DNA from: an uncultured Thermomicrobiales bacterium | Lineage (GTDB): Bacteria; Chloroflexota; Chloroflexia; Thermomicrobiales; UBA6265 | DNA: 64,000 nucleotides | Direction: 5' to 3' | Assembly (NCBI GenBank): GCA_902806335.1 | Contig: CADCWG010000146.1 | Span: forward strand, 1 to 64,000 | Part shown: positions 1-64,000 of the stretch, piece by piece | Position numbering within the stretch: position 1 is the stretch's first letter | Layout: each line of letters begins with the position of its first letter | Made by a program: the position numbers and the translations under genes | Notes under the pieces: model-generated | The model's input: the letters and a program-made list of their open reading frames with translations, nothing else | The model's database searches: none | Told to the model about the DNA's origin: nothing

Positions 1-178
1 CTTCGACGGTCGACCGGCGGCGACCGGCGACGAACCCGCACCGTCAGGCCGTGACCCGCGTGGCGCGGTGATGGCCGAGCCGCCACTGAGCGACGATGTC
101 GCCGCCGAGCCGCCGCCGGCCCGCCCCAGCGGGCCCCGTCGTCCCGAGCGGGCCCGGCCCCGGGACGACGCTCGGTGA
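1..178 (+). CDS. C-terminal tail of an unknown protein, cut by the window edge
   Basis: An open frame enters from the left edge (frame starting at base 2) and ends at a TGA at 176-178. It gives about 58 residues rich in Pro, Ala, Arg and Asp, as in a disordered C-terminal tail. Its stop overlaps the GTG start of the next gene in a GTGA arrangement, which is typical of translationally coupled genes. That overlap is the main reason to believe it. No domain can be recognised from this fragment, so no function is assigned. Confidence 0.4.
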   Translation, partial: FDGRPAATGDEPAPSGRDPRGAVMAEPPLSDDVAAEPPPARPSGPRRPERARPRDDAR

Positions 179-1335
179 GCGACGCCGCCCCCGCGCCCTC
201 CCGCGGCTCCGGCGACGAACCACGCCCTTCCCTCGACGCCCTCCCGTCGTCGTCAGAGCCGATCCGTCCTCCAGCATGTGCGGACGCGCTCGGGACGGTC
301 GCCTCGGCGGGAAACGCCGGTGCGACCCGGCGCTGGCGATTTCGGACCCGCGATGCGGTCACCGGGAACCCCGTCGTCGTCGGCGACACCGTCTACGCGG
401 CGAGCCTCGACCGCCACGTCTACGCCCTGGACGCGGACTCCGGGTCGGCCCGCTGGGCGGTCCGGACGCCGGGCGCGCTCGCGCCGGGCCCGGCGGTCGG
501 CCCGGGGCTGCTGGTCGTCGCCGGGGAGGAGCGCGAGGTGCTCGCCCTGGCGCCGGACACCGGCGCCGAGCGGTGGCGGACGCGCCTCCACGACGCGGTC
601 ACCACCACGCCGGTCATCGCCGGCGGCAGGATCGTGGTCGCGACGGCCGTGGGCGACGTGGTGGCCCTGGACGCGGGCACGGGCCGGCCGATCTGGAAGG
701 CCTGGGTCGGCTATCAGGTCGCGCGCGGCCTGGCCGTCGGTGACGGTCTGGTCGTCGTCGGCACGGTCGACGGCCGCCTCGGCCAGCTCCGCGCGCTCGA
801 CCTGGCCGACGGCTCGCCGCGCTGGCGGTTCAACACCGGGTCCGCCATCCCGACCGTCCCGACGCTCGCCGACGGCGTCGTCTACGCCGGCAGCCGCCGC
901 TTTCTCTTCGCCGTCGACCTCGCTGCCGGCTCCGAGCGCTGGTACTCGCCCCAACGCGGCCAACGATACCGTCGGCGTCCCCTGGCGGACCTCGACTGGT
1001 CGACGCCCGCCGTGGCCGGAGGACTGGTCTACGCCTCGAACTGGGACGGCCTGCGCGCCTTCGACGCCGCGACGGGCGAGCGCCGCTGGCACGCGCCGCT
1101 GCGGCGGTCAAGCGGTCCGGCCCCGACGGTGGCCGGCGGCGTGGTCTACGCCGGCACCCCGGACGGCAGCCTCCATGCCCTCGACCCGCTGACTGGCGCC
1201 GAGCGATGGGTCGCCCACGATCCGGCCCCGATCCTGACCGCGCCGGTGGTCGTCGGCGGGTCCCTGTACGTCGGCACCGACACCTCAGTCGACGCCTGGT
1301 GGCATTCCCTCGGCGAGCCCGCCGAGCGAGGATAG
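175..1335 (+). CDS. PQQ-like beta-propeller repeat protein
   Basis: A 386-residue protein made almost wholly of PQQ/WD40-like blades. The unit recurs about seven times: a hydrophobic strand such as VVVGDTVYAAS, then a turn of the form VYALDADSGSARW. Examples include AGGRIVVATAVGDVVALD near residues 142-161 and VVYAGTPDGSLHALDPLTG near 330. This resembles BamB and PQQ-dehydrogenase-like propellers, which are usually scaffolds or binding platforms. No signal peptide is evident: the first 50 residues are Pro/Ala/Arg-rich, so the protein may be cytoplasmic or the true start may differ. The GTG start was chosen because it overlaps the stop of the preceding frame by 4 nt. No quinoprotein catalytic residues can be pointed to, so enzymatic activity is not claimed. 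Confidence 0.85.
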   Translation: MSDAAPAPSRGSGDEPRPSLDALPSSSEPIRPPACADALGTVASAGNAGATRRWRFRTRDAVTGNPVVVGDTVYAASLDRHVYALDADSGSARWAVRTPGALAPGPAVGPGLLVVAGEEREVLALAPDTGAERWRTRLHDAVTTTPVIAGGRIVVATAVGDVVALDAGTGRPIWKAWVGYQVARGLAVGDGLVVVGTVDGRLGQLRALDLADGSPRWRFNTGSAIPTVPTLADGVVYAGSRRFLFAVDLAAGSERWYSPQRGQRYRRRPLADLDWSTPAVAGGLVYASNWDGLRAFDAATGERRWHAPLRRSSGPAPTVAGGVVYAGTPDGSLHALDPLTGAERWVAHDPAPILTAPVVVGGSLYVGTDTSVDAWWHSLGEPAERG

Positions 1336-1666
1336 CCCGGCGGCGTGCCAGTGCTCGGTCGTGACCGTGGCCTCGCCACCGTTTGCCACGCCTGAGCCCG
1401 GGACCAGCGCCGTGGACCGGGACGTCGGCGTTGCTCCCCGCCGACGAGCCCGCCAGCAAAGGCCACCGACTGCCCGGCCGCCGGGAACCGAATCGTCCCG
1501 GGTAGCGGACACCGCCGAGTGCGACATCTGCCCGCGATCATGGCATCGCCACGACAGTGCGCCACGGACGGATCACGACGCGGAGCCGGAGCGCGTCCGC
1601 CCGCTCCGCAGCCAGAAAATCGACGTCGCTGTCGGGCGGCGGTACGTACGAGGTTTCCGCCAACCG
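1336..1666. other. Convergent intergenic gap without recognised features
   Basis: 331 nt between the end of the beta-propeller gene and the stop codon of the J-domain gene on the other strand. I see no convincing hairpin followed by a T-run, no RNA gene and no credible coding frame. Confidence 0.5.
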
Positions 1667-2335
1667 TCAGAAGGCGGCGTCGATCAGGAAGCGGACGAGG
1701 GAGTAGAGCAGGAGCGCCACGACGAAGAAGGCGGTGATCCCGCCGAAGACGACCACCAGGCTGACCAGGGCGTTCCGATCGGAGCGGCGCCGCTCGCGCC
1801 GCTCGGCCGCGGTCGGTTCCCGGCGGCGAACCGTGAAGGGGTCGGCGGTGCCCGACGCGCCACCCATCCCGCTCACGTAGCGCCCCATGATCTGGTCCTG
1901 GACCGCCTGGGCTCGGATCGAGCGATCGTACGCTTGCCGGCGTGCCGGCCGCGAGAGCGTGGCGTAGGCCGCGTTGAGCAGCTTCGCCTGCTCTTCGGCC
2001 GCGAGCCGTCGGGCGGCGTCGGGCTGGCGGTCCGGGTGCGCTCGCTTCATCGCCGTCCGATAGGCTCGGGTGATCTGGTCGGGGGTGGCGGCGAAGGGCA
2101 CGCCGAGCAACTGATAGTAGTTCTCGGTGGTCGGGTCCCACGGCGCGGCCGACGCCCGACCCGTCCCGGTGTCCGGCCCCGCCCCCTGCTGCCCCCTGGC
2201 TGGGCCACCCTGGCGGCCCGCCGCCGCGCCGCCGGCACCTGGGCGCGCACGGTGGGCGTTGCCGGCGGCCCCGGGCTTCCCCTGGCCGCCCGTCGGGCGG
2301 TGGCCGGGTGACGGACCGGTGGCGGCCACGGGCAT
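1667..2335 (-). CDS. J-domain (DnaJ-like) protein with C-terminal membrane anchor
   Basis: From the ATG at 2335 this is a 222-residue protein. Residues 1-65 are a Gly/Pro/Arg-rich disordered leader. Residues 72-138 form a J domain (ENYYQLLGV, then the invariant HPD at 100-102, then LLNAAYATLSRPARRQAYD). Residues about 189-213 are a strongly hydrophobic segment that ends the protein as a tail anchor. J domains stimulate the ATPase of DnaK/Hsp70, so this one would recruit DnaK to the membrane. It lacks the Gly/Phe, zinc-finger and C-terminal substrate domains of DnaJ, so it is a class III co-chaperone. The frame extends upstream to 2485, but those residues look non-coding and AGGA lies just before the chosen ATG. 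The start is moderately uncertain. Confidence 0.85.
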   Translation of the reverse strand: MPVAATGPSPGHRPTGGQGKPGAAGNAHRARPGAGGAAAGRQGGPARGQQGAGPDTGTGRASAAPWDPTTENYYQLLGVPFAATPDQITRAYRTAMKRAHPDRQPDAARRLAAEEQAKLLNAAYATLSRPARRQAYDRSIRAQAVQDQIMGRYVSGMGGASGTADPFTVRRREPTAAERRERRRSDRNALVSLVVVFGGITAFFVVALLLYSLVRFLIDAAF

Positions 2336-2656
2336 CGTCCTATCGTCCCGCCTCGCCGGCTTGCCCCCGCGCGGCCGGTGGGGTCGGATGCGGTGCCCCA
2401 TGAGGGCGGTGGGCACCGGAGACGGCGGGTGCGTCTCTGGACCCAGCCGGCGCATTGTCCTTGCCACCCCGGGGTGGCCGACCATGGCCCGCTACCCGGT
2501 CGTCCAGCAACCGGTCAGGCTCGGGCCAGGTGGGGCACGGACGAGCGGGCTCCGCGCTAGAATCACGCCCCCGCGGTTCCCGTCGGCCGCATCCCCCGGG
2601 CGACGGCGGGCAGCGGGGCCACACCAGTTCTACCAGCACGATCGGGAGCCGAGCCA
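2336..2656. promoter_or_regulatory. Divergent intergenic region between J-domain and arginase-like genes
   Basis: A 321-nt spacer that must hold promoters for both divergent genes. A possible -10 hexamer TAGAAT lies at 2558-2563 on the plus strand, about 95 nt before the arginase-like start, but no good -35 element sits at the right distance. No RNA element was recognised. Confidence 0.3.
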
Positions 2657-3562
2657 ATGCGCGTCCATCTGGTCAGCGTGCCCTACCGCTACGACGAGCG
2701 CGCGGTCGGCCTCGGGGCCGGGCCGGACGCGTTGCTGCGCGAGGGTCTCGCGGCGCGCGTCGCCGCGGCGGGCCTGGAGAGCGTGGGGCCGATCGAGGCA
2801 ACGCTGCCCGACGAGGAGCGAGAGCCGGGCCGCACCGCGCTGAACATCGGGCGCCTCGGGGCACGGACCGCCGGCCTGGTCGCGGCGGCGCGGCGCGACG
2901 GCGCGGGGTCACTCGTGCTCGCCGGCGACGACACCGCCGCGATCGGGATCGTCGCCGGGGTCCAGCAGGCGGACGGCGCCGGCACCCCGATTGGGCTGGT
3001 CTGGGTCGATGCCCACGGCGACTTCAACACCCCGGAGACGTCGTTCAGCGGGATCCTGGCCGGGATGCCGGTGGCGATCCTGGCCGGCCTCGCCGGGCCG
3101 GTCTGGCGTGGGGCGGCCGGGCTGGCCGCCCCGATCCCGACCGACCGGATCCTGCTCGTCGGGACACGGGAGCTCGACGAGACGGAGGGCACCCTCCTCC
3201 GCTCCACCGACGTCCGGGTCCTGGCGCCGGCCGACGTCTGCCGCGTAGACCCGCTGCGGGCCGTGGTCGCGCGGCTCGCCGCGACCTGCGCGGTGATCTG
3301 CCTCCACATCGACCTGGACGTGCTCGACCCGCGGCATGTGCCTAGCTCATCGACGCCAGCCGAACGCGGGCTCGAGATCGACGAGGCCGCCCGGGCGATC
3401 GCGACGGTGCTGGAGACGGGCAAGGTGGCCACGGTCTCCGTCGCCGGCCTCAACCCCGGCGCGGGCGCCCGCGGCACGCGGTCCATCGAGTCGACGCTGG
3501 CGCTCCTCGACCAGGTCCTCCCCGCATGGACCACCACGCCGCCGGCCCCGAACGGAGCGTAG
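2657..3562 (+). CDS. Arginase/agmatinase-family (ureohydrolase) protein with altered metal site
   Basis: 301 residues, the usual length for ureohydrolases, which hydrolyse guanidino compounds to urea at a two-manganese site. Several family motifs are present: WVDAHGDFN at 116-124 (ligands Asp118, His120, Asp122) and HIDLDVLDP at 217-225 (ligands Asp219, Asp221). The first ligand motif, normally GGDHS, reads AGDDT at 89-93, so the ligand His is Asp. The late motif normally ending EVNP reads AGLNP at 263-267, so the Glu that binds the guanidinium group is missing. The fold is therefore clear, but arginine or agmatine hydrolysis is doubtful; a related guanidino or formimino substrate is possible. 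The ATG has GGGAG about 8 nt upstream. No arginine-pathway neighbour is nearby. Confidence 0.85.
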   Translation: MRVHLVSVPYRYDERAVGLGAGPDALLREGLAARVAAAGLESVGPIEATLPDEEREPGRTALNIGRLGARTAGLVAAARRDGAGSLVLAGDDTAAIGIVAGVQQADGAGTPIGLVWVDAHGDFNTPETSFSGILAGMPVAILAGLAGPVWRGAAGLAAPIPTDRILLVGTRELDETEGTLLRSTDVRVLAPADVCRVDPLRAVVARLAATCAVICLHIDLDVLDPRHVPSSSTPAERGLEIDEAARAIATVLETGKVATVSVAGLNPGAGARGTRSIESTLALLDQVLPAWTTTPPAPNGA

Positions 3563-3844
3563 TCGGTTGACACGCGAACGGGGTGGGACGGCCGGCGGAC
3601 GCCGCGCCGCACCGATCGACGCCGCGTCCCTCGTGTCTCCGCGTTGCGCGTCGTCGGCCGGGACCGGGGACCGTTCGGGGCTCGGCTCGGCGGCCGCCGT
3701 CGCCTGGCGCCGCTCCTGGTCGTCGTAGGACCGCCGGGCGCCGAGCCAGCCGATCGCGATGATCCCGAGGACGACCGTGACGAGGATCGCCCACGCGGCG
3801 GCATAGCGACGGCCCCTCACGCGGCGTCCTCCCCCATCTCGCAC
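3347..3844 (-). CDS. Possible small membrane protein antisense to the arginase-like 3' end
   Basis: The N-terminal part of this minus-strand frame has a clean hydrophobic stretch (YAAAWAILVTVVLGIIAIGW) flanked by arginines, followed by a charged, Pro-rich region. This is what a single-pass membrane protein looks like, and the stretch lies outside the neighbouring gene. However, the frame runs 216 nt into the opposite strand of the arginase-like gene before stopping, and that part looks like antisense noise. Either the real protein is short, or the frame is spurious. I do not recognise a family. Confidence 0.25.
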   Translation of the reverse strand: MRDGGGRRVRGRRYAAAWAILVTVVLGIIAIGWLGARRSYDDQERRQATAAAEPSPERSPVPADDAQRGDTRDAASIGAARRPPAVPPRSRVNRLRSVRGRRRGGPCGEDLVEERQRRLDGPRAAGARAGVEAGDGDRGHLARLQHRRDRPGGLVDLEPAFGWRR

Positions 3845-4101
3845 TCCGCGGGCAACATGGCATCACCGTCCGCGGCGAGCGATAGCGTGCCCCACACCGG
3901 ACGGGTCACCACCACGGTCCCGGTGTCGCAAGTCACGGATCCGTCGCCACGCCGACATCTTCCCGCCACGGGCGATCGGTATCCTCGGCGAGGACGGGGG
4001 AAGCGACCCCACCGACCAGCGGGGTGGCGCCGTCCAAGCCCGTTCGATGCCAAGGACGCCGATGGCCAAGAATCCCCGCGACCGGACTGAGGAGGAGCAC
4101 G

Positions 4102-5193
4102 GTGACCGACCACCAGGACAGCGGCGACCACGATGACCAGGGGGATACCCCGGTGCCGGGATCGGGCCAGACGGCGCCGGCGACCGAGACGCTGTCAGCC
4201 GAATCCCCGACAGCCGGGACCCCGACAATCCAGACGCCGACAACCGAGAGGCCGACAGCCGAGGCGGCGACATCGGATGGGACGGGAGCGCCGGCCACGG
4301 CAGCGACGGAACCTGCCGCCCGCGACTGGCGGCGATACCTCGCATCCGTCCCCGAGCGCACCACGCGGGCCGGGACAGCGCTGGCCGCCGGCACGCTCTA
4401 CGAGGTGAGCCAGGTGGCCCTGCCGCGCGTCGTGCGGGGGTCGAAGCTCTACCAGGCCACGGTCGCCCGCCTGCTCCGGATCGCGGTCGAGGGCGTCGGC
4501 GGGGTGTCCGGTGTCTACCCGGTGGACGGCATCTCGGCGCGCGAGTTGACGGTCCGGAAGGCGGCGGGAAACGCCGTCGAGTTCGCGAGCATCGCCGCGG
4601 TGGGGTTCTCGCCGCTCTGGTTGCTGGCGGCCGCCTCGGACCTGACCGGCGGCTCGAAGGCCTACCTTCGCGTGCTGGTCGACGAGCTGGAGCGGGTCGG
4701 ACTGCTCCAGCCCAACACCGACGTCTCGTCCTACGACGACCTGCTGACCCGGCTCGAGGTCGGGTCCGGCGTGCTCGCCGACACCGTCGACGTGCCGCCC
4801 CTCAACGTGGCCGACCTGCGGACCTCGTGGGGCGAACTGCGGCGGCAGGCGTCGGACCTGCCGGGCCCGGATGGGCTGGCGACGATCTTCACCCAGCTCC
4901 AGGAGACCGCCCAGCGCGAGGAGCAATCGCTGTGGGACGTCTCGTCCGCCGTCGCGCTCGGTGCCGCCCGGGCCGGGATGCAGCTCGGCAACACCCACGT
5001 CTTCGACTACTACCGCGACGCGCTGCGGCGGATCGCGGACGAGGGCCTGCTCGACTTTCTCCGCAGGACGAGCACCCCGTACGGGAAGCGGGCGTGGCGC
5101 CACTTCTCGCCCAGCGCGCCCACCTACACCGAGCGCGGCCTGGAGTGGCTGGAGCGTCGGCGCGCGGCCCGCTCCGCGCCGCCGGGGGAGTAG
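4102..5193 (+). CDS. Uncharacterised protein with disordered N-terminus
   Basis: 363 residues from the GTG at 4102, which sits 4 nt after a textbook GGAGGAG ribosome-binding site (4091-4097). The frame stays open upstream to 4024 but that part lacks such a site. Residues 1-75 are a low-complexity Thr/Pro/Ala/Glu segment with recurring TP[TA] units. The rest is a compact alpha-helical domain with a hydrophobic patch (EFASIAAVGFSPLWLLAAAS), which could be a membrane-associated helix, and an Arg-rich C-terminus. I do not recognise the family. It is transcribed in the same direction as the arginase-like gene but 539 nt downstream, so co-transcription is not implied. Confidence 0.75.
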   Translation: MTDHQDSGDHDDQGDTPVPGSGQTAPATETLSAESPTAGTPTIQTPTTERPTAEAATSDGTGAPATAATEPAARDWRRYLASVPERTTRAGTALAAGTLYEVSQVALPRVVRGSKLYQATVARLLRIAVEGVGGVSGVYPVDGISARELTVRKAAGNAVEFASIAAVGFSPLWLLAAASDLTGGSKAYLRVLVDELERVGLLQPNTDVSSYDDLLTRLEVGSGVLADTVDVPPLNVADLRTSWGELRRQASDLPGPDGLATIFTQLQETAQREEQSLWDVSSAVALGAARAGMQLGNTHVFDYYRDALRRIADEGLLDFLRRTSTPYGKRAWRHFSPSAPTYTERGLEWLERRRAARSAPPGE

Positions 5194-5325
5194 AGCCGAA
5201 TCCGGCCCTTCGGCGGTGGGACCGGGGGGGGCGGGGACGGCTCGCCCCTCCCCCGTCAGGCCCCGAGGTCAGGGGCTCAGAGACGAAGCCCGCTCAAGCC
5301 CGCCGGGTTCGGCAGCCGCGAATGC
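5194..5325 (+). repeat. Dispersed palindromic repeat, copy C (degenerate right end)
   Basis: Begins immediately after the stop of the preceding gene with AGCCGAATCCGGCCC, matching the left end seen at 16820 and 54549. It continues with a C/G-rich spacer, CCCCGAGGTCAGGGGCTCA and then GACGAAGCCCGCTCAAGCCC, the degenerate form of the internal GCCGGCTGAAGCCGGC palindrome. The right inverted end is not clearly preserved. The remainder of the gap to 5534 shows nothing recognisable. Confidence 0.55.
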
Positions 5326-5534
5326 CACGGCAGCCGTCCGGCGTCCGTCTCAGCCGCATGACAAGGCGGCCCGCCACGGTCCGCGCTGGGCCAACCGCGA
5401 TGCAGCCCGATCGCCATGGCAGGACCGGTGACGCGATCGGCCTTCTTCCCATTCCCTCCTGACCATCGCGGAGCGGTCGGTCCTGGGCGGCGCCTGGGTG
5501 GCAAGGCCGGCACCGCTCGCGCGGCAGGCTCCGG

Positions 5535-6128
5535 TCAGCGGGGGACGGACGCGGCGGCCGTGGCGGCACGCCAGGCGTCCCGCGCGGCGACCCAGTCGGC
5601 GCGCAGGACGTCGAAGATGAGCGAGTCGCGGTAGACGCCGCCCTTGATGTCCCGCCACCTCACCCGCCCCGCCGGGCGATACCCCTGCTTCGCCAGGGCG
5701 GCGGCGGAACGGGCGTTGGGTTCCCAGACCCACGATGTCAGGGCGTGGAGGCCGAGCCGGTCGAATGCGTACTCGAGCAGGAGGTGCTTCGCCTCCGTGC
5801 CGTAGCCCTGCCCCCGGAACTCCGGTCCGAGGAGATGGCTCGCCGTCTCGCCCGTCCGGTTGACCCAGTCCAGATCGAGGATCGCGACCGAGCCGACCAG
5901 GCGGTCGTCGGCGCGGCGGCAGACGGCGAAGTCGACGACCTCCGGCGGACCGTGGCCCGGCGCCGGGGCGGTGATCGCGTGCGCGAAGCCGAGCGGGCTC
6001 GCCGGCAGGCGGCCGCGGTCGAAGAAGGTCTCGGTCTCGCTCGCGAACGCCCGCGCGATGGGCTCGGCGTCCTCCGCTTCGAGCGGCCGGAGGTAGAGCC
6101 GCTCGCCGACGATCGTCGCGTTCCGCAC
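5535..6128 (-). CDS. GNAT family N-acetyltransferase (RimJ/RimL type)
   Basis: 197 residues with the classic RimJ/RimL layout. The N-terminal beta-strand TIVGERLYLRPLEAEDAEPIA is followed by a middle block ending DWVNRTGETASHLLGPE. The acetyl-CoA pyrophosphate-binding loop RGQGYGTEA is at 105-113, and WVWEPNARSAAALAKQGY gives the last conserved GNAT element. Such enzymes transfer acetyl from acetyl-CoA to N-terminal or side-chain amines of proteins or small molecules; the substrate cannot be told from sequence. A second gene of related N-terminal sequence lies directly upstream on the same strand (6255-6845), suggesting duplication and a two-gene unit. Confidence 0.9.
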   Translation of the reverse strand: MRNATIVGERLYLRPLEAEDAEPIARAFASETETFFDRGRLPASPLGFAHAITAPAPGHGPPEVVDFAVCRRADDRLVGSVAILDLDWVNRTGETASHLLGPEFRGQGYGTEAKHLLLEYAFDRLGLHALTSWVWEPNARSAAALAKQGYRPAGRVRWRDIKGGVYRDSLIFDVLRADWVAARDAWRAATAAASVPR

Positions 6129-6254
6129 ACCCGTCCTCCTCGCGCCCCACGACCCGGCTCGCGGCCCGTCTCACGCCGCGGCTCGCGGCCGCGCCAGCGT
6201 CCGATCGACACGCGGCCCGGCCCACTCGCGGCGCGTCACGCCCCGTCCAGCCCG

Positions 6255-6845
6255 TCACCGTTCGGAGTCGCCCGGCCCGACGGCCCAGCGGGGATTCAGG
6301 GCCTGGTAATAGAAGAGGTCAACCCGGTGCCCCGGGCGCAGCACGGCCTCCCGGAGGCGGACCGCGCGGATCATTCCGAGCGCATCCGCCGCCGCGATCG
6401 TCGCCCGGCCGTCGGCCGGGATCTGGATCGTGACCGTCATCAGCTCCAGCTCGTCCCGCGCCCAGGGGACGACGATGCCGAGCGCCTCGGCGCGCAGGCT
6501 GTCGGCTTCGTCCGCCGACAGCGACGGCGCGAACCGCAGCGCGAGGCGTCCCCGCCGCCCGCGCGGCTCGGCCAGCTCGGCGCCGCCGACGATCTCCTCG
6601 GCGGGATCCTCGTGCTCAGGGCCGGCGCCCCCGTCGCGCGCCCCCGCCGCCGGCAGTCGGACGATCGCCAGGTGGAGCGGGTCGGCGCCGCCCCATGCCT
6701 GCCGGTGCGTCTCCTTGAGGACGGCCTCGGCGCGGCTGGCGTTGATCGGGAACGGGCCGCACGACCAGGCGGTCGCCTGCTCCGCGTCGCTGGCAAGCAT
6801 CGCCCGCAGATAGATCCGCTCGCCGGTCAGGTAGGCGGGACGCAC
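6255..6845 (-). CDS. GNAT-like protein lacking the acetyl-CoA loop
   Basis: 196 residues. The start (YLTGERIYLRAMLASDAEQ) closely parallels the N-terminus of the acetyltransferase encoded next to it. Later blocks, such as RAEALGIVVPWARDELELM and ALGMIRAVRLREAVLRPGHR, also suggest the GNAT fold, ending in a DLFYYQALNP strand. The expected R/Q-x-x-G-x-G/A acetyl-CoA signature is absent; that region reads EPRGRRGRLALRF instead. It may be a degenerate or non-catalytic homologue, or bind CoA differently. It shares orientation with the 5535-6128 gene and lies 126 nt upstream of it, so the two probably form one transcript. Confidence 0.7.
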   Translation of the reverse strand: MRPAYLTGERIYLRAMLASDAEQATAWSCGPFPINASRAEAVLKETHRQAWGGADPLHLAIVRLPAAGARDGGAGPEHEDPAEEIVGGAELAEPRGRRGRLALRFAPSLSADEADSLRAEALGIVVPWARDELELMTVTIQIPADGRATIAAADALGMIRAVRLREAVLRPGHRVDLFYYQALNPRWAVGPGDSER

Positions 6846-7064
6846 GGTCGGCTCACCCCTTCGGCCACGACGATCGGCGCCGCTTGGGCGGCGATCTTAC
6901 CCGGGGCGAGTCAACTCGGGGCACCGACGACGCGACTCTCGTCCTGAGGCGCGGCGCCGGTGGGACGGCGCCGTCGAGGCGCCGCCGTCGCGCGTCGCCG
7001 CCGCGAGGTCGGCTATAACTGTCGGCGACGGCGCGACCGCGCCGCGGAGGGAGCACCCACAGCG

Positions 7065-8573
7065 ATGGTCGCCACGGTCACGACGACGAGCGTCGATGCG
7101 GTCGAGGACGCCCGGGAGGCGCCGTCCGTCGGCACGCCTCCCAGGGGGCGCCTGGCCGCACCGGGGGCCGTGCTGCTCGTCTCCTGCTACGAGCTGGGGC
7201 ATCAGCCCCTGAGCCTGGCCGGGCCGCTGGCGGAGCTGCGCCGGGCCGGCTTCGCCCCCGTCGCCGTCGATACCGCCGTCGAGGACCTCGGCGAAGACGC
7301 GGTCCGGGCGGCGCGGCTGGTGGCGATCTCCGTGCCGATGCACACCGCGCTGCGGCTCGGCGCGCGGGTGGCGGCACGGGTCCGCTCCCTCAATCCCGCG
7401 GCCCACGTCTGCTTCTACGGGCTCTACGCGACCCTCAACGCCGACCACCTGCTGCGCGAGCACGGGGACAGCGCCATCAGCGGCGAGGTCGTCGCCCCGC
7501 TGCTCGCGCTCGCCCGGGCGCTCGACCGCGGCGAGGGGTTCGAGGGGATCCCCGGCGTCGGCACCGCCCGCGTTCCCGCCGCGCCGGTCCTCGGTCGCGG
7601 CGGCACGCTCGTGCCGGATCGGGCGGGGCTGCCGCCGCTCCGGTCGTACGCCGGTCTCGAGCGGGACGGCGTGATCGTCCCGGCCGGGTACGTCGAGGCG
7701 ACCCGGGGCTGCCACCACACCTGCCGCCACTGTCCGATCACCCCGATCTACGGCGGACGCCTGACCGTCGTCCCGCGGGAGACGGTGCTCGCCGACGCCC
7801 GCGCCCAGGTCGCGGCCGGCGCCCGCCACATCACCTTCGGCGACCCCGACTTCCTGAACGGGCCCGCGCACGCGCTGCGGATCGCTCGGGCGCTCCACGA
7901 GGAGTTCCCGGGGTTGACCTTCGACGCGACGGTCAAGGTGGAGCACGTGCTCCAGCACCGCCGGGTCTTCCCGGAGCTGGCGGCCCTGGGCTGCGCGTTC
8001 GTGGTCTCCGCGGTGGAGTCGCTGAGCGACGAGGTCCTGCTCCGGCTCGCCAAGGGGCACACCCGCGAGGACGTGGTCGCCGCGCTCGACGTCCTCGATT
8101 CGGCCGGCATCCCGATGCGGCCGTCGCTGCTCCCGTTCACGCCCTGGGAGACACTTGACGGCTACCTGGACCTGCTCCGCTTCGTCGCCGAGCGAGACCT
8201 CTCGGGCCACGTCGACCCGGTGATGCTGGCGATCCGCCTGCTGGTGCCGCCCGGTTCGGCGCTGCTGAGCGAGCCGGGGGCGGACGCCTGGCTGGGCGAC
8301 CTCGACGCCGAGCGCTTCACCTACCGCTGGGCCCACCCCGACCCCCGGATGGACGCCCTCCACGCCGAGGTCTCGGCGATCGTCGAGGGGGCGACGGTCC
8401 GCGACGAGTCCCAGCCGGCCACGTTCGTTCGGATCTGGGACGCCGCGCACCGGGCGGCCGGCCACCCGGAGTCGCCCTTCCCGTCGCCCTCGGTCAACCG
8501 GCGCCCGCCGCCGCGCCTGACCGAGAGCTGGTTCTGCTGAGCGGAGCCGACCGCGGACCAGTTGGTCCGCTGA
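7065..8573 (+). CDS. B12-binding radical SAM selenoprotein with CUAEP tail (TGA read as Sec)
   Basis: Residues about 33-150 resemble a cobalamin-binding domain (VLLVSCYELGHQPLSLAGPLAELR). Residues 210-400 form a radical SAM barrel with the 4Fe-4S motif CxxxCxxC at Cys216, Cys220 and Cys223. The conventional frame ends at TGA 8538-8540 just after a Cys codon. Reading that TGA as selenocysteine continues in frame as CUAEPTADQLVR and stops at TGA 8571-8573, giving 502 residues with Sec at 492. This matches the tail that names the CUAEP/CCAEP-tail radical SAM family, as I recall it. A hairpin fitting the bacterial SECIS pattern follows the TGA. The start ATG is preceded by GGAGGGAG (7046-7053), and a -10-like TATAAC lies at 7014-7019. 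The reaction is unknown. Selenium incorporation would need SelA/B/C/D encoded elsewhere. Confidence 0.88.
8541..8570 (+). promoter_or_regulatory. Putative bacterial SECIS element
   Basis: GCGGACCAGTTGGTCCGC at 8553-8570 folds as a perfect 7-bp stem (8553-8559 with 8564-8570) and a 4-nt loop AGTT. The loop starts 19 nt after the TGA at 8538-8540 and has G as its second base. Known bacterial SECIS elements have a small apical loop, a G in the first two loop positions, and a loop 16-37 nt from the UGA; all three hold. The hairpin lies inside the recoded tail, so its bases also code for the last residues. SelB binding is inferred, not shown. Confidence 0.75.
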
Positions 8574-8815
8574 GAGCATCAACGCCTCCCATCCAGCACC
8601 GGGCGGCACCCGCCGTAGGTCGTCCCACCGGCTAGGTCCCCCGCGCTCAGGCGCTCCGGACCGGGCGGACGACCCCGGGACGGGTTCGTCACCGGCGCCT
8701 CGTGCTCGGCCCGCGACCGGACGGCTGGGGGCAGCGCCCATCGCCCGGTGGCGCCGGTCCCGTGCCGGGCGATGGGGCGCACCGGGGTGTCGGCGACGGG
8801 CCATCTGGCGACGGG

Positions 8816-9319
8816 CTATCCGGCGACGAGGCGGCGGACCATCGCGTCGAGGCGGGACGCGAAGCGGCTGCGGTCGCGGGGCGTGTAGCCCGACGGACCG
8901 CCGGTCGCGACACCCAGCGAGCGCAGATAGGCGTTGAGGTCGCGGGACGCGAGCACGTCGCCCATGCGGTTGGGGTCGAAGGGCTCCCCCCGGAAGTCGA
9001 GCGCCTGCGCGCCCGCCCGCAGTACCCGCGCCGCCAGCGGCAGGTCGGCGGTGAGGACCAGGTCGCCCGGGCCGGCCCGCTCGGCGATCCAGTCGTCGGC
9101 GGCGTCCGGCTCGTCCCCGGCGGCGACGGCGGTGATGTTCGGGCGGCTGGGCACCGTCAGGCGGCGCGCCGCCACGACCAGCACCGGGATGTCGAAGCGG
9201 GCGCCGACCCGATAGACGTGGTCCTTGACCGGGCAGGCGTCGGCGTCGAGGAAGACTCGCGGGCGGGACGCGCCCACCGCGGCACCGTCTTCTGTCCCGT
9301 CCCCACCTCCCATGCCCAC
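8816..9319 (-). CDS. YaiI/YqxD (DUF188, UPF0178) family protein
   Basis: About 167 residues. The family hallmark RVFLDADACPVKDHVYRV occurs near the N-terminus. It is followed by PSRPNITAVAAGDEPDAADDWI, a GDLVLTADLPLAARVL block and the C-terminal NRMGDVLASRDLNAYLRSLG, all conserved in this family. The fold is PIN/NYN-like, with acidic residues that suggest a nuclease, but no function is established. I prefer the GTG at 9319 because GGAGG lies 7 nt upstream; the ATG two codons later (9313) is the alternative. Residues encoded further upstream to 9424 are low-complexity and probably untranslated. It diverges from the LexA-box promoter at 9428. Confidence 0.85.
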   Translation of the reverse strand: MGMGGGDGTEDGAAVGASRPRVFLDADACPVKDHVYRVGARFDIPVLVVAARRLTVPSRPNITAVAAGDEPDAADDWIAERAGPGDLVLTADLPLAARVLRAGAQALDFRGEPFDPNRMGDVLASRDLNAYLRSLGVATGGPSGYTPRDRSRFASRLDAMVRRLVAG

Positions 9320-9427
9320 CCCATTACCTCCGACACGGTTCCCTGTCGGGCTCCCGTGGCTGGCTCGTCCGGCGACCTCGGCTTCGCTCAAGGCGGGTGG
9401 CGCTCCCGGGCAACGGCGCGCCACGCC

Positions 9428-9457
9428 TTGACACCGCCCGCGAGCGCCACCTAGAAT
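9428..9457 (+). promoter_or_regulatory. Strong sigma70-like promoter before small zinc-ribbon gene
   Basis: TTGACA at 9428-9433, an 18-nt spacer, then TAGAAT at 9452-9457. This is a near-consensus vegetative promoter and unusually good for this GC-rich window. Transcription should start around 9464, about 60 nt ahead of the GTG at 9523. Confidence 0.7.
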
Positions 9458-9468
9458 CGCGACAGATC

Positions 9469-9482
9469 AGAACACATGTTCT
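9469..9482. promoter_or_regulatory. LexA-type (SOS) operator, GAAC-N4-GTTC
   Basis: AGAACACATGTTCT contains GAAC-ACAT-GTTC. This fits the Gram-positive/actinobacterial LexA (DinR) box, GAAC-N4-GTTC. It lies just downstream of the predicted start of transcription of the TTGACA/TAGAAT promoter, where a bound repressor would block initiation. LexA control is inferred from the match and position. Chloroflexota LexA sites are less well studied, so another dyad-binding repressor is possible. Confidence 0.55.
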
Positions 9483-9522
9483 AATTCTCGCCACGGGGAC
9501 GATCGCGGGGAGGGGACGGCAC

Positions 9523-9771
9523 GTGGACGAGGCGCTCGGCGGCCGGGTCGGGGAAGCGGTCACCCGGTGGGAGTGCCGCTGCCAGCTGCCCCCGATCCTG
9601 CTCGCCACCTACGACCGGCGGGGTCGTGTCCACATCAAGGCCCGCGACCGCTACTGGCACGTCGACGGCCTGGTCCAGACCATCTGCCCAAAGTGCGGGA
9701 CCGAGCACGCCCTCGACCTCCGACCGCCCGGCGACTCCCGCCGGCCGGCCGCGGGGTCGGCCCCATCCTAG
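9523..9771 (+). CDS. Small zinc-ribbon protein (Com-like), possibly SOS-regulated
   Basis: 82 residues from the GTG at 9523, preceded by GGGGAGGGG (9507-9515). It has paired cysteines WECRCQ near residue 15 and CPKCGTEH near 56, separated by a strand block with YDRRGRVHIKARDRYW. The spacing resembles a single zinc ribbon like that of phage Mu Com and related short proteins (W-x-C-x-C ... C-x-x-C). Such proteins bind zinc and often nucleic acid. The C-terminus is Pro/Arg-rich and probably disordered. It sits behind a strong promoter with a LexA-like operator, so a DNA-damage role is conceivable. Function is unknown. Confidence 0.6.
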   Translation: MDEALGGRVGEAVTRWECRCQLPPILLATYDRRGRVHIKARDRYWHVDGLVQTICPKCGTEHALDLRPPGDSRRPAAGSAPS

Positions 9772-10019
9772 CGCGCCGCGGCCCCGTGCACGACTCCTCC
9801 GCCACCGCCGTTCCGGCGCCCGGTCCGGTCGGACCGGGCGAGCCGATCGGGGACCGACAGCCGCCCGACGCCCCGTCGCCTCCGAGCTCCGAAGAGCCCC
9901 CCCAGCGCCGAAGCGCCCGCCCGACCAGCCCCCGCGGCCCCGAGACGATCGGGGACGCCGGGGCGCCGCCACCCGGCCGTGTCCTCGAGGGCCGGCCCAC
10001 CGGGGGGGACCGCAGGACC

Positions 10020-10763
10020 ATGGATCAGCCCACCACCCGCGCCCTGCCGGCACTGGCCGGCTCGACCGCCGCCGTCGCGCCGGAGGTCGACCGAGCCCTG
10101 ACCGCCGCGGCGATGGCCGCCCGCGCCGGCGACCGGGAGGCCCGCGACGCCCTCCACGCGGCGCTGGCCGAGAAGATCGGCCGCTTCGTCGCCCGCTATC
10201 GGCACGGATGGGGCGACGGCGCCTGGGACGCCGACGACGTCGCCCAGGAGGCTTACCTCGTCCTGGTCGAGCTGATCGACGGTTGGCCGGGGGGGGAGTC
10301 GTTCGTCGCCTACTTCCTCAGCCGCTTCCCGTGGCGACTCCGCGACGCGGTCCGCCGCCTGGCGGGCCCGCGCCCCGTCTCGGCCCCGCCCGACGATTCG
10401 GCGCTGACGCTGGTGGTTGACGGCTCGGCGGCGGCCGAGACCGCCCGGGCCCTGCTCGGCACGCTTGCGGCCGACCTGCCCGAGCCCGACCGGACCATCC
10501 TCTGGCGCCACATCGGCGAGGGGGAGCGGTTCGGCGTGATCGCCACGTCCCTCCACCTCGATCGCCGCACCGTCAACCGCCGCTGGCAGGCGCTGGTCGC
10601 CGAGCTGCGCGACTCGCTGGCGCCGGTCCCTCAGCCCCCCAGCGAGCCCGGCGATGCCCCGCCGACCCGGCGCCCAGCCACGGCACGGCGCTCGGCTCCA
10701 TCGCCCGCGCCGGTCCCGGCACGCGAGCGAGAAGCCGTCTCTGGGCCGGTCCGCGTTCGGTAG
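10020..10763 (+). CDS. Sigma-70 family (ECF-like) RNA polymerase sigma factor
   Basis: From the ATG at 10020, 247 residues. The region-2-like segment runs FVARYRHGWGDGAWDADDVAQEAYLVLVELIDGW, shown here as two blocks: DADDVAQEAYLVLVELIDGW carries the core-binding region 2.2 pattern, followed by FLSRFPWRLRDAVRRLAGP. The region-4-like helix-turn-helix reads RFGVIATSLHLDRRTVNRRW. This two-domain plan is that of an ECF sigma factor. The last 40 residues are a Pro/Ala/Arg-rich tail. The open frame extends upstream, but those residues look random and an AGGACC lies directly before the ATG. No anti-sigma factor gene is adjacent; the next gene is a Uma2 nuclease 37 nt downstream. Confidence 0.75.
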   Translation: MDQPTTRALPALAGSTAAVAPEVDRALTAAAMAARAGDREARDALHAALAEKIGRFVARYRHGWGDGAWDADDVAQEAYLVLVELIDGWPGGESFVAYFLSRFPWRLRDAVRRLAGPRPVSAPPDDSALTLVVDGSAAAETARALLGTLAADLPEPDRTILWRHIGEGERFGVIATSLHLDRRTVNRRWQALVAELRDSLAPVPQPPSEPGDAPPTRRPATARRSAPSPAPVPAREREAVSGPVRVR

Positions 10764-10800
10764 ACTGGGCGTGACCCGTCCCGCCGCGAGGAGGACCCCG

Positions 10801-11358
10801 ATGGCGACGACCGTCCGCCCGCTCACCTACGACGACCTGCTCCAGACGCCCGACGACGGCGATCGCTACGAGATCATCGGGGGGGAACTCGTCGTGACGG
10901 CCCAGGCGATCCCTGTCCACCAGGAGATCTGCGTCCGTCTTTTCCGCTTGGCCGACCGCGCCACCGAATACGGTGTCCTCGGCCGCGTCTATACCCCCTC
11001 GCCGGACGTCGAATTGGGCCCCCACGACATCGTGGTCCCCGACCTGGTCTTCGTCAGCAACGCCCGCCGCGCGATCGTCACGCCGACCCGGATCAAGGGC
11101 GCGCCCGACCTGGTCGTCGAGGTGCTCTCCCCGTCGACGCGGGGGCGGGACCTCGGCGTCAAGCGCGACCTCTACGCCGCCGCCGGCGTGTCGGAGGCAT
11201 GGTGGGTCGACGCCAGGGGCCGCACCGTCGACGCCTTCGGCCTGCGCGACGGCCGCTACCTGGCGCTGCCGGTCGCCGACGACGGGTCGATCCGGTCGGC
11301 GGCCCTGCCGGGGATGGTCGTCGCCCCGGACGCGCTCTTTGCCGATCTCTGGGGGTGA
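10801..11358 (+). CDS. Uma2 family endonuclease (DUF820)
   Basis: 185 residues, typical for Uma2/DUF820. The start LTYDDLLQTPDDGDRYEIIGGELV is the conserved N-terminal motif of the family. The PD-(D/E)XK-like core is seen in HDIVVPDLVFV, GAPDLVVEVLSPSTRGRDLG and KRDLYAAAGVSEAWWVD, where the Asp and the Glu of VVEVLSPST are the expected metal-binding residues. These proteins are numerous in cyanobacteria and Chloroflexota, and their role is largely unknown. The ATG is preceded by GAGGAGG. It follows the sigma-like gene closely and may be co-transcribed with it. Confidence 0.9.
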   Translation: MATTVRPLTYDDLLQTPDDGDRYEIIGGELVVTAQAIPVHQEICVRLFRLADRATEYGVLGRVYTPSPDVELGPHDIVVPDLVFVSNARRAIVTPTRIKGAPDLVVEVLSPSTRGRDLGVKRDLYAAAGVSEAWWVDARGRTVDAFGLRDGRYLALPVADDGSIRSAALPGMVVAPDALFADLWG

Positions 11359-11404
11359 GGCATTCGGACGAGGCGGTCGCATAGCCCCGGGTGAGCCGAG
11401 CGCC

Positions 11405-11460
11405 GCATGCTACCATTCGGAAAGCAACAATCGGATAGTTGATCCAAAACTTCAGGTTTC
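11405..11460 (+). promoter_or_regulatory. AT-rich operator/promoter patch upstream of transsulfuration genes
   Basis: A sharp drop in GC compared with its surroundings. It contains the imperfect palindrome GGATAGTTGATCC at 11433-11445 and a nearby repeat-like TTCGGAAA and TCGGATAG pair. AT-rich dyads of this kind occur in promoters controlled by Rrf2-family regulators (CymR/IscR), and CymR controls cysteine genes in Firmicutes. Linking it to such a regulator is inference only. Confidence 0.35.
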
Positions 11461-11518
11461 CCCGGGCGACGGGCCACCGCGTTGGTCCGCAGCGCGGGCC
11501 CGCGCACGAGGCAGCACC

Positions 11519-13015
11519 ATGGCCACCACCGCCCCGGCTCCGGCCGGCCCCCATCAGGACGGCACCGGCATGCCCCGGGGCGCGGCGCCCTTCCCCGCCG
11601 CTCCCGAGATCCGCCCCGACGTGATCGCCGCCCTCGGCGGCACGCCCCTGGTCCGCCTCAACAGCGTCACCCGCGGCATCCGTACCCCCGTCGTCGCCAA
11701 GCTGGAGATGCTCAACCCCGGCGGCTCGGTCAAGGACCGGATCGGGATCCGGATGATCGAGGAGGCCGAGCGTCGCGGCTGGCTCAAGCCCGGCGGCACG
11801 ATCGTCGAGCCGACCTCCGGCAACACCGGCGTCGGGCTGGCGATGGCCGCCGCCGTCAAAGGCTACCGCTGCATCTTCGTGATGCCCGACAAGGTCGCCG
11901 CCGAGAAGGTCGCGCTGCTCCGCGCCTACGGGGCGGAGGTCGTGATCACGCCGACGGCGGTCGAGCGCGACTCGCCCGAGAGCTACTACTCCGTCGCCGA
12001 GCGGCTGACCCGGGAAGAGCCGAACGCCTTCCAGCCGAACCAGTACTTCAACCCGATGAACCCCCGCACCCACTACGAGAGCACGGGGCCGGAGCTCTGG
12101 CGGCAGACGGCGGGTACCGTCACCCACTTCGTCGCCGGCGTCGGCACCGGGGGGACCATCTCCGGCATCGGGCGCTACCTGAAGGAGCAGAACCCCGCCA
12201 TCAAGGTGGTCGGCGCCGACCCCGAAGGCAGCATCTACACCTCCCAGGACATCCACACCTACAAGGTCGAGGGCGTCGGCGAGGACTTCTGGCCCGGAAC
12301 GTTCGACCGCGAGGTGGTCGACGGCTTCGTCCAGGTCAGCGACCGCGACAGCTTTCTGATGTGCCGCCGGCTGGCCCGCGAGGAGGGCCTGCTCGTCGGC
12401 GGCTCCTGCGGCCTTGCGATCTGCGCCGCCCTCGAGGTCGCCCGCGAGGTCGACGACCCGAACGCGCTGCTGGTCGTGCTGCTGCCCGACAGCGGCCGCG
12501 GCTACCTGTCCAAGATCTACAACGACACCTGGATGCGGGAGAACGGCTTCCTGTCCCGCTTCGGCCAGCCGGCGCGGATGGCGGGCCTCGTCGCCGAGCG
12601 CCACGGCGACGTGCCGAAGGTGGTCGCGATCGGCACCGATGACACGGTGTCCGAGGCGATCGAGGTCCTGCGCCGCCACGACATCAGCCAGCTGCCGGTC
12701 GTGCGGACGGAGGCGGCCGGCGGCTCCGCGGCCGGCTCGGTGACGGTCGACGTCCCGGCGGTCGTCGGCTCGATCTCCGAGCGGACGCTGCTCGACCAGG
12801 TCTTCCGCAACCCGGACGTGGTCAACGCCCGCGTCGCGGAGGTGATGGACGCCCCCTTCGCGCTCGTCGACGCCAACGAGGAGCTCGAGCGGGTCTTCCC
12901 GCTGCTGACCTCGTCCTCGCCGGCGGTGCTGGTGCAGCAGGGCGGGGTGGTCACGGCGGTGGTCTCCCGGGCCGACCTGCTGGAGTACGTCGCCCACCAC
13001 CGCAACCGCGGGTAA
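11519..13015 (+). CDS. cbs: Cystathionine beta-synthase (PLP enzyme with CBS domain pair)
   Basis: 498 residues. The fold-type II PLP domain has GGTPLVRLNSV near 40, the Schiff-base lysine in NPGGSVKDRIG (Lys72), the substrate loop EPTSGNTGVGLA and the phosphate-binding GVGTGGTISG. The block THYESTGPELWRQT is typical of cystathionine beta-synthase and distinguishes it from most cysteine synthases. Residues about 358-498 hold a pair of CBS domains (VVAIGTDDTVSEAIEVLRRHDISQLPVV and a later VMDAPFALVDANEELERVFP), which bind regulatory nucleotides such as SAM or AMP. It condenses serine (or O-acetylserine) with homocysteine to cystathionine. The next gene is the partner enzyme. Residues 1-28 are variable and the ATG has only a weak AGG upstream. 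Confidence 0.93.
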   Translation: MATTAPAPAGPHQDGTGMPRGAAPFPAAPEIRPDVIAALGGTPLVRLNSVTRGIRTPVVAKLEMLNPGGSVKDRIGIRMIEEAERRGWLKPGGTIVEPTSGNTGVGLAMAAAVKGYRCIFVMPDKVAAEKVALLRAYGAEVVITPTAVERDSPESYYSVAERLTREEPNAFQPNQYFNPMNPRTHYESTGPELWRQTAGTVTHFVAGVGTGGTISGIGRYLKEQNPAIKVVGADPEGSIYTSQDIHTYKVEGVGEDFWPGTFDREVVDGFVQVSDRDSFLMCRRLAREEGLLVGGSCGLAICAALEVAREVDDPNALLVVLLPDSGRGYLSKIYNDTWMRENGFLSRFGQPARMAGLVAERHGDVPKVVAIGTDDTVSEAIEVLRRHDISQLPVVRTEAAGGSAAGSVTVDVPAVVGSISERTLLDQVFRNPDVVNARVAEVMDAPFALVDANEELERVFPLLTSSSPAVLVQQGGVVTAVVSRADLLEYVAHHRNRG

Positions 13016-13204
13016 CCGGTGTGCCGTCCCCCATGACCCGCCGGCAGCCGGCACCAGACCGCGCCGAGACCGACCGAGGTCGGAGTCCGCGCGGTCTGCG
13101 CCGCATCCTCGTGGCGGCCGTTCGCGGCGCCCGCCTGACAGACCGCATCGCGCGGCGGCACCTCGGGGTGCGCCGCCCACTATCGATCACCCGGAGGAGT
13201 CGAC

Positions 13205-14389
13205 GTGAGCGATGAGACCTGGCGCGACAGCGCCTTCGAGACGCGGGCCATCCATGCCGGGCAGGAGCCGGACCCGACTACCGGCGCGGTGATCACGCCG
13301 ATCTACCAGACCAGCACCTTTGTCCAGGAGGCGGTCGGCGTCCACCGCGGCTACGAGTACGCCCGGACGGACAACCCGACCCGGACCGCCCTCCAGACCG
13401 CGCTCGCCTCGCTCGAGGGCGGCGCCTGGGCGCTCGCCTACGCGAGCGGGCTCGCGGCCTCCCAGAACCTGATGCAGTACCTGCTCCGACCGGGCGACCG
13501 GGTGCTCCTCTCCGACGACTCCTACGGCGGCACCTATCGCCTCGCCGTCCGCGTGCTCGAGCCGTGGGGGCTCGGCGTCGACCTGGTCGACATGGCCGAC
13601 CTCGACGCCGTCCGCGCCGCGCTGCGGCCGGAGACCAAGCTGGTCTGGGTCGAGACCCCGACCAACCCCTACCTCAAAGTGGTCGACATCCGCGGCGTCG
13701 CCGACCTCCTCGCCGACCACCCGGCGCGGCTGGTGGTCGACAACACCTTCGCCTCGCCGTACCTCCAGCAGCCCCTCGCCCACGGCGCCGACTTCGTGGT
13801 CCACAGCACGACTAAGTACCTCGGCGGCCACTCGGACGTGGTCGGCGGCGCGATCATCGGCAACGACGCGGCCGCGGCCGAGACGCTCAAGTTCCACCAG
13901 AACGCCGCCGGCGCCGTTCCCGGCCCGTTCGACTGCTGGGTGACGCTGCGCGGGATCAAGACCCTCGCGGTCCGCATGGAGCGGCACAGCGCCAACGCGC
14001 TCGCGGTGGCCCACTTCCTCGGCGAGCAGGACGCGGTCGCGCGTGTCTACTACCCCGGTCTGCCCGACCACCCCAACCACGCGGTCGCCGCGCGGCAGAT
14101 GCGGGCGTTCTCCGGGATGGTCTCCTTCACCGTCCGCGGCGGCGCCGAGGCCGCGGCGGACCTGGTCGCGCGGACGCGGGTCTTCCTGCTCGCCGAGAGT
14201 CTGGGCGGCGTCGAATCGCTGATTGAGCACCCGGGCCGGATGACCCACGCCAGCGTCGCCGGCACCGGCGCCGAGGTCGAGGACACCCTCGTCCGCCTCT
14301 CGGTCGGGATCGAGCACGTCGACGACCAGGTCGCCGACCTCCGGCAGGCCCTCGCCGCGGTCGCCCCGGCGGCGCTGACGGCGGACTGA
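13205..14389 (+). CDS. Cystathionine gamma-synthase/gamma-lyase family PLP enzyme
   Basis: 394 residues, full length for the Cys/Met metabolism PLP family. Signatures are FETRAIHAGQEPDPTTGAVITP at the N-terminus (two blocks), YEYARTDNPTR, the PLP stacking region YASGLAASQN, the DNTFASPYLQQPL aspartate, and the Schiff-base lysine in HSTTKYLGGHSD (Lys204). SLGGVESLIEHPGRMTH near the C-terminus fits gamma-synthase/gamma-lyase. Beside cystathionine beta-synthase, reverse transsulfuration (cystathionine to cysteine, 2-oxobutanoate and ammonia) is the natural reading; gamma-synthase activity cannot be excluded. The GTG start has GGAGGAG closely upstream, and the 189-nt gap to the previous gene shows no terminator. 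Confidence 0.92.
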   Translation: MSDETWRDSAFETRAIHAGQEPDPTTGAVITPIYQTSTFVQEAVGVHRGYEYARTDNPTRTALQTALASLEGGAWALAYASGLAASQNLMQYLLRPGDRVLLSDDSYGGTYRLAVRVLEPWGLGVDLVDMADLDAVRAALRPETKLVWVETPTNPYLKVVDIRGVADLLADHPARLVVDNTFASPYLQQPLAHGADFVVHSTTKYLGGHSDVVGGAIIGNDAAAAETLKFHQNAAGAVPGPFDCWVTLRGIKTLAVRMERHSANALAVAHFLGEQDAVARVYYPGLPDHPNHAVAARQMRAFSGMVSFTVRGGAEAAADLVARTRVFLLAESLGGVESLIEHPGRMTHASVAGTGAEVEDTLVRLSVGIEHVDDQVADLRQALAAVAPAALTAD

Positions 14390-14500
14390 TCCGGAATCCG
14401 GCTGTTGGATCTTGGATCGTGGTCGCGGGGGAGGGCGGCGGCCGGGTCCGACCGGGGCTTGCCCCGGGCTCAGGCGCAGAGTCGGCTGGCGTCTGCCGAG
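14390..14500 (+). repeat. Dispersed palindromic repeat, copy B (degenerate)
   Basis: Starts just after the gamma-synthase stop with CCGGAATCCGGCTG, similar to the family's left end. It then has GACCGGGGCTTGCCCCGGGCTCAGG (the internal GCCCGGGGC hairpin) and GCAGAGTCGGCTGGCGTCTGCC, a diverged version of the second internal palindrome. A clear right end is missing. The rest of the gap up to 14770 shows no gene. Confidence 0.45.
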
Positions 14501-14770
14501 CGAAGCCCCGGTGTTCACCGTGATGCCGCTGGGCCGAGGCTCCAGGGCCATCGCTCGCCGCCGATCTCCCGGCCCGGCGGTTCTGTCTGCTCGGGGCGGC
14601 GCTGGTGCCGGCACAGAAGCCGGCCGCCGGGTTCCCGTCGACGGATCCGGCACCGCGGGCGTCCAGACCGCCGCTCCTCGCCGACGGGGCGGCGGTCCGC
14701 GCCCATCGCTCCGGGAGTGGGGCGGCGGGGGCGCCGAGCGGGTTAGCCTCGTGCCACCTCCGGCGACGGG

Positions 14771-14800
14771 TTGAACCCGTCCCCCCACCTGTACTAGCCT
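14771..14800 (+). promoter_or_regulatory. Possible promoter of the exported amidase gene
   Basis: TTGAAC at 14771-14776, an 18-nt spacer and TAGCCT at 14795-14800. This is a fair match to a vegetative promoter in a small GC dip, 114 nt ahead of the amidase start. Confidence 0.35.
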
Positions 14801-14913
14801 GAACGTACACACCGCGCCGAGCACGATCCGCGACCTGCCCACCCGTCGGCGCGGCGTGGTCGGTCTCCCGCTCCACGGTCGAAAGTCCCACTAGGCACCT
14901 GAGGCGACCTCCC

Positions 14914-16689
14914 GTGGCCCGACACCCCTACATCCCCACCCCGGCGGAGCGGCGCCAGTCGCGCCGGCGCCTGGTGATTGGCGGCGCCGCCGCGGCCGGT
15001 GGGGCGGTCGGCGCGGCCGGGATCTTCGCCGCCCGACGGTTCGACGGCGATCGGCCGACCCCCACCGCTGCCCCCACCGCGCTCGCCATCCATCCGGTCG
15101 CGACCAGCACGCCGGCCACGCCCGCCAGCCCGGCCCCGGCCGAAGGGCTCGCGATCGAGCACGCGTCGGTAGCTGAATTGGGCCGGGCCCTGGACTCGCG
15201 TGACCTCTCCGTCCGCGAGCTGATCGAGGGCTGCCTCGCCCGGATCGCGGCGATGGACGGCCAGGGCCCCACGCTTGGCGCGGTCATCGAGGTCAACCCG
15301 GACGCGCTCGAGATCGCGGACGCCCGGGACCGGGAATTGGCCTCGGGGAAGCGGCGGGGACCGCTGCACGGCATCCCCGTGCTCGCCAAGGACCTCTTCG
15401 CCACCGCCGATGCCATGGCGACGACGGCCGGATCCCTGGCCCTCGTCGACAACGTTCCGGTGCGCGACGCCTTCGTGATCGACCGCCTGCGGAAGTCGGG
15501 CGCGATCGTCCTCGGCAAGACCAACATGTCGGAGTGGGGCAACTTCCGGGGGGCGAACCAGACCAGCGGCTGGAGCGCGCGGGGGGGGCAGACGCGCAAC
15601 CCCTACCAGCTCGACATGTCGCCCTGGGGGTCGAGTTCCGGGTCGGCCGTCGCCGTCTCCGCCGGGTACGCGCCGCTCGCCCTCGGCGTGGAGACGGACG
15701 GCTCGATCATCTGCCCGGCGTCCGCGTCGGCCGTGGTCGGCCTGAAGCCCACGGTCGGGCTGGTGAGCCGGTCGGGGGTCATCCCGATCTCGTTCTCCCA
15801 GGACTCGCCCGGCCCGATGACGCGCACGGTGGAGGACGCCGCCTACCTGCTGTCAGCGATCGCCGGCTTCGACCCGGAAGACCCGGCGTTCGGCGAGATC
15901 GGCTGGTCAGCGCCGTCGGCGAGCTACGCCACCTCGCCCGTCCATGCCCCCGGTGCCGTCGACTACACGCGCTACCTCGACGCCGACGGCCTCCGCGGCG
16001 CCCGCCTCGGGGTGGCCCGCAACGTCTTCTCGACCGCCGACGCGGGGGCGCTGGTCGAGGCCGCGTTTCCCACGCTCGAGGCAGCCGGCGCCACGATCGT
16101 CGACCCGGCAAACATCCCCTCGAACGGGGCCCTCGCGCCGGGGGCGTCCGAGTACGAGGTCCTGATCACCGAGTTCCCGTACGCGCTCGAGTCCTACCTC
16201 GCGACCTACACGCCCAACGGGCCGATGCTTAGCCTGGCGGACATCATCGCGTTCAATGAGGAGCACGCCGACGAGGAGCTCGTCTACTTCGACCAGGTCG
16301 TGTTCTACCGGGCCCTGGACGTCGCCTCGATCTGGGACGTCTCCTACCAGAACGCGGTCGCGAACAACATGGCGCTGGCCCGCAACCAGGGTCTCGATGC
16401 CGTCCTCGACGAGCTCGAGCTCGACGCGCTGATCGCCCCCACCACCGGCGCCCCGACGCCGATCAGCCTGGGCGGCGACGACTTCCCCGGCGCGTGCTCA
16501 CAGGTCTCGGCGATCGCCGGCTACCCGATCATCAGCGTTCCGATCGGGCACGTCGACGGTCTTCCGGTCGGCATGAGCTTCATGGGCCGCGCCTTCAGCG
16601 AGCCGCTGCTCCTCAAGCTGGCCTACGCCTTCGAGCAGGCCTATCCGGTCCGGCGTCCCCCGGAGTACCGGGAGGGGTCGTCGGCGTAG
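14914..16689 (+). CDS. Amidase-signature family protein, probably exported by Tat
   Basis: 591 residues. Residues 16-41 read SRRRLVIGG followed by an Ala/Gly-rich hydrophobic run, which is a twin-arginine-type signal. Residues 45-78 are a Thr/Pro/Ala linker. The amidase domain follows with the Ser-cisSer-Lys triad: Lys159 in GIPVLAKDLF, the cis-Ser in WGSSSGSAVAV (240-244) and nucleophile Ser264 in GVETDGSIICPAS. The [19 protein letters not shown] block is typical. Amidases of this family hydrolyse amide bonds in varied substrates, including peptides, and the closest exported relatives are peptide or aryl amidases. The substrate is not deducible. The GTG start follows GAGG at 14901. It stands alone between a repeat copy and the transporter on the other strand. 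Confidence 0.9.
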   Translation: MARHPYIPTPAERRQSRRRLVIGGAAAAGGAVGAAGIFAARRFDGDRPTPTAAPTALAIHPVATSTPATPASPAPAEGLAIEHASVAELGRALDSRDLSVRELIEGCLARIAAMDGQGPTLGAVIEVNPDALEIADARDRELASGKRRGPLHGIPVLAKDLFATADAMATTAGSLALVDNVPVRDAFVIDRLRKSGAIVLGKTNMSEWGNFRGANQTSGWSARGGQTRNPYQLDMSPWGSSSGSAVAVSAGYAPLALGVETDGSIICPASASAVVGLKPTVGLVSRSGVIPISFSQDSPGPMTRTVEDAAYLLSAIAGFDPEDPAFGEIGWSAPSASYATSPVHAPGAVDYTRYLDADGLRGARLGVARNVFSTADAGALVEAAFPTLEAAGATIVDPANIPSNGALAPGASEYEVLITEFPYALESYLATYTPNGPMLSLADIIAFNEEHADEELVYFDQVVFYRALDVASIWDVSYQNAVANNMALARNQGLDAVLDELELDALIAPTTGAPTPISLGGDDFPGACSQVSAIAGYPIISVPIGHVDGLPVGMSFMGRAFSEPLLLKLAYAFEQAYPVRRPPEYREGSSA

Positions 16690-16819
16690 CAAGGCGGCCG
16701 CCTGGTCGCCTGGCCCGACCGCGGTGGGCCGATCCCGTGGCTTTGGCAGCGGTACCGACCGGACGGGGCCTCTGATGGACAGTGGCCACGCACCATGCCA
16801 GGGCGTCCCGAGTCCGTCA

Positions 16820-16973
16820 TACCGAATCCGGCTAATCAGCGGTGGTATCGGGGGGCCAGGACGGCCCGCCCGCCCGGGGCAAGCCCCGAGGTCAGAGGCT
16901 CATTGAGGAACCCGGCTGACGCCGGCCGCGATCCCGCCGGCCGGGGCGCCGGCGATCACCCGGGTCCGGTATC
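16820..16973 (+). repeat. Dispersed palindromic repeat, copy A (near complete)
   Basis: Left end ATACCGAATCCGGCTAATC and right end GATCACCCGGGTCCGGTAT are imperfect inverted repeats of 19 nt. Inside are GCCCGGGGCAAGCCCCG (hairpin) and GAACCCGGCTGACGCCGGCC. The length, about 154 bp, matches the copies at 36357 and 39399. It fills most of the gap between the amidase and the transporter 3' ends, so it could also act as a transcription barrier. Confidence 0.65.
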
Positions 16974-17015
16974 AGTCCGTCCGGTGGTAGGTGGAGGGCC
17001 GGCGGGAGGTCTCGG

Positions 17016-18440
17016 TCAGGACGAGAGCGACCCGGCGGCGGCCGTTGGCATCGACCCAGCTTCGGGTTGGTCGGCCGCCCGACGACCGACCTCGCCGCGC
17101 CCGTCGTCGACCGGCCGGATCGCCAGGTAGGCCAGCCCGATCAGGACGAGCAGGCTGAGCACCGCCGCCGGGCGACCGAGCTGGAGCCCGTCGACGATCC
17201 CCGTCCAGAGCAGCGGCCCGAGGATCGCCGCGAACCGGCCGACCATCGCGTAGAGCCCCCAGAGCTGGCCCAGGTACCGCGGCGGCGTGAGCGCCAGCAT
17301 CAGGGGCCGGTCGGCCGCCCAGGTGCCGCCGAGTGCGACGCCGGCCACGGGCGCGACCGCCCAGAAGACGCCCTGCGGCAGGTCGAAATAGGCGACCCCC
17401 GCCGTCGCCACGAGGACGGTCGCCCAGAGCGCGAGGACCCGCGCCAGCGTCCGCCGGGGACCGATCCGGTCGACGGTGCGCCCCCAGACGAGCCCGCCCC
17501 CGATCGCGCCGAGGATGCCGACCAGGAGGACCAACCGCGCCTGCCCCTCGGTGAACCCGATCTCCTTCGTGGCGTAGATGCCCATCGTCGCGATCAGGGT
17601 GTTCGCCGCGTCGGCGTAGAAGACGTGGCCGACGAGGAACCGCGGCAGGCCAGGCACACGGCGGGCTCGCTGGGCGGTGGACCGGAGGGCGCCGAGGGCG
17701 CGCCGAACCGCCGCGCCGTTGAAGGCGGTCGCGTCTGGCCGGGGCCGCTCGCGGACGAACAGGAAGCACGGCAGCGCGAAGAGCAGGAAGAGCAGCGCCG
17801 TCAGCCGGAACACCGTCGGCTTGGCGTCCTCGTCGGCCGCGAGCACGACGGCGCCCGCCCCGAGACCGATCAGGGAGCCGAGGTAGCCGACGGCCACGCC
17901 GATGCCCCCGATCCGGCCGCGGGTCTCGGGCGTGCTGACCGACGGCAGGAGGGCGTCGTAGAAGATCAGGCCGGCCTGGAAGAAGTAGTTGGCAGCGGCG
18001 AACAGGACAAGCGAGACCCGCAGCCCGCCGAGCCCGAGTAGCGCCGTGAAGCCGCAGCAGGCCAGGGTCGTCACGACGAGCAGCGGCAGCCGCCGGGGAA
18101 CCTGGTCGGAGAGCGCGCCGAGCAGGGGCGCCGTGAGGAACATCAGGGCCATCGAGGCGCTGTTCGCGATCAGGTAGTCGCCGTCGCGCCCGCCCTTGTC
18201 GTTGACGACCCAGAGCGAGAAGTAGAACGAGACGATGTTCAGCGAGAAGATCGTGTTCGCCAGGTCGTAGAGCACCCAGCCCACCACGGACCGGCGCGGG
18301 GCCGGCGTGTCCTCTCCGGTCGGAGCGGCGGGGTCCGCCCCGTAGGCATCGTCCCGGCCCGGGCCCGAGCCGGGTCCACGGTCCTGACCGTCGGCATGGT
18401 GGGCCGCGTCGCCCCGCGCGGCATGGGTGGGGTCGGGCAT
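17016..18440 (-). CDS. MFS transporter of the UMF1/Atg22-like family
   Basis: 474 residues. After a 45-residue Asp/Ala/Gly-rich cytoplasmic leader comes SVVGWVLYDLANTIFSLNIVSFYFSLWV, quoted here as VGWVLYDLANTIFSLN and FYFSLWV. That first helix, with the WxLYDxANT signature, is diagnostic of UMF1-type major facilitators. About twelve hydrophobic segments follow. The cytoplasmic loop LSDQVPRRLP is a version of the MFS motif between helices 2 and 3, and a second such loop is RTVDRIGPRRTLAR. Fungal relatives (Atg22) export amino acids from vacuoles; the bacterial substrates are unknown. The ATG at 18440 begins the conserved protein, and downstream lies repeat copy A. Confidence 0.9.
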   Translation of the reverse strand: MPDPTHAARGDAAHHADGQDRGPGSGPGRDDAYGADPAAPTGEDTPAPRRSVVGWVLYDLANTIFSLNIVSFYFSLWVVNDKGGRDGDYLIANSASMALMFLTAPLLGALSDQVPRRLPLLVVTTLACCGFTALLGLGGLRVSLVLFAAANYFFQAGLIFYDALLPSVSTPETRGRIGGIGVAVGYLGSLIGLGAGAVVLAADEDAKPTVFRLTALLFLLFALPCFLFVRERPRPDATAFNGAAVRRALGALRSTAQRARRVPGLPRFLVGHVFYADAANTLIATMGIYATKEIGFTEGQARLVLLVGILGAIGGGLVWGRTVDRIGPRRTLARVLALWATVLVATAGVAYFDLPQGVFWAVAPVAGVALGGTWAADRPLMLALTPPRYLGQLWGLYAMVGRFAAILGPLLWTGIVDGLQLGRPAAVLSLLVLIGLAYLAIRPVDDGRGEVGRRAADQPEAGSMPTAAAGSLSS

Positions 18441-19144
18441 CGTGGGCCAGTACCTCCAACGGCGAACCTCGCCGACGACCGACCGCCGGAGCGACGAGCG
18501 CGCGACGTCCCCGCGGGGGGCGCGATCCCGCCACGGTCAGCCAGGACGCGAGACGCCGCGACGGGCTGCCGTTGCCGCCAATGGCGTCGACACTTTAGCC
18601 GAGGAGCGATCACGGCGAGACGTGGCTTCCGCGGCCCGTGGATCCGGGTCTTCCACCCGGCGCGCCCCGCGCCGAGGAACGGTCATCGCCGCCCAGGTCG
18701 CCCGCTGGCTGCGCCGTGCCGCAACAGAGGAGACGTGCGCACCCCTCCGTCGGCGTGGCCCGCCGTGGCGAGCAACGCGCGGGCGCTCGCCCGGGTGGCG
18801 CCGGCGCGACCAGGGCCGAGAGGGGCACGACGGCCCTCCCGACCAAGCGTGGAGCGCAGCTCGCCGGCAGAGAATCGCGCGTGGTCCAGGTGATCGCCTG
18901 GGGCTGCGCTCGACCGGCCCGAACCCGGCTTGAGCCGGCTTCGTCCCTGAGCGCGGTGCTTTCCCCAGCGGGCCCGGTCCCCGGCAAGCCCACACACCAC
19001 CGCACAGGCGGACCCCGTGGCTGCCTCAGGGTCCACCGCGACTCCGCACGAGCGCCGCACCGGACGTCGACCCAGCGCACCCGCTGCCCCCGAGACCGGC
19101 GATCGCTCCCCCGCGCGGACCGAGACGAGCCACCGCGCACGGAC
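18441..19144. other. Long intergenic gap, mostly unassigned
   Basis: 704 nt between the start of the UMF1-type transporter and the stop of the B3/4-domain gene. It contains one partial dispersed repeat (18915-18960). Several short frames cross it on both strands but have Arg/Pro/Ala-heavy composition typical of random GC-rich DNA. No RNA gene was recognised. Confidence 0.5.
18915..18960 (-). repeat. Dispersed palindromic repeat, copy D (core only)
   Basis: CGGCCCGAACCCGGCTTGAG and GCCGGCTTCGTCCCTGAGC form, on the minus strand, the core GCTCAGGGACGAAGCCGGCT plus TCAAGCCGGGTTCG. This is the same internal unit as at 54613-54640. Terminal repeats are not recognisable, so it is a remnant. Confidence 0.45.
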
Positions 19145-19819
19145 CTACGGGACGACGGCCCGGAAGACCACCGCGGCGCCCGGGGCCGGGAGGCGGACCA
19201 TGCGCTCCAGCTCTGCGAGGTGGTCCTCCATCGCGGCCGCCCCGACGCCAGGCGGGCCGTAGGCCGTGAACAGGAGCCGCCCCGTCGCCGGACCGAGGGC
19301 GCCGCGGGCCGCGGGACCGGTGACCACCGCGGCCAGCACGCCGTCCGCGTCGGCCAGGCAGAGGTCGTCGGGTTTGGCCGTCGCCTCCCCGCCGCCGAGC
19401 CGCGGGTAGCGGTCCTCATCGGCGCCCGCGCCGCGCCGGAGCTGGAGGGGCGGCGCCAGCGCGTCCCGGTCGTGCCCGGCGGTCAGGATCAGGGTTCGCA
19501 GCTCGGCGAGGAACATCGCGTCGACGAGCGCCCCCCGATCCGGGAGACCCCTCCCCTTGAGGACGATCGATTCGAGCTGCATGCCGACGTGGTAGCGCTG
19601 GCCGTATCGCCGGTAGTAGGCGGCGTAGGACGGGAGCGGCGGCGTCGCCCGGATCGCGTCCGCGGGCTGCCCACCGAAGCGGGCGGTCAGATCGTCGACG
19701 AGGGCGGCCTTCGCCGGGCCGAGTCTCTCCGCGTCCGCTCCGGCCAGCCCGTCGAGTGCCAGGACACCGACCACCGAGCCGGGATGGCCCGCGTCCCAGT
19801 CCGCCGTCCGCTCGATCAT
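19145..19819 (-). CDS. B3/4 domain-containing protein (PheRS-beta-like tRNA-editing fold)
   Basis: 224 residues from the ATG at 19819, which has AGGGAG upstream. The middle of the protein reads LPSYAAYYRRYGQRYHVGMQLESIVLKGRGLP, quoted in part as YYRRYGQRYHVGMQLESI and LKGRGLPD. It continues with AMFLAELRTLILTAGHD. This pattern, with the K-G-R and aghD motifs, is that of stand-alone B3/4 domains, the fold used for editing in the phenylalanyl-tRNA synthetase beta subunit. Free-standing versions have no firmly assigned role; tRNA or amino-acid binding is likely. A late block RLLFTAYGPPGVG and a short helix complete the protein. The next gene upstream starts 463 nt away and its stop lies 46 nt from this start, so the two may be an operon. 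Confidence 0.75.
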   Translation of the reverse strand: MIERTADWDAGHPGSVVGVLALDGLAGADAERLGPAKAALVDDLTARFGGQPADAIRATPPLPSYAAYYRRYGQRYHVGMQLESIVLKGRGLPDRGALVDAMFLAELRTLILTAGHDRDALAPPLQLRRGAGADEDRYPRLGGGEATAKPDDLCLADADGVLAAVVTGPAARGALGPATGRLLFTAYGPPGVGAAAMEDHLAELERMVRLPAPGAAVVFRAVVP

Positions 19820-19865
19820 CGAGGCTCCCTTGTCCGAGGGGGTCCGTCGCCGGTGGGCGCCGCGG

Positions 19866-20282
19866 TTACCGACCGGCGCCGGCGACATCGAGCCCGATCA
19901 GGTGCTCAAGGTGGGAGAGGAGGTCGTCCAGCGTCGCCCCCGCCGCCGCGTTGACGACGATCCGCTCGACCCGGTCGGTGCGGGTCGAGACCAGGATGAT
20001 CCCGAGCAGCCGCGCATCGCCCCGGTCGCCTGGTCCCGGCCACGGCCGGTCGTAGACCTCCACGGCGGCCAGCGCATCGTCGTAGACGCCGCCCCTGGTG
20101 ACGCCTTCCCGCTCGCTGCTCCGCCCGACGGCGTAGAAGAGGTCCGGCGGGAGCGGGATCGCCACCTCGTGCATCTCGAGCAGACCGGGCGCACCGACCG
20201 GGCCCGTCGGCTCCGGCTCCCGGCCGCCGCGGACGGCGTCGTCCCCGCCGGGACCGGTTGGATTCCCCGAGGGCGGGACCAT
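19866..20282 (-). CDS. Hypothetical protein, upstream partner of the B3/4 gene
   Basis: 138 residues from the ATG at 20282, with GAGG 6 nt upstream; an internal ATG at 20174 (MHEVAIPLPPDLFYAVG) is an alternative that would remove the low-complexity leader. The conserved-looking part contains EVYDRPWPGPGDRGDARLLG, then IILVSTRTDRVERIVVNAAAG and DDLLSHLEHLIGLD, a small alpha/beta domain. I do not recognise the family. It ends 46 nt before the B3/4 gene on the same strand, suggesting co-transcription. Confidence 0.55.
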   Translation of the reverse strand: MVPPSGNPTGPGGDDAVRGGREPEPTGPVGAPGLLEMHEVAIPLPPDLFYAVGRSSEREGVTRGGVYDDALAAVEVYDRPWPGPGDRGDARLLGIILVSTRTDRVERIVVNAAAGATLDDLLSHLEHLIGLDVAGAGR

Positions 20283-20486
20283 AGTGCCTCGTCTCCGGTG
20301 GGATCCCCGCATCGCGCGGCCGCCGCGAGAGCGTCGGTCGCGATCGGGCAGGACAACAGGCCGGCCCAGGCGACGCGAAAGCGCGTCCGCCGCGACCGGC
20401 CCGCGTCGTCATGTACCGGACGTTCAAGCTGACGACGCCGGCCATGACCGTCGACGGGCACGTTCGGGGCCGGTGAGCCGTGCACG

Positions 20487-20528
20487 AGAGCGGGGCGACC
20501 GGGTAACAGCACCCGGTCGCCCCGCTCT
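20487..20528 (-). terminator. Hairpin terminator of the DEAD-box helicase gene
   Basis: A perfect 18-bp stem: AGAGCGGGGCGACCGGGT at 20487-20504 pairs with 20511-20528 around the 6-nt loop AACAGC. It begins 6 nt past the helicase stop on the minus strand. There is no T-run after it, so termination may need Rho or pausing. Confidence 0.6.
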
Positions 20529-20533
20529 GACGT

Positions 20534-23500
20534 CTAGTCCTGGCTCGGGACCCCGCCGTCGCGGACGGGCGGCCGCGCCGGTCGGTCGTTCCGGTCGAAG
20601 GACCGGCCGCCGCCCCCGGAACCGCCCTCGCGGCGCGGGCCGCCGAAGCTTCGGCGCGGACCGTCGTCCCGACGGAAGCTCGAATACCCACCCCGGTCGT
20701 CGCGCGGAGGTCCGGACGGACCCCGGTCCCGGTCGAACCGCGGCGGGCCGGAGCGGTCGAAGCGCGGCGGGCCGCCGCGGTCGAAGCGGTCGTCTTCCCG
20801 CCGCGGGGGACCGGAGCCCGCATCCCGCGGTCCGCGGAACCCGCCGCCACCGCGGTCACCGCGGAACCCGCCGTCGCCGCCGCGGAACCCGCCGCGGTCG
20901 CCCCGGAACCCGCCGGGTCCACCGCGGGCGCCGCCGTCGCCCCCGCGGAAGCCACCGTCTCGGCCGCCGTCGCCGCGCGGCTGGAAGTCACGGGCCGGAG
21001 GACCCTCCGGCTGGCCGGCGCCGGCCTGGGCCACCTCGGCGTGGACCGGGCGCCCCTTGATCTTGGCGTTACCCAGCGCCGTGATCACCCGCTCGACGAA
21101 CTCGGTCGGCACGTCGACGAAGGTGTAGGCGTCGAGGATGTCGATCGCGCCGATCGCGCGCCCGGGGATGCGGGCCTCGTTGGCGATCGCGCCGACGATG
21201 TCCTGCGGGCGGACCATCTGCTGGCGGCCGACGTTCAGGAAGAGCCGGGTCATCCCGGTCTCGCCCCGACCACGGTCCGCCACGCTGAAGGTGGCGAGGT
21301 CGTCTTCCTGCACGTTCTCCGGCGCGCTGCGGCCGGTCTCGTCGGCGTACAGCTTGAGCACCGCCGCCGCGACCTCGAGGACGTCGCGCTCGTCGGCCAG
21401 GTCCTCGATGACCTGCCGGTACGGGGACACGCCGGTGGCGTCCTTGAGGGCCTCTTCGATCTGGCCCTTCATCGCCTCGCGTCGCCGCTCCGCGACGTCG
21501 GCGAGGGTCGGCAGGCGGCGGATCTCGATCTTGGCCCGGACGATCCGCTCGATCTGCCGCAGCCAGCGGGTCTCCTTCGGCGTGATCAGCGTGATCGCGT
21601 CGCCCCGCCGCCCGGCGCGGCCGGTCCGGCCGACCCGGTGGACGTAGGCCTCGGCGCTCTCGGGGATGTCGAAGTTGATGACGTGGCTGACGTCGGGGAT
21701 GTCGAGACCCCGCGCCGCGACGTCGGTGGCGATCAGCACGTCGGCCTGGGCGCCGCGGAACCGCCGCATGACGCGGTCCCGCTGCGGCTGCGAGAGGTCG
21801 CCGTGCAGCGTCTCCACCGCGTAGCCGCGGGCCAGCAGCGCCTCGCCGAGCTCGTCCACCGCGTGCTTGGTGCGGCAGAAGATCATCGTGCTCGTCGGCT
21901 CCTCGGCGTCGAGGATCCGGGTCAGCGCGTCGGTCTTGCGGGAGCGCGGCACCTCGTAGGCGGTCTGCCGCGTCTCGGCGACCGTCATCTGCTTGCTGGC
22001 GACGGTGACCCGCCGCGGGTCGCGCATGTGGTGCCGGGCGAGCTCGACGATCCGCGGCGGCATGGTCGCGGAGAAGAGCGCCGTCTGGCGCTCGGTCGGC
22101 ACCTGCTCGAGGATCCACTCGATGTCGTCGATGAACCCCATGTCGAGCATCTCGTCCGCCTCGTCGAGGACGAAGAAGCGGGTCGACGCGAGGTTCAGCG
22201 TGCCGCGCCGCATGTGGTCCATAACGCGGCCGGGGGTCCCGACCACGATCTGGACGCCGCGCTGGAGGCCTCGGAACTGGCGCTCGTAGGGCTGGCCGCC
22301 GTAGATCGGCAGCGTCTCGACCTCCTTGTGGCGGCCGTACTTGTGGAGCGCCTCGGAGACCTGGATCGCCAACTCCCGGGTCGGGCAGAGGATCAGCGCC
22401 TGGACGGTCCGGTCGCGGGGATCGATCGACTCGATGATCGGCAGCCCGTAGGCGGCCGTCTTGCCCGACCCGGTCTGGGCCTGGGCGATGACGTCGACCC
22501 CCTCGAGCAGCACCGGGATCGTCCCGAGCTGGATCGGGGTCGGCTCCTCGTAGCCGACGTCCCGGATCGACCGCAGCAGCGCTCCGCTGAGGCCGAGGTC
22601 CTCGAAGGTCGGTGTCGCCTCGTCGTCGACCGGAGCGGCGGCGAGGGCCGCCGCCCGCTCGGTCACCTGGCGGTCGTCCGCGGTCGGCCGGTCCGGGCGA
22701 TCGTCCCGGGTCGGCCGGCCCTCGCGGTCGTCCCCGCGCCGCGGCTCGAACGCCCGTCGCTGGTCGTCGGCGGCGGCACGCGGCAGGTCTCGCTCCCGCC
22801 GCTGGTCGCGCCGGTCGCCCCGCTCGGGGGCAGCGGTCGTCTCGGCGCGGCCAAACGCGGTGTCGCGCTCAGCCGGCGCGGCACGGTCGAACGGCGCCTC
22901 CGGGGCGGGCTCGGCGACCGGCTCGACCGCGGCCGGCGCCGCGGCGGCGAGATCGTCCCGCTCCGCCAGGTCCTTGCTCGGCGCCACGTCGGCAACCGAG
23001 ACGGCCGGCTCGTCGGGCAGGGTCGGGCGGGCGGCGGCGAGCGCCTCGTCGACGCTCCCGGCCGTCGCCTCACCGTTCGGCGCGGTGGCCCCGTCGGTCT
23101 GGGTCGCCGCCCCGGCGGCACCGGCCGTCAGCCGCATCGGACGCTTGGGGCGCACGACACGGGCGGTCCGGACACGCACGGGGGTGCGGACGGCGGGCAC
23201 GCCCGTCGTCGCATCCGCCGGCTCGGCCATCGCGTCCGCCACCGGCGCCGCCTCCGCGACGGGTTCGGCCAGGGCGGGCTCACTCGGAACCGGCGCGGGC
23301 GAATCGGCCGTCTCGACGGCCTCCGCGGCCAGCGCATCGGCGTCGCCCGTCACAGGGGCCGTGATCGCCTCCTCGCCGGTGCCATTCGGGGCGGCCTCGA
23401 CGACCGCTTCCAGGTCCCGCGCGGGCACACCGGTCGCGGCCGCGCCGTCCTCGTCGGGGGCGGTCGGCGCGCGGTCTTCGGCCGAGAGCGGCGCCACCTC

Positions 23501-23656
23501 GGCGGCGGCCAGGGCCGTATCGTCGAGGGGCGTCGTCGGATCCGTCAGGGACGCGCCGTCCTGCTGGACGCCGTCGCCATCGACGGCCGGCGCCTCGTCG
23601 GCACTCGTTCGCTTCGTCGTCTTGGACCGGCCGGAGCCGGAAGTGGTCGATGCCAT
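20534..23656 (-). CDS. deaD: DEAD-box RNA helicase with DbpA-type RNA-binding domain and RGG tail
   Basis: 1040 residues from the ATG at 23656, far longer than usual (about 550-650). Residues 1-345 are a disordered Ala/Glu/Asp-rich region. Residues 348-760 are the helicase: Q motif near 374, Walker A AQTGSGKT at 393-400, PTRELA at 425-430, LDEADE at 497-502, SAT at 529-531, and motif VI HRVGRTGRAGR at 673-683. Residues 803-876 (RLFLNVGRQQMVRPQDIVGAI onward) form the RRM-like DbpA domain. Residues 880-1040 are an RGG-type tail of FRGGDGG-like repeats that binds RNA without sequence preference. The family unwinds structured RNA in ribosome assembly and cold adaptation, as with E. coli DeaD/CsdA. 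A hairpin terminator lies 6 nt after the stop. Confidence 0.95.
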   Translation of the reverse strand: MASTTSGSGRSKTTKRTSADEAPAVDGDGVQQDGASLTDPTTPLDDTALAAAEVAPLSAEDRAPTAPDEDGAAATGVPARDLEAVVEAAPNGTGEEAITAPVTGDADALAAEAVETADSPAPVPSEPALAEPVAEAAPVADAMAEPADATTGVPAVRTPVRVRTARVVRPKRPMRLTAGAAGAATQTDGATAPNGEATAGSVDEALAAARPTLPDEPAVSVADVAPSKDLAERDDLAAAAPAAVEPVAEPAPEAPFDRAAPAERDTAFGRAETTAAPERGDRRDQRRERDLPRAAADDQRRAFEPRRGDDREGRPTRDDRPDRPTADDRQVTERAAALAAAPVDDEATPTFEDLGLSGALLRSIRDVGYEEPTPIQLGTIPVLLEGVDVIAQAQTGSGKTAAYGLPIIESIDPRDRTVQALILCPTRELAIQVSEALHKYGRHKEVETLPIYGGQPYERQFRGLQRGVQIVVGTPGRVMDHMRRGTLNLASTRFFVLDEADEMLDMGFIDDIEWILEQVPTERQTALFSATMPPRIVELARHHMRDPRRVTVASKQMTVAETRQTAYEVPRSRKTDALTRILDAEEPTSTMIFCRTKHAVDELGEALLARGYAVETLHGDLSQPQRDRVMRRFRGAQADVLIATDVAARGLDIPDVSHVINFDIPESAEAYVHRVGRTGRAGRRGDAITLITPKETRWLRQIERIVRAKIEIRRLPTLADVAERRREAMKGQIEEALKDATGVSPYRQVIEDLADERDVLEVAAAVLKLYADETGRSAPENVQEDDLATFSVADRGRGETGMTRLFLNVGRQQMVRPQDIVGAIANEARIPGRAIGAIDILDAYTFVDVPTEFVERVITALGNAKIKGRPVHAEVAQAGAGQPEGPPARDFQPRGDGGRDGGFRGGDGGARGGPGGFRGDRGGFRGGDGGFRGDRGGGGFRGPRDAGSGPPRREDDRFDRGGPPRFDRSGPPRFDRDRGPSGPPRDDRGGYSSFRRDDGPRRSFGGPRREGGSGGGGRSFDRNDRPARPPVRDGGVPSQD

Positions 23657-24069
23657 GGGAAACCTCGTTCCGTCGGAGAGGGCGCCGGTGCGGGCCGGGA
23701 AGAGGCGCACCCATCCCCCCAGAGCGAGGGACTCGGCGAAACCCGGCGTGAAGGGGGCGGGCGCCATCGCGCCGGGCCCCACCGCCTCGCGGCGTTGACC
23801 GACCGTCGACCGCTCACGGCCCGACGGTGTCCACACGGCGCGCGGGCGACGGCAGGCCGCGCCCGCGACCCGCCGAACCGCATCCGCACATGCTGTACCG
23901 GAAGGGAAGCGTTCGGGGACCGCAGCGGGGGCCGACACGAGACCAGGGGCACATGCAGAAGTTCGCGAAGTGTACCACGGTTATGTCGGGCGCCCGCCGG
24001 GCCCGGCCCGGATGGTAGATTCTCCCGAGCGCGGTGGGGGAGCCATCGCCACGGCAGAGGGGGAGCTCC
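23657..24069. promoter_or_regulatory. Divergent promoter region between helicase and malic enzyme genes
   Basis: 413 nt containing a lower-GC segment at about 23955-24025. On the plus strand TGG-TAGATT at 24013-24021 is a good extended -10 for the malic enzyme gene, about 50 nt before its TTG start. On the minus strand TACACT (AGTGTA at 23969-23974) is a possible -10 for the helicase, which would give a 5' leader of about 300 nt, in keeping with long leaders of cold-shock helicase mRNAs. No -35 match is good on either side. Confidence 0.35.
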
Positions 24070-26754
24070 TTGGACGTCGACACTCGTGGGCAGGCGAGCA
24101 CCTCGCACCCCGCTCAGGATCCCGCGCCCGCGTCGGGCCACTCCACAGAGGCGATCTCGGCGCCAACAGAGCCGGCGAGCGTCGCGGTGAGCGCCGATCC
24201 GACACCGGCGGTCGTCCCGGCGTCGCCCGGGACCGATGCGCCGTCCGCCCTCGACGACGAGGGGCTGGACTATCGCCGCCGGTACCGGGGCCTGATCGGC
24301 GTCCGGTCGAAGGTTCCCATCCGCGACCGGGCGATCCTGTCGCTCGTCTACACCCCCGGCGTCGCCGAGGCCTGCCTGGCGATCAAGGACGACCCGCTCG
24401 CCAGCTACGACCTGACCTGCCGCGGCAACACGATCGCGCTTCTGACCGACGGCTCCGACCTCTTCGGCCGGGAAGGGGGGCCGCCGGAAGCGGCGATCCC
24501 CATCGCCGAAGGCAAGAGCGTGCTGCTCAAGACCTTCGCCGGGGTCGACGCCTTCCCGATCTGCCTCGACACCCACGACATCGGCGCGATCGTCGAGGCC
24601 GGCAGCGCGATCACCCCGACGTTCGGCGCGATCTGCCTCGACGACATCGCCGCCCCGCGCGCCTTCACCATCGCCGACCACCTGGAGAAGGCGGGCGACA
24701 TCCCGGTCTTCTCCAACCAGCACCACGGCACGGCGATCCTCGTCCTCGGGGCCCTCCTCAACGCGCTGAAGGTGGTCGGAAAACCGCTTGAGCGGGCGCG
24801 GGTGGTCATTAGCGGCGCGGGGGTGGCCGGCATCGGTGTCGCGCGGCTGCTCGTGCGGTCGGGCGTGCGCAACCTGGTCGTCTGCGACCGGGCCGGGGCG
24901 ATCTACCGGTACCGGCCGGAGCGGATGAACTGGGCGAAGGCCTACGTCGCCAAGGAGACCAACCGCGAGGGCCGCCGCGGGCCGCTCGCCGAGATGCTGG
25001 TCGGTGCCGACGTCTTCGTCGGCCTCTCGACCGGCGGGATCGTCACCGAGGCGATGGTCGCCTCGATGGCCAAGGACGCGATCGTCTTCGCGCTGGCGGT
25101 GCCGGAGCCCGAGATCGCGCCCGAGGCCGCGCGCGCCGGCGGGGCGCGGGTCGTCGCCACCGGCCGCAGCGACTTCGCCAACCAGATGGACGTCTCGCTC
25201 GTCTTCCCCGGCGTCTTCCGCGGCCTGCTCGACTGCCGGGCCCGCAACATCCGGCTGCGGACCCTGCGCTACGCCGCCGAGGCCCTCGCGGCGATGGTCC
25301 GCCCCGACGAGCTGCACGCCGACTTCGTGGTGCCACGGATCTTCGACTTCCGCGTCGCCCCGGCGATCGCCGCGGCCACGGTGCGGGCGACCACCGAGGC
25401 CGGCGAGGCGGGGCGCGAGATCGCGCCCGAGGCGGTGTCCGAAAAGACCCGCCGCTACGTCTATGAGGGCCGCCTGCTGCCGTCCCGACCGAGCCGGCGC
25501 GGCGAGGGCAAGACCTTCCGCGAGGAGGCGATCGACCTCCGGATGCGCAACGGCGGCGTGCTCGAGGTCGAGAGCAAGATCCCGATCCGCGACCACCACA
25601 TCCTGAACCTGCTCTACGTGCCGCCGGCGGCGCTGCTCCCGGCCCAGGTGATCAAGGACGACCCGGCCCAGGTGACCGAGCTGACCAGCAAGGGCAACCT
25701 GGTCGCGATCGTCACCGACGGCTCGGCGGTGCTTGGGCTGGGCGACATCGGGCCCCAGGCCGCGCTCCCGGTGATGGAGGGCAAGGCGGTCCTCTTCCGC
25801 TCCCTGGCCGGGGTCGAGGCGTTTCCGATCTGCCTGGCGGCGCGCGACCCCGACGAGATCGTGCGCATCGTCCGCGCGATCTCGCCGAGCTTCGGCGGGA
25901 TCAACCTGGAAGACATCGCGGCCCCCCGCTGCTTCGAGATCGAGGCCAAGCTGCGCGCCGAGCTCGACATGCCGGTCTTCCACGACGACCAGCACGGGAC
26001 GGCGATCGTCGTCGCCGCCGGGCTCCTGAGCGGGCTCAAGCTGCGCGGCTCGCTGATGGGCGACGTGCGGGTCACGATCAACGGCGCTGGCGCGGCCGGG
26101 ATCGCCGTCGCCAAGCTCCTGCTCGCGCTCGGCGTCGGCGACCTGGTCCTCTGCGACCGGTCGGGCGCGATCTACCAGGGCCGCCCCGGCCCGATGGACC
26201 AGTCGAAGCACGACATCGCGGCGGTCACCAACAAGTCGGGGATCACCGGCGGGCTGGCGGATGCCGTCGCCGGCGCGGACGTCGTCGTGGGCCTCTCCGC
26301 CGCCGGCGCGCTGACGCAGGCCATGGTCCGCTCGATGGCCAAGGACCCGCTCGTCTTCGCGCTGGCCAACCCGACCCCGGAGATCACCCCCGACCTGGCC
26401 AAGGAGGCGGGCGCCCTCGCGGTCGCGACCGGGCGCAGCGACTTCCCGAACCAGATCAACAACTCGCTGGCGTTCCCCGGGGTCCTCCGCGGCGCCCTCG
26501 ACGTCAAGGCGCGCACGGTCAATGACGAGATGAAGATCGCGGCGGCGGAGGCGATCGCCGCGCTGGTCACCCCGGAGGAGCTGACACCCGAGTTCCTGAT
26601 CCCCGACAGCCTGGACCTGCGGGTGCCGCCGAAGGTCGCCGGCGCCGTTGCGAAGGCCGCCGTCGACACCGGCATCGCCCAGCTCCCGCTCGACCCGCGG
26701 GAGGTCGAGGCGCGCACCCGCGACCTGGTCTACGAGGGGACCTATACCCGCTGA
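24070..26754 (+). CDS. Tandem-fused malic enzyme with complementary halves
   Basis: 894 residues; each half is a full bacterial malic enzyme (malate to pyruvate plus CO2 with NAD(P)+). Half 1 (about 65-470) keeps the catalytic Tyr94 (VYTPGVAEAC) and Lys154 (SVLLKTFAG), but its HDDQHGTA motif reads FSNQHHGTA at 214-221, losing both aspartates. Half 2 (about 485-890) has an intact EDIAAPRCFE (Glu614, Asp615) and HDDQHGTA (Asp639, Asp640), but Arg577 replaces the catalytic Lys (AVLFRSLAG) and YTPGVAEAC has become YVPPAALLP. Both halves keep Rossmann motifs (GAGVAGIG and GAGAAGIA) with Asp after strand 2, suggesting NAD. TTG 24070 is chosen because AGGGGGAG precedes it closely; GTG 24034 in frame lacks such a site. 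Confidence 0.9.
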   Translation: MDVDTRGQASTSHPAQDPAPASGHSTEAISAPTEPASVAVSADPTPAVVPASPGTDAPSALDDEGLDYRRRYRGLIGVRSKVPIRDRAILSLVYTPGVAEACLAIKDDPLASYDLTCRGNTIALLTDGSDLFGREGGPPEAAIPIAEGKSVLLKTFAGVDAFPICLDTHDIGAIVEAGSAITPTFGAICLDDIAAPRAFTIADHLEKAGDIPVFSNQHHGTAILVLGALLNALKVVGKPLERARVVISGAGVAGIGVARLLVRSGVRNLVVCDRAGAIYRYRPERMNWAKAYVAKETNREGRRGPLAEMLVGADVFVGLSTGGIVTEAMVASMAKDAIVFALAVPEPEIAPEAARAGGARVVATGRSDFANQMDVSLVFPGVFRGLLDCRARNIRLRTLRYAAEALAAMVRPDELHADFVVPRIFDFRVAPAIAAATVRATTEAGEAGREIAPEAVSEKTRRYVYEGRLLPSRPSRRGEGKTFREEAIDLRMRNGGVLEVESKIPIRDHHILNLLYVPPAALLPAQVIKDDPAQVTELTSKGNLVAIVTDGSAVLGLGDIGPQAALPVMEGKAVLFRSLAGVEAFPICLAARDPDEIVRIVRAISPSFGGINLEDIAAPRCFEIEAKLRAELDMPVFHDDQHGTAIVVAAGLLSGLKLRGSLMGDVRVTINGAGAAGIAVAKLLLALGVGDLVLCDRSGAIYQGRPGPMDQSKHDIAAVTNKSGITGGLADAVAGADVVVGLSAAGALTQAMVRSMAKDPLVFALANPTPEITPDLAKEAGALAVATGRSDFPNQINNSLAFPGVLRGALDVKARTVNDEMKIAAAEAIAALVTPEELTPEFLIPDSLDLRVPPKVAGAVAKAAVDTGIAQLPLDPREVEARTRDLVYEGTYTR

Positions 26755-26826
26755 TACCGGGCATCGGTGCTGTCACTCCGCGTGTGTCGGCAGACCGCAC
26801 CGTGCCCATCGGGGAACGGCTTGGGG

Positions 26827-27663
26827 CTAGTCGGGCGTCACGTCCGCGGCGGCGCGGACGATCGCACGGACGCGGCCGGGGTCGACCGGATTGGCGAGCA
26901 CCCCGTCCCGCTTGGCGGCGGTGCCGACGATCACGCCGTCGGCGTGCCGCAGCAGATCGGCCGCCGTCGCGGCGGAGGCGCCGCTGCCGACGTAGAGCGG
27001 CGTCTCGGGAACCGCCGCCCGGACCGCGGCGAGCGCCGCGAGGTCGGCGGGCTGGCCGGTCGCGCGGCCGGAGACGATCACCGCCGCCGCGAGCCCCCGC
27101 TCGACCGCGTCCTCGGCCAGGTCGCCGATCGGACGGGGGGCGAGCGCGGCGGCGTGCTTCACGTCGACGTCCGCCCAGACCGCGATCGGCGCCGCGAGGC
27201 GGCGGATCAGCGCCTGGACCTCTTCGGCCCGCCCCTCGATCAACCCCTGGTCGGTGACCGCCACGCCGGCGTAGACGTTCGCTCGGACGAACCGGCCCCC
27301 GACGGCGGCGGCGACCGCGACCGCCGCCAGCACGTCGTTGCGGAGCACGTTGATCCCGATCGGCAGCCCACTGGCATCACCGACCGCGATCGCGGCGCGC
27401 GTCATCGCCGCGACCGTGAACGGCCCGACCCGATCTCGGGTGAAGGGGACGTCACCGAAGTTCTCGACGATCAGGGCGTCGGCGCCGCCCTCGGCGTAGG
27501 CCGCCGCGTCGTGCCGCGCCGCGTCCAGCAGGGACCGAAGGTCGGCCGCGCTGCCGCCGCGCGCGGTGCCGGGCAGCGGCGCCAGGTGGACCACCCCGAC
27601 GACCCGGGGCGTGCCCCGGCGGTGGTGGCCGAACGGGGCCTTCGGATCCGGCGCGGCGGTCAT
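26827..27663 (-). CDS. BtpA/SgcQ family TIM-barrel protein
   Basis: 278 residues from the ATG at 27663. Family blocks are VVGVVHLAPLPGTARGG at the N-terminus, GGADALIVENFGDVPF, then FVRANVYAGVAVTDQGLIEG, WADVDVKHAA, VIVSGRATGQPAD and YVGSGASAATAADLLRHADG, ending GTAAKRDGVLANPVD. BtpA was named for its requirement in photosystem I accumulation in cyanobacteria; homologues in non-phototrophs are probably sugar- or phosphate-binding (beta/alpha)8 enzymes of unknown reaction. The conserved Asp, Lys and Gly-rich phosphate loop near the C-terminus are present. No carbohydrate operon surrounds it here, so the role stays open. Confidence 0.9.
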   Translation of the reverse strand: MTAAPDPKAPFGHHRRGTPRVVGVVHLAPLPGTARGGSAADLRSLLDAARHDAAAYAEGGADALIVENFGDVPFTRDRVGPFTVAAMTRAAIAVGDASGLPIGINVLRNDVLAAVAVAAAVGGRFVRANVYAGVAVTDQGLIEGRAEEVQALIRRLAAPIAVWADVDVKHAAALAPRPIGDLAEDAVERGLAAAVIVSGRATGQPADLAALAAVRAAVPETPLYVGSGASAATAADLLRHADGVIVGTAAKRDGVLANPVDPGRVRAIVRAAADVTPD

Positions 27664-27793
27664 CGGGATAGCCTCATGGCTTCGCGAACCTCGGAACGGC
27701 CGGAAACCCGTCCCCGGGCGGGGCTGTCCTTGCCGACCGCCTCGGGACACGACTCGCACCCGCCTGGGGGCTTGTCTGGGCTACGCCGCACGC

Positions 27794-27997
27794 TCAGCGG
27801 CCCGCGTTGAGGGCCGCGACCCCCGCCGCGAAGGCCCCGAGGGCGAAGAGCACCATGAAGAACGCGAACATCGCGTACGCCCCACGCGACTGCACCGCCC
27901 GCGGCTCCTTGAGCAGGTAGCGCGAGCGCAGCAGGGAGAGGGCGAAGAGCAGCGCCCCGCCCGCAATCCCGAACCACAGGAGTGCCTGACCGCCCAC
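27794..27997 (-). CDS. Small two-helix membrane protein
   Basis: 67 residues. Two hydrophobic segments, LLWFGIAGGALLFALSLL and AMFAFFMVLFALGAFAAGVA, are joined by a basic loop (RSRYLLKEPRAVQSRG). The N-out/N-in topology is not clear, though the positive loop should be cytoplasmic. It starts with GTG (MGGQALL). I do not recognise a named family. It lies between the BtpA and BON genes on the same strand, with gaps of 130 and 35 nt, so it may be transcribed with the BON gene upstream. Confidence 0.65.
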   Translation of the reverse strand: MGGQALLWFGIAGGALLFALSLLRSRYLLKEPRAVQSRGAYAMFAFFMVLFALGAFAAGVAALNAGR

Positions 27998-28032
27998 CGT
28001 CGACCGTCCCCGCCCGCGCCCGCCGCACCCGC

Positions 28033-28833
28033 CTACCGCTCTCGGGGCTGCCCCTCGAGCGAGATGATGTCGAGCTCCTCGATGACTTCCTGCACCCCGC
28101 CGACGCGCGACGCGACCGCCTCGGCGTTCTCGGCATCGTCCAGCGTCTCCACCGCACCGCGCAGGCGGACGACCCCGTCCCTGGTGTCGGCCTGGATCAC
28201 CATGTCGGTCGTCAGCGCGTCCTCGGCGAGTTCCCGGATGACGGCCTGGTTGATGTCGTCGTCGTTGCGCTCGTCGAAGCCCGCCTCGCCGACGTTGCCG
28301 TCCATCGAGGTCGCCTCGAAGCCGCCGACGATGGCCAGGCCCTCCCGGTCGTCGGTGACGCGCGTGACCGGGTCCGTCGGGGGGAAGTAGGGCTCGGCCT
28401 CGGCGACCGACTCCTGGGAGTCGGTGGTCCCGATGTCTTCGGTGAAGTCGGGTTCGATCCCCATCGGCGCGTCGAGGACCTCGTTCTCGTCACGGTCCAC
28501 GTCGAGGTAGCTGAAGCCGGTCGCACCGAGCCCCGGCGAGACGTCCGCGTCGTCGCCGATCTCGAAGGCGCCGACCGGCGCGGTCGGCATCACGTCCAGG
28601 CTATCGTCGACGGCGAGCCCAGCCGGACCGGCCAGCGCCCTCGCGACATCGAGCACTGCCTGGTGTTCCGACGCCGAGCCGACCTCGCCGGAGAGGTAGA
28701 GGGTGCCGTCGCGCACCTCGGCGCCGACGAAGATCTCGACATCGGAGAGCGCCGCGGTCAGCCTCCCGACGAGCTCGTCCGCCTCCGTCCCGCCCATAGT
28801 CCCGCCGGATCGGTCGCTCGCGTCCGTCGCCAT
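28033..28833 (-). CDS. Protein with two BON domains
   Basis: 266 residues from the ATG at 28833, behind GGGAGGCGAGG. A first BON domain spans about 16-82 (ELVGRLTAALSDVEIFVGAE, then DGTLYLSGEVGSASEHQAVL). A long acidic linker follows (about 85-185, with DADVSPG, DFTEDIG and EAEPYFPPTDP). The second BON domain spans about 190-257 (NQAVIRELAEDALTTDMVIQ, then DGVVRLRGAVETLDDAENAE). BON domains bind phospholipid or osmotic-stress partners and often occur in envelope-associated proteins such as OsmY; no signal peptide is visible here, so this one may be cytoplasmic. Confidence 0.85.
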   Translation of the reverse strand: MATDASDRSGGTMGGTEADELVGRLTAALSDVEIFVGAEVRDGTLYLSGEVGSASEHQAVLDVARALAGPAGLAVDDSLDVMPTAPVGAFEIGDDADVSPGLGATGFSYLDVDRDENEVLDAPMGIEPDFTEDIGTTDSQESVAEAEPYFPPTDPVTRVTDDREGLAIVGGFEATSMDGNVGEAGFDERNDDDINQAVIRELAEDALTTDMVIQADTRDGVVRLRGAVETLDDAENAEAVASRVGGVQEVIEELDIISLEGQPRER

Positions 28834-29180
28834 CCGTCCTCGCCTCCCGTCACCCGCCCGCGGCGAAGGCCGCCCGAGCCCGTCCAATGTCGAACCGTCG
28901 ATCTGTCGAAGTCGGCGGTCATGCCCGTTCGGCCGCCGCGGGCGGACCGGGGACCCAACGTTCCCCGTTGCTCTGTCCGGGCCGTCATCGCAGGAAGGGT
29001 GCCGGTCGGCGGCACTCGGGCGACGCGGTCGTCGCCTGCAGGCACCGAGCCGGCGTCATGGTGCAGGAAGATCGCCACCAGCCCGACCCCACGGTATCCT
29101 GCCAGGGGTCGTGGGCGAGCACCGTCGCCGGGCGCCGTCGCCGCGGGCGGAGGCGAGACCAGCCGCGCCGAGGGAGGGCC

Positions 29181-29777
29181 GTGACCGAGCGCGGGGAGCA
29201 GCAACGGCACCGGGGCCGAGCGACACCCGACGGGCAGGTCGACGCGGCGCCCGCGGCGCCGGCGCCGGGGGTCGGCGCCCGGGGAACGCTGGGCCGGGCC
29301 GTGGGGCAGCCGCCGCCGGGACGTCGGAGCGCGCTGCCCGAGGCCCCCGACCGCTACCGATACTCGATCGCGGAGCTCGAAGAGCAGACCGGGATCAACG
29401 CCCGGACGATCCGGTACTACATCGGCAAGGGGCTGCTCGCCCCCGCCTACGGTCGGGGCCCGACGGCGACCTACGACCTCGGCCACCTCCTCCGACTCCG
29501 GATGATCCGCCACCTCCAGGAGGTGGAACGCCTCCCGCTGGCGGAGATCAAGGAACGCCTGGGCCGGCTCTCGGACGAGGCGATCGAGACCCTGCTCGGG
29601 GTCGAGACGCGGCCGGCCGAAGATCGCTGGCGGCGGATCGCCCTCCACCCCGACATCGAGCTGCACGTCCGCGACCGGGGCCAGAACCCGCGCGGGGACC
29701 AGGCCTTCGAGGACGCGGTCGAGCTCATCGTCGGGCTCGCCCGGCCGGTCATCGACCGCCTGGAGGGACCCCGGTGA
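29181..29777 (+). CDS. MerR family transcriptional regulator
   Basis: 198 residues from the GTG at 29181 with AGGGAGGG just upstream. Residues 1-55 are a Pro/Gly/Ala-rich leader. Residues 60-127 are the winged helix: YSIAELEEQTGINARTIRYY is the canonical MerR helix-turn-helix, followed by IGKGLLAPAYGRGPTATYD and LRMIRHLQEVERLPLAEIKERLG. No cysteines follow, so it is unlikely to be a metal sensor of the MerR/CueR type. Its C-terminal 70 residues (HPDIELHVRDRG and ELIVGLARPVIDRL) are of unknown ligand class. It precedes the flavin reductase gene by 112 nt and may regulate it. Confidence 0.9.
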   Translation: MTERGEQQRHRGRATPDGQVDAAPAAPAPGVGARGTLGRAVGQPPPGRRSALPEAPDRYRYSIAELEEQTGINARTIRYYIGKGLLAPAYGRGPTATYDLGHLLRLRMIRHLQEVERLPLAEIKERLGRLSDEAIETLLGVETRPAEDRWRRIALHPDIELHVRDRGQNPRGDQAFEDAVELIVGLARPVIDRLEGPR

Positions 29778-29889
29778 CGCGACGTCGGCGAGCGGCGCCG
29801 GTCCGACCGTGGCGGCGGCCCCACCCGGACGGGAGCGACGCCCGCGCCGATGGGGCAAGGAGCGACCCATTGCACGGAGAAGACCGACC

Positions 29890-30480
29890 ATGACGGCGCG
29901 TGAGAGCTTCGGCAGCGGAAGCCACGGGGGCATCGTGGGCGGGGGAGGCCGGGGGCCGATGCCCGGTCAGCGAGGCGGCCCGGTCGCACCCGGCACGCTC
30001 GACGAGCTGGTCCGTGAGGCCCGCCGCCGCTGGGCGAGCGGCGTCGCCGTGGTCACCACGCGGGAGGAGGCCGGGTTCCGGGGCGCAACGGTGTCGGCGT
30101 TCGTCGTCGTGTCCCTCGACCCGCCGCGGCTGCTCGTCTGCCTCGACAACGAGGCCCGGATGTCCGCGCTCGTGCCGGAGGTCGGCGCCTTCGCCGTCTC
30201 GATCCTCGACACGGCCCAGGAGTTTCTGGCCGAGCGATTCGCCGGCCGTGCCCCGCTGCCCGACGCCCGCCTGACCGGCATCCCGCATCGCCTCACCGCG
30301 AGCGGCTGCCCCCTGCTGGTCGGCGCCCTGGCCGGGTTCGACTGCCGGGTCGCCGCCACCCACGACGGGGGCGACCACCTCATCGTCGTCGGGGACATCC
30401 TCGCGGCGATGGCCGGCGACGAGGGCGATGACCCGCTGATCACCTACGGTGGCGGGTACCGCACGCTGGAGCCGGCGTGA
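29890..30480 (+). CDS. Flavin reductase family protein (FMN-binding split barrel)
   Basis: 196 residues from the ATG at 29890. The 40-residue leader is Gly/Arg-rich. The core starts LDELVREARRRWASGVAVVT, then AGFRGATVSAFVVVSLDPPRLLVCLDN, quoted as GATVSAFVVVSLDPPRLLVC. These are the family's flavin-binding strand and loop; the rest includes FAVSILDTAQEFLAERFAG and a CRVAATHDGGDHLIVVGDI strand. Members reduce FMN or FAD with NAD(P)H for partner monooxygenases, or bind flavin. No monooxygenase is next to it. The stop codon overlaps the GTG of the next gene by 4 nt, so the two are translationally coupled. Confidence 0.88.
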   Translation: MTARESFGSGSHGGIVGGGGRGPMPGQRGGPVAPGTLDELVREARRRWASGVAVVTTREEAGFRGATVSAFVVVSLDPPRLLVCLDNEARMSALVPEVGAFAVSILDTAQEFLAERFAGRAPLPDARLTGIPHRLTASGCPLLVGALAGFDCRVAATHDGGDHLIVVGDILAAMAGDEGDDPLITYGGGYRTLEPA

Positions 30481-30860
30481 CGGCCGCGGGCGGCGACGAC
30501 CCCACGGCGGTCAGCGCCCGGCTCTGGGTGCCGGACAACCCCGACGGCAGCGGCTGGGCCGACGTCGACTGGGTCAGCGCCGTCCGCGGCAGCCGCTACC
30601 ACTATCGCCACGGGTTGCCGCTGGCCGACGCCCGCGCCGCGCGTTCGCCCTTCTACGCGGTGACGACCCGGCTCGAGTCGGCCGCGCTGTCACCCCACGA
30701 GAACACCTACTACGTCCCCGGCGACGCGCTGGCCGACTTCCTGGCCGAGGTCGCCCTCGCCGGGGGAGCGGAGGTGATCTGGCACGTCGCCCCGTGCGCG
30801 GACCCTCCCCCGGACAGCCGCGTCCAGGGTCCCGGCGAGCCCGGGCGCGTCGGCACCTGA
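30477..30860 (+). CDS. Hypothetical protein coupled to the flavin reductase
   Basis: 127 residues starting at a GTG that shares GTGA with the stop of the flavin reductase gene. The sequence has an aromatic-rich core (VSAVRGSRYHYRHGLPLADA, then PFYAVTTRLESAALSPHENT and YYVPGDALADFLAEVALAGG) and a Pro-rich C-terminus. I do not recognise it. The coupling implies it is made in step with the reductase and may be its partner subunit or substrate-side protein; that is inference. Confidence 0.6.
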   Translation: MTAAGGDDPTAVSARLWVPDNPDGSGWADVDWVSAVRGSRYHYRHGLPLADARAARSPFYAVTTRLESAALSPHENTYYVPGDALADFLAEVALAGGAEVIWHVAPCADPPPDSRVQGPGEPGRVGT

Positions 30861-30895
30861 CCAGAGGGCGCGGGCTCAGCCCTGCCTCGGGGGCG

Positions 30896-31834
30896 CTACA
30901 CCCTCGACCGTGCCTCGTCGGGGTCGGCCCGGCCACCCGGCGGGAAGCTCACGATCCGGATGGTCGACAGCCCGTGCTGGACCTCCGCGACGATATCCGC
31001 CTCGGTCATCGCGCGGCCGTCTGCCCAGGCGCCGGCGAACACGTCCTCGCCCACCGATGCGCGATGGGCGGCCACCGCCCGGGTGTGCTGGGCCTCGTTT
31101 GGAGCCGGGCGCCGGAGATCCCTCTCCCCTCGGAGCCGGTCGACCGGGACCACCACGCGGATCGCCCGGACGCCCTCACCCAGCCCGCCGAGGACCTCGG
31201 CGGCCAACTCGGCGCACTCCGCGAAGACCGCCGCGTGACCGGACTCGTGGATCGGCGTCAGCGCGGTCAGCACCTCGCCGAGCGGGGCGCCCGGGTCTCC
31301 CTGGCGCCGCAGGGCATCCGCGGCGTTGGCGGCGGCGATCCCGGCCGAACCCCGGTCGCCCATCTCGCGGAAGAGCGCCGCGGCTTCGGTGGGGCGGCGC
31401 TCCTGGTCGGGGAGCGACGCCGCCGCGGCCAGCCCCACCTCGAACGCGACGTCGACCCGGGTGCCGGGGACCGGCAGTGGGCGGACGACGGCCCGGCTGG
31501 TGGCCACGTCGGCGGAGGCGCGGCCGGCCCCGAGTCCGGGTTCGAGCACCTGGCGCAGGCCGCGGAGCGCCTTGGAGAGCCCGTTCGCCGCGGCGTCGCA
31601 CCCGGCCTCCGGCCAGAGCCCGTCGAGGACCCGGTCGCGAGGGAGCACGTGTCCGGGCGTCGCCAGGAGAAGGCGGAGCAGCGATCGTGGCGCCCGGCGC
31701 GGCCACGCGTCCTCCGCGATCGGGCGGTGACCGATCGCCAGCCGGACCGGCCCCAGCAGATGCGCGCGGAGCGGGGCCACCGGCGCGACGACCGCGGCGA
31801 CCGGCTGCTCCAGGGGTCTGCTCCGTGAGACCAT
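30896..31834 (-). CDS. Shrunken BTAD/AfsR-like regulator lacking its ATPase core
   Basis: 312 residues from the ATG at 31834. Residues 20-100 form an OmpR/SARP-type winged helix (RAHLLGPVRLAIGHRPIAED onward, with LLATPGHVLPRDRVLDGLWP and the recognition-helix region GLSKALRGLRQVLEPG). Residues about 145-292 match the C-terminal end of much larger (about 900-1000 residue) BTAD regulators: EAAALFREMGDRGSAGIAAA, then ESGHAAVFAECAELAAEVL and VGEDVFAGAWADGRAMTEAD. The BTAD, AAA ATPase and most TPR repeats that normally lie between are gone, while the frame stays open. It is either a decaying relic or a minimal DNA-binding derivative. It faces the flavin reductase pair in a convergent arrangement. 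Confidence 0.65.
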   Translation of the reverse strand: MVSRSRPLEQPVAAVVAPVAPLRAHLLGPVRLAIGHRPIAEDAWPRRAPRSLLRLLLATPGHVLPRDRVLDGLWPEAGCDAAANGLSKALRGLRQVLEPGLGAGRASADVATSRAVVRPLPVPGTRVDVAFEVGLAAAASLPDQERRPTEAAALFREMGDRGSAGIAAANAADALRRQGDPGAPLGEVLTALTPIHESGHAAVFAECAELAAEVLGGLGEGVRAIRVVVPVDRLRGERDLRRPAPNEAQHTRAVAAHRASVGEDVFAGAWADGRAMTEADIVAEVQHGLSTIRIVSFPPGGRADPDEARSRV

Positions 31835-32215
31835 GGCGCGGCGCCCCCGGGGGGACTCCGACCGGGGCAGGTCGACCGGCGAGCAGGGCCGGTCAGCGCG
31901 ATCGGTTCCGGGAGGAACGCGGGGGCCGATCAGACCGCATCGCCGTGACAGGGAGCCAACCCTCGGCGATGGCCGGGCGCCCGAGCGAACTGGAACGCCA
32001 TAGCGGTCCCCCACCCTGGACGTATCAACGGATCCGGGGACGGCGCACCGGCGGCACGAGGATTGACAGGGGGGCTAGCCAGCGCGGGCGCCAGGGCCTA
32101 CGGTGGGTTCGTCCTCCAATGCCGACGTTGGGGCGGGCCGCGACGCATCACCCCGGCGGCGCCGGGTTGTTCTCGGGCGCCGACTGCTCGCTATCCACCA
32201 CCGAAGGAGCCCGCG
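31835..32215. promoter_or_regulatory. Divergent gap before the NADH dehydrogenase-like gene
   Basis: 381 nt. A TTGACA lies near 32064 on the plus strand but lacks a matching -10 at 16-18 nt. A slightly AT-richer segment spans about 31990-32040. No other feature was found. Confidence 0.3.
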
Positions 32216-33706
32216 ATGTCCCTGCCGACGCGGATCGCCCTGGGGGTCGCGCTTGCCGGCGGTGCCGGCGCCGCGCTGACCCGCCGGAGGGCCACCCAGC
32301 CACGGTCCGGACCGGGGCACCGGACGGAGACCGAAGCCGACTACCGGACCGCCGACCATCGCGTCCTGATCCTCGGCGGCGGCTTCGGCGGCATCGCCAC
32401 CGCGCTCGAGCTCGACCGCCGCCTGCGCGACGTGCCCGGCACCAGCGTGCTGATCGTGGACCGCGACGCGGACCTGCTCTACACCCCGCTGCTCTGGACC
32501 GTCGCCGACGGCCGCGCCAATCCCAGCCACGTCGTCGTGCCGATCCGCGCCCTGCAGCGGGGCCGCTCGTTCCACGTCCTCCACGCCGACGTGACGGGCA
32601 TCGACCTCGACGCTCGCGAGGTGCGGACGAGCGCCGGGTCGCGGCCCTACGACCACCTGGTGATCGCCCTCGGCAGCCTGACGGCGATCCCCGACCTGCC
32701 AGGGCTCCGCGACCGGGCGCTGCGGTTCGCCACGCCGAGCGACGCCCTCGAGCTGCGCAACCACCTCATCCAGGCGGTGGAGGCGGCCCACGGCGCGACC
32801 GACCCCGCCGAGCGCGACGCCTACCTCACCTTCGTCGTCGGCGGCGGCGGCGACACGGGCATCGAGCTGGCCGCGACCATCCACGAGTACCTGACCCAGG
32901 GGCTCCTCGAGGAGTACCCCTGGCTGGCCGACGCGCCGCTGCGGATCGTCGTGGTCGGACGGGCCGACCGCCTGGTGCCGATGAGCAGCCCGCGGACGTC
33001 GGACTCGGTCCGGCGCGTGCTCGAGGAGGAGGGGATCGAGGTCCTCACCGGCGCCAGCATCGACGGCGCGACCGAGACGGCGGTGCTGACCAGCAAGGGC
33101 GAGATCCCGGCACGGACCCTCTTCTGGGCGGCCGGGATCACCGCGCCGGAGGTCGTCCGCTCACTGCCCGTCGAGCACGCCCGCAACGGGGCGGTGATGG
33201 TCGACGACCGGCTCCTGCTCCACGACCACCCCGAGGTCGCGGTGATCGGCGACTGTGCCTGGGCGTTCAGCGCCGACGACGGTCAGCCCGTCCCCCCGAC
33301 CGCTCAGGCCGCCGAGCACCAGGGTCGGTACATCGGCCGGGCGATCGCGGCTCGGATCGTCGACCCCGCGTCCAGGCCCGCGCCGTTCCGGTTCAAGACG
33401 AAGGGGCGGCTGGCGCTGCTGGGCAGCGGGACCGGCGTCGCCGAGGTGGGGGGCCTGACGTTCTCCGGGCTGCCGGCCTGGGCCCTCTGGCACGGCTACT
33501 ACCTCTCCCGCATCCCGTCCTGGCGCAACCGCCTGCGCCTGGCCACCGACTGGCTGCTGGCCGCGGTCACCGGCCGGGAGACGACCCAGCTCCGCCTCAA
33601 CCCGCCGACCGCGCTGGGGCAGGGGGCGGATCTGGCGCCGGCCGGCAAGCGTGACCTGGCCCAGGGGGAGACGACCACCCAGGGCCAGGCGAGCGCCATC
33701 GGGTAG
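32216..33706 (+). CDS. NAD(P)/FAD-dependent oxidoreductase, type II NADH dehydrogenase-like
   Basis: 496 residues from the ATG at 32216, with AAGGAG 7 nt upstream. After a short hydrophobic N-terminus (ALGVALAGGAGAALT), residues 50-64 give the FAD dinucleotide site LILGGGFGGIATALE. The mid-region FVVGGGGDTGIELAATI gives the NADH site, and AVIGDCAWAF is the late FAD-binding GD motif. The block RTLFWAAGITAPEVV is typical of NDH-2/NADH dehydrogenase-like flavoproteins. The C-terminal segment LPAWALWHGYYLSRIPSWRN resembles the membrane-anchoring amphipathic tail of NDH-2. It would pass electrons from NADH to quinone without proton pumping. Variants with different acceptors cannot be excluded. Confidence 0.9.
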   Translation: MSLPTRIALGVALAGGAGAALTRRRATQPRSGPGHRTETEADYRTADHRVLILGGGFGGIATALELDRRLRDVPGTSVLIVDRDADLLYTPLLWTVADGRANPSHVVVPIRALQRGRSFHVLHADVTGIDLDAREVRTSAGSRPYDHLVIALGSLTAIPDLPGLRDRALRFATPSDALELRNHLIQAVEAAHGATDPAERDAYLTFVVGGGGDTGIELAATIHEYLTQGLLEEYPWLADAPLRIVVVGRADRLVPMSSPRTSDSVRRVLEEEGIEVLTGASIDGATETAVLTSKGEIPARTLFWAAGITAPEVVRSLPVEHARNGAVMVDDRLLLHDHPEVAVIGDCAWAFSADDGQPVPPTAQAAEHQGRYIGRAIAARIVDPASRPAPFRFKTKGRLALLGSGTGVAEVGGLTFSGLPAWALWHGYYLSRIPSWRNRLRLATDWLLAAVTGRETTQLRLNPPTALGQGADLAPAGKRDLAQGETTTQGQASAIG

Positions 33707-33811
33707 CGCGAACCGCCACGACCCGATCGGACATCCGCGAGCCGCTGGTTCGCCCCGGGCGCAGCTGACCCGAACCGGCAACCGGGACGGACACGAAAGG
33801 CAAATCGAGAG

Positions 33812-34891
33812 ATGACGGCGCGGCACGGCGGACAGGACCGGGTCGTGGCGGTCGTGGCTTCGCCGCTCGAAGACGACGTCGCGACCCGGCTCGTCGACGC
33901 GCGGCCGGACAGGGTCGAGGTGGTCTTCCGCCCGGACCTGCTGCCGCCGGCGCGGTTCGCGGCCGACCACAACGGCGACCCGTCCTGGCGCCGCGACGCC
34001 GACCAGGAGCTGGCCTGGCGCGCCATCCTGGCCCGGGCCGAGATCACCTGGGACATGGCCACGCTGGGGACGGACGGCCCCCGAACCCTCTCGCCGTCGC
34101 TGCGCTGGGTCCAGACGACCTCCGCCGGGGTCGGGCCGCGGGCGGCCGCGCTCGGCCTCGGTGGGAGCGACGTGCTGGTCACCACCGCGAGCGGCGTCCA
34201 CGCCCGCCCGCTGGCCGAGTTCGTCCTCGGCGCGCTGCTCTTCCACACCAAGCGCTTCGCCCACCTTCAGGCCGACCAGCGCGCGCACCGCTGGGAGCGC
34301 TTCGCCGCCACCGAGCTACACGGACGGACGATGGCCATCGTCGGCCTGGGCCGGATCGGGCGGGAGGTGGCCCGGGTCGCCCGTGCCCTGGGGATGACCG
34401 TCTGGGGCTCCGCGCGGTCGGCTGCCGCGGACAACGACGGTGCCGCGGCGGCCGCGCGGGGCGTCGACCGCCTCTTCCCACCCGATGAGCTGCACACCCT
34501 CCTCGCCGGCGCCGACTGCGTCGTCCTCGCCGCCCCCCACACCTCGGAGACCGAGGGGCTCATCGGCGCCGGAGAACTGGCGGCGATGCGACCCGGCGTC
34601 GTGCTGATCAACATCGCCCGCGGCGCGGTGCTCGACGAGGACGCCCTGATCGCCTGCCTGCGGTCCGGCCAGGTCGGCTTCGCCGCGCTCGACGTGGCCC
34701 GAACCGAGCCGCTCCCCCCCGACTCGCCGCTCTGGGACCTGCCGAACGTGCTGATCTGTCCCCACTCCGCCTCGACGGTCGCCGACGAGAACCACAAGAT
34801 CGCCGACCGCTTCCTGGCCAACCTCGACCACTACCTGGACGGCCGCTACGACCGGATGGCGCCGCTCCTTGACCTGGCGCGGGGCTACTGA
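33812..34891 (+). CDS. D-2-hydroxyacid dehydrogenase
   Basis: 359 residues. The NAD-binding motif GLGRIG is at 178-183 and the catalytic set Arg270 (NIARGAVLDE), Glu299 (RTEPLPPDSPLW) and His318 (CPHSAS) is complete. The N-terminal substrate domain is unusual, with an insertion-like DPSWRRDADQELAWRAILAR segment. This subgroup reduces 2-oxo acids such as glyoxylate, hydroxypyruvate or others with NAD(P)H; the substrate is not deducible. It lies 105 nt after the NADH dehydrogenase-like gene, and a small hypothetical and an epoxide hydrolase-like gene follow in the same direction, so the four may share transcription. Confidence 0.92.
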   Translation: MTARHGGQDRVVAVVASPLEDDVATRLVDARPDRVEVVFRPDLLPPARFAADHNGDPSWRRDADQELAWRAILARAEITWDMATLGTDGPRTLSPSLRWVQTTSAGVGPRAAALGLGGSDVLVTTASGVHARPLAEFVLGALLFHTKRFAHLQADQRAHRWERFAATELHGRTMAIVGLGRIGREVARVARALGMTVWGSARSAAADNDGAAAAARGVDRLFPPDELHTLLAGADCVVLAAPHTSETEGLIGAGELAAMRPGVVLINIARGAVLDEDALIACLRSGQVGFAALDVARTEPLPPDSPLWDLPNVLICPHSASTVADENHKIADRFLANLDHYLDGRYDRMAPLLDLARGY

Positions 34892-34941
34892 CGGTACCTG
34901 TTTCGCCTCGCGCCCGCGGCGACCGATCGGAAGGAACGACG

Positions 34942-35286
34942 ATGCCGCTACCCGAGCGCGCGGCGGCCGCCGTCGCCGCGGCGGCACGGTGGAATCACGA
35001 CGGTGCGGTCGAGCTGCTCGGGATCTTGCCATCGGCGCCGGACCGGGTGGCGGTGAAGGAAGACCCCTGCGGGCCGCTCCATCTGCTCTTCGACGGCCCG
35101 AATCTCTGCTGGGCCGCGACCGCCCCGCCGTTCCCGACCGAGGATCGGGAAGGCTGCGCGGCCTTCGGGCGGGAGTGGCGAGCCCGGGCGGTCTCGGTCG
35201 CCGAACTGGCCGATGTCCTCGCGATCGCGCTCCCCGAGGGGCGCCGCGTCCGTCGTGACGGGCATGGCTGGGGGCGACTGGCCTGA
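34942..35286 (+). CDS. Hypothetical protein of 114 residues
   Basis: The ATG is preceded by AAGGA. The protein has an N-terminal Ala-rich helix (ERAAAAVAAAARWNHDGAVE), then a beta-rich middle with Cys in a DPCGPLHLLFDGPNLCWAAT block, and a Leu-rich helix VAELADVLAIALPEG near the end. I do not recognise a family. It lies 50 nt after the dehydrogenase and 44 nt before the hydrolase, in the same direction, which suggests a common transcript. Confidence 0.55.
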   Translation: MPLPERAAAAVAAAARWNHDGAVELLGILPSAPDRVAVKEDPCGPLHLLFDGPNLCWAATAPPFPTEDREGCAAFGREWRARAVSVAELADVLAIALPEGRRVRRDGHGWGRLA

Positions 35287-35329
35287 CGGCGCCTCGCGTC
35301 GCGGCATCCCGGATGCGCGCGTGCGGCCC

Positions 35330-36289
35330 ATGGGCACCACCAGGGACGACCGAGGCGACCGCGAGCCGCCACCCGGCACGACGCTGCCCGAGGACGCGGC
35401 GCTCGACGCCGCGCTCGGGATCACCCACCACGAGGCGACGGTCAACGGCGTTCGCCTCCACTATGTTGCGGCGGGACCGGCCGACGGGCGGCCGGTGATC
35501 CTCCTCCACGGCTTCCCCGAGTACTGGTACTCGTGGCGCCACCAGCTGCCGGCCCTGGCCCGGGCGGGCGTCCGCGCCGTCGCGCCCGACCTCCGCGGCT
35601 ACAACCGTTCGGAGAAGCCGCGCGGGGTGGCGGCCTACCGGGTAGCGACGCTGACCGAGGACGTGGCGGGGCTGATCGCCCACCTGGGTACGGAGCGCGC
35701 CGCGGTGGTCGGCCACGACTGGGGTGGCGTCATCGCCTGGGAGCTGGCGGCGCGCCGCCCGAACGTCGTCGACCGACTCGTCGTGCTCAACGCGCCGCAT
35801 CCGGCGAGGCTGGCCCGGGCCCTCCGCGGACCGGCGCAGCCGCTGCGGTCCTGGTACGTCGCCGCCTTCCAGGTCCCGTGGCTGCCCGAGCGTCTCCTCG
35901 CCACGGGCGACTATCGAGCCCTGCGCGAGGTGTTTCGGCGGGAGCCGACCCGCCCCGGCGCGTTCACCGAACAGGACATCGGACGCTACGTGGCCGCGAT
36001 GCGGCGACCTGGGGCGGCGACGGCCACCATCAACTACTACCGGGCCGCGGTCCGGGAGCGGCTGCCGCACCCCCGCCGCGGCGCGACTGTCGGCACGATC
36101 GCGGTCCCCACCCTGCTGCTGTGGGGGGACCGCGATCCGCACCTCGGCGTCGAGCTGACCCGGGGCCTGGAACGCTGGGTGCCCGGCATCCGGGTGGAGC
36201 GCTTCCCCGCCGCCAGCCACTGGCTGCAGCACGACGAGCCCGACCGGGTGTCCGACGCGATCCTCGGGTTCCTCGACGCGCCGGCGTGA
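35330..36289 (+). CDS. Alpha/beta hydrolase, epoxide hydrolase-like
   Basis: 319 residues from the ATG at 35330. Fold markers are the oxyanion-hole HGFPE at 60-64, nucleophile elbow GHDWGG with Asp130, a GDRDPHLG acid (Asp267 or Asp269) and His297 in ASHWLQHDEPD. An Asp nucleophile with HGFPE and cap-domain tyrosines (for example in SWYVAAF and INYYRAA) is the pattern of epoxide hydrolases and also of haloacetate dehalogenases. So the enzyme opens epoxides or removes halogen from small substrates; the choice is not settled. The ribosome-binding site of the chosen ATG is weak and a GTG three codons earlier is possible. Confidence 0.9.
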   Translation: MGTTRDDRGDREPPPGTTLPEDAALDAALGITHHEATVNGVRLHYVAAGPADGRPVILLHGFPEYWYSWRHQLPALARAGVRAVAPDLRGYNRSEKPRGVAAYRVATLTEDVAGLIAHLGTERAAVVGHDWGGVIAWELAARRPNVVDRLVVLNAPHPARLARALRGPAQPLRSWYVAAFQVPWLPERLLATGDYRALREVFRREPTRPGAFTEQDIGRYVAAMRRPGAATATINYYRAAVRERLPHPRRGATVGTIAVPTLLLWGDRDPHLGVELTRGLERWVPGIRVERFPAASHWLQHDEPDRVSDAILGFLDAPA

Positions 36290-36356
36290 CCATCGTTCGG
36301 GTGATCCCTGGCCGGACGGGCCGCGATCCGGGCGGCCGTCGCTGAAGCAGGGGCCG
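36290..36356. other. Start of a 584-nt gap before the HAD-SerA gene
   Basis: The region 36290-36873 holds repeat copy E (36357-36510) and otherwise GC-rich DNA without a recognised gene or clear promoter. Confidence 0.4.
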
Positions 36357-36510
36357 ACACCGAATCCAGACAGTCGCGCGAGGGATAGGGGGACTGGTCG
36401 TCCCCACCCATCCGAAGCGATCCTCGAGGTCGGGGGCTCCGGCACCAAGCCGGCTGACGCCGGCCGCGGACCGGCCCGGCGAGGCCCCGGCGAACACTCG
36501 GATTCCGTAT
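36357..36510 (+). repeat. Dispersed palindromic repeat, copy E (variant subtype)
   Basis: Left end ACACCGAATCCAGACAGTC and right end CACTCGGATTCCGTAT mirror the family ends. The core CACCAAGCCGGCTGACGCCG contains the second internal palindrome. The interior segment TCGCGCGAGGGATAGGGGG is closely shared with copy H (TCGCGCATAAGGGATGGGGG), which marks a subtype distinct from copies A and G. It lies in the gap before the HAD-SerA gene. Confidence 0.6.
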
Positions 36511-36873
36511 GACAGCGCGGGGGGGTGCGTCTCGCCGGCGACACCCACTCCCGCCGCCTCCCGGTTCCGCGGTTTTGCATCTCGGCTTACCCCGTCACGA
36601 CGTCACGGATTCCTCCGCACACCACCCCGCGCTGCCCCGGCCTGCCCAGCGGGGCATCGCCTCCTGGGAGGGCGTGCGCGGGTCTCCCGGCGTTGCCGTG
36701 CCCACCGGGCGGTGCTACGCTCCGGTCACCGCACCCCGCCACGCGCCGCCGCGTGCCCGGGTGCCCGCCATCGGGACGCGAGGTCGCGCGCCGAGGTCGG
36801 CTCCCGCACCCGTCCATTCCCCGCGCCGCCCCATAGCCACGCGCCGCCCTGGCCAGCCACGAGGGGACCGCCC

Positions 36874-39201
36874 GTGCCGACTACGCCCACCATCCCCCCG
36901 TCGCTCGACCCTGACGACCGGGTCGCCGTCGACCTCGACGGTGTGCTCACCGAGCATCCCCGGCCCCTGGCGGCCGCGGCCTCCGCGCGATTCGGGTTGG
37001 ACCTGCCCGGGCGCGCCTTCGTCGATAGTGCCGGGCTCAACGTGCCCGATGCCGTGCGCGACTGGGTCTACGGTGCCGACGGACCGGCCGCCGCGCTCCG
37101 CCCGGCCCCCGGCGCGGTGGCGTTCCTGGACGACCTCGTGGCGCGGGTGGGGCGCCGCAACGTGATCGTGATCACGGCCCGCCCCGCCGCCTCGGCGGGG
37201 CCGACGGTCGACTGGCTCGCCCGCCACGGGTTCCCCTCGGTCGAGGTCTTCTTCGCCGACGACAAGCCCCGAGTCGCCCTCGCCCAGGGCTGCGTCGTCG
37301 CCGTCGAGGACAGCGCCCGTCACGCCCGCGCCTACGCCGCCGCCGGATTGACCTGCTACCTCCTCGCCGCGGGGGACGGACAACTCCCGCCGCTTGGGCC
37401 CCCGTCGGCCAACGGCGGGAGCCCGGGCGCGGCACCGGGGACGGGGCGCATCCTGCCGGTCGCCGACCTGGCGGCGGTCAGTCGGTCGCTCGCCGCTCCG
37501 GGCGACGGGATGCCGGCGCGCGACGACGCGCGACCGCGTCCGGACCGGGTCACCGCGCCGGCCCTCAGGGCGCTTCCGGCACGAGCGCGGATCGTGGTCA
37601 GCGACGCCATCCACCCCGCTGCCCGGGCGCGGCTCGCCGCCGCGGCGGACCTGCTCGACGTCGACGGCACCGACCGGGCGGCGTTCCTGGCCGCCCTCCC
37701 GGAAGCCGACGCCCTCGTCGTCCGGTCGGAGACGCAGGTCGACCGCGAGGCGATCGCCGCGGCGGCGCGGCTGCGGGTGGTGGCCCGCGCCGGCGTCGGC
37801 GTCGACAACGTCGACCTGGTGGCCGCGACCGAGGCCGGTGTGCTCGTCCTCAACACCCCGGGCGCGAACGCGGTCTCGGCCGGCGAGCACACCGTCGCGC
37901 TGCTGCTGGCGATCACGCGCCAGCTTCCGCGGGCCGACGCGGCCACCCACGCCGGCCGCTGGGAGCGGAAGCAGCTCACCCCGATCGACCTCCGCGGGCG
38001 AACCGTGGGGATCGTCGGCCTCGGCCGCGTTGGCTCGGTCGTGGCGCGCCGGCTCCGGGCGTTCGAGATGGAGGTGGTCGCCCACGATCCCTACGTCTCA
38101 CCGACCCGGTTCAGCGAGATCGGCGCGCGGTCGGTCTCCTACGAGACTTTGCTCGAGTCCGCCGACGTCGTCACCTTCCACGTCCCCGCCACGGCCGAGA
38201 CGACCCGGATGCTGGACGCGGCGGCGATCAGGCGTCTCAAGCCGGGCGCGATCGTGCTCAACGTCGCACGGGGCGAGGTGGTCGACCAGGACGCCCTCGC
38301 CGAGGCGATCCGCGGCGGGCGGATCGCCGGCGCCGGCGTCGATGTCTTCCCCCACGAGCCGACCACGGAGGGTCCGCTCCACGGCCTGCCCAACGTCGTC
38401 CTGACGCCGCACATCGGCGGGTCGAGTGCGGAGGCGCTGGCGGCCGTCGGCGAGGTGATCAGCGTCACCACGCTGGCCGCGCTCCGCGGCGAGGCAGTCC
38501 CCAACGCCGTGAACCTGCCGGCGGCGTCGCTCGATGCCCCCGCGCTGCGCCGGCTGACCACGGTCGCGGGGGCGGCCGGGCACCTGCTCGCCGTGCTCGA
38601 TCCGGACCTGCCTCAAGCCGTCACGCTCACCGTCGACGGTCAGGTGCCCCAGGACGTCGCCGAACACGTCCTCGGCGCGGCGCTCAGCGAGGCGCTCCAG
38701 CGGTGGGTCGAGCGCCGGGTCACGCCGGTGAACGCGCGCCTCGTCGGTGACGAGGTCGGCGTCGCCATCCGGTCGGTCATCGGTGATCCCGACCCGAACT
38801 GCCCGCCCCGCTTCACGCTGGAGACGGCTGGCGACGAGCCGCACCGGGTGACGATCGGCTGGGACCGCGCCTCGGCCGAGATCACGGCCGTCGATCGCTT
38901 CGCCCTCGAGCGGGCGCTCGCCGGCCACGTCCTGATCACCCACCACACCGACCAGCCGGGAGTGATCGGCAAGCTCGGGACGATCCTCGGGCGCCACCGG
39001 GTCAACATCGCCGGGATGCAGGTCGGGCGGCACCACCCGGGCGGCGAGGCGCTGATGGTCACCAACGTCGACGACCCGATCCCCCCCGACGCGCTCGCCG
39101 AGATCGCGGCCACGCCCGGCGTCGGAACCGCCTACGTCGTGTCCCTGCCCCCGGCCGAGCCCCGCCCCGCCGCGGCACCGGACCTCGCCGTGGCGCGATA
39201 G
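36874..39201 (+). CDS. serA: HAD phosphatase fused to phosphoglycerate dehydrogenase (SerA)
   Basis: 775 residues from the GTG at 36874, behind GAGGGG. Residues 15-165 are a HAD domain with intact motifs: Asp20 and Asp22 in VAVDLDGVLTEHP, Thr101 in IVITARPA, Lys131 in ADDKPRVAL and Glu145-Asp146 in VAVEDSARH. They resemble the deoxyribonucleotidase-like (NT5C) HAD group. A linker rich in Pro/Gly/Ala (about 166-235) leads to a complete type I D-3-phosphoglycerate dehydrogenase (about 238-775): GLGRVG at 382-387, Arg466, Glu495 and His513 as catalytic residues, an intervening domain, and a C-terminal ACT domain (HTDQPGVIGKLGTILGRHRV) that usually binds serine. SerA makes 3-phosphohydroxypyruvate, the first step to serine. 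The HAD partner could be a serine-pathway phosphatase or a housekeeping nucleotidase; its substrate is not shown. Confidence 0.93.
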   Translation: MPTTPTIPPSLDPDDRVAVDLDGVLTEHPRPLAAAASARFGLDLPGRAFVDSAGLNVPDAVRDWVYGADGPAAALRPAPGAVAFLDDLVARVGRRNVIVITARPAASAGPTVDWLARHGFPSVEVFFADDKPRVALAQGCVVAVEDSARHARAYAAAGLTCYLLAAGDGQLPPLGPPSANGGSPGAAPGTGRILPVADLAAVSRSLAAPGDGMPARDDARPRPDRVTAPALRALPARARIVVSDAIHPAARARLAAAADLLDVDGTDRAAFLAALPEADALVVRSETQVDREAIAAAARLRVVARAGVGVDNVDLVAATEAGVLVLNTPGANAVSAGEHTVALLLAITRQLPRADAATHAGRWERKQLTPIDLRGRTVGIVGLGRVGSVVARRLRAFEMEVVAHDPYVSPTRFSEIGARSVSYETLLESADVVTFHVPATAETTRMLDAAAIRRLKPGAIVLNVARGEVVDQDALAEAIRGGRIAGAGVDVFPHEPTTEGPLHGLPNVVLTPHIGGSSAEALAAVGEVISVTTLAALRGEAVPNAVNLPAASLDAPALRRLTTVAGAAGHLLAVLDPDLPQAVTLTVDGQVPQDVAEHVLGAALSEALQRWVERRVTPVNARLVGDEVGVAIRSVIGDPDPNCPPRFTLETAGDEPHRVTIGWDRASAEITAVDRFALERALAGHVLITHHTDQPGVIGKLGTILGRHRVNIAGMQVGRHHPGGEALMVTNVDDPIPPDALAEIAATPGVGTAYVVSLPPAEPRPAAAPDLAVAR

Positions 39202-39398
39202 CTCGCGCCGTTCGCCCCGCCCGTGCCGACCCATGATTGGACCAACCGAACGAGATCGGCAGCCAGGGTGTCCCGCGACGTGTCGGCGTGGGCCGCGGCC
39301 CGTAGCTCTGGCGTGACGGCAGAGGAGGACGCGTCTCGCTCCAGGTCAGGGCTGGATGAAGCGACCGACTCCGGTTGGGTTCTGGCCGGTAGGGTTCT

Positions 39399-39554
39399 GT
39401 TACGAAACCTGGGTGACCAGCGGGGCCTCACCCGCCAAGTCCGCGGCCGGCTTGAGCCGGCTTCGCCCCTAAGCCGCTGACCTTGGGGCTCGGCACGGGC
39501 GGGCGGGCCGTCCCGGCGCTCCCGATACCACCACTGATCAGCCGGATTCGGTAT
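39399..39554 (-). repeat. Dispersed palindromic repeat, copy F (reverse orientation)
   Basis: Read on the minus strand it starts ATACCGAATCCGGCTGATC (from 39554 leftward, a perfect version of the family's left end). It contains GGGGCGAAGCCGGCTCAAG and GCCGGCCGCG, and ends near 39399 with CCAGGTTTCGTAAC, a diverged right end. About 156 bp. It lies between the SerA fusion and the DUF4397 terminator. Confidence 0.65.
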
Positions 39555-39640
39555 CACTTCAGGTGGGACGCCACCGTCGCGCTACAACGGGCACCGGCCC
39601 CGCGGTTCATGCGCCGATCCTACCCTGCGCTACCTGCGCG

Positions 39641-39720
39641 AAAAAAGGCCGACGCGGCCGACCCGGGGGGAGCGTGCGGGGGCACTCTGAGCCCCCGCCC
39701 CGGGATCGGCCGCGTCGGCC
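39641..39720 (-). terminator. Rho-independent terminator of the DUF4397 gene
   Basis: On the minus strand, 42 nt past the stop of the 39762-40568 gene, GGCCGACGCGGCCGA plus TCCCGGGG pairs with CCCCGGGTCGGCCGCGTCGGCC. The paired arms are 39699-39720 and 39647-39668, with one mismatched base, and a smaller inner hairpin (GGGGGCTC with GCCCCC) sits in the loop. Six T residues follow directly (AAAAAA at 39641-39646 on the plus strand). This is a classic intrinsic terminator. Confidence 0.9.
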
Positions 39721-39761
39721 AGTCAATCAGTTGATCAGGTGAACCAGGCCGTCGGGGAGGT

Positions 39762-40568
39762 CTACTCCGCCTCAGCCGTGGTGCCGACCGTGAAGACCGC
39801 CGGGGCGTTGGTCGTCGGGTCGATCGTCACGAAGACGTCGATGACCTGACCGGCCTGGACGTCGAACGGCGGCACCTGGTAGAGGGACGCGCCGTCGTTG
39901 GATCGAAGCTCCAGCGCCAGCTGCCCCACGGTGACACCGGTGTAGTCGGAGGCACCCGGGTAGGTGACGTCCTCAATCAGGACCGCCCCACCGACCTGCG
40001 CCACGTCGACCACGTCGACGCCACTGGCGGCATGGACGGCACGGACTCGGGCGCTGTTCGGCTCGAGCGGACCGCGGTTGACTTCGAACTGGCCGAACTG
40101 CAACTGGGCCAGCGGGCCGATCGCCGCGAGCTCGTAGGCCTTGTCGCCCTCGAGGGAGGCAGTCCCGGTGAACACCGCCGCGCCCACGCCGGCACCGGCC
40201 GGCGCGATCTTGATCTCGTGGTCACCGGCCGGGACCGCCGCGAACTCGGTGGCCGACTGGAACTGGAGCGTCGGGACGGCGAGCACGCCGTCGACGTAGA
40301 CCTCGACCGGCCCGGCGTCCGGCGAGGCATGAACGACACGGATTGACGCGACGTTCTCGGTCGGGGTCGCCACCGGCGTGCCGACCATCGGCGTGGCGGC
40401 GGCCGGCGTGCCCGGACCCGGAGTCGCGATGCCCGGGGTTCCCTGCGCGAACGCCCAACCGGTGCCGGTGGCCGAGAGCGCAACGGCGGCGACGACGGCC
40501 AGGATGCAGACCGGGCCGATCGAACGGACGAGCCACGTGGGAAGCGAAGTGCGGCGGCGGTGTGTCAT
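39762..40568 (-). CDS. Secreted DUF4397 protein (no cysteine pair)
   Basis: 268 residues from the ATG at 40568, with GGAGGG just upstream. A signal peptide covers about 1-42 (basic MTHRRRTSLP, then CILAVVAAVALSATGTGWAF, with cleavage after AFA). The mature protein starts with a Thr/Pro/Gly/Ala linker with repeating GTP/ATP units (43-72). The DUF4397 domain follows as two related halves, each with a [VI]R[VA]VHA[SA] strand: SIRVVHASPDAGPVEVYVDG at 75-94 and ARVRAVHAASGVDVVDVAQ about 85 residues later. DUF4397 has a beta-sandwich-like fold of unknown role and is common in secreted proteins. No LPXTG or C-terminal anchor is seen. A strong intrinsic terminator follows. Confidence 0.9.
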   Translation of the reverse strand: MTHRRRTSLPTWLVRSIGPVCILAVVAAVALSATGTGWAFAQGTPGIATPGPGTPAAATPMVGTPVATPTENVASIRVVHASPDAGPVEVYVDGVLAVPTLQFQSATEFAAVPAGDHEIKIAPAGAGVGAAVFTGTASLEGDKAYELAAIGPLAQLQFGQFEVNRGPLEPNSARVRAVHAASGVDVVDVAQVGGAVLIEDVTYPGASDYTGVTVGQLALELRSNDGASLYQVPPFDVQAGQVIDVFVTIDPTTNAPAVFTVGTTAEAE

Positions 40569-40726
40569 TGTCCCTCCAGATGGAAGCAAAGGGTCTGCGG
40601 CCGTCGTCTCGACCGGCGCCAACGGCTCCCCGTATCACGCCGGTTACGACTGCCCGGGTTGCTCTCGCAGGGACGGTGCCAGCCAGTCAGCGCCCATGTA
40701 GCCACGGGCCGCGCGGCCGCCTGCCC

Positions 40727-41578
40727 TCACGGCGTCGGGGGGGCCGGGGAGGCCGGGGGGGCCGCCGGGGTAGCGCCGGCCGCCACGGCGGCCGGCGCAC
40801 TCTCGACGAGCAGATCCAGGCCACCATCCGCGACCAGCCCGAGCACGACCAAGGCGTAGACGATGTCGGCCTCGAAGCCGGTGCGGTCCGGCTCCAGCAG
40901 CACCTCTCCGTCCGGCCCGAGGACCTCCAGGGCGTAGCTGCCCACCGGGAGTTCCCGTGGCGACGAGGCCGAGGGGTACGCGGCCTCGCCGAGCACCGTC
41001 TGATCGCCGCGCTCGACGATCTCGAGCTCGGCGACGTCCGGCGCGGCGTTCACGACCAGCACACGGGTCGTCTCCTCGAGGAGGGGAGAGAGATCGATCG
41101 GCACCACGGTGACGCCGATCGAATCGGTGCCGAAGACGCCGCTCACCAGCAGCAACGACGCCTCGCCCGCACGGAGGCGGAGGTCGGCCTCGGCGACGAC
41201 GGTCTCCGGGTCGCCCGCCGACGTGACCGTGACGGTCGCGGCGTCGCCGGCCGCGACGGCGAGGAAGTCGGACGTCGTTCCGTACTCCAACCTTGTCGCG
41301 GCCTCCACCGACGGCAAGACGACGTCCACGGCGCCGATCCCGAGGGCCGCGTGGACGATGTCGACGCAGGCGTCGCCGGGCGAGCCGACGCCGAGCACCT
41401 CCGAGCAGGGCCGGCCGCCGACCGGCGTCGCCTCCGGCGAGGCGGCGGGCGTGACACCCTGGGCCACGCCGCCGCGCGCGCTCGACAGGGCGACCAGGAG
41501 AGCGACCCCGGCCAGCAGCAGAATCACCGTCGGCACGGCGCCCGGGCTTGTCCACCGGCGGCATCCATCTCGTCTCAC
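40727..41578 (-). CDS. Secreted DUF4397-like protein with Cys pair
   Basis: 283 residues from the GTG at 41578, with GGGAGGTGG upstream; the frame is open further up to 41869 but reads as Arg-rich noise. Signal peptide about 1-40 (RRDGCRRW, then VPTVILLLAGVALLVALSSA). A GVTPAASPEATP linker follows. The motif PCSEVLGVGSPGDACVDIVH spans Cys58 and Cys71, shared with two neighbours. The halves are VDIVHAALGIGAVDVVLPS and RVLVVNAAPDVAELEIVERG. Ends in a Pro/Ala-rich tail. The fit to DUF4397 is weaker than for its neighbours (HAALGIGAVD rather than HASPDAPxVD), but the layout is the same. Confidence 0.8.
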   Translation of the reverse strand: MRRDGCRRWTSPGAVPTVILLLAGVALLVALSSARGGVAQGVTPAASPEATPVGGRPCSEVLGVGSPGDACVDIVHAALGIGAVDVVLPSVEAATRLEYGTTSDFLAVAAGDAATVTVTSAGDPETVVAEADLRLRAGEASLLLVSGVFGTDSIGVTVVPIDLSPLLEETTRVLVVNAAPDVAELEIVERGDQTVLGEAAYPSASSPRELPVGSYALEVLGPDGEVLLEPDRTGFEADIVYALVVLGLVADGGLDLLVESAPAAVAAGATPAAPPASPAPPTP

Positions 41579-42094
41579 GCCCACCTCCCAGAAACCGTGC
41601 TCGGTCCCGCCGCCCGTGACGCTCGTCGTCCTCCCGGTCGACCCTCCTGAATCGGGTCGGCCTCGCCATACCGGCACCTGGCCGCGACCGTTCGCTGCCC
41701 CACTCTGACGACGCGAATGCCGCACCCGTCTGGTGCGCCCCTCCGGCACCGACCTGATGGCGTCGAACGCCGCCCGTTCTGCTCCCCGCATGTGCCATCG
41801 GCCCTGGCGGTCGCTCGCGCCTGGCGCGGATCGGCCGCGCCGAACTCGGGCCAGCCCCAGACCCAGCACACCCCTCGACGAGGAACAGCAAGGCGGTGAC
41901 CGTCGATCCAGACTCGTCCTGGCAGGTGCCGAGCCAACTCATCGCTCGCCGAGCGCCGCATCTGGCCGGGGGTCACGGATCACCCGGCCGGCTCCCTGAC
42001 CCCATCCGCGGTCCGGCTCGATCCGCGCAGCACCCAGGCGCCGTCACCGTCAGGCGGGTCAGCGGTGACGAGAACCCCCCGATGCGGCCGCCAA
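41579..42094. other. Gap between two DUF4397 genes
   Basis: The whole gap runs 41579-42189 (611 nt) and includes the hairpin at 42095-42118. I see no other supported feature. Frames on both strands here are compositionally random. Confidence 0.45.
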
Positions 42095-42118
42095 CGGCGG
42101 CCCCGGATGGGGCCGCCG
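42095..42118 (-). terminator. Hairpin downstream of a DUF4397 gene
   Basis: CGGCGGCCCC at 42095-42104 and GGGGCCGCCG at 42109-42118 form a perfect 10-bp stem with loop GGAT, 72 nt past the stop of the 42190-43035 gene. No T-run follows, so termination is only likely. Confidence 0.4.
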
Positions 42119-42189
42119 CCGGGCGAGCAGCGACGACCACCGGACGCCCGTGTCCCGGAGCCGACGGCGACGGAGCGCCCGGCCGGTGC

Positions 42190-43035
42190 CTAGGCGGCGG
42201 GCGAGGCGACCGGAGACGCCGCCGGCGTGCCGCCGATGATCCCGCCCGCGACCGTCGCCTGGACCGAGATCACCATGATGTTCCCGACGTCGGCGACGGA
42301 CCCGGCCGCGTAGATCGTGACCGCCGTACCGGGGACGAGGGCGTCCACCGGGATCGGCAGGAGCGGGTTCGGGTCGCCGGCGGCGCGGATCTCGACGTCG
42401 ACCGGGGTCCCGGCCGGCGCCTCGACGTAGTCACTGGTGGTGCCGGCCGCGAGACCGGCGACGATCACCTGGCCGCCCGCGGCGATGTCGACCGCCGGCC
42501 CGTCGGTGACACCGTGGACGACCCGGATCCGCGCCGTCTCGCCGGGAAGCGGCGAGAGGTCGACCGTGTTGACCGCCGCGGTGATCGTCCCGGCGGCCAG
42601 CGACCCGATCGCCGCGACTTCGTACGCCACGCCCGCCTCGAGCGTTGTGCCGGGCAGGTCGAGCGCGACCGTCGTCGGATCACCGGCGGCCGTGACCCGG
42701 ACATCGTAGGTTCCGGCAGGGAGCGGCACGAAGCTCGAGGAGGTGCCGAACGCCAGGCTGCTCAGGGCGGCGGTGCCGTCCACGAGAACGTCGACATTCG
42801 GCGCGTCGAACGACGCGTGGACGACGTTGACACACGCCACCGACGCGTCACCGATGCCGAGGACCTCGCCGCACGACTGACCGGCGACGGGCGACGCGAC
42901 GGGCGACGCGGCGGGCGTGCCGTCCTGTGCCCCCGCCGATCGCGTCCAGGTCCCGACGACGAGCATCGCGAACAGGATCACCGCGCTGATCGCCCCGAGC
43001 GGGACCGAGCCAAACCGACGCTTTCCGACTTGCAT
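42190..43035 (-). CDS. Secreted DUF4397 protein with Cys pair
   Basis: 281 residues from the ATG at 43035, 6 nt after GAGGAGGAAC. Signal peptide about 1-37 (QVGKRRFGS, then LGAISAVILFAMLVVGTW, cleavage near SAGA). The mature N-terminus is a GTPAASPVASPVAG linker. SCGEVLGIGDASVACVNVVH holds Cys55 and Cys68. The two DUF4397 halves start VNVVHASFDAPNVDVLVDG and ARIRVVHGVTDGPAVDIAAG. The last residues are GTPAASPVASPAA, the same low-complexity motif as the mature N-terminus. No sorting signal is visible, so it is probably released or held by the envelope. Confidence 0.9.
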   Translation of the reverse strand: MQVGKRRFGSVPLGAISAVILFAMLVVGTWTRSAGAQDGTPAASPVASPVAGQSCGEVLGIGDASVACVNVVHASFDAPNVDVLVDGTAALSSLAFGTSSSFVPLPAGTYDVRVTAAGDPTTVALDLPGTTLEAGVAYEVAAIGSLAAGTITAAVNTVDLSPLPGETARIRVVHGVTDGPAVDIAAGGQVIVAGLAAGTTSDYVEAPAGTPVDVEIRAAGDPNPLLPIPVDALVPGTAVTIYAAGSVADVGNIMVISVQATVAGGIIGGTPAASPVASPAA

Positions 43036-43346
43036 CCGCTGTTCCTCCTCGACGAGCGTTGCCCCATGGCAGGGGGACGGGACGACCGCGCCGCGTCGCT
43101 CCCGCAGCGCGCCGCGCGGGGATCGGATCATCGTGCCGGGGAGTGCCCCACCGCCGATGCTCGCGAGACCGCGCAAGGAAGGGGCATCCACCTGGTTATC
43201 CGAGTGCGGCGCGTTGCCCTTGCAGTAGCAAATCCTCGGCCAGAATCGCGAGCGTCGGTCGCCGGTGCCGCCGTGGGTGCGCGGCCATCAACCGTCGCCG
43301 TGGGGAACGGCGGCGGGCGGACCTGGGGCCGCAGGCCGAGCCCTGC

Positions 43347-44153
43347 TCACCGTTCGACGGGCGCCTGAACGCGTTGGACGAGCCGAGGGAGCAGCGACCG
43401 CGGCAGGAGGCGGGACGCCTGGACCAGGGCACGATTGGCGACCCCGGGGATCACCACCGCCTGCCCTCGGGCCATCCCGCGGTAGCCGGCCTCGGCGACG
43501 GCGGCGGGCTCCATGAGGCCGCCCCGCATCAGACCGGAACTCTCCATCGCCGCCCGAGTCTGGAACCCGGTCCGGGTCAGGCCCGGACAGAGCGCGGTCA
43601 CCGTGACCCCGGTCCCGCGCGTCTCCTCGGCCAGCGCCTGCGAGACGCTGAGCACATACGCCTTGCTCGCGTAGTAGACGGCCATCAGGGGCCCGGGCAC
43701 GAACGCCGCGGTCGAGGCCATGTTGAGCACCTTGCCGTGCCCGCGGGCGACCATGCCGGGCAGCACCAGCCGGGTGAGGTGGGTGAGGGCGACGACGTTG
43801 ACCTGGAGCAGGTCGAGGACCGTCGCGAGGTCGGCATCGACGAACGGCCCATAGCTCGCGAAGCCGGCGTTGTTGACGAGCGCGTCGACCTCCAGGCCGG
43901 CCGCCTCCACGGCAGCGAGGACCGCCCTCGGGCCGGCGGGATCGGCGAGATCCGCGCGGACGGGCAGCGAAGCCGCGCCGTGGTCCCGCGCGATCGCGTC
44001 GCCGAGCACCCGCAGACGGTCCCCGTCCCGGGCGACCAGGACCAGGTCGTAGCCTTCCCGCGCGAGGACCATGCTCAGCTCACGCCCGATGCCGCCCGAC
44101 GCCCCGGTGACCAGCGCCACGGGCCGGCGACTCTCGTCCAATGCGCGCCGCAT
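43347..44153 (-). CDS. Short-chain dehydrogenase/reductase (SDR)
   Basis: 268 residues from the ATG at 44153, with GGGAG upstream. The cofactor motif TGASGGIG is at 16-23, NNAG at 94-97, the catalytic Ser147 in NMASTAAF, and YxxxK as Tyr160/Lys164 in AVYYASKAY. The basic residue after the second strand (VLVARDGDRL) fits NADP(H). The layout, including PGLTRTGF and a C-terminal HxxxLxxRLVQRV-like hydrophobic helix region, resembles SDRs annotated as DltE- or oxidoreductase-type. The substrate is unknown. It lies between two DUF4397 genes on the same strand with hairpins on its 5' side, so it is probably transcribed independently of the upstream gene. Confidence 0.93.
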   Translation of the reverse strand: MRRALDESRRPVALVTGASGGIGRELSMVLAREGYDLVLVARDGDRLRVLGDAIARDHGAASLPVRADLADPAGPRAVLAAVEAAGLEVDALVNNAGFASYGPFVDADLATVLDLLQVNVVALTHLTRLVLPGMVARGHGKVLNMASTAAFVPGPLMAVYYASKAYVLSVSQALAEETRGTGVTVTALCPGLTRTGFQTRAAMESSGLMRGGLMEPAAVAEAGYRGMARGQAVVIPGVANRALVQASRLLPRSLLPRLVQRVQAPVER

Positions 44154-44180
44154 TGGACCGCTCCCTTCGATACCGAGCGA

Positions 44181-44245
44181 GCCCGATCCGACGATGGGAT
44201 CGGGCAAGACGACGGCGGCGCCCCGGGGTCCGGGGCGCCGCCGTC
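44181..44245 (-). terminator. Tandem hairpins between a DUF4397 gene and the SDR gene
   Basis: Two adjacent hairpins. GACGGCGGCGCCCCGG (44211-44226) pairs with 44230-44245 (16-bp stem). GCCCGATCC (44181-44189) pairs with GGATCGGGC (44197-44205). They lie 52 nt past the stop of the 44298-45833 gene on the minus strand, so they most likely terminate it. T-runs are absent. Confidence 0.5.
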
Positions 44246-44297
44246 CTGTCGGACATTTTCAATCAGGCGCCGGAGATGCGCCGTCTGTCGGGGGCGT

Positions 44298-45833
44298 CTA
44301 TCCGGCCGGCACGGCCGTCGGGGTCGGCGGCGCGGCGGGGGTGCCGACCCCGGCCTCTTGGGTGACCTCGGCCGCTTCCGGCCCCTCCAGGTCCGGTGTG
44401 GCCTCGGGGGTCGCCGGGCCGACCGCGCCGGGCGAGCCGGCGGCCGGGGCGGAGACCTCGAGCAGCGACACGGAGGCGAGCTCCTCGCTATCGCCGACGG
44501 CGAACAGGTCGTAGACCATGCCGGCCTGGAGCGCGATCCCCGCCGCCCGGAGCTCGGCGGCTTCCTCCCCAGCGGCGCGGACCTCCAGGTCGTAGCTGAC
44601 GGCGTCGAGCTCCCGGTAGTCGCCGGCGTCCCCGAAGCCGAGGCCACCGAAGAGAACCTCGCCGCCGGTGAGCGCGACATCGATGTCGTCCGCGTTCGGC
44701 GCCAGGTGGATCACCCGCACGCGCGCCTGGTTCTCGGGCAGCGGGCCGAGGTCGACCTCGAACGTCGAGAGCTCGATCTCGTCGGGGACGTTGGAGGCCA
44801 CCAACTCGTAGGCCTTCCCGGCCTCGACCTCGACCGTCGCCTCAACGAGGGGATCGGCGGCGGGGTCGGCGCCGGTGGAGACGACGCGGATCTGCCGCTC
44901 GCCCTCGGGCAGGGCGACGTACTCGGTGAAGGCCCCGAAGGCGAGCCCGGCGACGGCCGGTTCGGTGGCGTCACCGACGTAGACGTCGACGTCCGGTCCA
45001 CCGGGGCTGGCGTGGACGACCCGAATGCAGCCGTCGCCCGTGCCGCCGACACCGAGCACGTCGGTGCAGGGCTGGCCGACCGGGGTGTTGAGGATCAGGA
45101 GCTGGAGCGTCTGGTTCGACGCCTGGCCGATGATCAGGATGTCGTAGACGAAGCCGGGCTCAACCTGCTGGCCCGGGGCGGTGGTGACCACCGTCTCCTC
45201 ACCGGACGGCCGGACCTCGAGGTCGTACGGGCCGGACGGGAGGGCGGTGTAGTCGCCCGCGTCGGGGAATTCGAGGCCCTCGAACAGGAGCTCCTGGGAG
45301 CCGGTCTGGGCGACGTCGATCTCACCGGCGTCCGGCGAGAGGTGAACGACGCGGACCCGGGCGGTGCCGGGCTCCTCGATCGCCTCGGTGTCGACGTCGA
45401 GGACCCGGCCCTCGATGTCGTTGAGCAGGCCCTGGGCGACGATCTCGTAGAAGCCGCCGTCGTCGAACCCTTGCTCGACCTCGAACAGGGCCGCGTCCGG
45501 CTGCTGGCCGCTGGAGACGACCTGGATCTGCCGGTCACCCGACGGGATCGCGGTGTAGGCGGTGATCGAGCCGAAGGTGAACTGGCCGCCGCTGACTACG
45601 GCCTCGCCGTCGACGTAGACGTCGAGGGCGGGCGCGTCCGGCGAGGCGTTCACGAACCGGACGAGGGCCTGCCCTTCCTCCTGGGCCTCGACCACGGCCG
45701 GTCGGAGCAGCGCCGGCCCGGCGGCCGCCGCGACGAGGGCGAGGACGACGAGGACGCCCGCTCCCATCGCCGCCAGCCCGCGTCGCGCCCCGCGCTCGGT
45801 CCCGACCACGACACGCCCGTTTCTGGTACTCAC
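44298..45833 (-). CDS. Secreted protein with two DUF4397 domains
   Basis: 511 residues from the GTG at 45833. Signal peptide about 1-50 (RNGRVVVGTERGARR, then MGAGVLVVLALVAAAAGP, ending VVEAQ). Four half-repeats are visible: VRFVNASPDAPALDVYVDG at 58-76, VRVVHLSPDAGEIDVA at 160-175, IRVVHASPGGPDVDVYVG at 270-287 and VRVIHLAPNADDIDVA at 372-387, that is two DUF4397 domains. The Cys pair motif PCTDVLGVGGTGDGC is at 255-269 (Cys256, Cys269) at the join of the two. The tail (465-511) is Pro/Ala/Glu/Thr-rich. No LPXTG is present. It is the largest member of the four-gene island and has the same signal and linker style as the others, so it arose by duplication. Confidence 0.92.
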   Translation of the reverse strand: MSTRNGRVVVGTERGARRGLAAMGAGVLVVLALVAAAAGPALLRPAVVEAQEEGQALVRFVNASPDAPALDVYVDGEAVVSGGQFTFGSITAYTAIPSGDRQIQVVSSGQQPDAALFEVEQGFDDGGFYEIVAQGLLNDIEGRVLDVDTEAIEEPGTARVRVVHLSPDAGEIDVAQTGSQELLFEGLEFPDAGDYTALPSGPYDLEVRPSGEETVVTTAPGQQVEPGFVYDILIIGQASNQTLQLLILNTPVGQPCTDVLGVGGTGDGCIRVVHASPGGPDVDVYVGDATEPAVAGLAFGAFTEYVALPEGERQIRVVSTGADPAADPLVEATVEVEAGKAYELVASNVPDEIELSTFEVDLGPLPENQARVRVIHLAPNADDIDVALTGGEVLFGGLGFGDAGDYRELDAVSYDLEVRAAGEEAAELRAAGIALQAGMVYDLFAVGDSEELASVSLLEVSAPAAGSPGAVGPATPEATPDLEGPEAAEVTQEAGVGTPAAPPTPTAVPAG

Positions 45834-46247
45834 CCTTGCTTCCCCCCATGGCGACCGAGCCCAACCCGGTCGCCCCGGCTCGCGGTCGAACACCGCGCGC
45901 GGTCCCCATTGTCCCGCGACCAAGTCGTCGGCCCGTCACCGCGAGCGCGGCATCCGGGTCCTCTCAGCGCGCCCGGCATCGCCGACCGGGCCTCTGTGGA
46001 ACGGTCGCCCACGGTGCACGATGCATTCCACCGGCGCCTCCGGCCGCCCGCTCCCATCTCGGCCATGGTCGCAGCGGCAGCCGGGAACACGGGCCGGAGA
46101 CGAACCGGCCGCCGTTGGCGTGTCGACGGGGGGCTCACACCCGGTCCGTGATCGCTCCCGCCGCTGGGGTGGCCGCCGGACAAACTCGGGATCGCGGAGA
46201 TCTCCGGGGGTTCCGTGGGCGGCGAGCGGTCGGCGCCTGGCCCCGCG
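45834..46247. other. Gap without recognised features
   Basis: 414 nt between the GTG of the two-domain DUF4397 gene and the stop of the GNAT gene. There is no clear terminator or RNA. A weak resemblance to the dispersed-repeat core (GACGAACCGGCCGCC near 46097-46111) is too degenerate to call. Confidence 0.4.
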
Positions 46248-46889
46248 TCAGCCGTCGCTCGGGACACCTGGGTGACCGTCGGAGGACGGGTCGGGGCGGT
46301 CGAGGGTCATCTCGACAACGTGGAGCTCGAACCGCTGCCTTCCCACCAGTTCGGTGTGCTCCCCGACCACCCGGAATCCGACGCGACGGTAGGCGGCGAG
46401 TGCTCGCTCGTTGTGGCGGAACACCTCGAGCCGGATCTGGCGCAGGCTGAGCCGGGAGAACGCCTCGTCCGCGACCAGGCGGGTCGCCTCGGTCCCGAAG
46501 CCGCGGCCCCAGCGGTCCTTCTCGCCGATCACGATCCGGAAGAGGGCGGACCCGCTCTCGGCGACGATGTCGGTGAGGGCGGTCGTGCCGACGAGACCGT
46601 CGTCGGCCACCTCGTGGATCGCCCAGCAGAGACCGCGCGCGGAGAGGGGCAGGATGATGGTGTCGAAGTAGCCCCGGGACTGGATCGAGGTCAGCGGTTC
46701 CTGGTCGTGGCGGAGGAGACGAGCGATCTCGGGGTCGGCGTACCAGCGCTGGAAGGCGGCCCGGTTCGCCGGGACGTGCCGCCGGAGCGCCACCCTGCGT
46801 CCCGCGCGGACGAGCTCACCGACCGGCGACGGCACCGGGGCCGCGCCGTCCGGTCCGGGGTGGGCGTCGAGGCTCGGCGGCCGATTCAC
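46248..46889 (-). CDS. GNAT family N-acetyltransferase
   Basis: 213 residues from the GTG at 46889, with GAGGAGGAG upstream. The acetyl-CoA loop DRWGRGFGTEA is at 125-135, followed by ADEAFSRLSLRQIRLEVFRH and NERALAAYRRVGFRVVGEH, the classic last GNAT element. The N-terminal 35 residues are variable. It is a RimJ/RimL-like acetyltransferase; substrate unknown. It sits between the DUF4397 island and the zinc-ribbon gene on the same strand but with gaps of several hundred nt. Confidence 0.9.
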   Translation of the reverse strand: MNRPPSLDAHPGPDGAAPVPSPVGELVRAGRRVALRRHVPANRAAFQRWYADPEIARLLRHDQEPLTSIQSRGYFDTIILPLSARGLCWAIHEVADDGLVGTTALTDIVAESGSALFRIVIGEKDRWGRGFGTEATRLVADEAFSRLSLRQIRLEVFRHNERALAAYRRVGFRVVGEHTELVGRQRFELHVVEMTLDRPDPSSDGHPGVPSDG

Positions 46890-47079
46890 CGATGCTCCTC
46901 CTCGACGCCCGCAACCGTCAGCCAGCACCGGGGCACGTATCCGAGCACCGAGTATAGCCGTGGGGCGCGCGCGGGTTGGTCCGGCCGTCACCGCGGCGGT
47001 GCGCCACCGCGTCTCCGCGCTGGCTCCCCCGCCATCGCGAGTGACGCGCGACCCGGGGGCGGCCGACGGCACCACGGCG

Positions 47080-47125
47080 AAAACGGCGAGGGGGACGGTC
47101 GGAGTGATCCGACCGTCCCCCTCGC
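47080..47125 (-). terminator. Intrinsic terminator of the zinc-ribbon gene
   Basis: GCGAGGGGGACGGTCGGA (47086-47103) pairs perfectly with 47108-47125 around the loop GTGA. On the minus strand the stem is followed by CGTTTTCG. It lies 35 nt past the stop of the gene at 47161. Confidence 0.75.
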
Positions 47126-47160
47126 TTGTTCACCCTTATGGAGAAGGGCGACCGTGGGTC

Positions 47161-47619
47161 CTAGTAGCTGCCGTACCGCGGGGTCGCGGCGCGCTTCTCC
47201 TGGAAGCACTCCCGGCAGTAGACCGGCTTGTCGGTCCGCGGCTGGAAGGGGACCTCGGTCTCCTTGCCACAGGACGAGCAGACGGCCGGGTACATCTGGC
47301 GCGGGCCGGACGAGTAGCCGCCGCCGCCACCGCCGCTGTAGCCACCGCCGGAGGAGTAGCCCCCGCCGCCGCCGCTGTAACCGCCCCCGCCGCCGGAGGA
47401 GTAGCTGCCGCCGCCGCTGTAACCGCCGGCGCCGCCCGAGGAGTACCCGGATCCGCCGCTATCGTAGCCCGAGGCCGAGCGCTGCGCCTTGCGCGTGGCG
47501 CGGCAGCTCTGGCAGCGCTGGGGCTCAGAGAACCCGCGCTCCTGGTAAAACGCCTGCTCGCCGGCCGTAAACGTGAACGCCTGGCCGCAATCGCGACAGG
47601 TCAGCGTTCGATCACTCAT
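47161..47619 (-). CDS. Double zinc-ribbon protein with Gly/Ser/Tyr-rich centre
   Basis: 152 residues from the ATG at 47619. Residues 6-44 form a zf-trcl type ribbon: CRDCGQAFTFTAGEQAFYQE with Cys8 and Cys11, then CQSCR with Cys36 and Cys39. Residues 50-106 are a low-complexity run of GGYSSGG/GGGGYS units. Residues 112-145 are a second ribbon: VCSSCGKETEVPFQPRTDKP and VYCRECFQEKR, with Cys114, Cys117, Cys135 and Cys138. The second motif is common in Chloroflexota small proteins (CxxC...vPF.p...pvyCreCf). Such Gly/Tyr-rich linkers may phase-separate or bind RNA. The role is unknown. A promoter and an intrinsic terminator flank it, so it is a single-gene unit. Confidence 0.85.
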   Translation of the reverse strand: MSDRTLTCRDCGQAFTFTAGEQAFYQERGFSEPQRCQSCRATRKAQRSASGYDSGGSGYSSGGAGGYSGGGSYSSGGGGGYSGGGGGYSSGGGYSGGGGGGYSSGPRQMYPAVCSSCGKETEVPFQPRTDKPVYCRECFQEKRAATPRYGSY

Positions 47620-47777
47620 TCCGCCTGGATCTCCTCGTCGTGGTGCTCCACGACACGGCACACGAAGAACTGATACATCCGGACGATTCCGTCGGAACGG
47701 GACCTTGGGGAGCGCCGACATACTGGGGAAGCGGGGCCCGGCGGACACGTGCGCGTGGGAAACGTCTTCGGAACCCA

Positions 47778-47804
47778 AGTATAGCACGGCCGCCAGATGG
47801 TCAA
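47778..47804 (-). promoter_or_regulatory. Promoter of the zinc-ribbon gene
   Basis: Minus strand: TTGACC (GGTCAA at 47799-47804), a 15-nt spacer and TATACT (AGTATA at 47778-47783), in an AT-rich patch otherwise rare here. The spacer is shorter than ideal, but both boxes are near consensus. The leader to the ATG would be about 150 nt. Confidence 0.5.
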
Positions 47805-47960
47805 CCGGATGTTAACACCCGAAATCTAGGCGTACTTTCGCCTCTCGAGCGGGCGCGGCGACGACGCCGGGGGCGTCGCGCCGTTGTCTGCGGCGGCGGG
47901 GTCGCGCACCGCATCCGCGCGCGCCAGACCGCGACGGGCACCGGGACCTGCCGGGGCCTG

Positions 47961-47969
47961 TGCTAGGAT
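47961..47969 (+). promoter_or_regulatory. Extended -10 of the sucCD operon
   Basis: TGC-TAGGAT at 47961-47969 is an extended -10. It lies about 107 nt ahead of the sucC start and there is no clear -35. The remaining DNA in the 47620-48075 gap holds nothing else recognisable. Confidence 0.35.
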
Positions 47970-48075
47970 GCCGCCGCCCTGACGGGGTGCGCTCCCCGTC
48001 CCGCCCGGCGAGATCGGCGTCCCCCCGGCCGGGCGGCCTCAGCCCGCCGGCGGCGCCAAGGAGCAGCCCCGGTCG

Positions 48076-49212
48076 ATGAACGTTCACGAGTACCAGGCCG
48101 CCGAGGTCCTGGCCGCCCACGGCATCCCCGTCAACGCCGGCCAGGTCGCCACCACCCCTGACGAGGCGGAGCGGATCGCCCGCGATCTCGGCAGTGGGGT
48201 CGTCGCCATCAAGGCCCAGGTCCACACCGGCGGCCGCGGCAAGGCCGGCGGGATCAAGCTGGCCCGCTCGCCCCAGGAAGCGCGGGACGCCGCCGCGGCG
48301 ATCCTGGGCATGGACATCCGCGGCCACACCGTCCGCAAGGTGCTGGTCGTCCCCGGGGCCGACATCGCCCAGGAGTTCTACCTGGGAGTGGTCCTCGACC
48401 GGCCGAACCGGCGAACGTTGGTGATGGCCAGCGGCGAGGGCGGCGTCGACATCGAAGAGGTCGCCCGGGAGCGCCCGGAGCGGATCCACCGCCAGCTGGC
48501 CGACCCGGTCCTGGGCCTCCACGCCTACCAGGCGCGTCAGCTCGGGTTCGCGCTGGGACTGCCCGCCGACAAGGTCAACGGCTTCGCCGCCATCGCCCAG
48601 CGCCTCTACGCGACCTACGCCGCGGAGGACGCCAGCCTCGCGGAGATCAACCCGCTGGTGCTCACCGGCGCGGGCGACTGGCTGGCGCTCGACGCGAAGA
48701 TGAGCTTCGACGACAACGCGCTCTTCCGGCACCCGTCGATCGAGGCGCTTCGCGACCCCGACGAGGAGAACGCCACGGAGCTCGAGGCGCGGCGCGGGGG
48801 GATCTCGTTCGTCAAGCTCGACGGCGACATCGGCTGCATCGTCAACGGCGCCGGCCTGGCGATGGCGACGATGGACGCGGTCAAGCTCCACGGCGGCGAG
48901 CCGGCCAACTTCCTCGACGTCGGCGGCGGCGCCAGCGCCGACCAGGTCGCCCGGGCGTTCGGCCTCGTCACCGCCGACCCGGCCGTGCGCGCGATCCTGA
49001 TCAACATCTTCGGCGGGATCACCCGTGGCGACGTGGTCGCCCAGGGCATCCGCGAGGCGCTCGGCCGGGTCAACGTCGCGGTCCCGATCGTGGTCCGTCT
49101 CTCGGGCACCAACGCGGAGGAGGGTCGCCGCCTCCTCGCCGAGGCCGGCCTGACTGCCGTCGACACCATGGATGAGGCGGCGGCGCAGGTGGTCCGGAGC
49201 GCCGTCGCCTGA
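48076..49212 (+). CDS. sucC: Succinyl-CoA synthetase (ADP-forming) beta subunit
   Basis: 378 residues, full length. [19 protein letters not shown] opens the ATP-grasp domain; [20 protein letters not shown] carries the ATP-binding loop; NPLVLT and [19 protein letters not shown] are the family signature, and [18 protein letters not shown] begins the CoA-ligase-like C-terminal domain with [19 protein letters not shown]. The subunit binds succinate and nucleotide in the TCA cycle step from succinyl-CoA to succinate, making ATP or GTP. The ATG has AAGGAGC upstream, and sucD follows in the same direction after 118 nt. Confidence 0.97.
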
Positions 49213-49330
49213 GCATGCCGATCGCCGCCTCGCCTGATCTGGGCGCCCCGCCGATGGCCGGCACCCAACCTCTCCCGCCCGGCGCGTGCCCGCGGCGACG
49301 ACCCGCAACCCTCAGCACGGGGAGACTGTC

Positions 49331-50203
49331 GTGAGCATCCTGGTCGACGCGTCCACCCGCCTCCTGGTCCAGGGGATCACGGGCCGCGAAGGGTCGTTCC
49401 ACGCCACCCAGATGGTCGAGTACGGCACCAACGTCGTCGGCGGGGTGACGCCCGGTGGGCGCGGCAAGACCGTCGCCGGGGCGCCCGTCTTCGACACCGT
49501 CGCCGACGCGGTCAAGGAGACGGGCGCGAACGTCTCGATCATCTACGTGCCGGCCCGCTTCGCGCCCGACGCGATCTACGAGGCGGTCGACGCGGGGATC
49601 CCGCTCGTGGTCTGCATCACCGAGGGCATCCCGGTCAACGACATGGTGCCCGTCTACGCCCACGTGAAGGCGAGCGGGGCGCGGCTGATCGGGCCCAACT
49701 GCCCCGGCCTGATCACGCCGGGCCAGGCCAAGGTCGGCATCATGCCGGGGTTCATCCACGCGGAAGGTCCGGTCGGCCTCGTCTCCCGCTCGGGCACCCT
49801 CACCTATGAAGTGGTCGACGCGCTGACCCGCGCCGGGCTCGGCCAGAGCACGGCGCTCGGGATCGGCGGCGACCCGGTCATCGGCACGTCCTTCGTCGAC
49901 GCGCTGGGCCTGTTCGAGGCTGACCCGGCGACCGAGGCGATCGTGATCATCGGCGAGATCGGCGGCAGCGACGAGGAGGACGCCGCCCGCTACATCGCCG
50001 AGCACGTCACCAAGCCGGTCGTCGGCTTCATCGCCGGCCGGACCGCCCCCCCGGGCAAGCGGATGGGCCACGCCGGGGCGATCATCTCCGGGGGCAGCGG
50101 CACGGCCGCCGAGAAGATCTCCGCCCTCGAGGCCGCCGGGGTCCGCGTCGCCGAGAGCCCGTACCAGGTGCCCGGCCTGCTCCAGGCGGCGCTCGCCGGG
50201 TAG
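49331..50203 (+). CDS. sucD: Succinyl-CoA synthetase alpha subunit
   Basis: 290 residues from the GTG at 49331, with GGGGAG upstream. The CoA-binding Rossmann domain starts [20 protein letters not shown] and contains [20 protein letters not shown]. The active-site His247 is in [14 protein letters not shown], phosphorylated during catalysis. [20 protein letters not shown] and [18 protein letters not shown] are conserved. It pairs with sucC upstream to form the TCA-cycle enzyme. The 118-nt gap is long for an operon but has no terminator, so co-transcription is likely. Confidence 0.97.
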
Positions 50204-50581
50204 CGCCCGGCTCCGCCCAGACCGGACCGACCGTCCCAGCACCAGACCATCCTCACCCCACCTGGTTCCTCGGCTGGCGGCGCCCGGCCGACCTGGAACC
50301 GACGGGCGCCGCTCCACGCCCATCCCAGACGACGCCGCTGGCGGTCGCCGGCACGCGCTCCCACATGCCCTGACCCGCTCCTTGGAATGCCTCGGCCCCC
50401 GCCCGGCGCCGCGCCCAGGAGAGGTCCCGCACGGTCGCCGTCGATTTAAGCCACGGTTCAGGCAGACCTCAGCGCCGGTTCAGCACGCGGGACGACGATG
50501 GGAACCGGCGGCGGCGTGGGCGTCCCCCCCCGCCCGCGACCGCCGCCCTGTCCACCGGTTCCCCACGAAGGAGTCCCGTTC
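50204..50581. promoter_or_regulatory. Gap between sucD and the HtrA gene
   Basis: 378 nt with a small AT-richer spot, CGATTTAAGCC, near 50442-50452. No strong promoter or terminator was recognised. Confidence 0.3.
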
Positions 50582-51838
50582 ATGTTCTCGACCCTGTCAC
50601 GGTCGACGGCCGCGCGAACCGCGACGGCCGCGTCCGACCTGCCCGGCGAGCCGGAGACATCCCGCCCGACCCCGGGTTCCCGCCGCGGGCGGGCAGCGCG
50701 CGGCGCGATCATCGCGGCGCTCCTGATGCTCGGGCTCGTCACCGCCAACGGGTTCGGCGCGCTCGCCGGGACCGACGAACCGGCGGCGCGGCAGGCCAGC
50801 CAGGCGGCGACCGTCCCCGCCGGGTCGATCACCGGCGAAGACCTGTCGGTGGCCGACGTCGCCGAACTGGCCAGCGCGGCGGTGGTGACGATCACGGCCA
50901 CCTACGACGCCCCCGACGTCGGGCGATCACCGTTCGGGCCCGGCGACGACGGCGACCTGCCCTTCCCGGGCGACGAGCAGGTCCCGTCCGGCGGTGCCTT
51001 CGCGACGAGCGTCGGCTCCGGCTTCATCATCGACACCGACGGTCACGTGGTCACCAACAGCCACGTGGTCGAGGGCGCCGCGACCTACGAGGTCCGCTTC
51101 GCCGACGGCACGACCGTCCCGGCCACGCTGGTCGGCAACGACGACTACCAGGACGTCGCCGTCCTCCAGCTCGACCTCAGCGGCGGCGTCGAGGTCCCCG
51201 GCGTGGTGACCCTCGGCTCGTCGGACAGCGTCCGCCCCGGGGAGACCGTGGTCGCGATCGGCAGCGCCCTCGGCGAGCTGACCAACACCGTCTCGGACGG
51301 CACGGTTGGCGCGGTGGACCGCGCGATCACCGCCGAGGGCGGGGCCTCCCGACTCGGTAATTTGATCCAGCACGACGCGGAGATCTACTCCGGCAACTCC
51401 GGGGGGCCGCTCCTGAACCTGCGCGGCGAGGTCGTCGGCATCAACACCGCGAAGGCGACGGGCGGAGCCCTCAGCAACGAGGACGTCGACATCGGCTTCG
51501 CGGTCGCGATCGATGCCGCCACGCCGCTGATCGACGAGATCATCGCCGACGGCGAGGTTGATCGCCCCTACCTCGGCATCGCGGGCGGCCTGTCCCGCGA
51601 CGGCGACGGCCACACCGTCGTCGAGGTCGAGCCTGATGGGCCGGCCGCGGCGGCGGGGCTCGAGGCCAACGACGTGATCACCGCGATCGACGGCACCCCG
51701 ATCACCGTCGAGGAGCCCCTGCAGGACCTGCTCTACACCCGCCGGCCCAGCGACACCGTGACGCTGACCGTCTCCCGGGACGGGGAGGAGTTGGAGATCA
51801 CGGTTACCCTCGGCGAGCGTCCGGAAGATTTCGCCTGA
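50582..51838 (+). CDS. HtrA/DegP-like serine protease with PDZ domain
   Basis: 418 residues from the ATG at 50582, 7 nt after AAGGAG. A cytoplasmic N-terminus (1-38) is followed by one membrane segment (ARGAIIAALLMLGLVTANGF, about 39-58) that anchors the protease domain outside. Catalytic triad: His161 in VVTNSHVVEG, Asp191 in YQDVAVLQLD, Ser273 in YSGNSGGPLL. The PDZ domain spans about 325-405 (PYLGIAGG, HTVVEVEPDGPAAAAGLEAN, DVITAIDGTPITV). HtrA proteases degrade misfolded envelope proteins. A response regulator and sensor kinase follow in the same direction after 220 nt, so the system may be stress-controlled, as with mycobacterial PepD and MprAB. Confidence 0.95.
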   Translation: MFSTLSRSTAARTATAASDLPGEPETSRPTPGSRRGRAARGAIIAALLMLGLVTANGFGALAGTDEPAARQASQAATVPAGSITGEDLSVADVAELASAAVVTITATYDAPDVGRSPFGPGDDGDLPFPGDEQVPSGGAFATSVGSGFIIDTDGHVVTNSHVVEGAATYEVRFADGTTVPATLVGNDDYQDVAVLQLDLSGGVEVPGVVTLGSSDSVRPGETVVAIGSALGELTNTVSDGTVGAVDRAITAEGGASRLGNLIQHDAEIYSGNSGGPLLNLRGEVVGINTAKATGGALSNEDVDIGFAVAIDAATPLIDEIIADGEVDRPYLGIAGGLSRDGDGHTVVEVEPDGPAAAAGLEANDVITAIDGTPITVEEPLQDLLYTRRPSDTVTLTVSRDGEELEITVTLGERPEDFA

Positions 51839-52058
51839 CCTGCGGCCAGCCTTCGATCCCCTCGTCGTGCGGCCCGCGTGACCCCACCGGCCGCGTCTCT
51901 CCCCCCCCCGGCAGGGCCGCGCGACGCACGGCCCTGCAGTCACGCCCCGCCATCCATCGGCGCGGGGCGAGTCCGATCCTGCGGTACCATCGACGCGTTC
52001 CGCCACGAAGGTGTCGCCGCGACCGTCACGACCCTCTGATCAGGCAGGTCCTTAGCGC

Positions 52059-52826
52059 ATGCCGACACCGCTCTCCAGAACGGCGACCGGCGGTCGGCCC
52101 CAGATCGGCATGCCCGCTCAGGCGACGCCCCGCGTCCTCGTCGTCGAGGACGAACCCGGGATCGCCGGGTTTGTCCGGCGTGGACTGATCTTTGAGGGGT
52201 TCGCGGTCGAGGTCACCACGAACGGCGGAGACGCCCTCGCGTCGATCGCCGCCGACCCGCCGGACATGGTCGTCCTCGACATCATGCTTCCCGGCGTGGA
52301 CGGCCTGGAGGTGCTGCGCCGGGTTCGCGCGGCGGACGCGGCCGAGGGGCGCCCCCCGCTCCCGGTGCTCCTCCTGACCGCCCGGGACGCCGTGCCCGAC
52401 GGCGTCCTCGGCCTCGGCGCCGGCGCCGACGACTACCTCGTCAAGCCGTTCGCCTTCGAAGAGTTGGTCGCCCGGATCAGAGCCGTGCTGCGGCGCGCGC
52501 GGACCGGCGGTGAGCCGACCACCGAGGTTCGCCGCTTCGCGGACCTCGCGCTGGACGTCGGCGCCCGCACCGTCCAGCGCGGCGACCGGCCGGTCGAACT
52601 GACCACCCGCGAGTTCGACCTGCTGGCGCTCCTGGTGCGGCACCCCAACCAGGTGCTGACGCGGGCGACGATCATGGATCGGGTCTGGGGGCCCGACTTC
52701 TACGGCGACTCGAACGTGCTCGAGGTGTTCGTGGCGAACCTGCGCCGGGCGCTGGAGGCCGGCGGCGAGCCGCGGCTGATCCAGACCGTGCGCGGGGTCG
52801 GCTACGTCCTGCGCGCGGCGACATGA
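52059..52826 (+). CDS. OmpR/PhoB-family response regulator
   Basis: 255 residues. Receiver domain about 24-140: [19 protein letters not shown], phosphoacceptor Asp74 in [21 protein letters not shown] and the conserved Lys in [14 protein letters not shown]. The C-terminal winged helix (about 155-255) contains [20 protein letters not shown] and [20 protein letters not shown], then VRGVGYVLR. It is phosphorylated by the kinase encoded next, whose start overlaps its stop by 4 nt (ATGA). The first 22 residues are poorly conserved; a later ATG at 52110 is an alternative start. Confidence 0.95.
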
Positions 52827-54394
52827 TGCTCGCCCGGCTCCGCCGGTCCCCCCTCGGCTCGATCCGGTTCCGGCTGACCGCGTGGTACACCCTGCTGCTC
52901 GCCGGCGTGCTCCTGGTCGTCGCCCTGACCGTCTCGGCGCTACTGGAGCGGCAACTCCGGGGCAGCGTCGAAGACCGGCTCCAGGCGACCGCCAACGAGA
53001 TCGGGACAAAGCTGCTGAGCAATGCAGAGGTCGATGGCAGTCAGTTGCGCTTTCGTATCCCCCGGCTGGACGATCCGTTCGCCGCCCAGAGCCAGTTCAT
53101 CGAGGTGATCGACCTCGATGCCCAGGGACGGAACGAGGTCAGCGACCAGTCCTCGAACCTGCAGGGAATGCGCATCCCCGGCCCCCCCATCACCCAAGAC
53201 CTTCGCCGCCCGTCGTTCGAGACCGTCGCCATCGATGGGACAGCCCTGCGCGTGGTCCGCCAGCCGATCGTTATCGGCGGGGAGACGCAGGCGGCGATCG
53301 TGGTCGCGGAGTCGCTGGCGCCGGTGGCGCAGGCGCTGGCTTCCTTCCGTCGACTACTCGCCTGGACCACCGTGGCTGGACTGGGGCTCGCCGCCGTCGG
53401 TGGCTGGCTGCTCGCCGCCCGCGCCCTCGGGCCGGTCGACGCGATCACCGCGACGGCCGCCGCCATCGCCGCCGACGACCGCGCCGACGTCTCGCTCGCG
53501 GCCCGGCTGGCGGTCCCCGAGAGCCGGGACGAGGTAGCCCGCCTGGCGATGACCTTTAACGAGATGCTCGACCGCCTGCAGGGCACGTTCGCCACCCAAC
53601 GGCGATTCGTCGCCGACGCGTCCCACGAGCTGCGGTCTCCCCTGACCGCCATCCGTGGCAACGTCGATGTCCTGGCATTGCAGCACGCGCGCGAGCACCC
53701 CGACGGCGGTGCTCAGGACACCACCGACGCGCTCGTCGACGTTCGCCGCGAGAGCGACCGGATGGCCCGCCTCCTCGACGACCTCCTGCTCCTCGCCCGG
53801 GCCGACGCGCCAGACGCGCCACGACAGGCGGCGGTGGGCGCCGGGACGCCGGTCCGGCTGGATCAGGTCGCGGCAGACGCCGCGCGGACCGCGGAGGCGA
53901 TGGCGAACGGACAGCCGATCGTGCTCAACGTCGCCGCCGTCGCGGTCAACGGCGATGCGGACCGCCTCCGGCAGGTGGTGCTGATCCTGCTCGACAACGC
54001 GCTGCGCCACACCCCACCGGGAGGCGAGGTGCGCGTGGACGTGGATCCGCCGCGCCGGGGAACGGCTCGGCTGACGGTCACCGACACCGGGGAAGGCATC
54101 GCGCCGGAGCACCTGCCCCACGTCTTCGAGCGGTTCTATCGCGCCGACGGGACCCGCTCACGCGCAACGGGCGGGACCGGCCTCGGCCTGGCGATCGCCC
54201 GGGCGATCGTGCGGGGTCACGGCGGGGAGATCGCGCTCCAGAGTCGCCTCGGCGTCGGCACCGTCGCGACCGTCGATCTCCCGGCGTCCGCGCACAGTCC
54301 GGACGTCCCGGTCGACGCGGCCGCGCCGGCGATGAGCACCGACTCGCCCGGGGCGACCGAGCCGGTCTCGAGCGCCAGGGTGGCGGTCCACTAG
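52823..54394 (+). CDS. Two-component sensor histidine kinase
   Basis: 523 residues. Transmembrane helices at about 22-42 ([20 protein letters not shown]) and 178-198 ([20 protein letters not shown]) enclose an extracytoplasmic domain of about 135 residues. A HAMP domain follows (about 198-252), then the H-box [19 protein letters not shown] with His268, the N box [20 protein letters not shown], and [19 protein letters not shown]. The tail is Ala/Pro/Thr-rich. The signal is unknown. Coupled to the response regulator by a 4-nt overlap and downstream of the HtrA-like protease, it is likely to respond to envelope stress. Confidence 0.95.
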
Positions 54395-54548
54395 CGCCAC
54401 CGTCCTCCCCTTCCCGCGTGCGGTCCGCGCATCGGGCTCCGGTTACCGCCACTGGTTTCCCCTCCCGTCTCAAGGGCGACCCGGGATGGTCCTGGGTCGC
54501 ACGGGGGCATGAGGGACGTTCTCCATTACGGGCACCGAGTCATCTAAG
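54395..54548. other. Start of a 791-nt repeat-rich gap after the kinase gene
   Basis: The gap 54395-55185 holds repeat copies G and H plus the 11-bp direct repeat ACCGAGTCATC at 54534-54544 and 54692-54702. Beyond H, up to 55185, no gene or RNA was recognised. Confidence 0.5.
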
Positions 54549-54686
54549 TAGCGAATCCGGCTGATCGGTGGTGATACCGGGGGTGCCGGCCCGCCCGGGG
54601 CAAGCCCCGGGCTCATGGACGAAGCCGGCTGAAGCCGGCCGCGACCCCGCCGGGCGACGCCCAGGCGATCACCCGAATCCCGTATA
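54549..54686 (+). repeat. Dispersed palindromic repeat, copy G (best preserved)
   Basis: Left end AGCGAATCCGGCTGATC (54549 region) and right end GATCACCCGAATCCCGTATA (ending 54685) are inverted repeats with few mismatches. Internal perfect palindromes: GCCCGGGGCAAGCCCCGGGC at 54593-54612 (9-bp stem, AA loop) and GCCGGCTGAAGCCGGC at 54624-54639 (7-bp stem, GA loop). It lies between two copies of ACCGAGTCATC, as if inserted with an 11-bp duplication. Confidence 0.75.
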
Positions 54687-54689
54687 AGG

Positions 54690-54815
54690 GGACCGAGTCA
54701 TCGCGCATAAGGGATGGGGGCCTCGGTCGTGCCCGCGCCCGCCCGGAGCCGAGTCCGAGGTCAAGCACAGAGCCGGCTGAAGCCCGCGACGAGCGCCAGC
54801 CGTCACCCGGTATCG
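54690..54815 (+). repeat. Dispersed palindromic repeat, copy H (variant subtype)
   Basis: Begins GGACCGAGTCATCGCGCATA and shares AAGGGATGGGGG with copy E. It contains AGAGCCGGCTGAAGCCCGCG (second palindrome, degenerate) and ends near GTCACCCGGTATCGGGA. It is interrupted from its upstream part by copy G, because ACCGAGTCATC also lies before G. Confidence 0.55.
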
Positions 54816-55185
54816 GGATCGGGATCAGAGACGCCCCGCGGGTGATCGCCGATGGCGCGCCGTGGCCGGCGTGGCCGTCTCAGGGCCACCGAAACCACCG
54901 CCAAACGGCTCGATTGCAATGAGATCGGCGATGCGCCGCGTGGTGGTCCCGGTGTACCCGCTCGGCTCGCCGCCGCGCGGCCCCCATGCTGACAGCTGTG
55001 CACCTGGCTATTCGCCACAGGGTAGCGAGCTGCCACCTCTCCCTGCAGGGTCAGTGGGTCTGGCGGCGCGGGACGCCAGCGACAAGCGGTCCCCGACGCG
55101 ACCGCATCGCGCGCCCCCCCGGCGGACCGCGTCCTGGCCGCATGGCGTCCGGGTGCGGTCGGGCGCTCTCGCTAGCGGGGGAGCG

Positions 55186-56502
55186 CTAGATCCGTGTGGC
55201 ACGCACGATCTGGCGGGAGTCGTACTCGCCCCCCGCGAACGCGCCGGTGCAGGTGATCAGCGTCAGGGTCTCGACGCCGGTCGGCGCGATCACGCCATCA
55301 GCGCCCGCGCCGGCGCCGAGCACATAGCTCTCGCTCACCGCGTAGGTGATGCCGGCGCCGTCGGGCCCGAGGACCGAGATGGTGGCCCCGTACCCCAGCG
55401 AGCCGAGCCCGTAGAAGACGGCCGGACCGACGGTGTAGTAGTCGACGTGACCGGCCATCACCACGTTCGAGCCGGTGCCCGGGGAGGAGAGCCCCGAGTA
55501 CCAACCGACGTTCATCGGCTCGACGGGCGTGCCCATCACCCCGTCGACGATGCCGACCTGCTCGATCCCGGCGTCGACGCCGATGTCGGGGATCACGAGC
55601 CGAACCGGCGTGAAGGCCCCGCTCGCGTCGGCGAACTCGCCGCCCGCCACGTCGGCGGTGTCGGCGACTTGCGCGTCGGCGTCGGCGTCGGCGATGTCGA
55701 ATCCCGTCAGGTCGAAGAGGGGGAGTTCACCACGGTCGATCGGATCCATGTCGACGCCGCGGGCCCGCGCGAGTTCCCGGCCGACGGGCGCGACCCGGGC
55801 CTCGGCGTCCGACTCCAGGGCGACCTCGACGCGACCGTGGCTGTACCAGCGAACCGCGCGGCCACCGCGCACGTGGGCGCGGGAGATCGGCTCGCCGAGC
55901 CAGTCGTCTCCGTCCGCCGCCTCGTACCCCTCGTCGAGCGCGTCCCGCGCCTCGTCCGGCACCGGCGGCAAGGCCGCCGCCAGGGACGGGACCGACGGCT
56001 CGGTCGCCGTGCCGTCGTCGACCGGCGCGAAGGCCGCCGCGGTCCGGTCGCCGCCGGCCCGCCGCCCCGCGACCAGGGCAGTCGGGGCGTGCCGGGCGGC
56101 GAGCAGCTCCGAGCCGGCCTCGATCGCCACCACCGGCTCGACGTCCAGGCCGTCGCCGTCGGGCGCGGAGAGCACCCCATTGGCGAAGTACTGCGTCCGA
56201 CCGCCGCCGTGCTCGATCGCCTCCGTCACCGGCAGGCCGAGCGCCGCCGCGGCGTCGTCGGCCCAGTGGTCGAGGAACGGCTCGGCCAGGGTGTGGCCGG
56301 TCTCCTGGGCGTAGTACCGCCCACTCTCCCGGCCGGCCTCCTCGTCGGCGGCGGCGACGCCGGCGCCCCGGGTTGGCGCGACCGCCAGGACCAGGGCCAC
56401 CACGACGAGCCACACGCTGAACCGATATCGGTGCGGGCGGACCGAGACGATACGTACGGGAGACGACGACCGGAGGCCGAGCGGCGCGGGGCAGGGTCCC
56501 AT
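55186..56502 (-). CDS. Class F-like sortase with a long N-terminal domain
   Basis: 438 residues. A signal or anchor helix spans about 29-48 (SVWLVVVALVLAVAPTRG). Residues 60-115 hold a QETGHTLAEPFLDHWADDAA unit followed by LGLPVTEAIEHGGGRTQYFA, a pattern seen in extracellular Chloroflexota proteins. The sortase domain is about 298-438: PVRLVIPDIGVDAGIEQVGI, His352 in VVMAGHVDYY, Cys418 in LTLITCTGAF and Arg430 in EYDSRQIVRA, all three catalytic residues present. Sortases link surface proteins to other polymers by transpeptidation; class F enzymes are typical of GC-rich Gram-positives. No LPXTG-like substrate is visible in the window, including the DUF4397 proteins. AGGA precedes the ATG. Confidence 0.9.
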   Translation of the reverse strand: MGPCPAPLGLRSSSPVRIVSVRPHRYRFSVWLVVVALVLAVAPTRGAGVAAADEEAGRESGRYYAQETGHTLAEPFLDHWADDAAAALGLPVTEAIEHGGGRTQYFANGVLSAPDGDGLDVEPVVAIEAGSELLAARHAPTALVAGRRAGGDRTAAAFAPVDDGTATEPSVPSLAAALPPVPDEARDALDEGYEAADGDDWLGEPISRAHVRGGRAVRWYSHGRVEVALESDAEARVAPVGRELARARGVDMDPIDRGELPLFDLTGFDIADADADAQVADTADVAGGEFADASGAFTPVRLVIPDIGVDAGIEQVGIVDGVMGTPVEPMNVGWYSGLSSPGTGSNVVMAGHVDYYTVGPAVFYGLGSLGYGATISVLGPDGAGITYAVSESYVLGAGAGADGVIAPTGVETLTLITCTGAFAGGEYDSRQIVRATRI

Positions 56503-56854
56503 GGCAGCAGTCCTTGGCGCGAGCGACGCGAGGGGGGCAACCGCGGCAACGTCGTTATGGAGAAGAGTACGATAGTCGAGGCCTTGTCGAATAGTGGAAC
56601 TGTCAGCTCTTCCTCAACTCCCTCGGAACGTCGACTCGGTCCCTATCAAAGCCGACCCGTGAGGGGCGACCATCCGCACCGGTCTAAGGTCGTCCTGAGG
56701 AACCGCTGGTCCCCCAGCCGGTCCCGATGTGGAGGGCGCGCGCCCCCGACATCCCACCGGGACGCTCCTGGCCGAACCGGCCGGCAGAGGCTGGACCGCG
56801 GCCGTCGCCCTAGCGCCTCGGAACCGGTGTCGTGCCCCAGGGCGGCTCCTCATA
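56503..56854. promoter_or_regulatory. Upstream region of the sortase gene
   Basis: 352 nt with an AT-rich stretch around 56545-56620, uncommon in this window, that should hold the sortase promoter. I cannot fix -35 and -10 boxes with a good spacer. No gene is seen. Confidence 0.35.
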
Positions 56855-56891
56855 CGCGCAGGGGCCGCCCGAAACTGGCGGCCCCTGCGCG
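56855..56891 (-). terminator. Hairpin after the small membrane peptide gene
   Basis: CGCGCAGGGGCCGCC (56855-56869) pairs perfectly with 56877-56891 around CGAAACT, 101 nt past the stop of the gene at 56992 on the minus strand. It has no T-run. Confidence 0.45.
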
Positions 56892-56991
56892 AGCCTGGGT
56901 ATCGACGTTCCGTCGCGTTCCCCTATTGCGTCGGGCCGAACACCTGGGTCCCTACCGCCGGTCACCAAGCCGCCCGGCCCAGCCGACCTGC

Positions 56992-57141
56992 CTACAGGAA
57001 GAGCCGGTTGATAAGGAACCCCAGGCCGCCGAGCACGACGACGATGCCGATCGGCAGCCCGGCTCCCATCATCGCGTCGCGGTCGAACCCCAGGCCGTAG
57101 ATCCCCGTCATCTGCTGGACTCGCTCGATGATCCGCCGCAT
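56992..57141 (-). CDS. 49-residue single-pass membrane peptide
   Basis: From the ATG at 57141, with GAGAGG about 10 nt upstream. A basic amphipathic start (RRIIERVQQM), then a linker with GLGFDRDAMMGAG and a C-terminal helix LPIGIVVVLGGLGFLINRLFL. Short membrane peptides of this form are often missed by annotation. The family is not recognised. It lies between the sortase and lysS genes on the same strand, with 150 nt to the lysS stop. Confidence 0.5.
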   Translation of the reverse strand: MRRIIERVQQMTGIYGLGFDRDAMMGAGLPIGIVVVLGGLGFLINRLFL

Positions 57142-57291
57142 CCTCGGCCACCTCTCGTCCGTCGCCGGGCGTCGCGAACCGACGCCCGGGTATCGCGTCG
57201 CGGGAAGGAACAACGCCGCCCGCCGCCGTCTCCCCGGATCATAGCGCCGGGTCGCGGCTCGCGGCACCACCCGGGGGTTTCGGGTCGGGCA

Positions 57292-58860
57292 TCACGCCCC
57301 GTCGCCGCCGGGCGGCGCGGGGTCGTCCGGCAGGTCGATCCCGGAGACGAGCGCGACGACCGGGTCGGCCTCCGGCGGCAGGTTGCGGAGGGCCGGGAAC
57401 AGCACCACGTCGCGGATGCTGTCCTGGTCGGTGAAGAGCATCACCAATCGGTCGATCCCCAACCCGACGCCGCCGGTCGGCGGCATCCCGTACATCAGCG
57501 CGTTGACGAAGTCAGCATCGATCGGCATCGCATCCTCGTCCCCCGCCTCCCGGTCGCGCTGCTGGTCGCGGAAGCGGGCCAGCTGGTCGAGCGGGTCGTT
57601 GAGCTCGGTAAAGGCGTTGCCGATCTCGCCGCCGCCTAGGAAGGGCTGGAACCGCTCGACGTGGGTGGGGTCGTCCGCCTTCCGCTTGGCGAGGGGCGAC
57701 AGCGCGACCGGGTAGTCGGTCAGGAACGTGGGCGCGATCAAGTTCGGGCGCACGAACTGCTTGAGGAGCTCGTCGACGATCCGCGCCCAGACGGTGTCGG
57801 CGGGCACGTCGGCGCCGGCGGCGCGGGCCGCGGCGAGCAGGCCCGCCTGGTCCGGGTGCTCGACGTAGTCGACGCCCGAGGCCTCGCGGATCGCGTCACG
57901 CAGCGTCCTTCGCGGCCACGGCGGCGAGACGTCGACGCCCTCGCCCCGGAACGGGATCCGCGGCGCGCCGAGCACCTCGGTCGCGACCTGGGCGACCATG
58001 GTCTCGACGGACTCCATCATCGTCGTGTAGTCGGCGTAGGCCTCGTAGAACTCGAGCATCGTGAACTCGGGCGAGTGGTTGCGGTCGATGCCCTCGTTCC
58101 GGAAGTCCTTCGAGATCTCGTAGACCCGCTCGTAGCCCCCGGCGACCAGCCGCTTGAGGTAGAGCTCGTCGGCGATGCGCAGATAGAAGGTCTGGTCGAG
58201 GGCGTTGTGGTGGGTGGTGAACGGCCGCGCCGCGGCGCCGCCGTAGAGCGGCTGCAGCACCGGCGTTTCGACCTCGAGGTAGCCGCGCCCGTCCAGGAAG
58301 CGGCGCAGCGCCGAGACCGTGCGGGCGCGAATCTCGAAGACCCGCCGCACGTCCGCGCTCGCGAGCAGGTCGGCGTAGCGCCGCCGGTAGCGCGTCTCGA
58401 CGTCGGTCAGGCCGTGCCACTTCTCCGGCGGCGCGTTGAGGGCCTTGGCCAGCATCCGGACCTCGACCACCCGCAGGGTGACCTCGCCGGCCCGCGTGCG
58501 GAAGAGGTGCCCCGTGGCCTGGGCGAAGTCGCCCAGGTCGTAGAGCTTGCGGAAGGCGGCGTGCGCGTCCTCGCCGAGCGCTTCGCGGCGGACGAACAGC
58601 TGCAACTGGCCGTGTCCGTCGCGGAGGTGGGCAAAGACGGTCTTGCCCTGGTCGCGGAAGCCGACGATCCGGCCGACAACGGTGATCGCCTCGGGGTCCT
58701 CACCCGCCTGGCCGAGCGTCGGCTCGAGCGCCGCGTACCGCTTGAGGGCCTCGTCGCTGGTGTGGGACCGTCGCGCCCGGGACGGATAGGGGTCGATTCC
58801 CATCGCGCGGAGCTGGTCCGCCTTCGCCTGCCGGATCGCCTGGAGTTCGGGGAGGGGCAT
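57292..58860 (-). CDS. lysS: Lysyl-tRNA synthetase, class II
   Basis: 522 residues, the usual length. The N-terminal OB-fold anticodon-binding domain (about 60-150) contains VGRIVGFRDQGKTVFAHLRD. Class II motif 1 is in VFEIRARTVSALRRFLDGRG, motif 2 is KDFRNEGIDRNHSPEFTMLE with its conserved Arg, and motif 3 is GVGLGIDRLVMLFTDQ. PLYGGAAARPFTTHHN and the late GMPPTGGVG loop are typical of LysS. It charges tRNA-Lys. It lies 247 nt downstream of greA in the same direction, the greA-lysS arrangement seen in many bacteria, behind a promoter at 59768-59796. Confidence 0.97.
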   Translation of the reverse strand: MPLPELQAIRQAKADQLRAMGIDPYPSRARRSHTSDEALKRYAALEPTLGQAGEDPEAITVVGRIVGFRDQGKTVFAHLRDGHGQLQLFVRREALGEDAHAAFRKLYDLGDFAQATGHLFRTRAGEVTLRVVEVRMLAKALNAPPEKWHGLTDVETRYRRRYADLLASADVRRVFEIRARTVSALRRFLDGRGYLEVETPVLQPLYGGAAARPFTTHHNALDQTFYLRIADELYLKRLVAGGYERVYEISKDFRNEGIDRNHSPEFTMLEFYEAYADYTTMMESVETMVAQVATEVLGAPRIPFRGEGVDVSPPWPRRTLRDAIREASGVDYVEHPDQAGLLAAARAAGADVPADTVWARIVDELLKQFVRPNLIAPTFLTDYPVALSPLAKRKADDPTHVERFQPFLGGGEIGNAFTELNDPLDQLARFRDQQRDREAGDEDAMPIDADFVNALMYGMPPTGGVGLGIDRLVMLFTDQDSIRDVVLFPALRNLPPEADPVVALVSGIDLPDDPAPPGGDGA

Positions 58861-59107
58861 GGATGGGCCTCGAACCGTCCGTGTTCGGCGGTCAGCCGTC
58901 CGCGCCCGGGGACGCGGCCGTCACGTCATCTCGGACCCGGTCGTCCACGGTCCCGCTCGGCGCGGCGCGGCGCGCACCCGGCGCGAGAGGCGGGAGAACG
59001 GTGCGCCGTCGACGGCGTGCCTCCCTCACCTCGACGTCACCGGCCGCGCGACGACGCTCGGGGACGGCCCGCCCAACCGCGACCGCGACCGCGCGCGAGG
59101 GGACCCG

Positions 59108-59578
59108 TCACGCCACCTCGAGCACGGTGTAGACGATCGTGCCGCCGGGGGTGGTCACGGTTGGCGTGTCGCCGAGGCGGCACCCGAGCAGCGCGCGGCC
59201 AACGGGCGAGTCGGTCGAGATGCTCCCGCCGTGGGCGTTGGCTTCCACGGGGGCGACCACCGTCCAGGTCTCGACCTCGCCGTCGTCGGCGCGAAGGGTG
59301 ACGCGGGATCCGAGCTGGACCACGCCGTCACTCTGGGTCGGCTCGATGACCTCCGCGCGGGCGAGCAGTCGCTCGAGCTCCTCGATCCGAGCCTCGACCT
59401 GGGCGCGCTCTTCCTTGAGCTCCTCCGACTCGTTGTTGTCGGTCCCGTCCTCGAAGGCCGCGATCTCCCGGATCCGACCGGTGAGCGTCGGCAGGCGAAC
59501 CTGGACGAGCGTCCGGTGCTCCTCCTCGAGCCGCGCCTTCCCCTCGGCGGTGAGGCGGACGCTGTTCACAGTGGCCAT
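59108..59578 (-). CDS. greA: Transcription elongation factor GreA
   Basis: 156 residues from the ATG at 59578. The N-terminal coiled coil (LTAEGKARLEEEHRTLVQ and SEELKEERAQVEARIEELE) flanks the tip, where the usual GDLSENAEY loop reads GTDNNESEEL, still with Asp and Glu at the positions that place the catalytic Mg2+. The C-terminal FKBP-like domain has VVQLGSRVTLRADDGEVETW and SISTDSPVGRALLGCRLGD. GreA rescues backtracked RNA polymerase. It is the first gene of the greA-lysS unit, with a good promoter 190 nt upstream. Confidence 0.93.
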   Translation of the reverse strand: MATVNSVRLTAEGKARLEEEHRTLVQVRLPTLTGRIREIAAFEDGTDNNESEELKEERAQVEARIEELERLLARAEVIEPTQSDGVVQLGSRVTLRADDGEVETWTVVAPVEANAHGGSISTDSPVGRALLGCRLGDTPTVTTPGGTIVYTVLEVA

Positions 59579-59767
59579 CGATGGACCCCCTGGGCGACGC
59601 GCCGGCCACGGGTGCTCCCCGGCCGGTCCGACCCGACCCTGCCCGGCCCGACGTCGCCCGCGGAGGGACGCGCCGCGACCACCGAGATCGGTCCCCAACG
59701 GCAGGCAAGACCGGGAACTGTGTGCAGAGAAGCCGGGGGCGTTGCCCTCCGGCTCCCGACCCGGCCG

Positions 59768-59796
59768 AGTATAGGATGGGTATCCGACGCTGTAAA
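59768..59796 (-). promoter_or_regulatory. Sigma70-like promoter of greA-lysS
   Basis: Minus strand: TTTACA (TGTAAA at 59791-59796), exactly 17 nt, then TATACT (AGTATA at 59768-59773). Both boxes and spacing are near consensus. Transcription should start near 59760, leaving a leader of about 180 nt before the greA ATG. The rest of the 59579-60193 gap holds nothing else recognised apart from short GC-rich hairpins near 60130-60180. Confidence 0.8.
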
Positions 59797-60193
59797 CGCG
59801 CCCCAACGGCACCCGGCCCGGGTGCGCGAGAGGCCGCCGCGCCCGCCCGTCTCCCGCCGCCACGGACGCGGTTGGCGGCCCGGCTTACGGTGGGTGGCGC
59901 CGGGGCGACACGGTGTTTGACGACCCTATCGCCGTCGAGTACGCTGCCCACGGGTGCCGCCTCGCGGCGCCTCACCCTGTCCTGCGGAGGCGGCATGCTC
60001 CGGCATCGCCCTCGCCCCGCAGCCGATCCCGCGATGGGAGACCCGTTGGACGCTGGCAGTCCTAGCTGCGACCAGTTCGAGGTTGTCCCGGCCTAGCCGG
60101 CGCAGTGCGGTCGCCCCCGACGGGCCCCGCCCGCCCCGGCCGACGCCGGGGCTGAGCTGCCGAGCCCGCGTGCTCGGCGGAGGGCGGTGACCC

Positions 60194-60544
60194 ATGCGCG
60201 ACGTTCCCACCCAGACCACCCCCACGCCCGTCGGCGCCGGCTCACTCCCAGAGCGTGCGCTCCGGCTGCCATCCGGAACCGGCGCCGCCCAGCGCTGCGC
60301 CACGCCGCGCCGCTACTACATCGCGGCTCCGGACGACGGCCAGGCCGTGGTTCGCACCGTGGCCGTCGTCCGGCCGGACCGCACCGTCGTCGCGACTCCG
60401 ACCCCGGCTCCCGTGGCGAAGAGAGAGACGACCGAGCCGGACCCGGCCACGTCCCCTCGGTCCCGCGGTGTCCGCCTCCCGGTACCGCACGTCCCGAAGC
60501 TGGTCCGGGCCGCGGTGAATCGTGGCGAACGGCCGGCACGCTAG
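60194..60544 (+). CDS. Small hypothetical protein, Pro/Arg-rich
   Basis: 116 residues. The ATG follows GGAGGGCGGTGA. One short motif stands out, RRYYIAAPDDGQAVVRTVAV then VRPDRTVVATP, in an otherwise Pro/Thr/Ala/Arg-rich sequence. No family is recognised. It precedes mgtE by 68 nt in the same direction, so it may be co-transcribed. It could also be a spurious frame. Confidence 0.4.
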   Translation: MRDVPTQTTPTPVGAGSLPERALRLPSGTGAAQRCATPRRYYIAAPDDGQAVVRTVAVVRPDRTVVATPTPAPVAKRETTEPDPATSPRSRGVRLPVPHVPKLVRAAVNRGERPAR

Positions 60545-60612
60545 GTGCCCCGCCGACCACGCGCCCGGGGCCGCGCCCGCTTCATCGTCACGGTCGTGAC
60601 TGATCCCACCCG

Positions 60613-62001
60613 ATGACCGCGACACAGACCGACGAGGCCACCTCGGGCACGCTTGGGCCGCTCCTCGATGGGCTCCGCGACGCCGTCGCCGCCAACGACG
60701 CGGGTCGCGCCCGGGCCTGCGCCGCGGAGATGCTGGAAGAGGACGCCCTCGCGCTCCTCGAGGACCTGCGGCCGGCCGAGCTGAGCCGCCTGTTCGCGAT
60801 CCTCGGCGACGAGGCCCTCGCCCAACTGCTCGCGCGCCTAGACGACCGCGACGCGGCCCGGATCCTCTCGCGGATGTCGACCGCCCAGGCGGCGGACATC
60901 CTCGAGGAGATCGATCCGGACGACGCCACCGACATCTTGGAGGAGGTCGACCCGGCGCTGGTCGAGGGGCTCCTCGTGGCGATGGAGCCGGAGGAGGCCG
61001 CCGAGCTCCGCGACCTCATGGCGTATCCACCGGAGTCGGCCGGCGGGATCATGACGCCCGCCTTCGTCGCGGTCGCCCCGAACCTCCGCGCCGACCAGGC
61101 CGTCGCCGCCCTCCGCCGGGTCGCCGAGGAGGCGGAGACGGTCAACTACGTCTACGTCTGCGACCCGGGGGACCACCTGCTCGGCGTGCTGTCGCTCCAC
61201 GCCCTGGTCCTGACCGCGCCCAGCACACCCGTCCGCGACCTGATGGTCCGCGACATCACCACCGTGCCGGTCCTCGCCGACCAGGAGGAAGCGGCCCGCC
61301 TGCTGACCGAGCGCGACCTCCTGGCGCTGCCGGTGGTCGACCCCGACGGCCGGTTGGTCGGCATCATCACCGCCGACGACGTCGCGGACGTGCTCGAGCA
61401 GGAGGCGACGGAGGACATCGAGCGCCTGGGCGGTTCCCAGCCGCTGACCGAGCCTTACCTCCGCGCCTCGCCACTACTGCTCTTCCGGAAGCGGATCGTC
61501 TGGCTGCTGGTGCTCTTCGTGGCCCAGTTCTTCTCGATCTCGGTGCTCGAGCAGTACCAGGCTGACTTCGCCGCCGTCCCGGTGCTGAGCATCTTCGTCC
61601 CGATCCTGATCGGCACCGGCGGCAACGTCGGCAGCCAGACGGTCTCGACGGTGATCCGGGCCCTGGCCGTCGGTGAGGTGCGGCCGCGCGACGTGCTCCG
61701 GATTGTCGGCAAGGAGATGACCACCGGTCTGGCGCTTGGCGTGGCGATGGCGGTGCTGATGTTCGGCCGCGGCCTGCTGAACGGGCAGGGGGAGGTGGAC
61801 GCCACCAGCCTGGGACTCACCCTCGGCCTGACGATCATGATCCTCGCGACCTGGGCCGCTACGGTCGCGGCCGTCCTGCCTTTGGCCCTGAGCAAGCTGC
61901 GGGTTGACCCCGCGGTGGTGTCGGCGCCGTTCATCACCTCCCTGATCGACGGCACCGGCCTCATCATCTACTTCTCGCTGGCGGGGGCCCTCGTGCTCTA
62001 G
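60613..62001 (+). CDS. mgtE: MgtE-type magnesium transporter
   Basis: 462 residues. The N-terminal superhelical domain (about 15-135) shows repeating DDRDAARILSRMSTAQAADI and IDPDDATDILEEVDPALVEG units, whose acidic residues sense cytoplasmic Mg2+. Two CBS domains follow (about 136-260; TPAFVAVAPNLRADQAVAAL and VRDITTVPVLADQEEAARLL, with VGIITADDVADVLEQEATED). Five transmembrane helices (about 285-462) include VPILIGTGGNVGSQTVSTVI, the pore-forming GGNxGxQ region. It imports Mg2+ and closes when the ion is plentiful. No Mg2+ riboswitch fits in the short upstream gap. Confidence 0.96.
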   Translation: MTATQTDEATSGTLGPLLDGLRDAVAANDAGRARACAAEMLEEDALALLEDLRPAELSRLFAILGDEALAQLLARLDDRDAARILSRMSTAQAADILEEIDPDDATDILEEVDPALVEGLLVAMEPEEAAELRDLMAYPPESAGGIMTPAFVAVAPNLRADQAVAALRRVAEEAETVNYVYVCDPGDHLLGVLSLHALVLTAPSTPVRDLMVRDITTVPVLADQEEAARLLTERDLLALPVVDPDGRLVGIITADDVADVLEQEATEDIERLGGSQPLTEPYLRASPLLLFRKRIVWLLVLFVAQFFSISVLEQYQADFAAVPVLSIFVPILIGTGGNVGSQTVSTVIRALAVGEVRPRDVLRIVGKEMTTGLALGVAMAVLMFGRGLLNGQGEVDATSLGLTLGLTIMILATWAATVAAVLPLALSKLRVDPAVVSAPFITSLIDGTGLIIYFSLAGALVL

Positions 62002-62210
62002 GCTCGGCCGGGTCGGCGCGCCGCGGGTCGCCGTCGACCCCGTGAGCCGCGGTGCTAATACGCGGTTGCGGGTCGCTGGTACAGCGTTTGCGCCCGTCCG
62101 AATCGCGATGAGGTGCCGTCGGACGGCGGCGGGCTAAGACGCGCCCCGCGCCGTGCGGGCGCCACGGGACCCGGCGCCCCGCCGCGGACCAGGAGAGGAG
62201 CCGAACGCCC

Positions 62211-63017
62211 ATGGAGAGTTCGCAGGCGGGCACACCGGAGGCAACGTTAGCCGACCGCTTTCGCCCTGGCGCCCGCGTCACCACGCCGGACGGGCCGCTC
62301 GGCACGCTCGAAGACGTGATCGTCGACCCGGCGACCGGGCAGCCGGCCTACCTGGCGGTCCGCGAGGACGGGGCGGACGGCGATCGCGTTCGGATCGGCT
62401 TCGACGCCGTCGACGAGGCAGCGTCCACCGCAGACGAGGTCCGGCTGGCGATCGGCCGCTCGCAGCAGGTCAGCTTCGGCACCGGCCACTACGACGCCGC
62501 CGACTCGCTGATCATCCCGGCCCGCGAAGAAGTCCTCGTTCCGATTACCCACGAGGAGGAGTACGGACGGGTCCGAATCGAGCGCCGCGTCGAGACGGTC
62601 CCTTACGAGACCACCGTCGAGGTCGGGCGGGACCGGGTCGAAGTCGAGCGGGTCGCCGTCAACCGCCAGATCGACGCGATGCCCTCTCCCCGCCAGGAAG
62701 GCGACACCCTGGTCGTCCCGGTCGTCGAGGAAGTCCTCGTCACCGAGAAGCGCCTCTTCGTGCGCGAGGAGATCCGAATCACCCGCTACCGGGAGACCCA
62801 GTCGGTGCCGGTCGCCGAGACGCTGCGCCGGGAGGTGGTCCGCGTCCAGGACGTGCACCGACCGTCCGGCGAAGGCTCGCTCGACGTCGTGGGCGCCACC
62901 GGGACGGCCGACGTGATGACGTTCGATCCGACCGGCACCAACACGCCGCCGTCGCCGACGGAGCCCACCGGCACGGGAACGGCCGGCGACGCCGTGCGCC
63001 CCCTCCCGGGCACCTAG
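62211..63017 (+). CDS. PRC-barrel and DUF2382 stress protein
   Basis: 268 residues. A PRC-barrel-like segment (about 18-75) has GARVTTPDGPLGTLEDVIVD and PATGQPAYLAVRED. DUF2382 (about 112-225) has PAREEVLVPITHEEEYGRVR, a long charged beta-like block, VEVERVAVNRQIDAMPSPRQ, then EGDTLVVPVVEEVLVTEKRL and REEIRITRYRETQSVPV, the family hallmark with its paired 'vvPvveEvlvteKrl' strand. DUF2382 proteins (YsnF/AvaK type) are general-stress proteins. The C-terminus is Thr/Pro/Gly-rich. It follows mgtE by 209 nt in the same direction. Confidence 0.88.
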   Translation: MESSQAGTPEATLADRFRPGARVTTPDGPLGTLEDVIVDPATGQPAYLAVREDGADGDRVRIGFDAVDEAASTADEVRLAIGRSQQVSFGTGHYDAADSLIIPAREEVLVPITHEEEYGRVRIERRVETVPYETTVEVGRDRVEVERVAVNRQIDAMPSPRQEGDTLVVPVVEEVLVTEKRLFVREEIRITRYRETQSVPVAETLRREVVRVQDVHRPSGEGSLDVVGATGTADVMTFDPTGTNTPPSPTEPTGTGTAGDAVRPLPGT

Positions 63018-63104
63018 ACGCACCGGCGGCCGGCGCTCCGAGGCGCCGACCGACCGGGCCAGTCCGGCAAAGTCCGTACCCTGACGGAACCCGGTGAGGG
63101 ATCC

Positions 63105-63593
63105 ATGCTCCGCGCGCCCGCACGCGAGGAGGTCACGACCGCGATGGCCGGCAACGATCGACGGGGAGCGGGGCCCAGGCGGCCCCGCACCGGGCGTCGG
63201 CTCGGGGGCGCCCCCCTCGCGACCGGTTGGCTGTTGCCGGGCCAGGCGGTCAACGGGGAGTTGGTCGTCGCCCGCTTCGACACCGACGACCTCCCCCACG
63301 CGCTGGCGGTGCTCCATCAGACTAACCGCGGGCACCTGGCACGGGTCCTGAACGGTTCGCGGGGTGACCTCGCCGGCCAACTGGTCCGCGCCGGGGTTCG
63401 CGTCGATCTCGGGTTCTCGCCGGGGGCGCTCGGCGCCGACGCCGCGCTCGTGCTCGTCAACGCCACGGGGCAGGTTGACGCCATCGGCGGCCTGCTGCTC
63501 GGCGCGGGGGCGCGGGAGGTCCGGGTGGTCGGCCCCGGCGCCGCACCCCCTCCGTCCCAGGACGCCGCCGCCGAGGCCGTGGCCGACGGATAG
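63105..63593 (+). CDS. Hypothetical protein, possible general-stress type
   Basis: 162 residues from the ATG at 63105 (GAGGG upstream); a later ATG at 63144 after GAGGAGG is an alternative. Residues about 48-90 read VNGELVVARFDTDDLPHALA then VLHQTNRGHLARVLNGSRG, and residues about 110-145 form a strand-helix ALVLVNATGQVDAIGGLLLG with AREVRVVG. This looks like the two-halved layout of short general-stress proteins, though no family is certain. It follows the DUF2382 stress protein by 87 nt, which supports a stress context. Confidence 0.6.
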   Translation: MLRAPAREEVTTAMAGNDRRGAGPRRPRTGRRLGGAPLATGWLLPGQAVNGELVVARFDTDDLPHALAVLHQTNRGHLARVLNGSRGDLAGQLVRAGVRVDLGFSPGALGADAALVLVNATGQVDAIGGLLLGAGAREVRVVGPGAAPPPSQDAAAEAVADG

Positions 63594-63866
63594 GCCGCAC
63601 GCCCCCGCGAGGATCGTCGTCTCCCGCTGCATGGCCCCGCGGGAATGCAAGGCCGTCGCCCCGCCCTCGCTTCCCCGCCTTGGGTCGCACCCACCCAACC
63701 CCCATCAGCCCCACCCGCTCAACTCGGGTCGCATGAGGCGTCCGGCCCGATCCGCGGTCACCCCAAGTCGGGCCCGCCCGCTGCGCCCGCGGGATCACGG
63801 GCCCCGCCGGCGACAATACCCCGGCGTGGTGTCCCGTCGCGGGGCGACGTTGTCGATCGAGATCCG
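63594..63866. other. Gap before the final partial gene
   Basis: About 273 nt without a recognised gene or terminator; the promoter at 63867 follows. Confidence 0.4.
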
Positions 63867-63896
63867 TTGACAGCCTTCCGGGGCTGGTCCCATGCT
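63867..63896 (+). promoter_or_regulatory. Promoter just ahead of a probably leaderless gene
   Basis: TTGACA at 63867-63872, an 18-nt spacer and CATGCT at 63891-63896. The -10 is weak (three matches) but the -35 is perfect. Transcription would start within a base or two of the ATG at 63904. Confidence 0.4.
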
Positions 63897-63903
63897 CCGA
63901 CCC

Positions 63904-64000
63904 ATGACTCAGCCGCCCGAAGCCTCGACCCGCCGCGGCGGGCGAACGGTCGTCCCCGCCGTATCGCCGGGCAGGGGCACCGCGCGGTCCAGCGGCTGGC
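63904..64000 (+). CDS. Start of a gene cut by the window edge
   Basis: Open frame from ATG 63904 to the edge, beginning TQPPEASTRRGGRTVVPAVS. No ribosome-binding site lies before it. With the promoter at 63867-63896 this fits a leaderless mRNA. Too short to identify, and it could be spurious. Confidence 0.35.
   Translation, partial: MTQPPEASTRRGGRTVVPAVSPGRGTARSSGW

Follow-up and report, generated by a model that had tools for sequence, protein, structure and literature searches.

ArsL acts in the biosynthesis of arsinothricin, where it is reported to transfer the 3-amino-3-carboxypropyl (ACP) group of SAM to As(III) (PMC8552651), a radical transfer cited again elsewhere (PMC12159101). Published lists of selenoproteins include another radical SAM enzyme, of the ArsS type (TIGR04167, rSAM_SeCys; PMC13188914, PMC9312934). 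The families that the protein described here matched do not include TIGR04167. AprD4, TsrM and OxsB resemble this protein in having a B12-binding-like domain followed by a radical SAM barrel; we know of no Sec tail in any of them. A text search for "CUAEP" and "NF040546", which took in only part of the literature on selenoprotein families, returned no mention of either term, and no phage record matched.

A radical SAM gene that continues through TGA

The window is the whole 64-kb stretch of DNA that was analysed. On its plus strand, a frame covering positions 7065 to 8570 leads to ...ESWFC, in which the last cysteine codon (TGC, 8535-8537) is followed by TGA at 8538-8540. The codons after this TGA are GCG GAG CCG ACC GCG GAC CAG TTG GTC CGC, and the frame closes with a stop TGA at 8571-8573. 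If the first TGA is read as Sec, the tail becomes C-U-A-E-P-T-A-D-Q-L-V-R and the translation has 502 aa, with U at 492. Re-reading the frame returned the same coordinates, codons and tail as the original prediction. The putative start is the ATG at 7065, and homology to the family begins at residue 36. The features of the locus are as follows.

2657-3562, plus strand: arginase-family protein, upstream of the gene in several close relatives; link uncertain
5535-6128, minus strand: GNAT N-acetyltransferase, a conserved neighbour of the gene in close relatives alone; uncertain link
6255-6845, minus strand: protein without a Pfam match, a conserved neighbour of the gene among close relatives; uncertain link
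7065-8573, plus strand: predicted gene for a CUAEP-tail radical SAM selenoprotein of 502 aa (Sec at 492), including the stop TGA 8571-8573 (translation; NF040546, 704.4 bits)
7170-7529, plus strand: N-terminal B12-binding-fold (Rossmann-like) domain, residues about 36-155, without DxHxxG (PF02310, fold matches, motif scan)
7710-7733, plus strand: radical SAM [4Fe-4S] motif CHHTCRHC with C216, C220 and C223 (invariant in 65 aligned members; PF04055)
8535-8537, plus strand: codon of Cys491, invariant partner of Sec492 (alignment of 65 members)
8538-8540, plus strand: TGA predicted to be read as selenocysteine, residue 492 (Cys/Sec alternation in the best 80 of at least 585 homologues; sel genes of the genome)
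8541-8549, plus strand: AEP of the CUAEP tail (79 of 80 loci, the best 80 of at least 585; synonymous codon variation only)
8553-8570, plus strand: putative bacterial SECIS hairpin GCGGACC-AGUU-GGUCCGC, 7-bp stem, loop 8560-8563, 19 nt past the UGA, fitting the bSECIS constraints (PMC13188914)

Family membership and conservation of the tail

The original prediction had named the tail as that of a RefSeq family, and this family exists: the read-through protein scored 704.4 bits against the NCBIfam HMM NF040546, "CUAEP/CCAEP-tail radical SAM (seleno)protein" (cut-off 500), with residues 36-500 matching positions 1-466 of the 468 in the profile. Removal of the tail lowered the score by 22 bits, to 682.4. 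The protein shares with the family the full-length match, the C-[U/C]-A-E-P tail, the CX3CX2C radical SAM motif (CHHTCRHC, residues 216-223) and the alternation of Sec and Cys at one position. Nothing essential differs, and the window copy ends soon past the tail (TADQLVR). The window gene is a further member of this catalogued, uncharacterised family. The family's invariant Cys positions comprise the three ligands of the cluster together with the pair 491/492 in the tail.

The best 80 of at least 585 relatives were sampled, from Thermomicrobiota, other Chloroflexota, Rokubacteria, Nitrospirota, Poribacteria, Gemmatimonadota, Nitrospinota and others. Within this sample, the codon at the Sec position was TGA at 61 loci, TGC at 13 and TGT at 6, and the next three residues were AEP at 79 loci and SEP at one. 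The 19 Cys homologues at position 492 run on through the tail instead of ending at the cysteine. Synonymous changes (GCG/GCA/GCC, GAG/GAA, CCN) were the only differences seen at the A, E and P codons of 76 distinct TGA genes. This conservation at the protein level, together with the alternation of Cys and Sec, indicates that the CUAEP tail is not a product of chance. In the Cys forms of Thermogemmatispora (L036, L037, L038, L039 and L048), the tail is longer and ends near a second Cys-Cys pair, as in ...SGCCSVGH.

The TGA at 8538 might instead be a genuine stop, with the conserved codons downstream of it a relic or a coincidence. Gene callers do end there: the RefSeq CDS TRD_RS12835 on the Thermomicrobium roseum plasmid (NC_011961.1) carries the name of the CUAEP/CCAEP-tail family and yet finishes at the TGA, its tail missing, just as had been anticipated for a standard gene caller. 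Against a genuine stop, the codons of the tail evolve under protein constraint, and the reading frame of the Cys homologues extends across this tail; with the hairpin and the distribution of SelA described below, these observations make this reading exceedingly improbable. Since gene callers stop right ahead of a conserved tail, a widespread enzyme family can appear in truncated form.

A hairpin kept in TGA genes

Bacterial SECIS elements are expected to have a loop of 3-9 nt with a G in the first two positions, a stem of 4-16 bp, a distance of 16-37 nt past the UGA and an energy of at most -7.5 kcal/mol (PMC13188914). The hairpin of the window, with its AGUU loop, 7 bp, 19 nt and -15.1 kcal/mol, agrees with all of these values. 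An Rfam scan of the window gave 0 matches, and as Rfam may simply have no bacterial SECIS model, the hairpin was tested directly. The region is also protein-coding, and for this reason the null was made of 500 synonymous recodings, in which codons were sampled according to the usage of the gene concerned. The 76 distinct TGA genes had a mean stem of 6.43 bp against 3.16 (sd 0.16) in the null, where none of the 500 recodings rose above 3.68, whereas the 19 Cys genes had a mean stem of 3.26 bp against 2.84 (sd 0.25). A hairpin satisfying the bSECIS constraints with a stem of at least 5 bp was present at the tail site in 69 of the 76 TGA genes and in 3 of the 19 Cys genes. The stems vary in sequence and still pair (GAGGGCC/GGCCCTC, GGCCGCC/GGCGGCC, GCGCGGC/GTCGCGC), and the loop is mostly AGUU. 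Long stems that are varied but paired, in TGA genes and not in Cys genes, indicate that selection maintains the hairpin at the RNA level, and does so only in genes with a TGA codon at this position. This specificity is at odds with a genuine stop.

Selenocysteine machinery in the genome and its relatives

The genome from which the window derives (4.82 Mb, 92.6% complete) encodes tRNA-Sec (68 bits, contig C135), SelB (324 bits, C216), SelA (424 bits, C316) and SelD (356 bits, C14). All four of the sel genes that the original prediction had proposed to look for are thus present in the genome, and their location away from the window contig (C146) fits its observation that the window holds no other selenium gene. 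The SelD gene (L026, C14:82487-83440) has an in-frame TGA of its own in the motif GUASK, and SelD is itself probably a selenoprotein. Two formate dehydrogenase alpha genes (contigs C66 and C261) have an in-frame TGA at RI-U-HSSS, which indicates that the genome has further selenoprotein genes.

The distribution of the machinery among relatives was followed through SelA, as the filters of the tRNA-Sec scan are stricter and may miss genes. PF00266 is too broad to serve as a probe for Sec machinery. Among 61 genomes of the same order, a CUAEP gene scored above the cut-off in 43; 42 of these genes have one in-frame TGA, and one (in genome G007) has none. SelA was found in all 42 genomes with a TGA-CUAEP gene, in 6 of 18 others and not in G007 (42/42 versus 6/19 for the rest, p = 4e-9, with relatedness ignored). 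This co-occurrence of TGA genes and SelA likewise speaks against a genuine stop. Outside the order, SelA was found in 19 of 20 genomes with the TGA form, the exception being a 2.5-Mb MAG. Meanwhile, 11 of the 19 Cys-form genomes lacked SelA (Nitrospirota) and 8 had it (Chloroflexota), and these eight rule out a strict rule by which the Cys form would imply the absence of Sec machinery. A tree built without the tail required at least five switches between Sec and Cys among the best 80 of at least 585 relatives. Because the Cys clades are nested among the Sec ones, the tree suggests that Sec is older than Cys at this position within that sample.

The NF040546 score, the Cys homologues, the SECIS and the sel genes together support the reading of TGA 8538-8540 as selenocysteine, and the window gene almost certainly encodes a selenoprotein of the NF040546 family. 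With a SECIS at the right distance, the Sec machinery in the genome and a conserved tail, ribosomes most likely insert Sec at 8538-8540 and end 10 residues later. The covarying SECIS, the repeated Sec/Cys switches and the matching distribution of SelA place this among the better-supported selenoprotein assignments made from sequence alone.

Comparison with ArsL and the fold of the protein

The sole other strong family match was to ArsL (NF040542, formerly RCCLKC-tail), at 297.1 bits; this lies below the cut-off of 450, so the CUAEP protein is not ArsL. The two are 32-38% identical over about 400 aa and have the same domain order. Both have a C-terminal vicinal Cys pair, the CU pair aligning with the terminal RCC-LKC pair of four ArsL-family proteins. 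In contrast to ArsL, the CUAEP protein has a CUAEP tail and no RCCLKC, with Sec in place of one Cys, as well as an extra C-terminal segment of ~50 residues ahead of the tail.

The structure model was confident overall, with a mean pLDDT of 90.7, and had the tail at about 55 (low confidence). A sequence search of solved structures gave weak matches only, and the closest whole-fold matches, which lie at the superfamily level, were AprD4 (TM 0.64/0.70), TsrM and OxsB, at identities of 15-21%. The gene had been described as "B12/radical SAM". The radical SAM motif and the B12-binding fold bear this out, the latter with a PF02310 score below the Pfam cut-off (20.1 against 32.1 bits). The DxHxxG motif, however, was found neither in the window protein nor in the first 200 residues of 65 members, and the description therefore names a fold and not a demonstrated use of cobalamin. 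TsrM binds cobalamin without DxHxxG, so the absence of the motif does not by itself exclude cobalamin binding.

These fold matches raise the possibility of a selenoprotein with conventional 5'-deoxyadenosyl or methyl-transfer chemistry, similar to AprD4 or TsrM, in which the Cys-Sec pair would act as a redox relay, returning the enzyme or its substrate to the reduced state. Mammalian thioredoxin reductase, with Cys-Sec at its C terminus, offers a comparison. A tail that is C-terminal and modelled as flexible agrees with such a relay, as does the further CC pair in the longer tails of Thermogemmatispora. Meanwhile, the low identity of the fold matches counts against it, and the sequence is much closer to ArsL than to any family of methyltransferases or dehydratases, the best of which scored 37 bits. 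We consider this alternative less likely than not, though nearly as likely as the ArsL-like chemistry proposed below.

Gene neighbourhood and proposed function

The neighbours of the CUAEP gene vary by phylum. A gene for an ATP-grasp protein with an L-amino-acid-ligase (LAL) C-terminal domain lies within 1.5 kb at 28 of 102 CUAEP loci, spanning four phyla (Rokubacteria, Nitrospirota, Chloroflexota and Acidobacteriota), and a formyltransferase gene lies within the same distance at 20 of the 102, nearly all in Chloroflexota. LAL-type ATP-grasp genes also occur in several ArsL clusters (Priestia, Pantoea, Alicyclobacillus), and those of the two settings are up to 26% identical over their whole length (1e-25). 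Within the family to which the window belongs, the ligase and the CUAEP gene are not adjacent; the genome carries a 53% identical ligase on contig C63, away from it. Among related genomes, the ligase was present in 40 of the 46 that have a CUAEP gene and in 6 of the 15 that do not (p = 7e-4, with relatedness ignored). The ligase neighbours and this co-occurrence suggest that the product of the CUAEP enzyme is itself an amino acid.

Genes for YggX, ErpA, Nfu and CDGSH proteins adjoin the CUAEP gene in several phyla. Their presence suggests a link with iron-sulphur supply or with a redox context, and such iron-sulphur and oxidative-damage genes as common neighbours fit the redox relay considered above.

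Arsenic genes were nearly absent, a further difference from ArsL. No relatives of ArsH, ArsC, ArsQ, aquaporin or ArsN1B were found at the 102 CUAEP loci, where ArsM-like genes occurred at two, an arsenic-transporter-like gene at five and a weak ArsN1A-like match at one; none of the queried arsenic genes was found in the 64-kb window. The acceptor is therefore unlikely to be arsenite in general, and on the evidence of these loci an arsenic substrate was set aside as the general case. The enzyme could still be conceived as a selenocysteine counterpart of ArsL, producing compounds similar to arsinothricin: it has the ArsL homology and the common Cys-pair tail, ArsM- and ArsR-like genes lie nearby at one locus (L053), and there are the five loci with a transporter-like gene. 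Set against the scarcity of arsenic genes, the score below the ArsL cut-off and the lack of an RCCLKC tail, this is quite improbable.

The explanation that we consider best as a whole, a CUAEP/CCAEP-tail selenoprotein with an ArsL-like core, has about an even chance of being correct. We tentatively propose, at somewhat less than even confidence, that the protein resembles ArsL in its chemistry and produces an amino acid, the acceptor being held or reduced by the Cys-Sec pair. The core would work like that of ArsL, and the Cys491-Sec492 pair, on a tail modelled as flexible, would bind or reduce a soft or redox-active acceptor. Judging by its position, the RCCLKC tail of ArsL might do likewise for As(III). 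The product would be a non-standard amino acid, which the LAL-type ATP-grasp enzyme (here on contig C63) would couple to another amino acid and which the formyltransferase may N-formylate in many Chloroflexota.

A further-reaching version of this proposal is possible but rather unlikely: the pair would present a soft acceptor to the ACP radical from SAM, giving an undescribed amino acid; an L-amino-acid ligase, at times joined by a formyltransferase, would build this amino acid into a small metabolite that is not based on arsenic; and the metabolite would occur widely among environmental bacteria, including Chloroflexota, Thermomicrobiota, Rokubacteria and Nitrospirota. What is new here is the functional lead, which comes from the way the tail aligns with that of ArsL and from the ligase neighbours in common. 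These point to a concrete and testable chemistry that, if true, would assign selenocysteine a part in catalysis by radical SAM enzymes.

Several further arrangements were observed. In many Chloroflexota, the gene for YggX (iron trafficking, protection from oxidative damage) overlaps the start of the CUAEP gene by a few bases (L036, L038, L041, L047, L053, L063 and others), which suggests translational coupling. At L053, genes for a formyltransferase, YggX, the CUAEP protein and an LAL-type ligase form a compact group, with the ArsR- and ArsM-like genes nearby. In the Thermomicrobiaceae/Sphaerobacter group, a gamma-glutamyltransferase-like gene lies directly upstream of the CUAEP gene (L044, L049, L050, L061 and L155).
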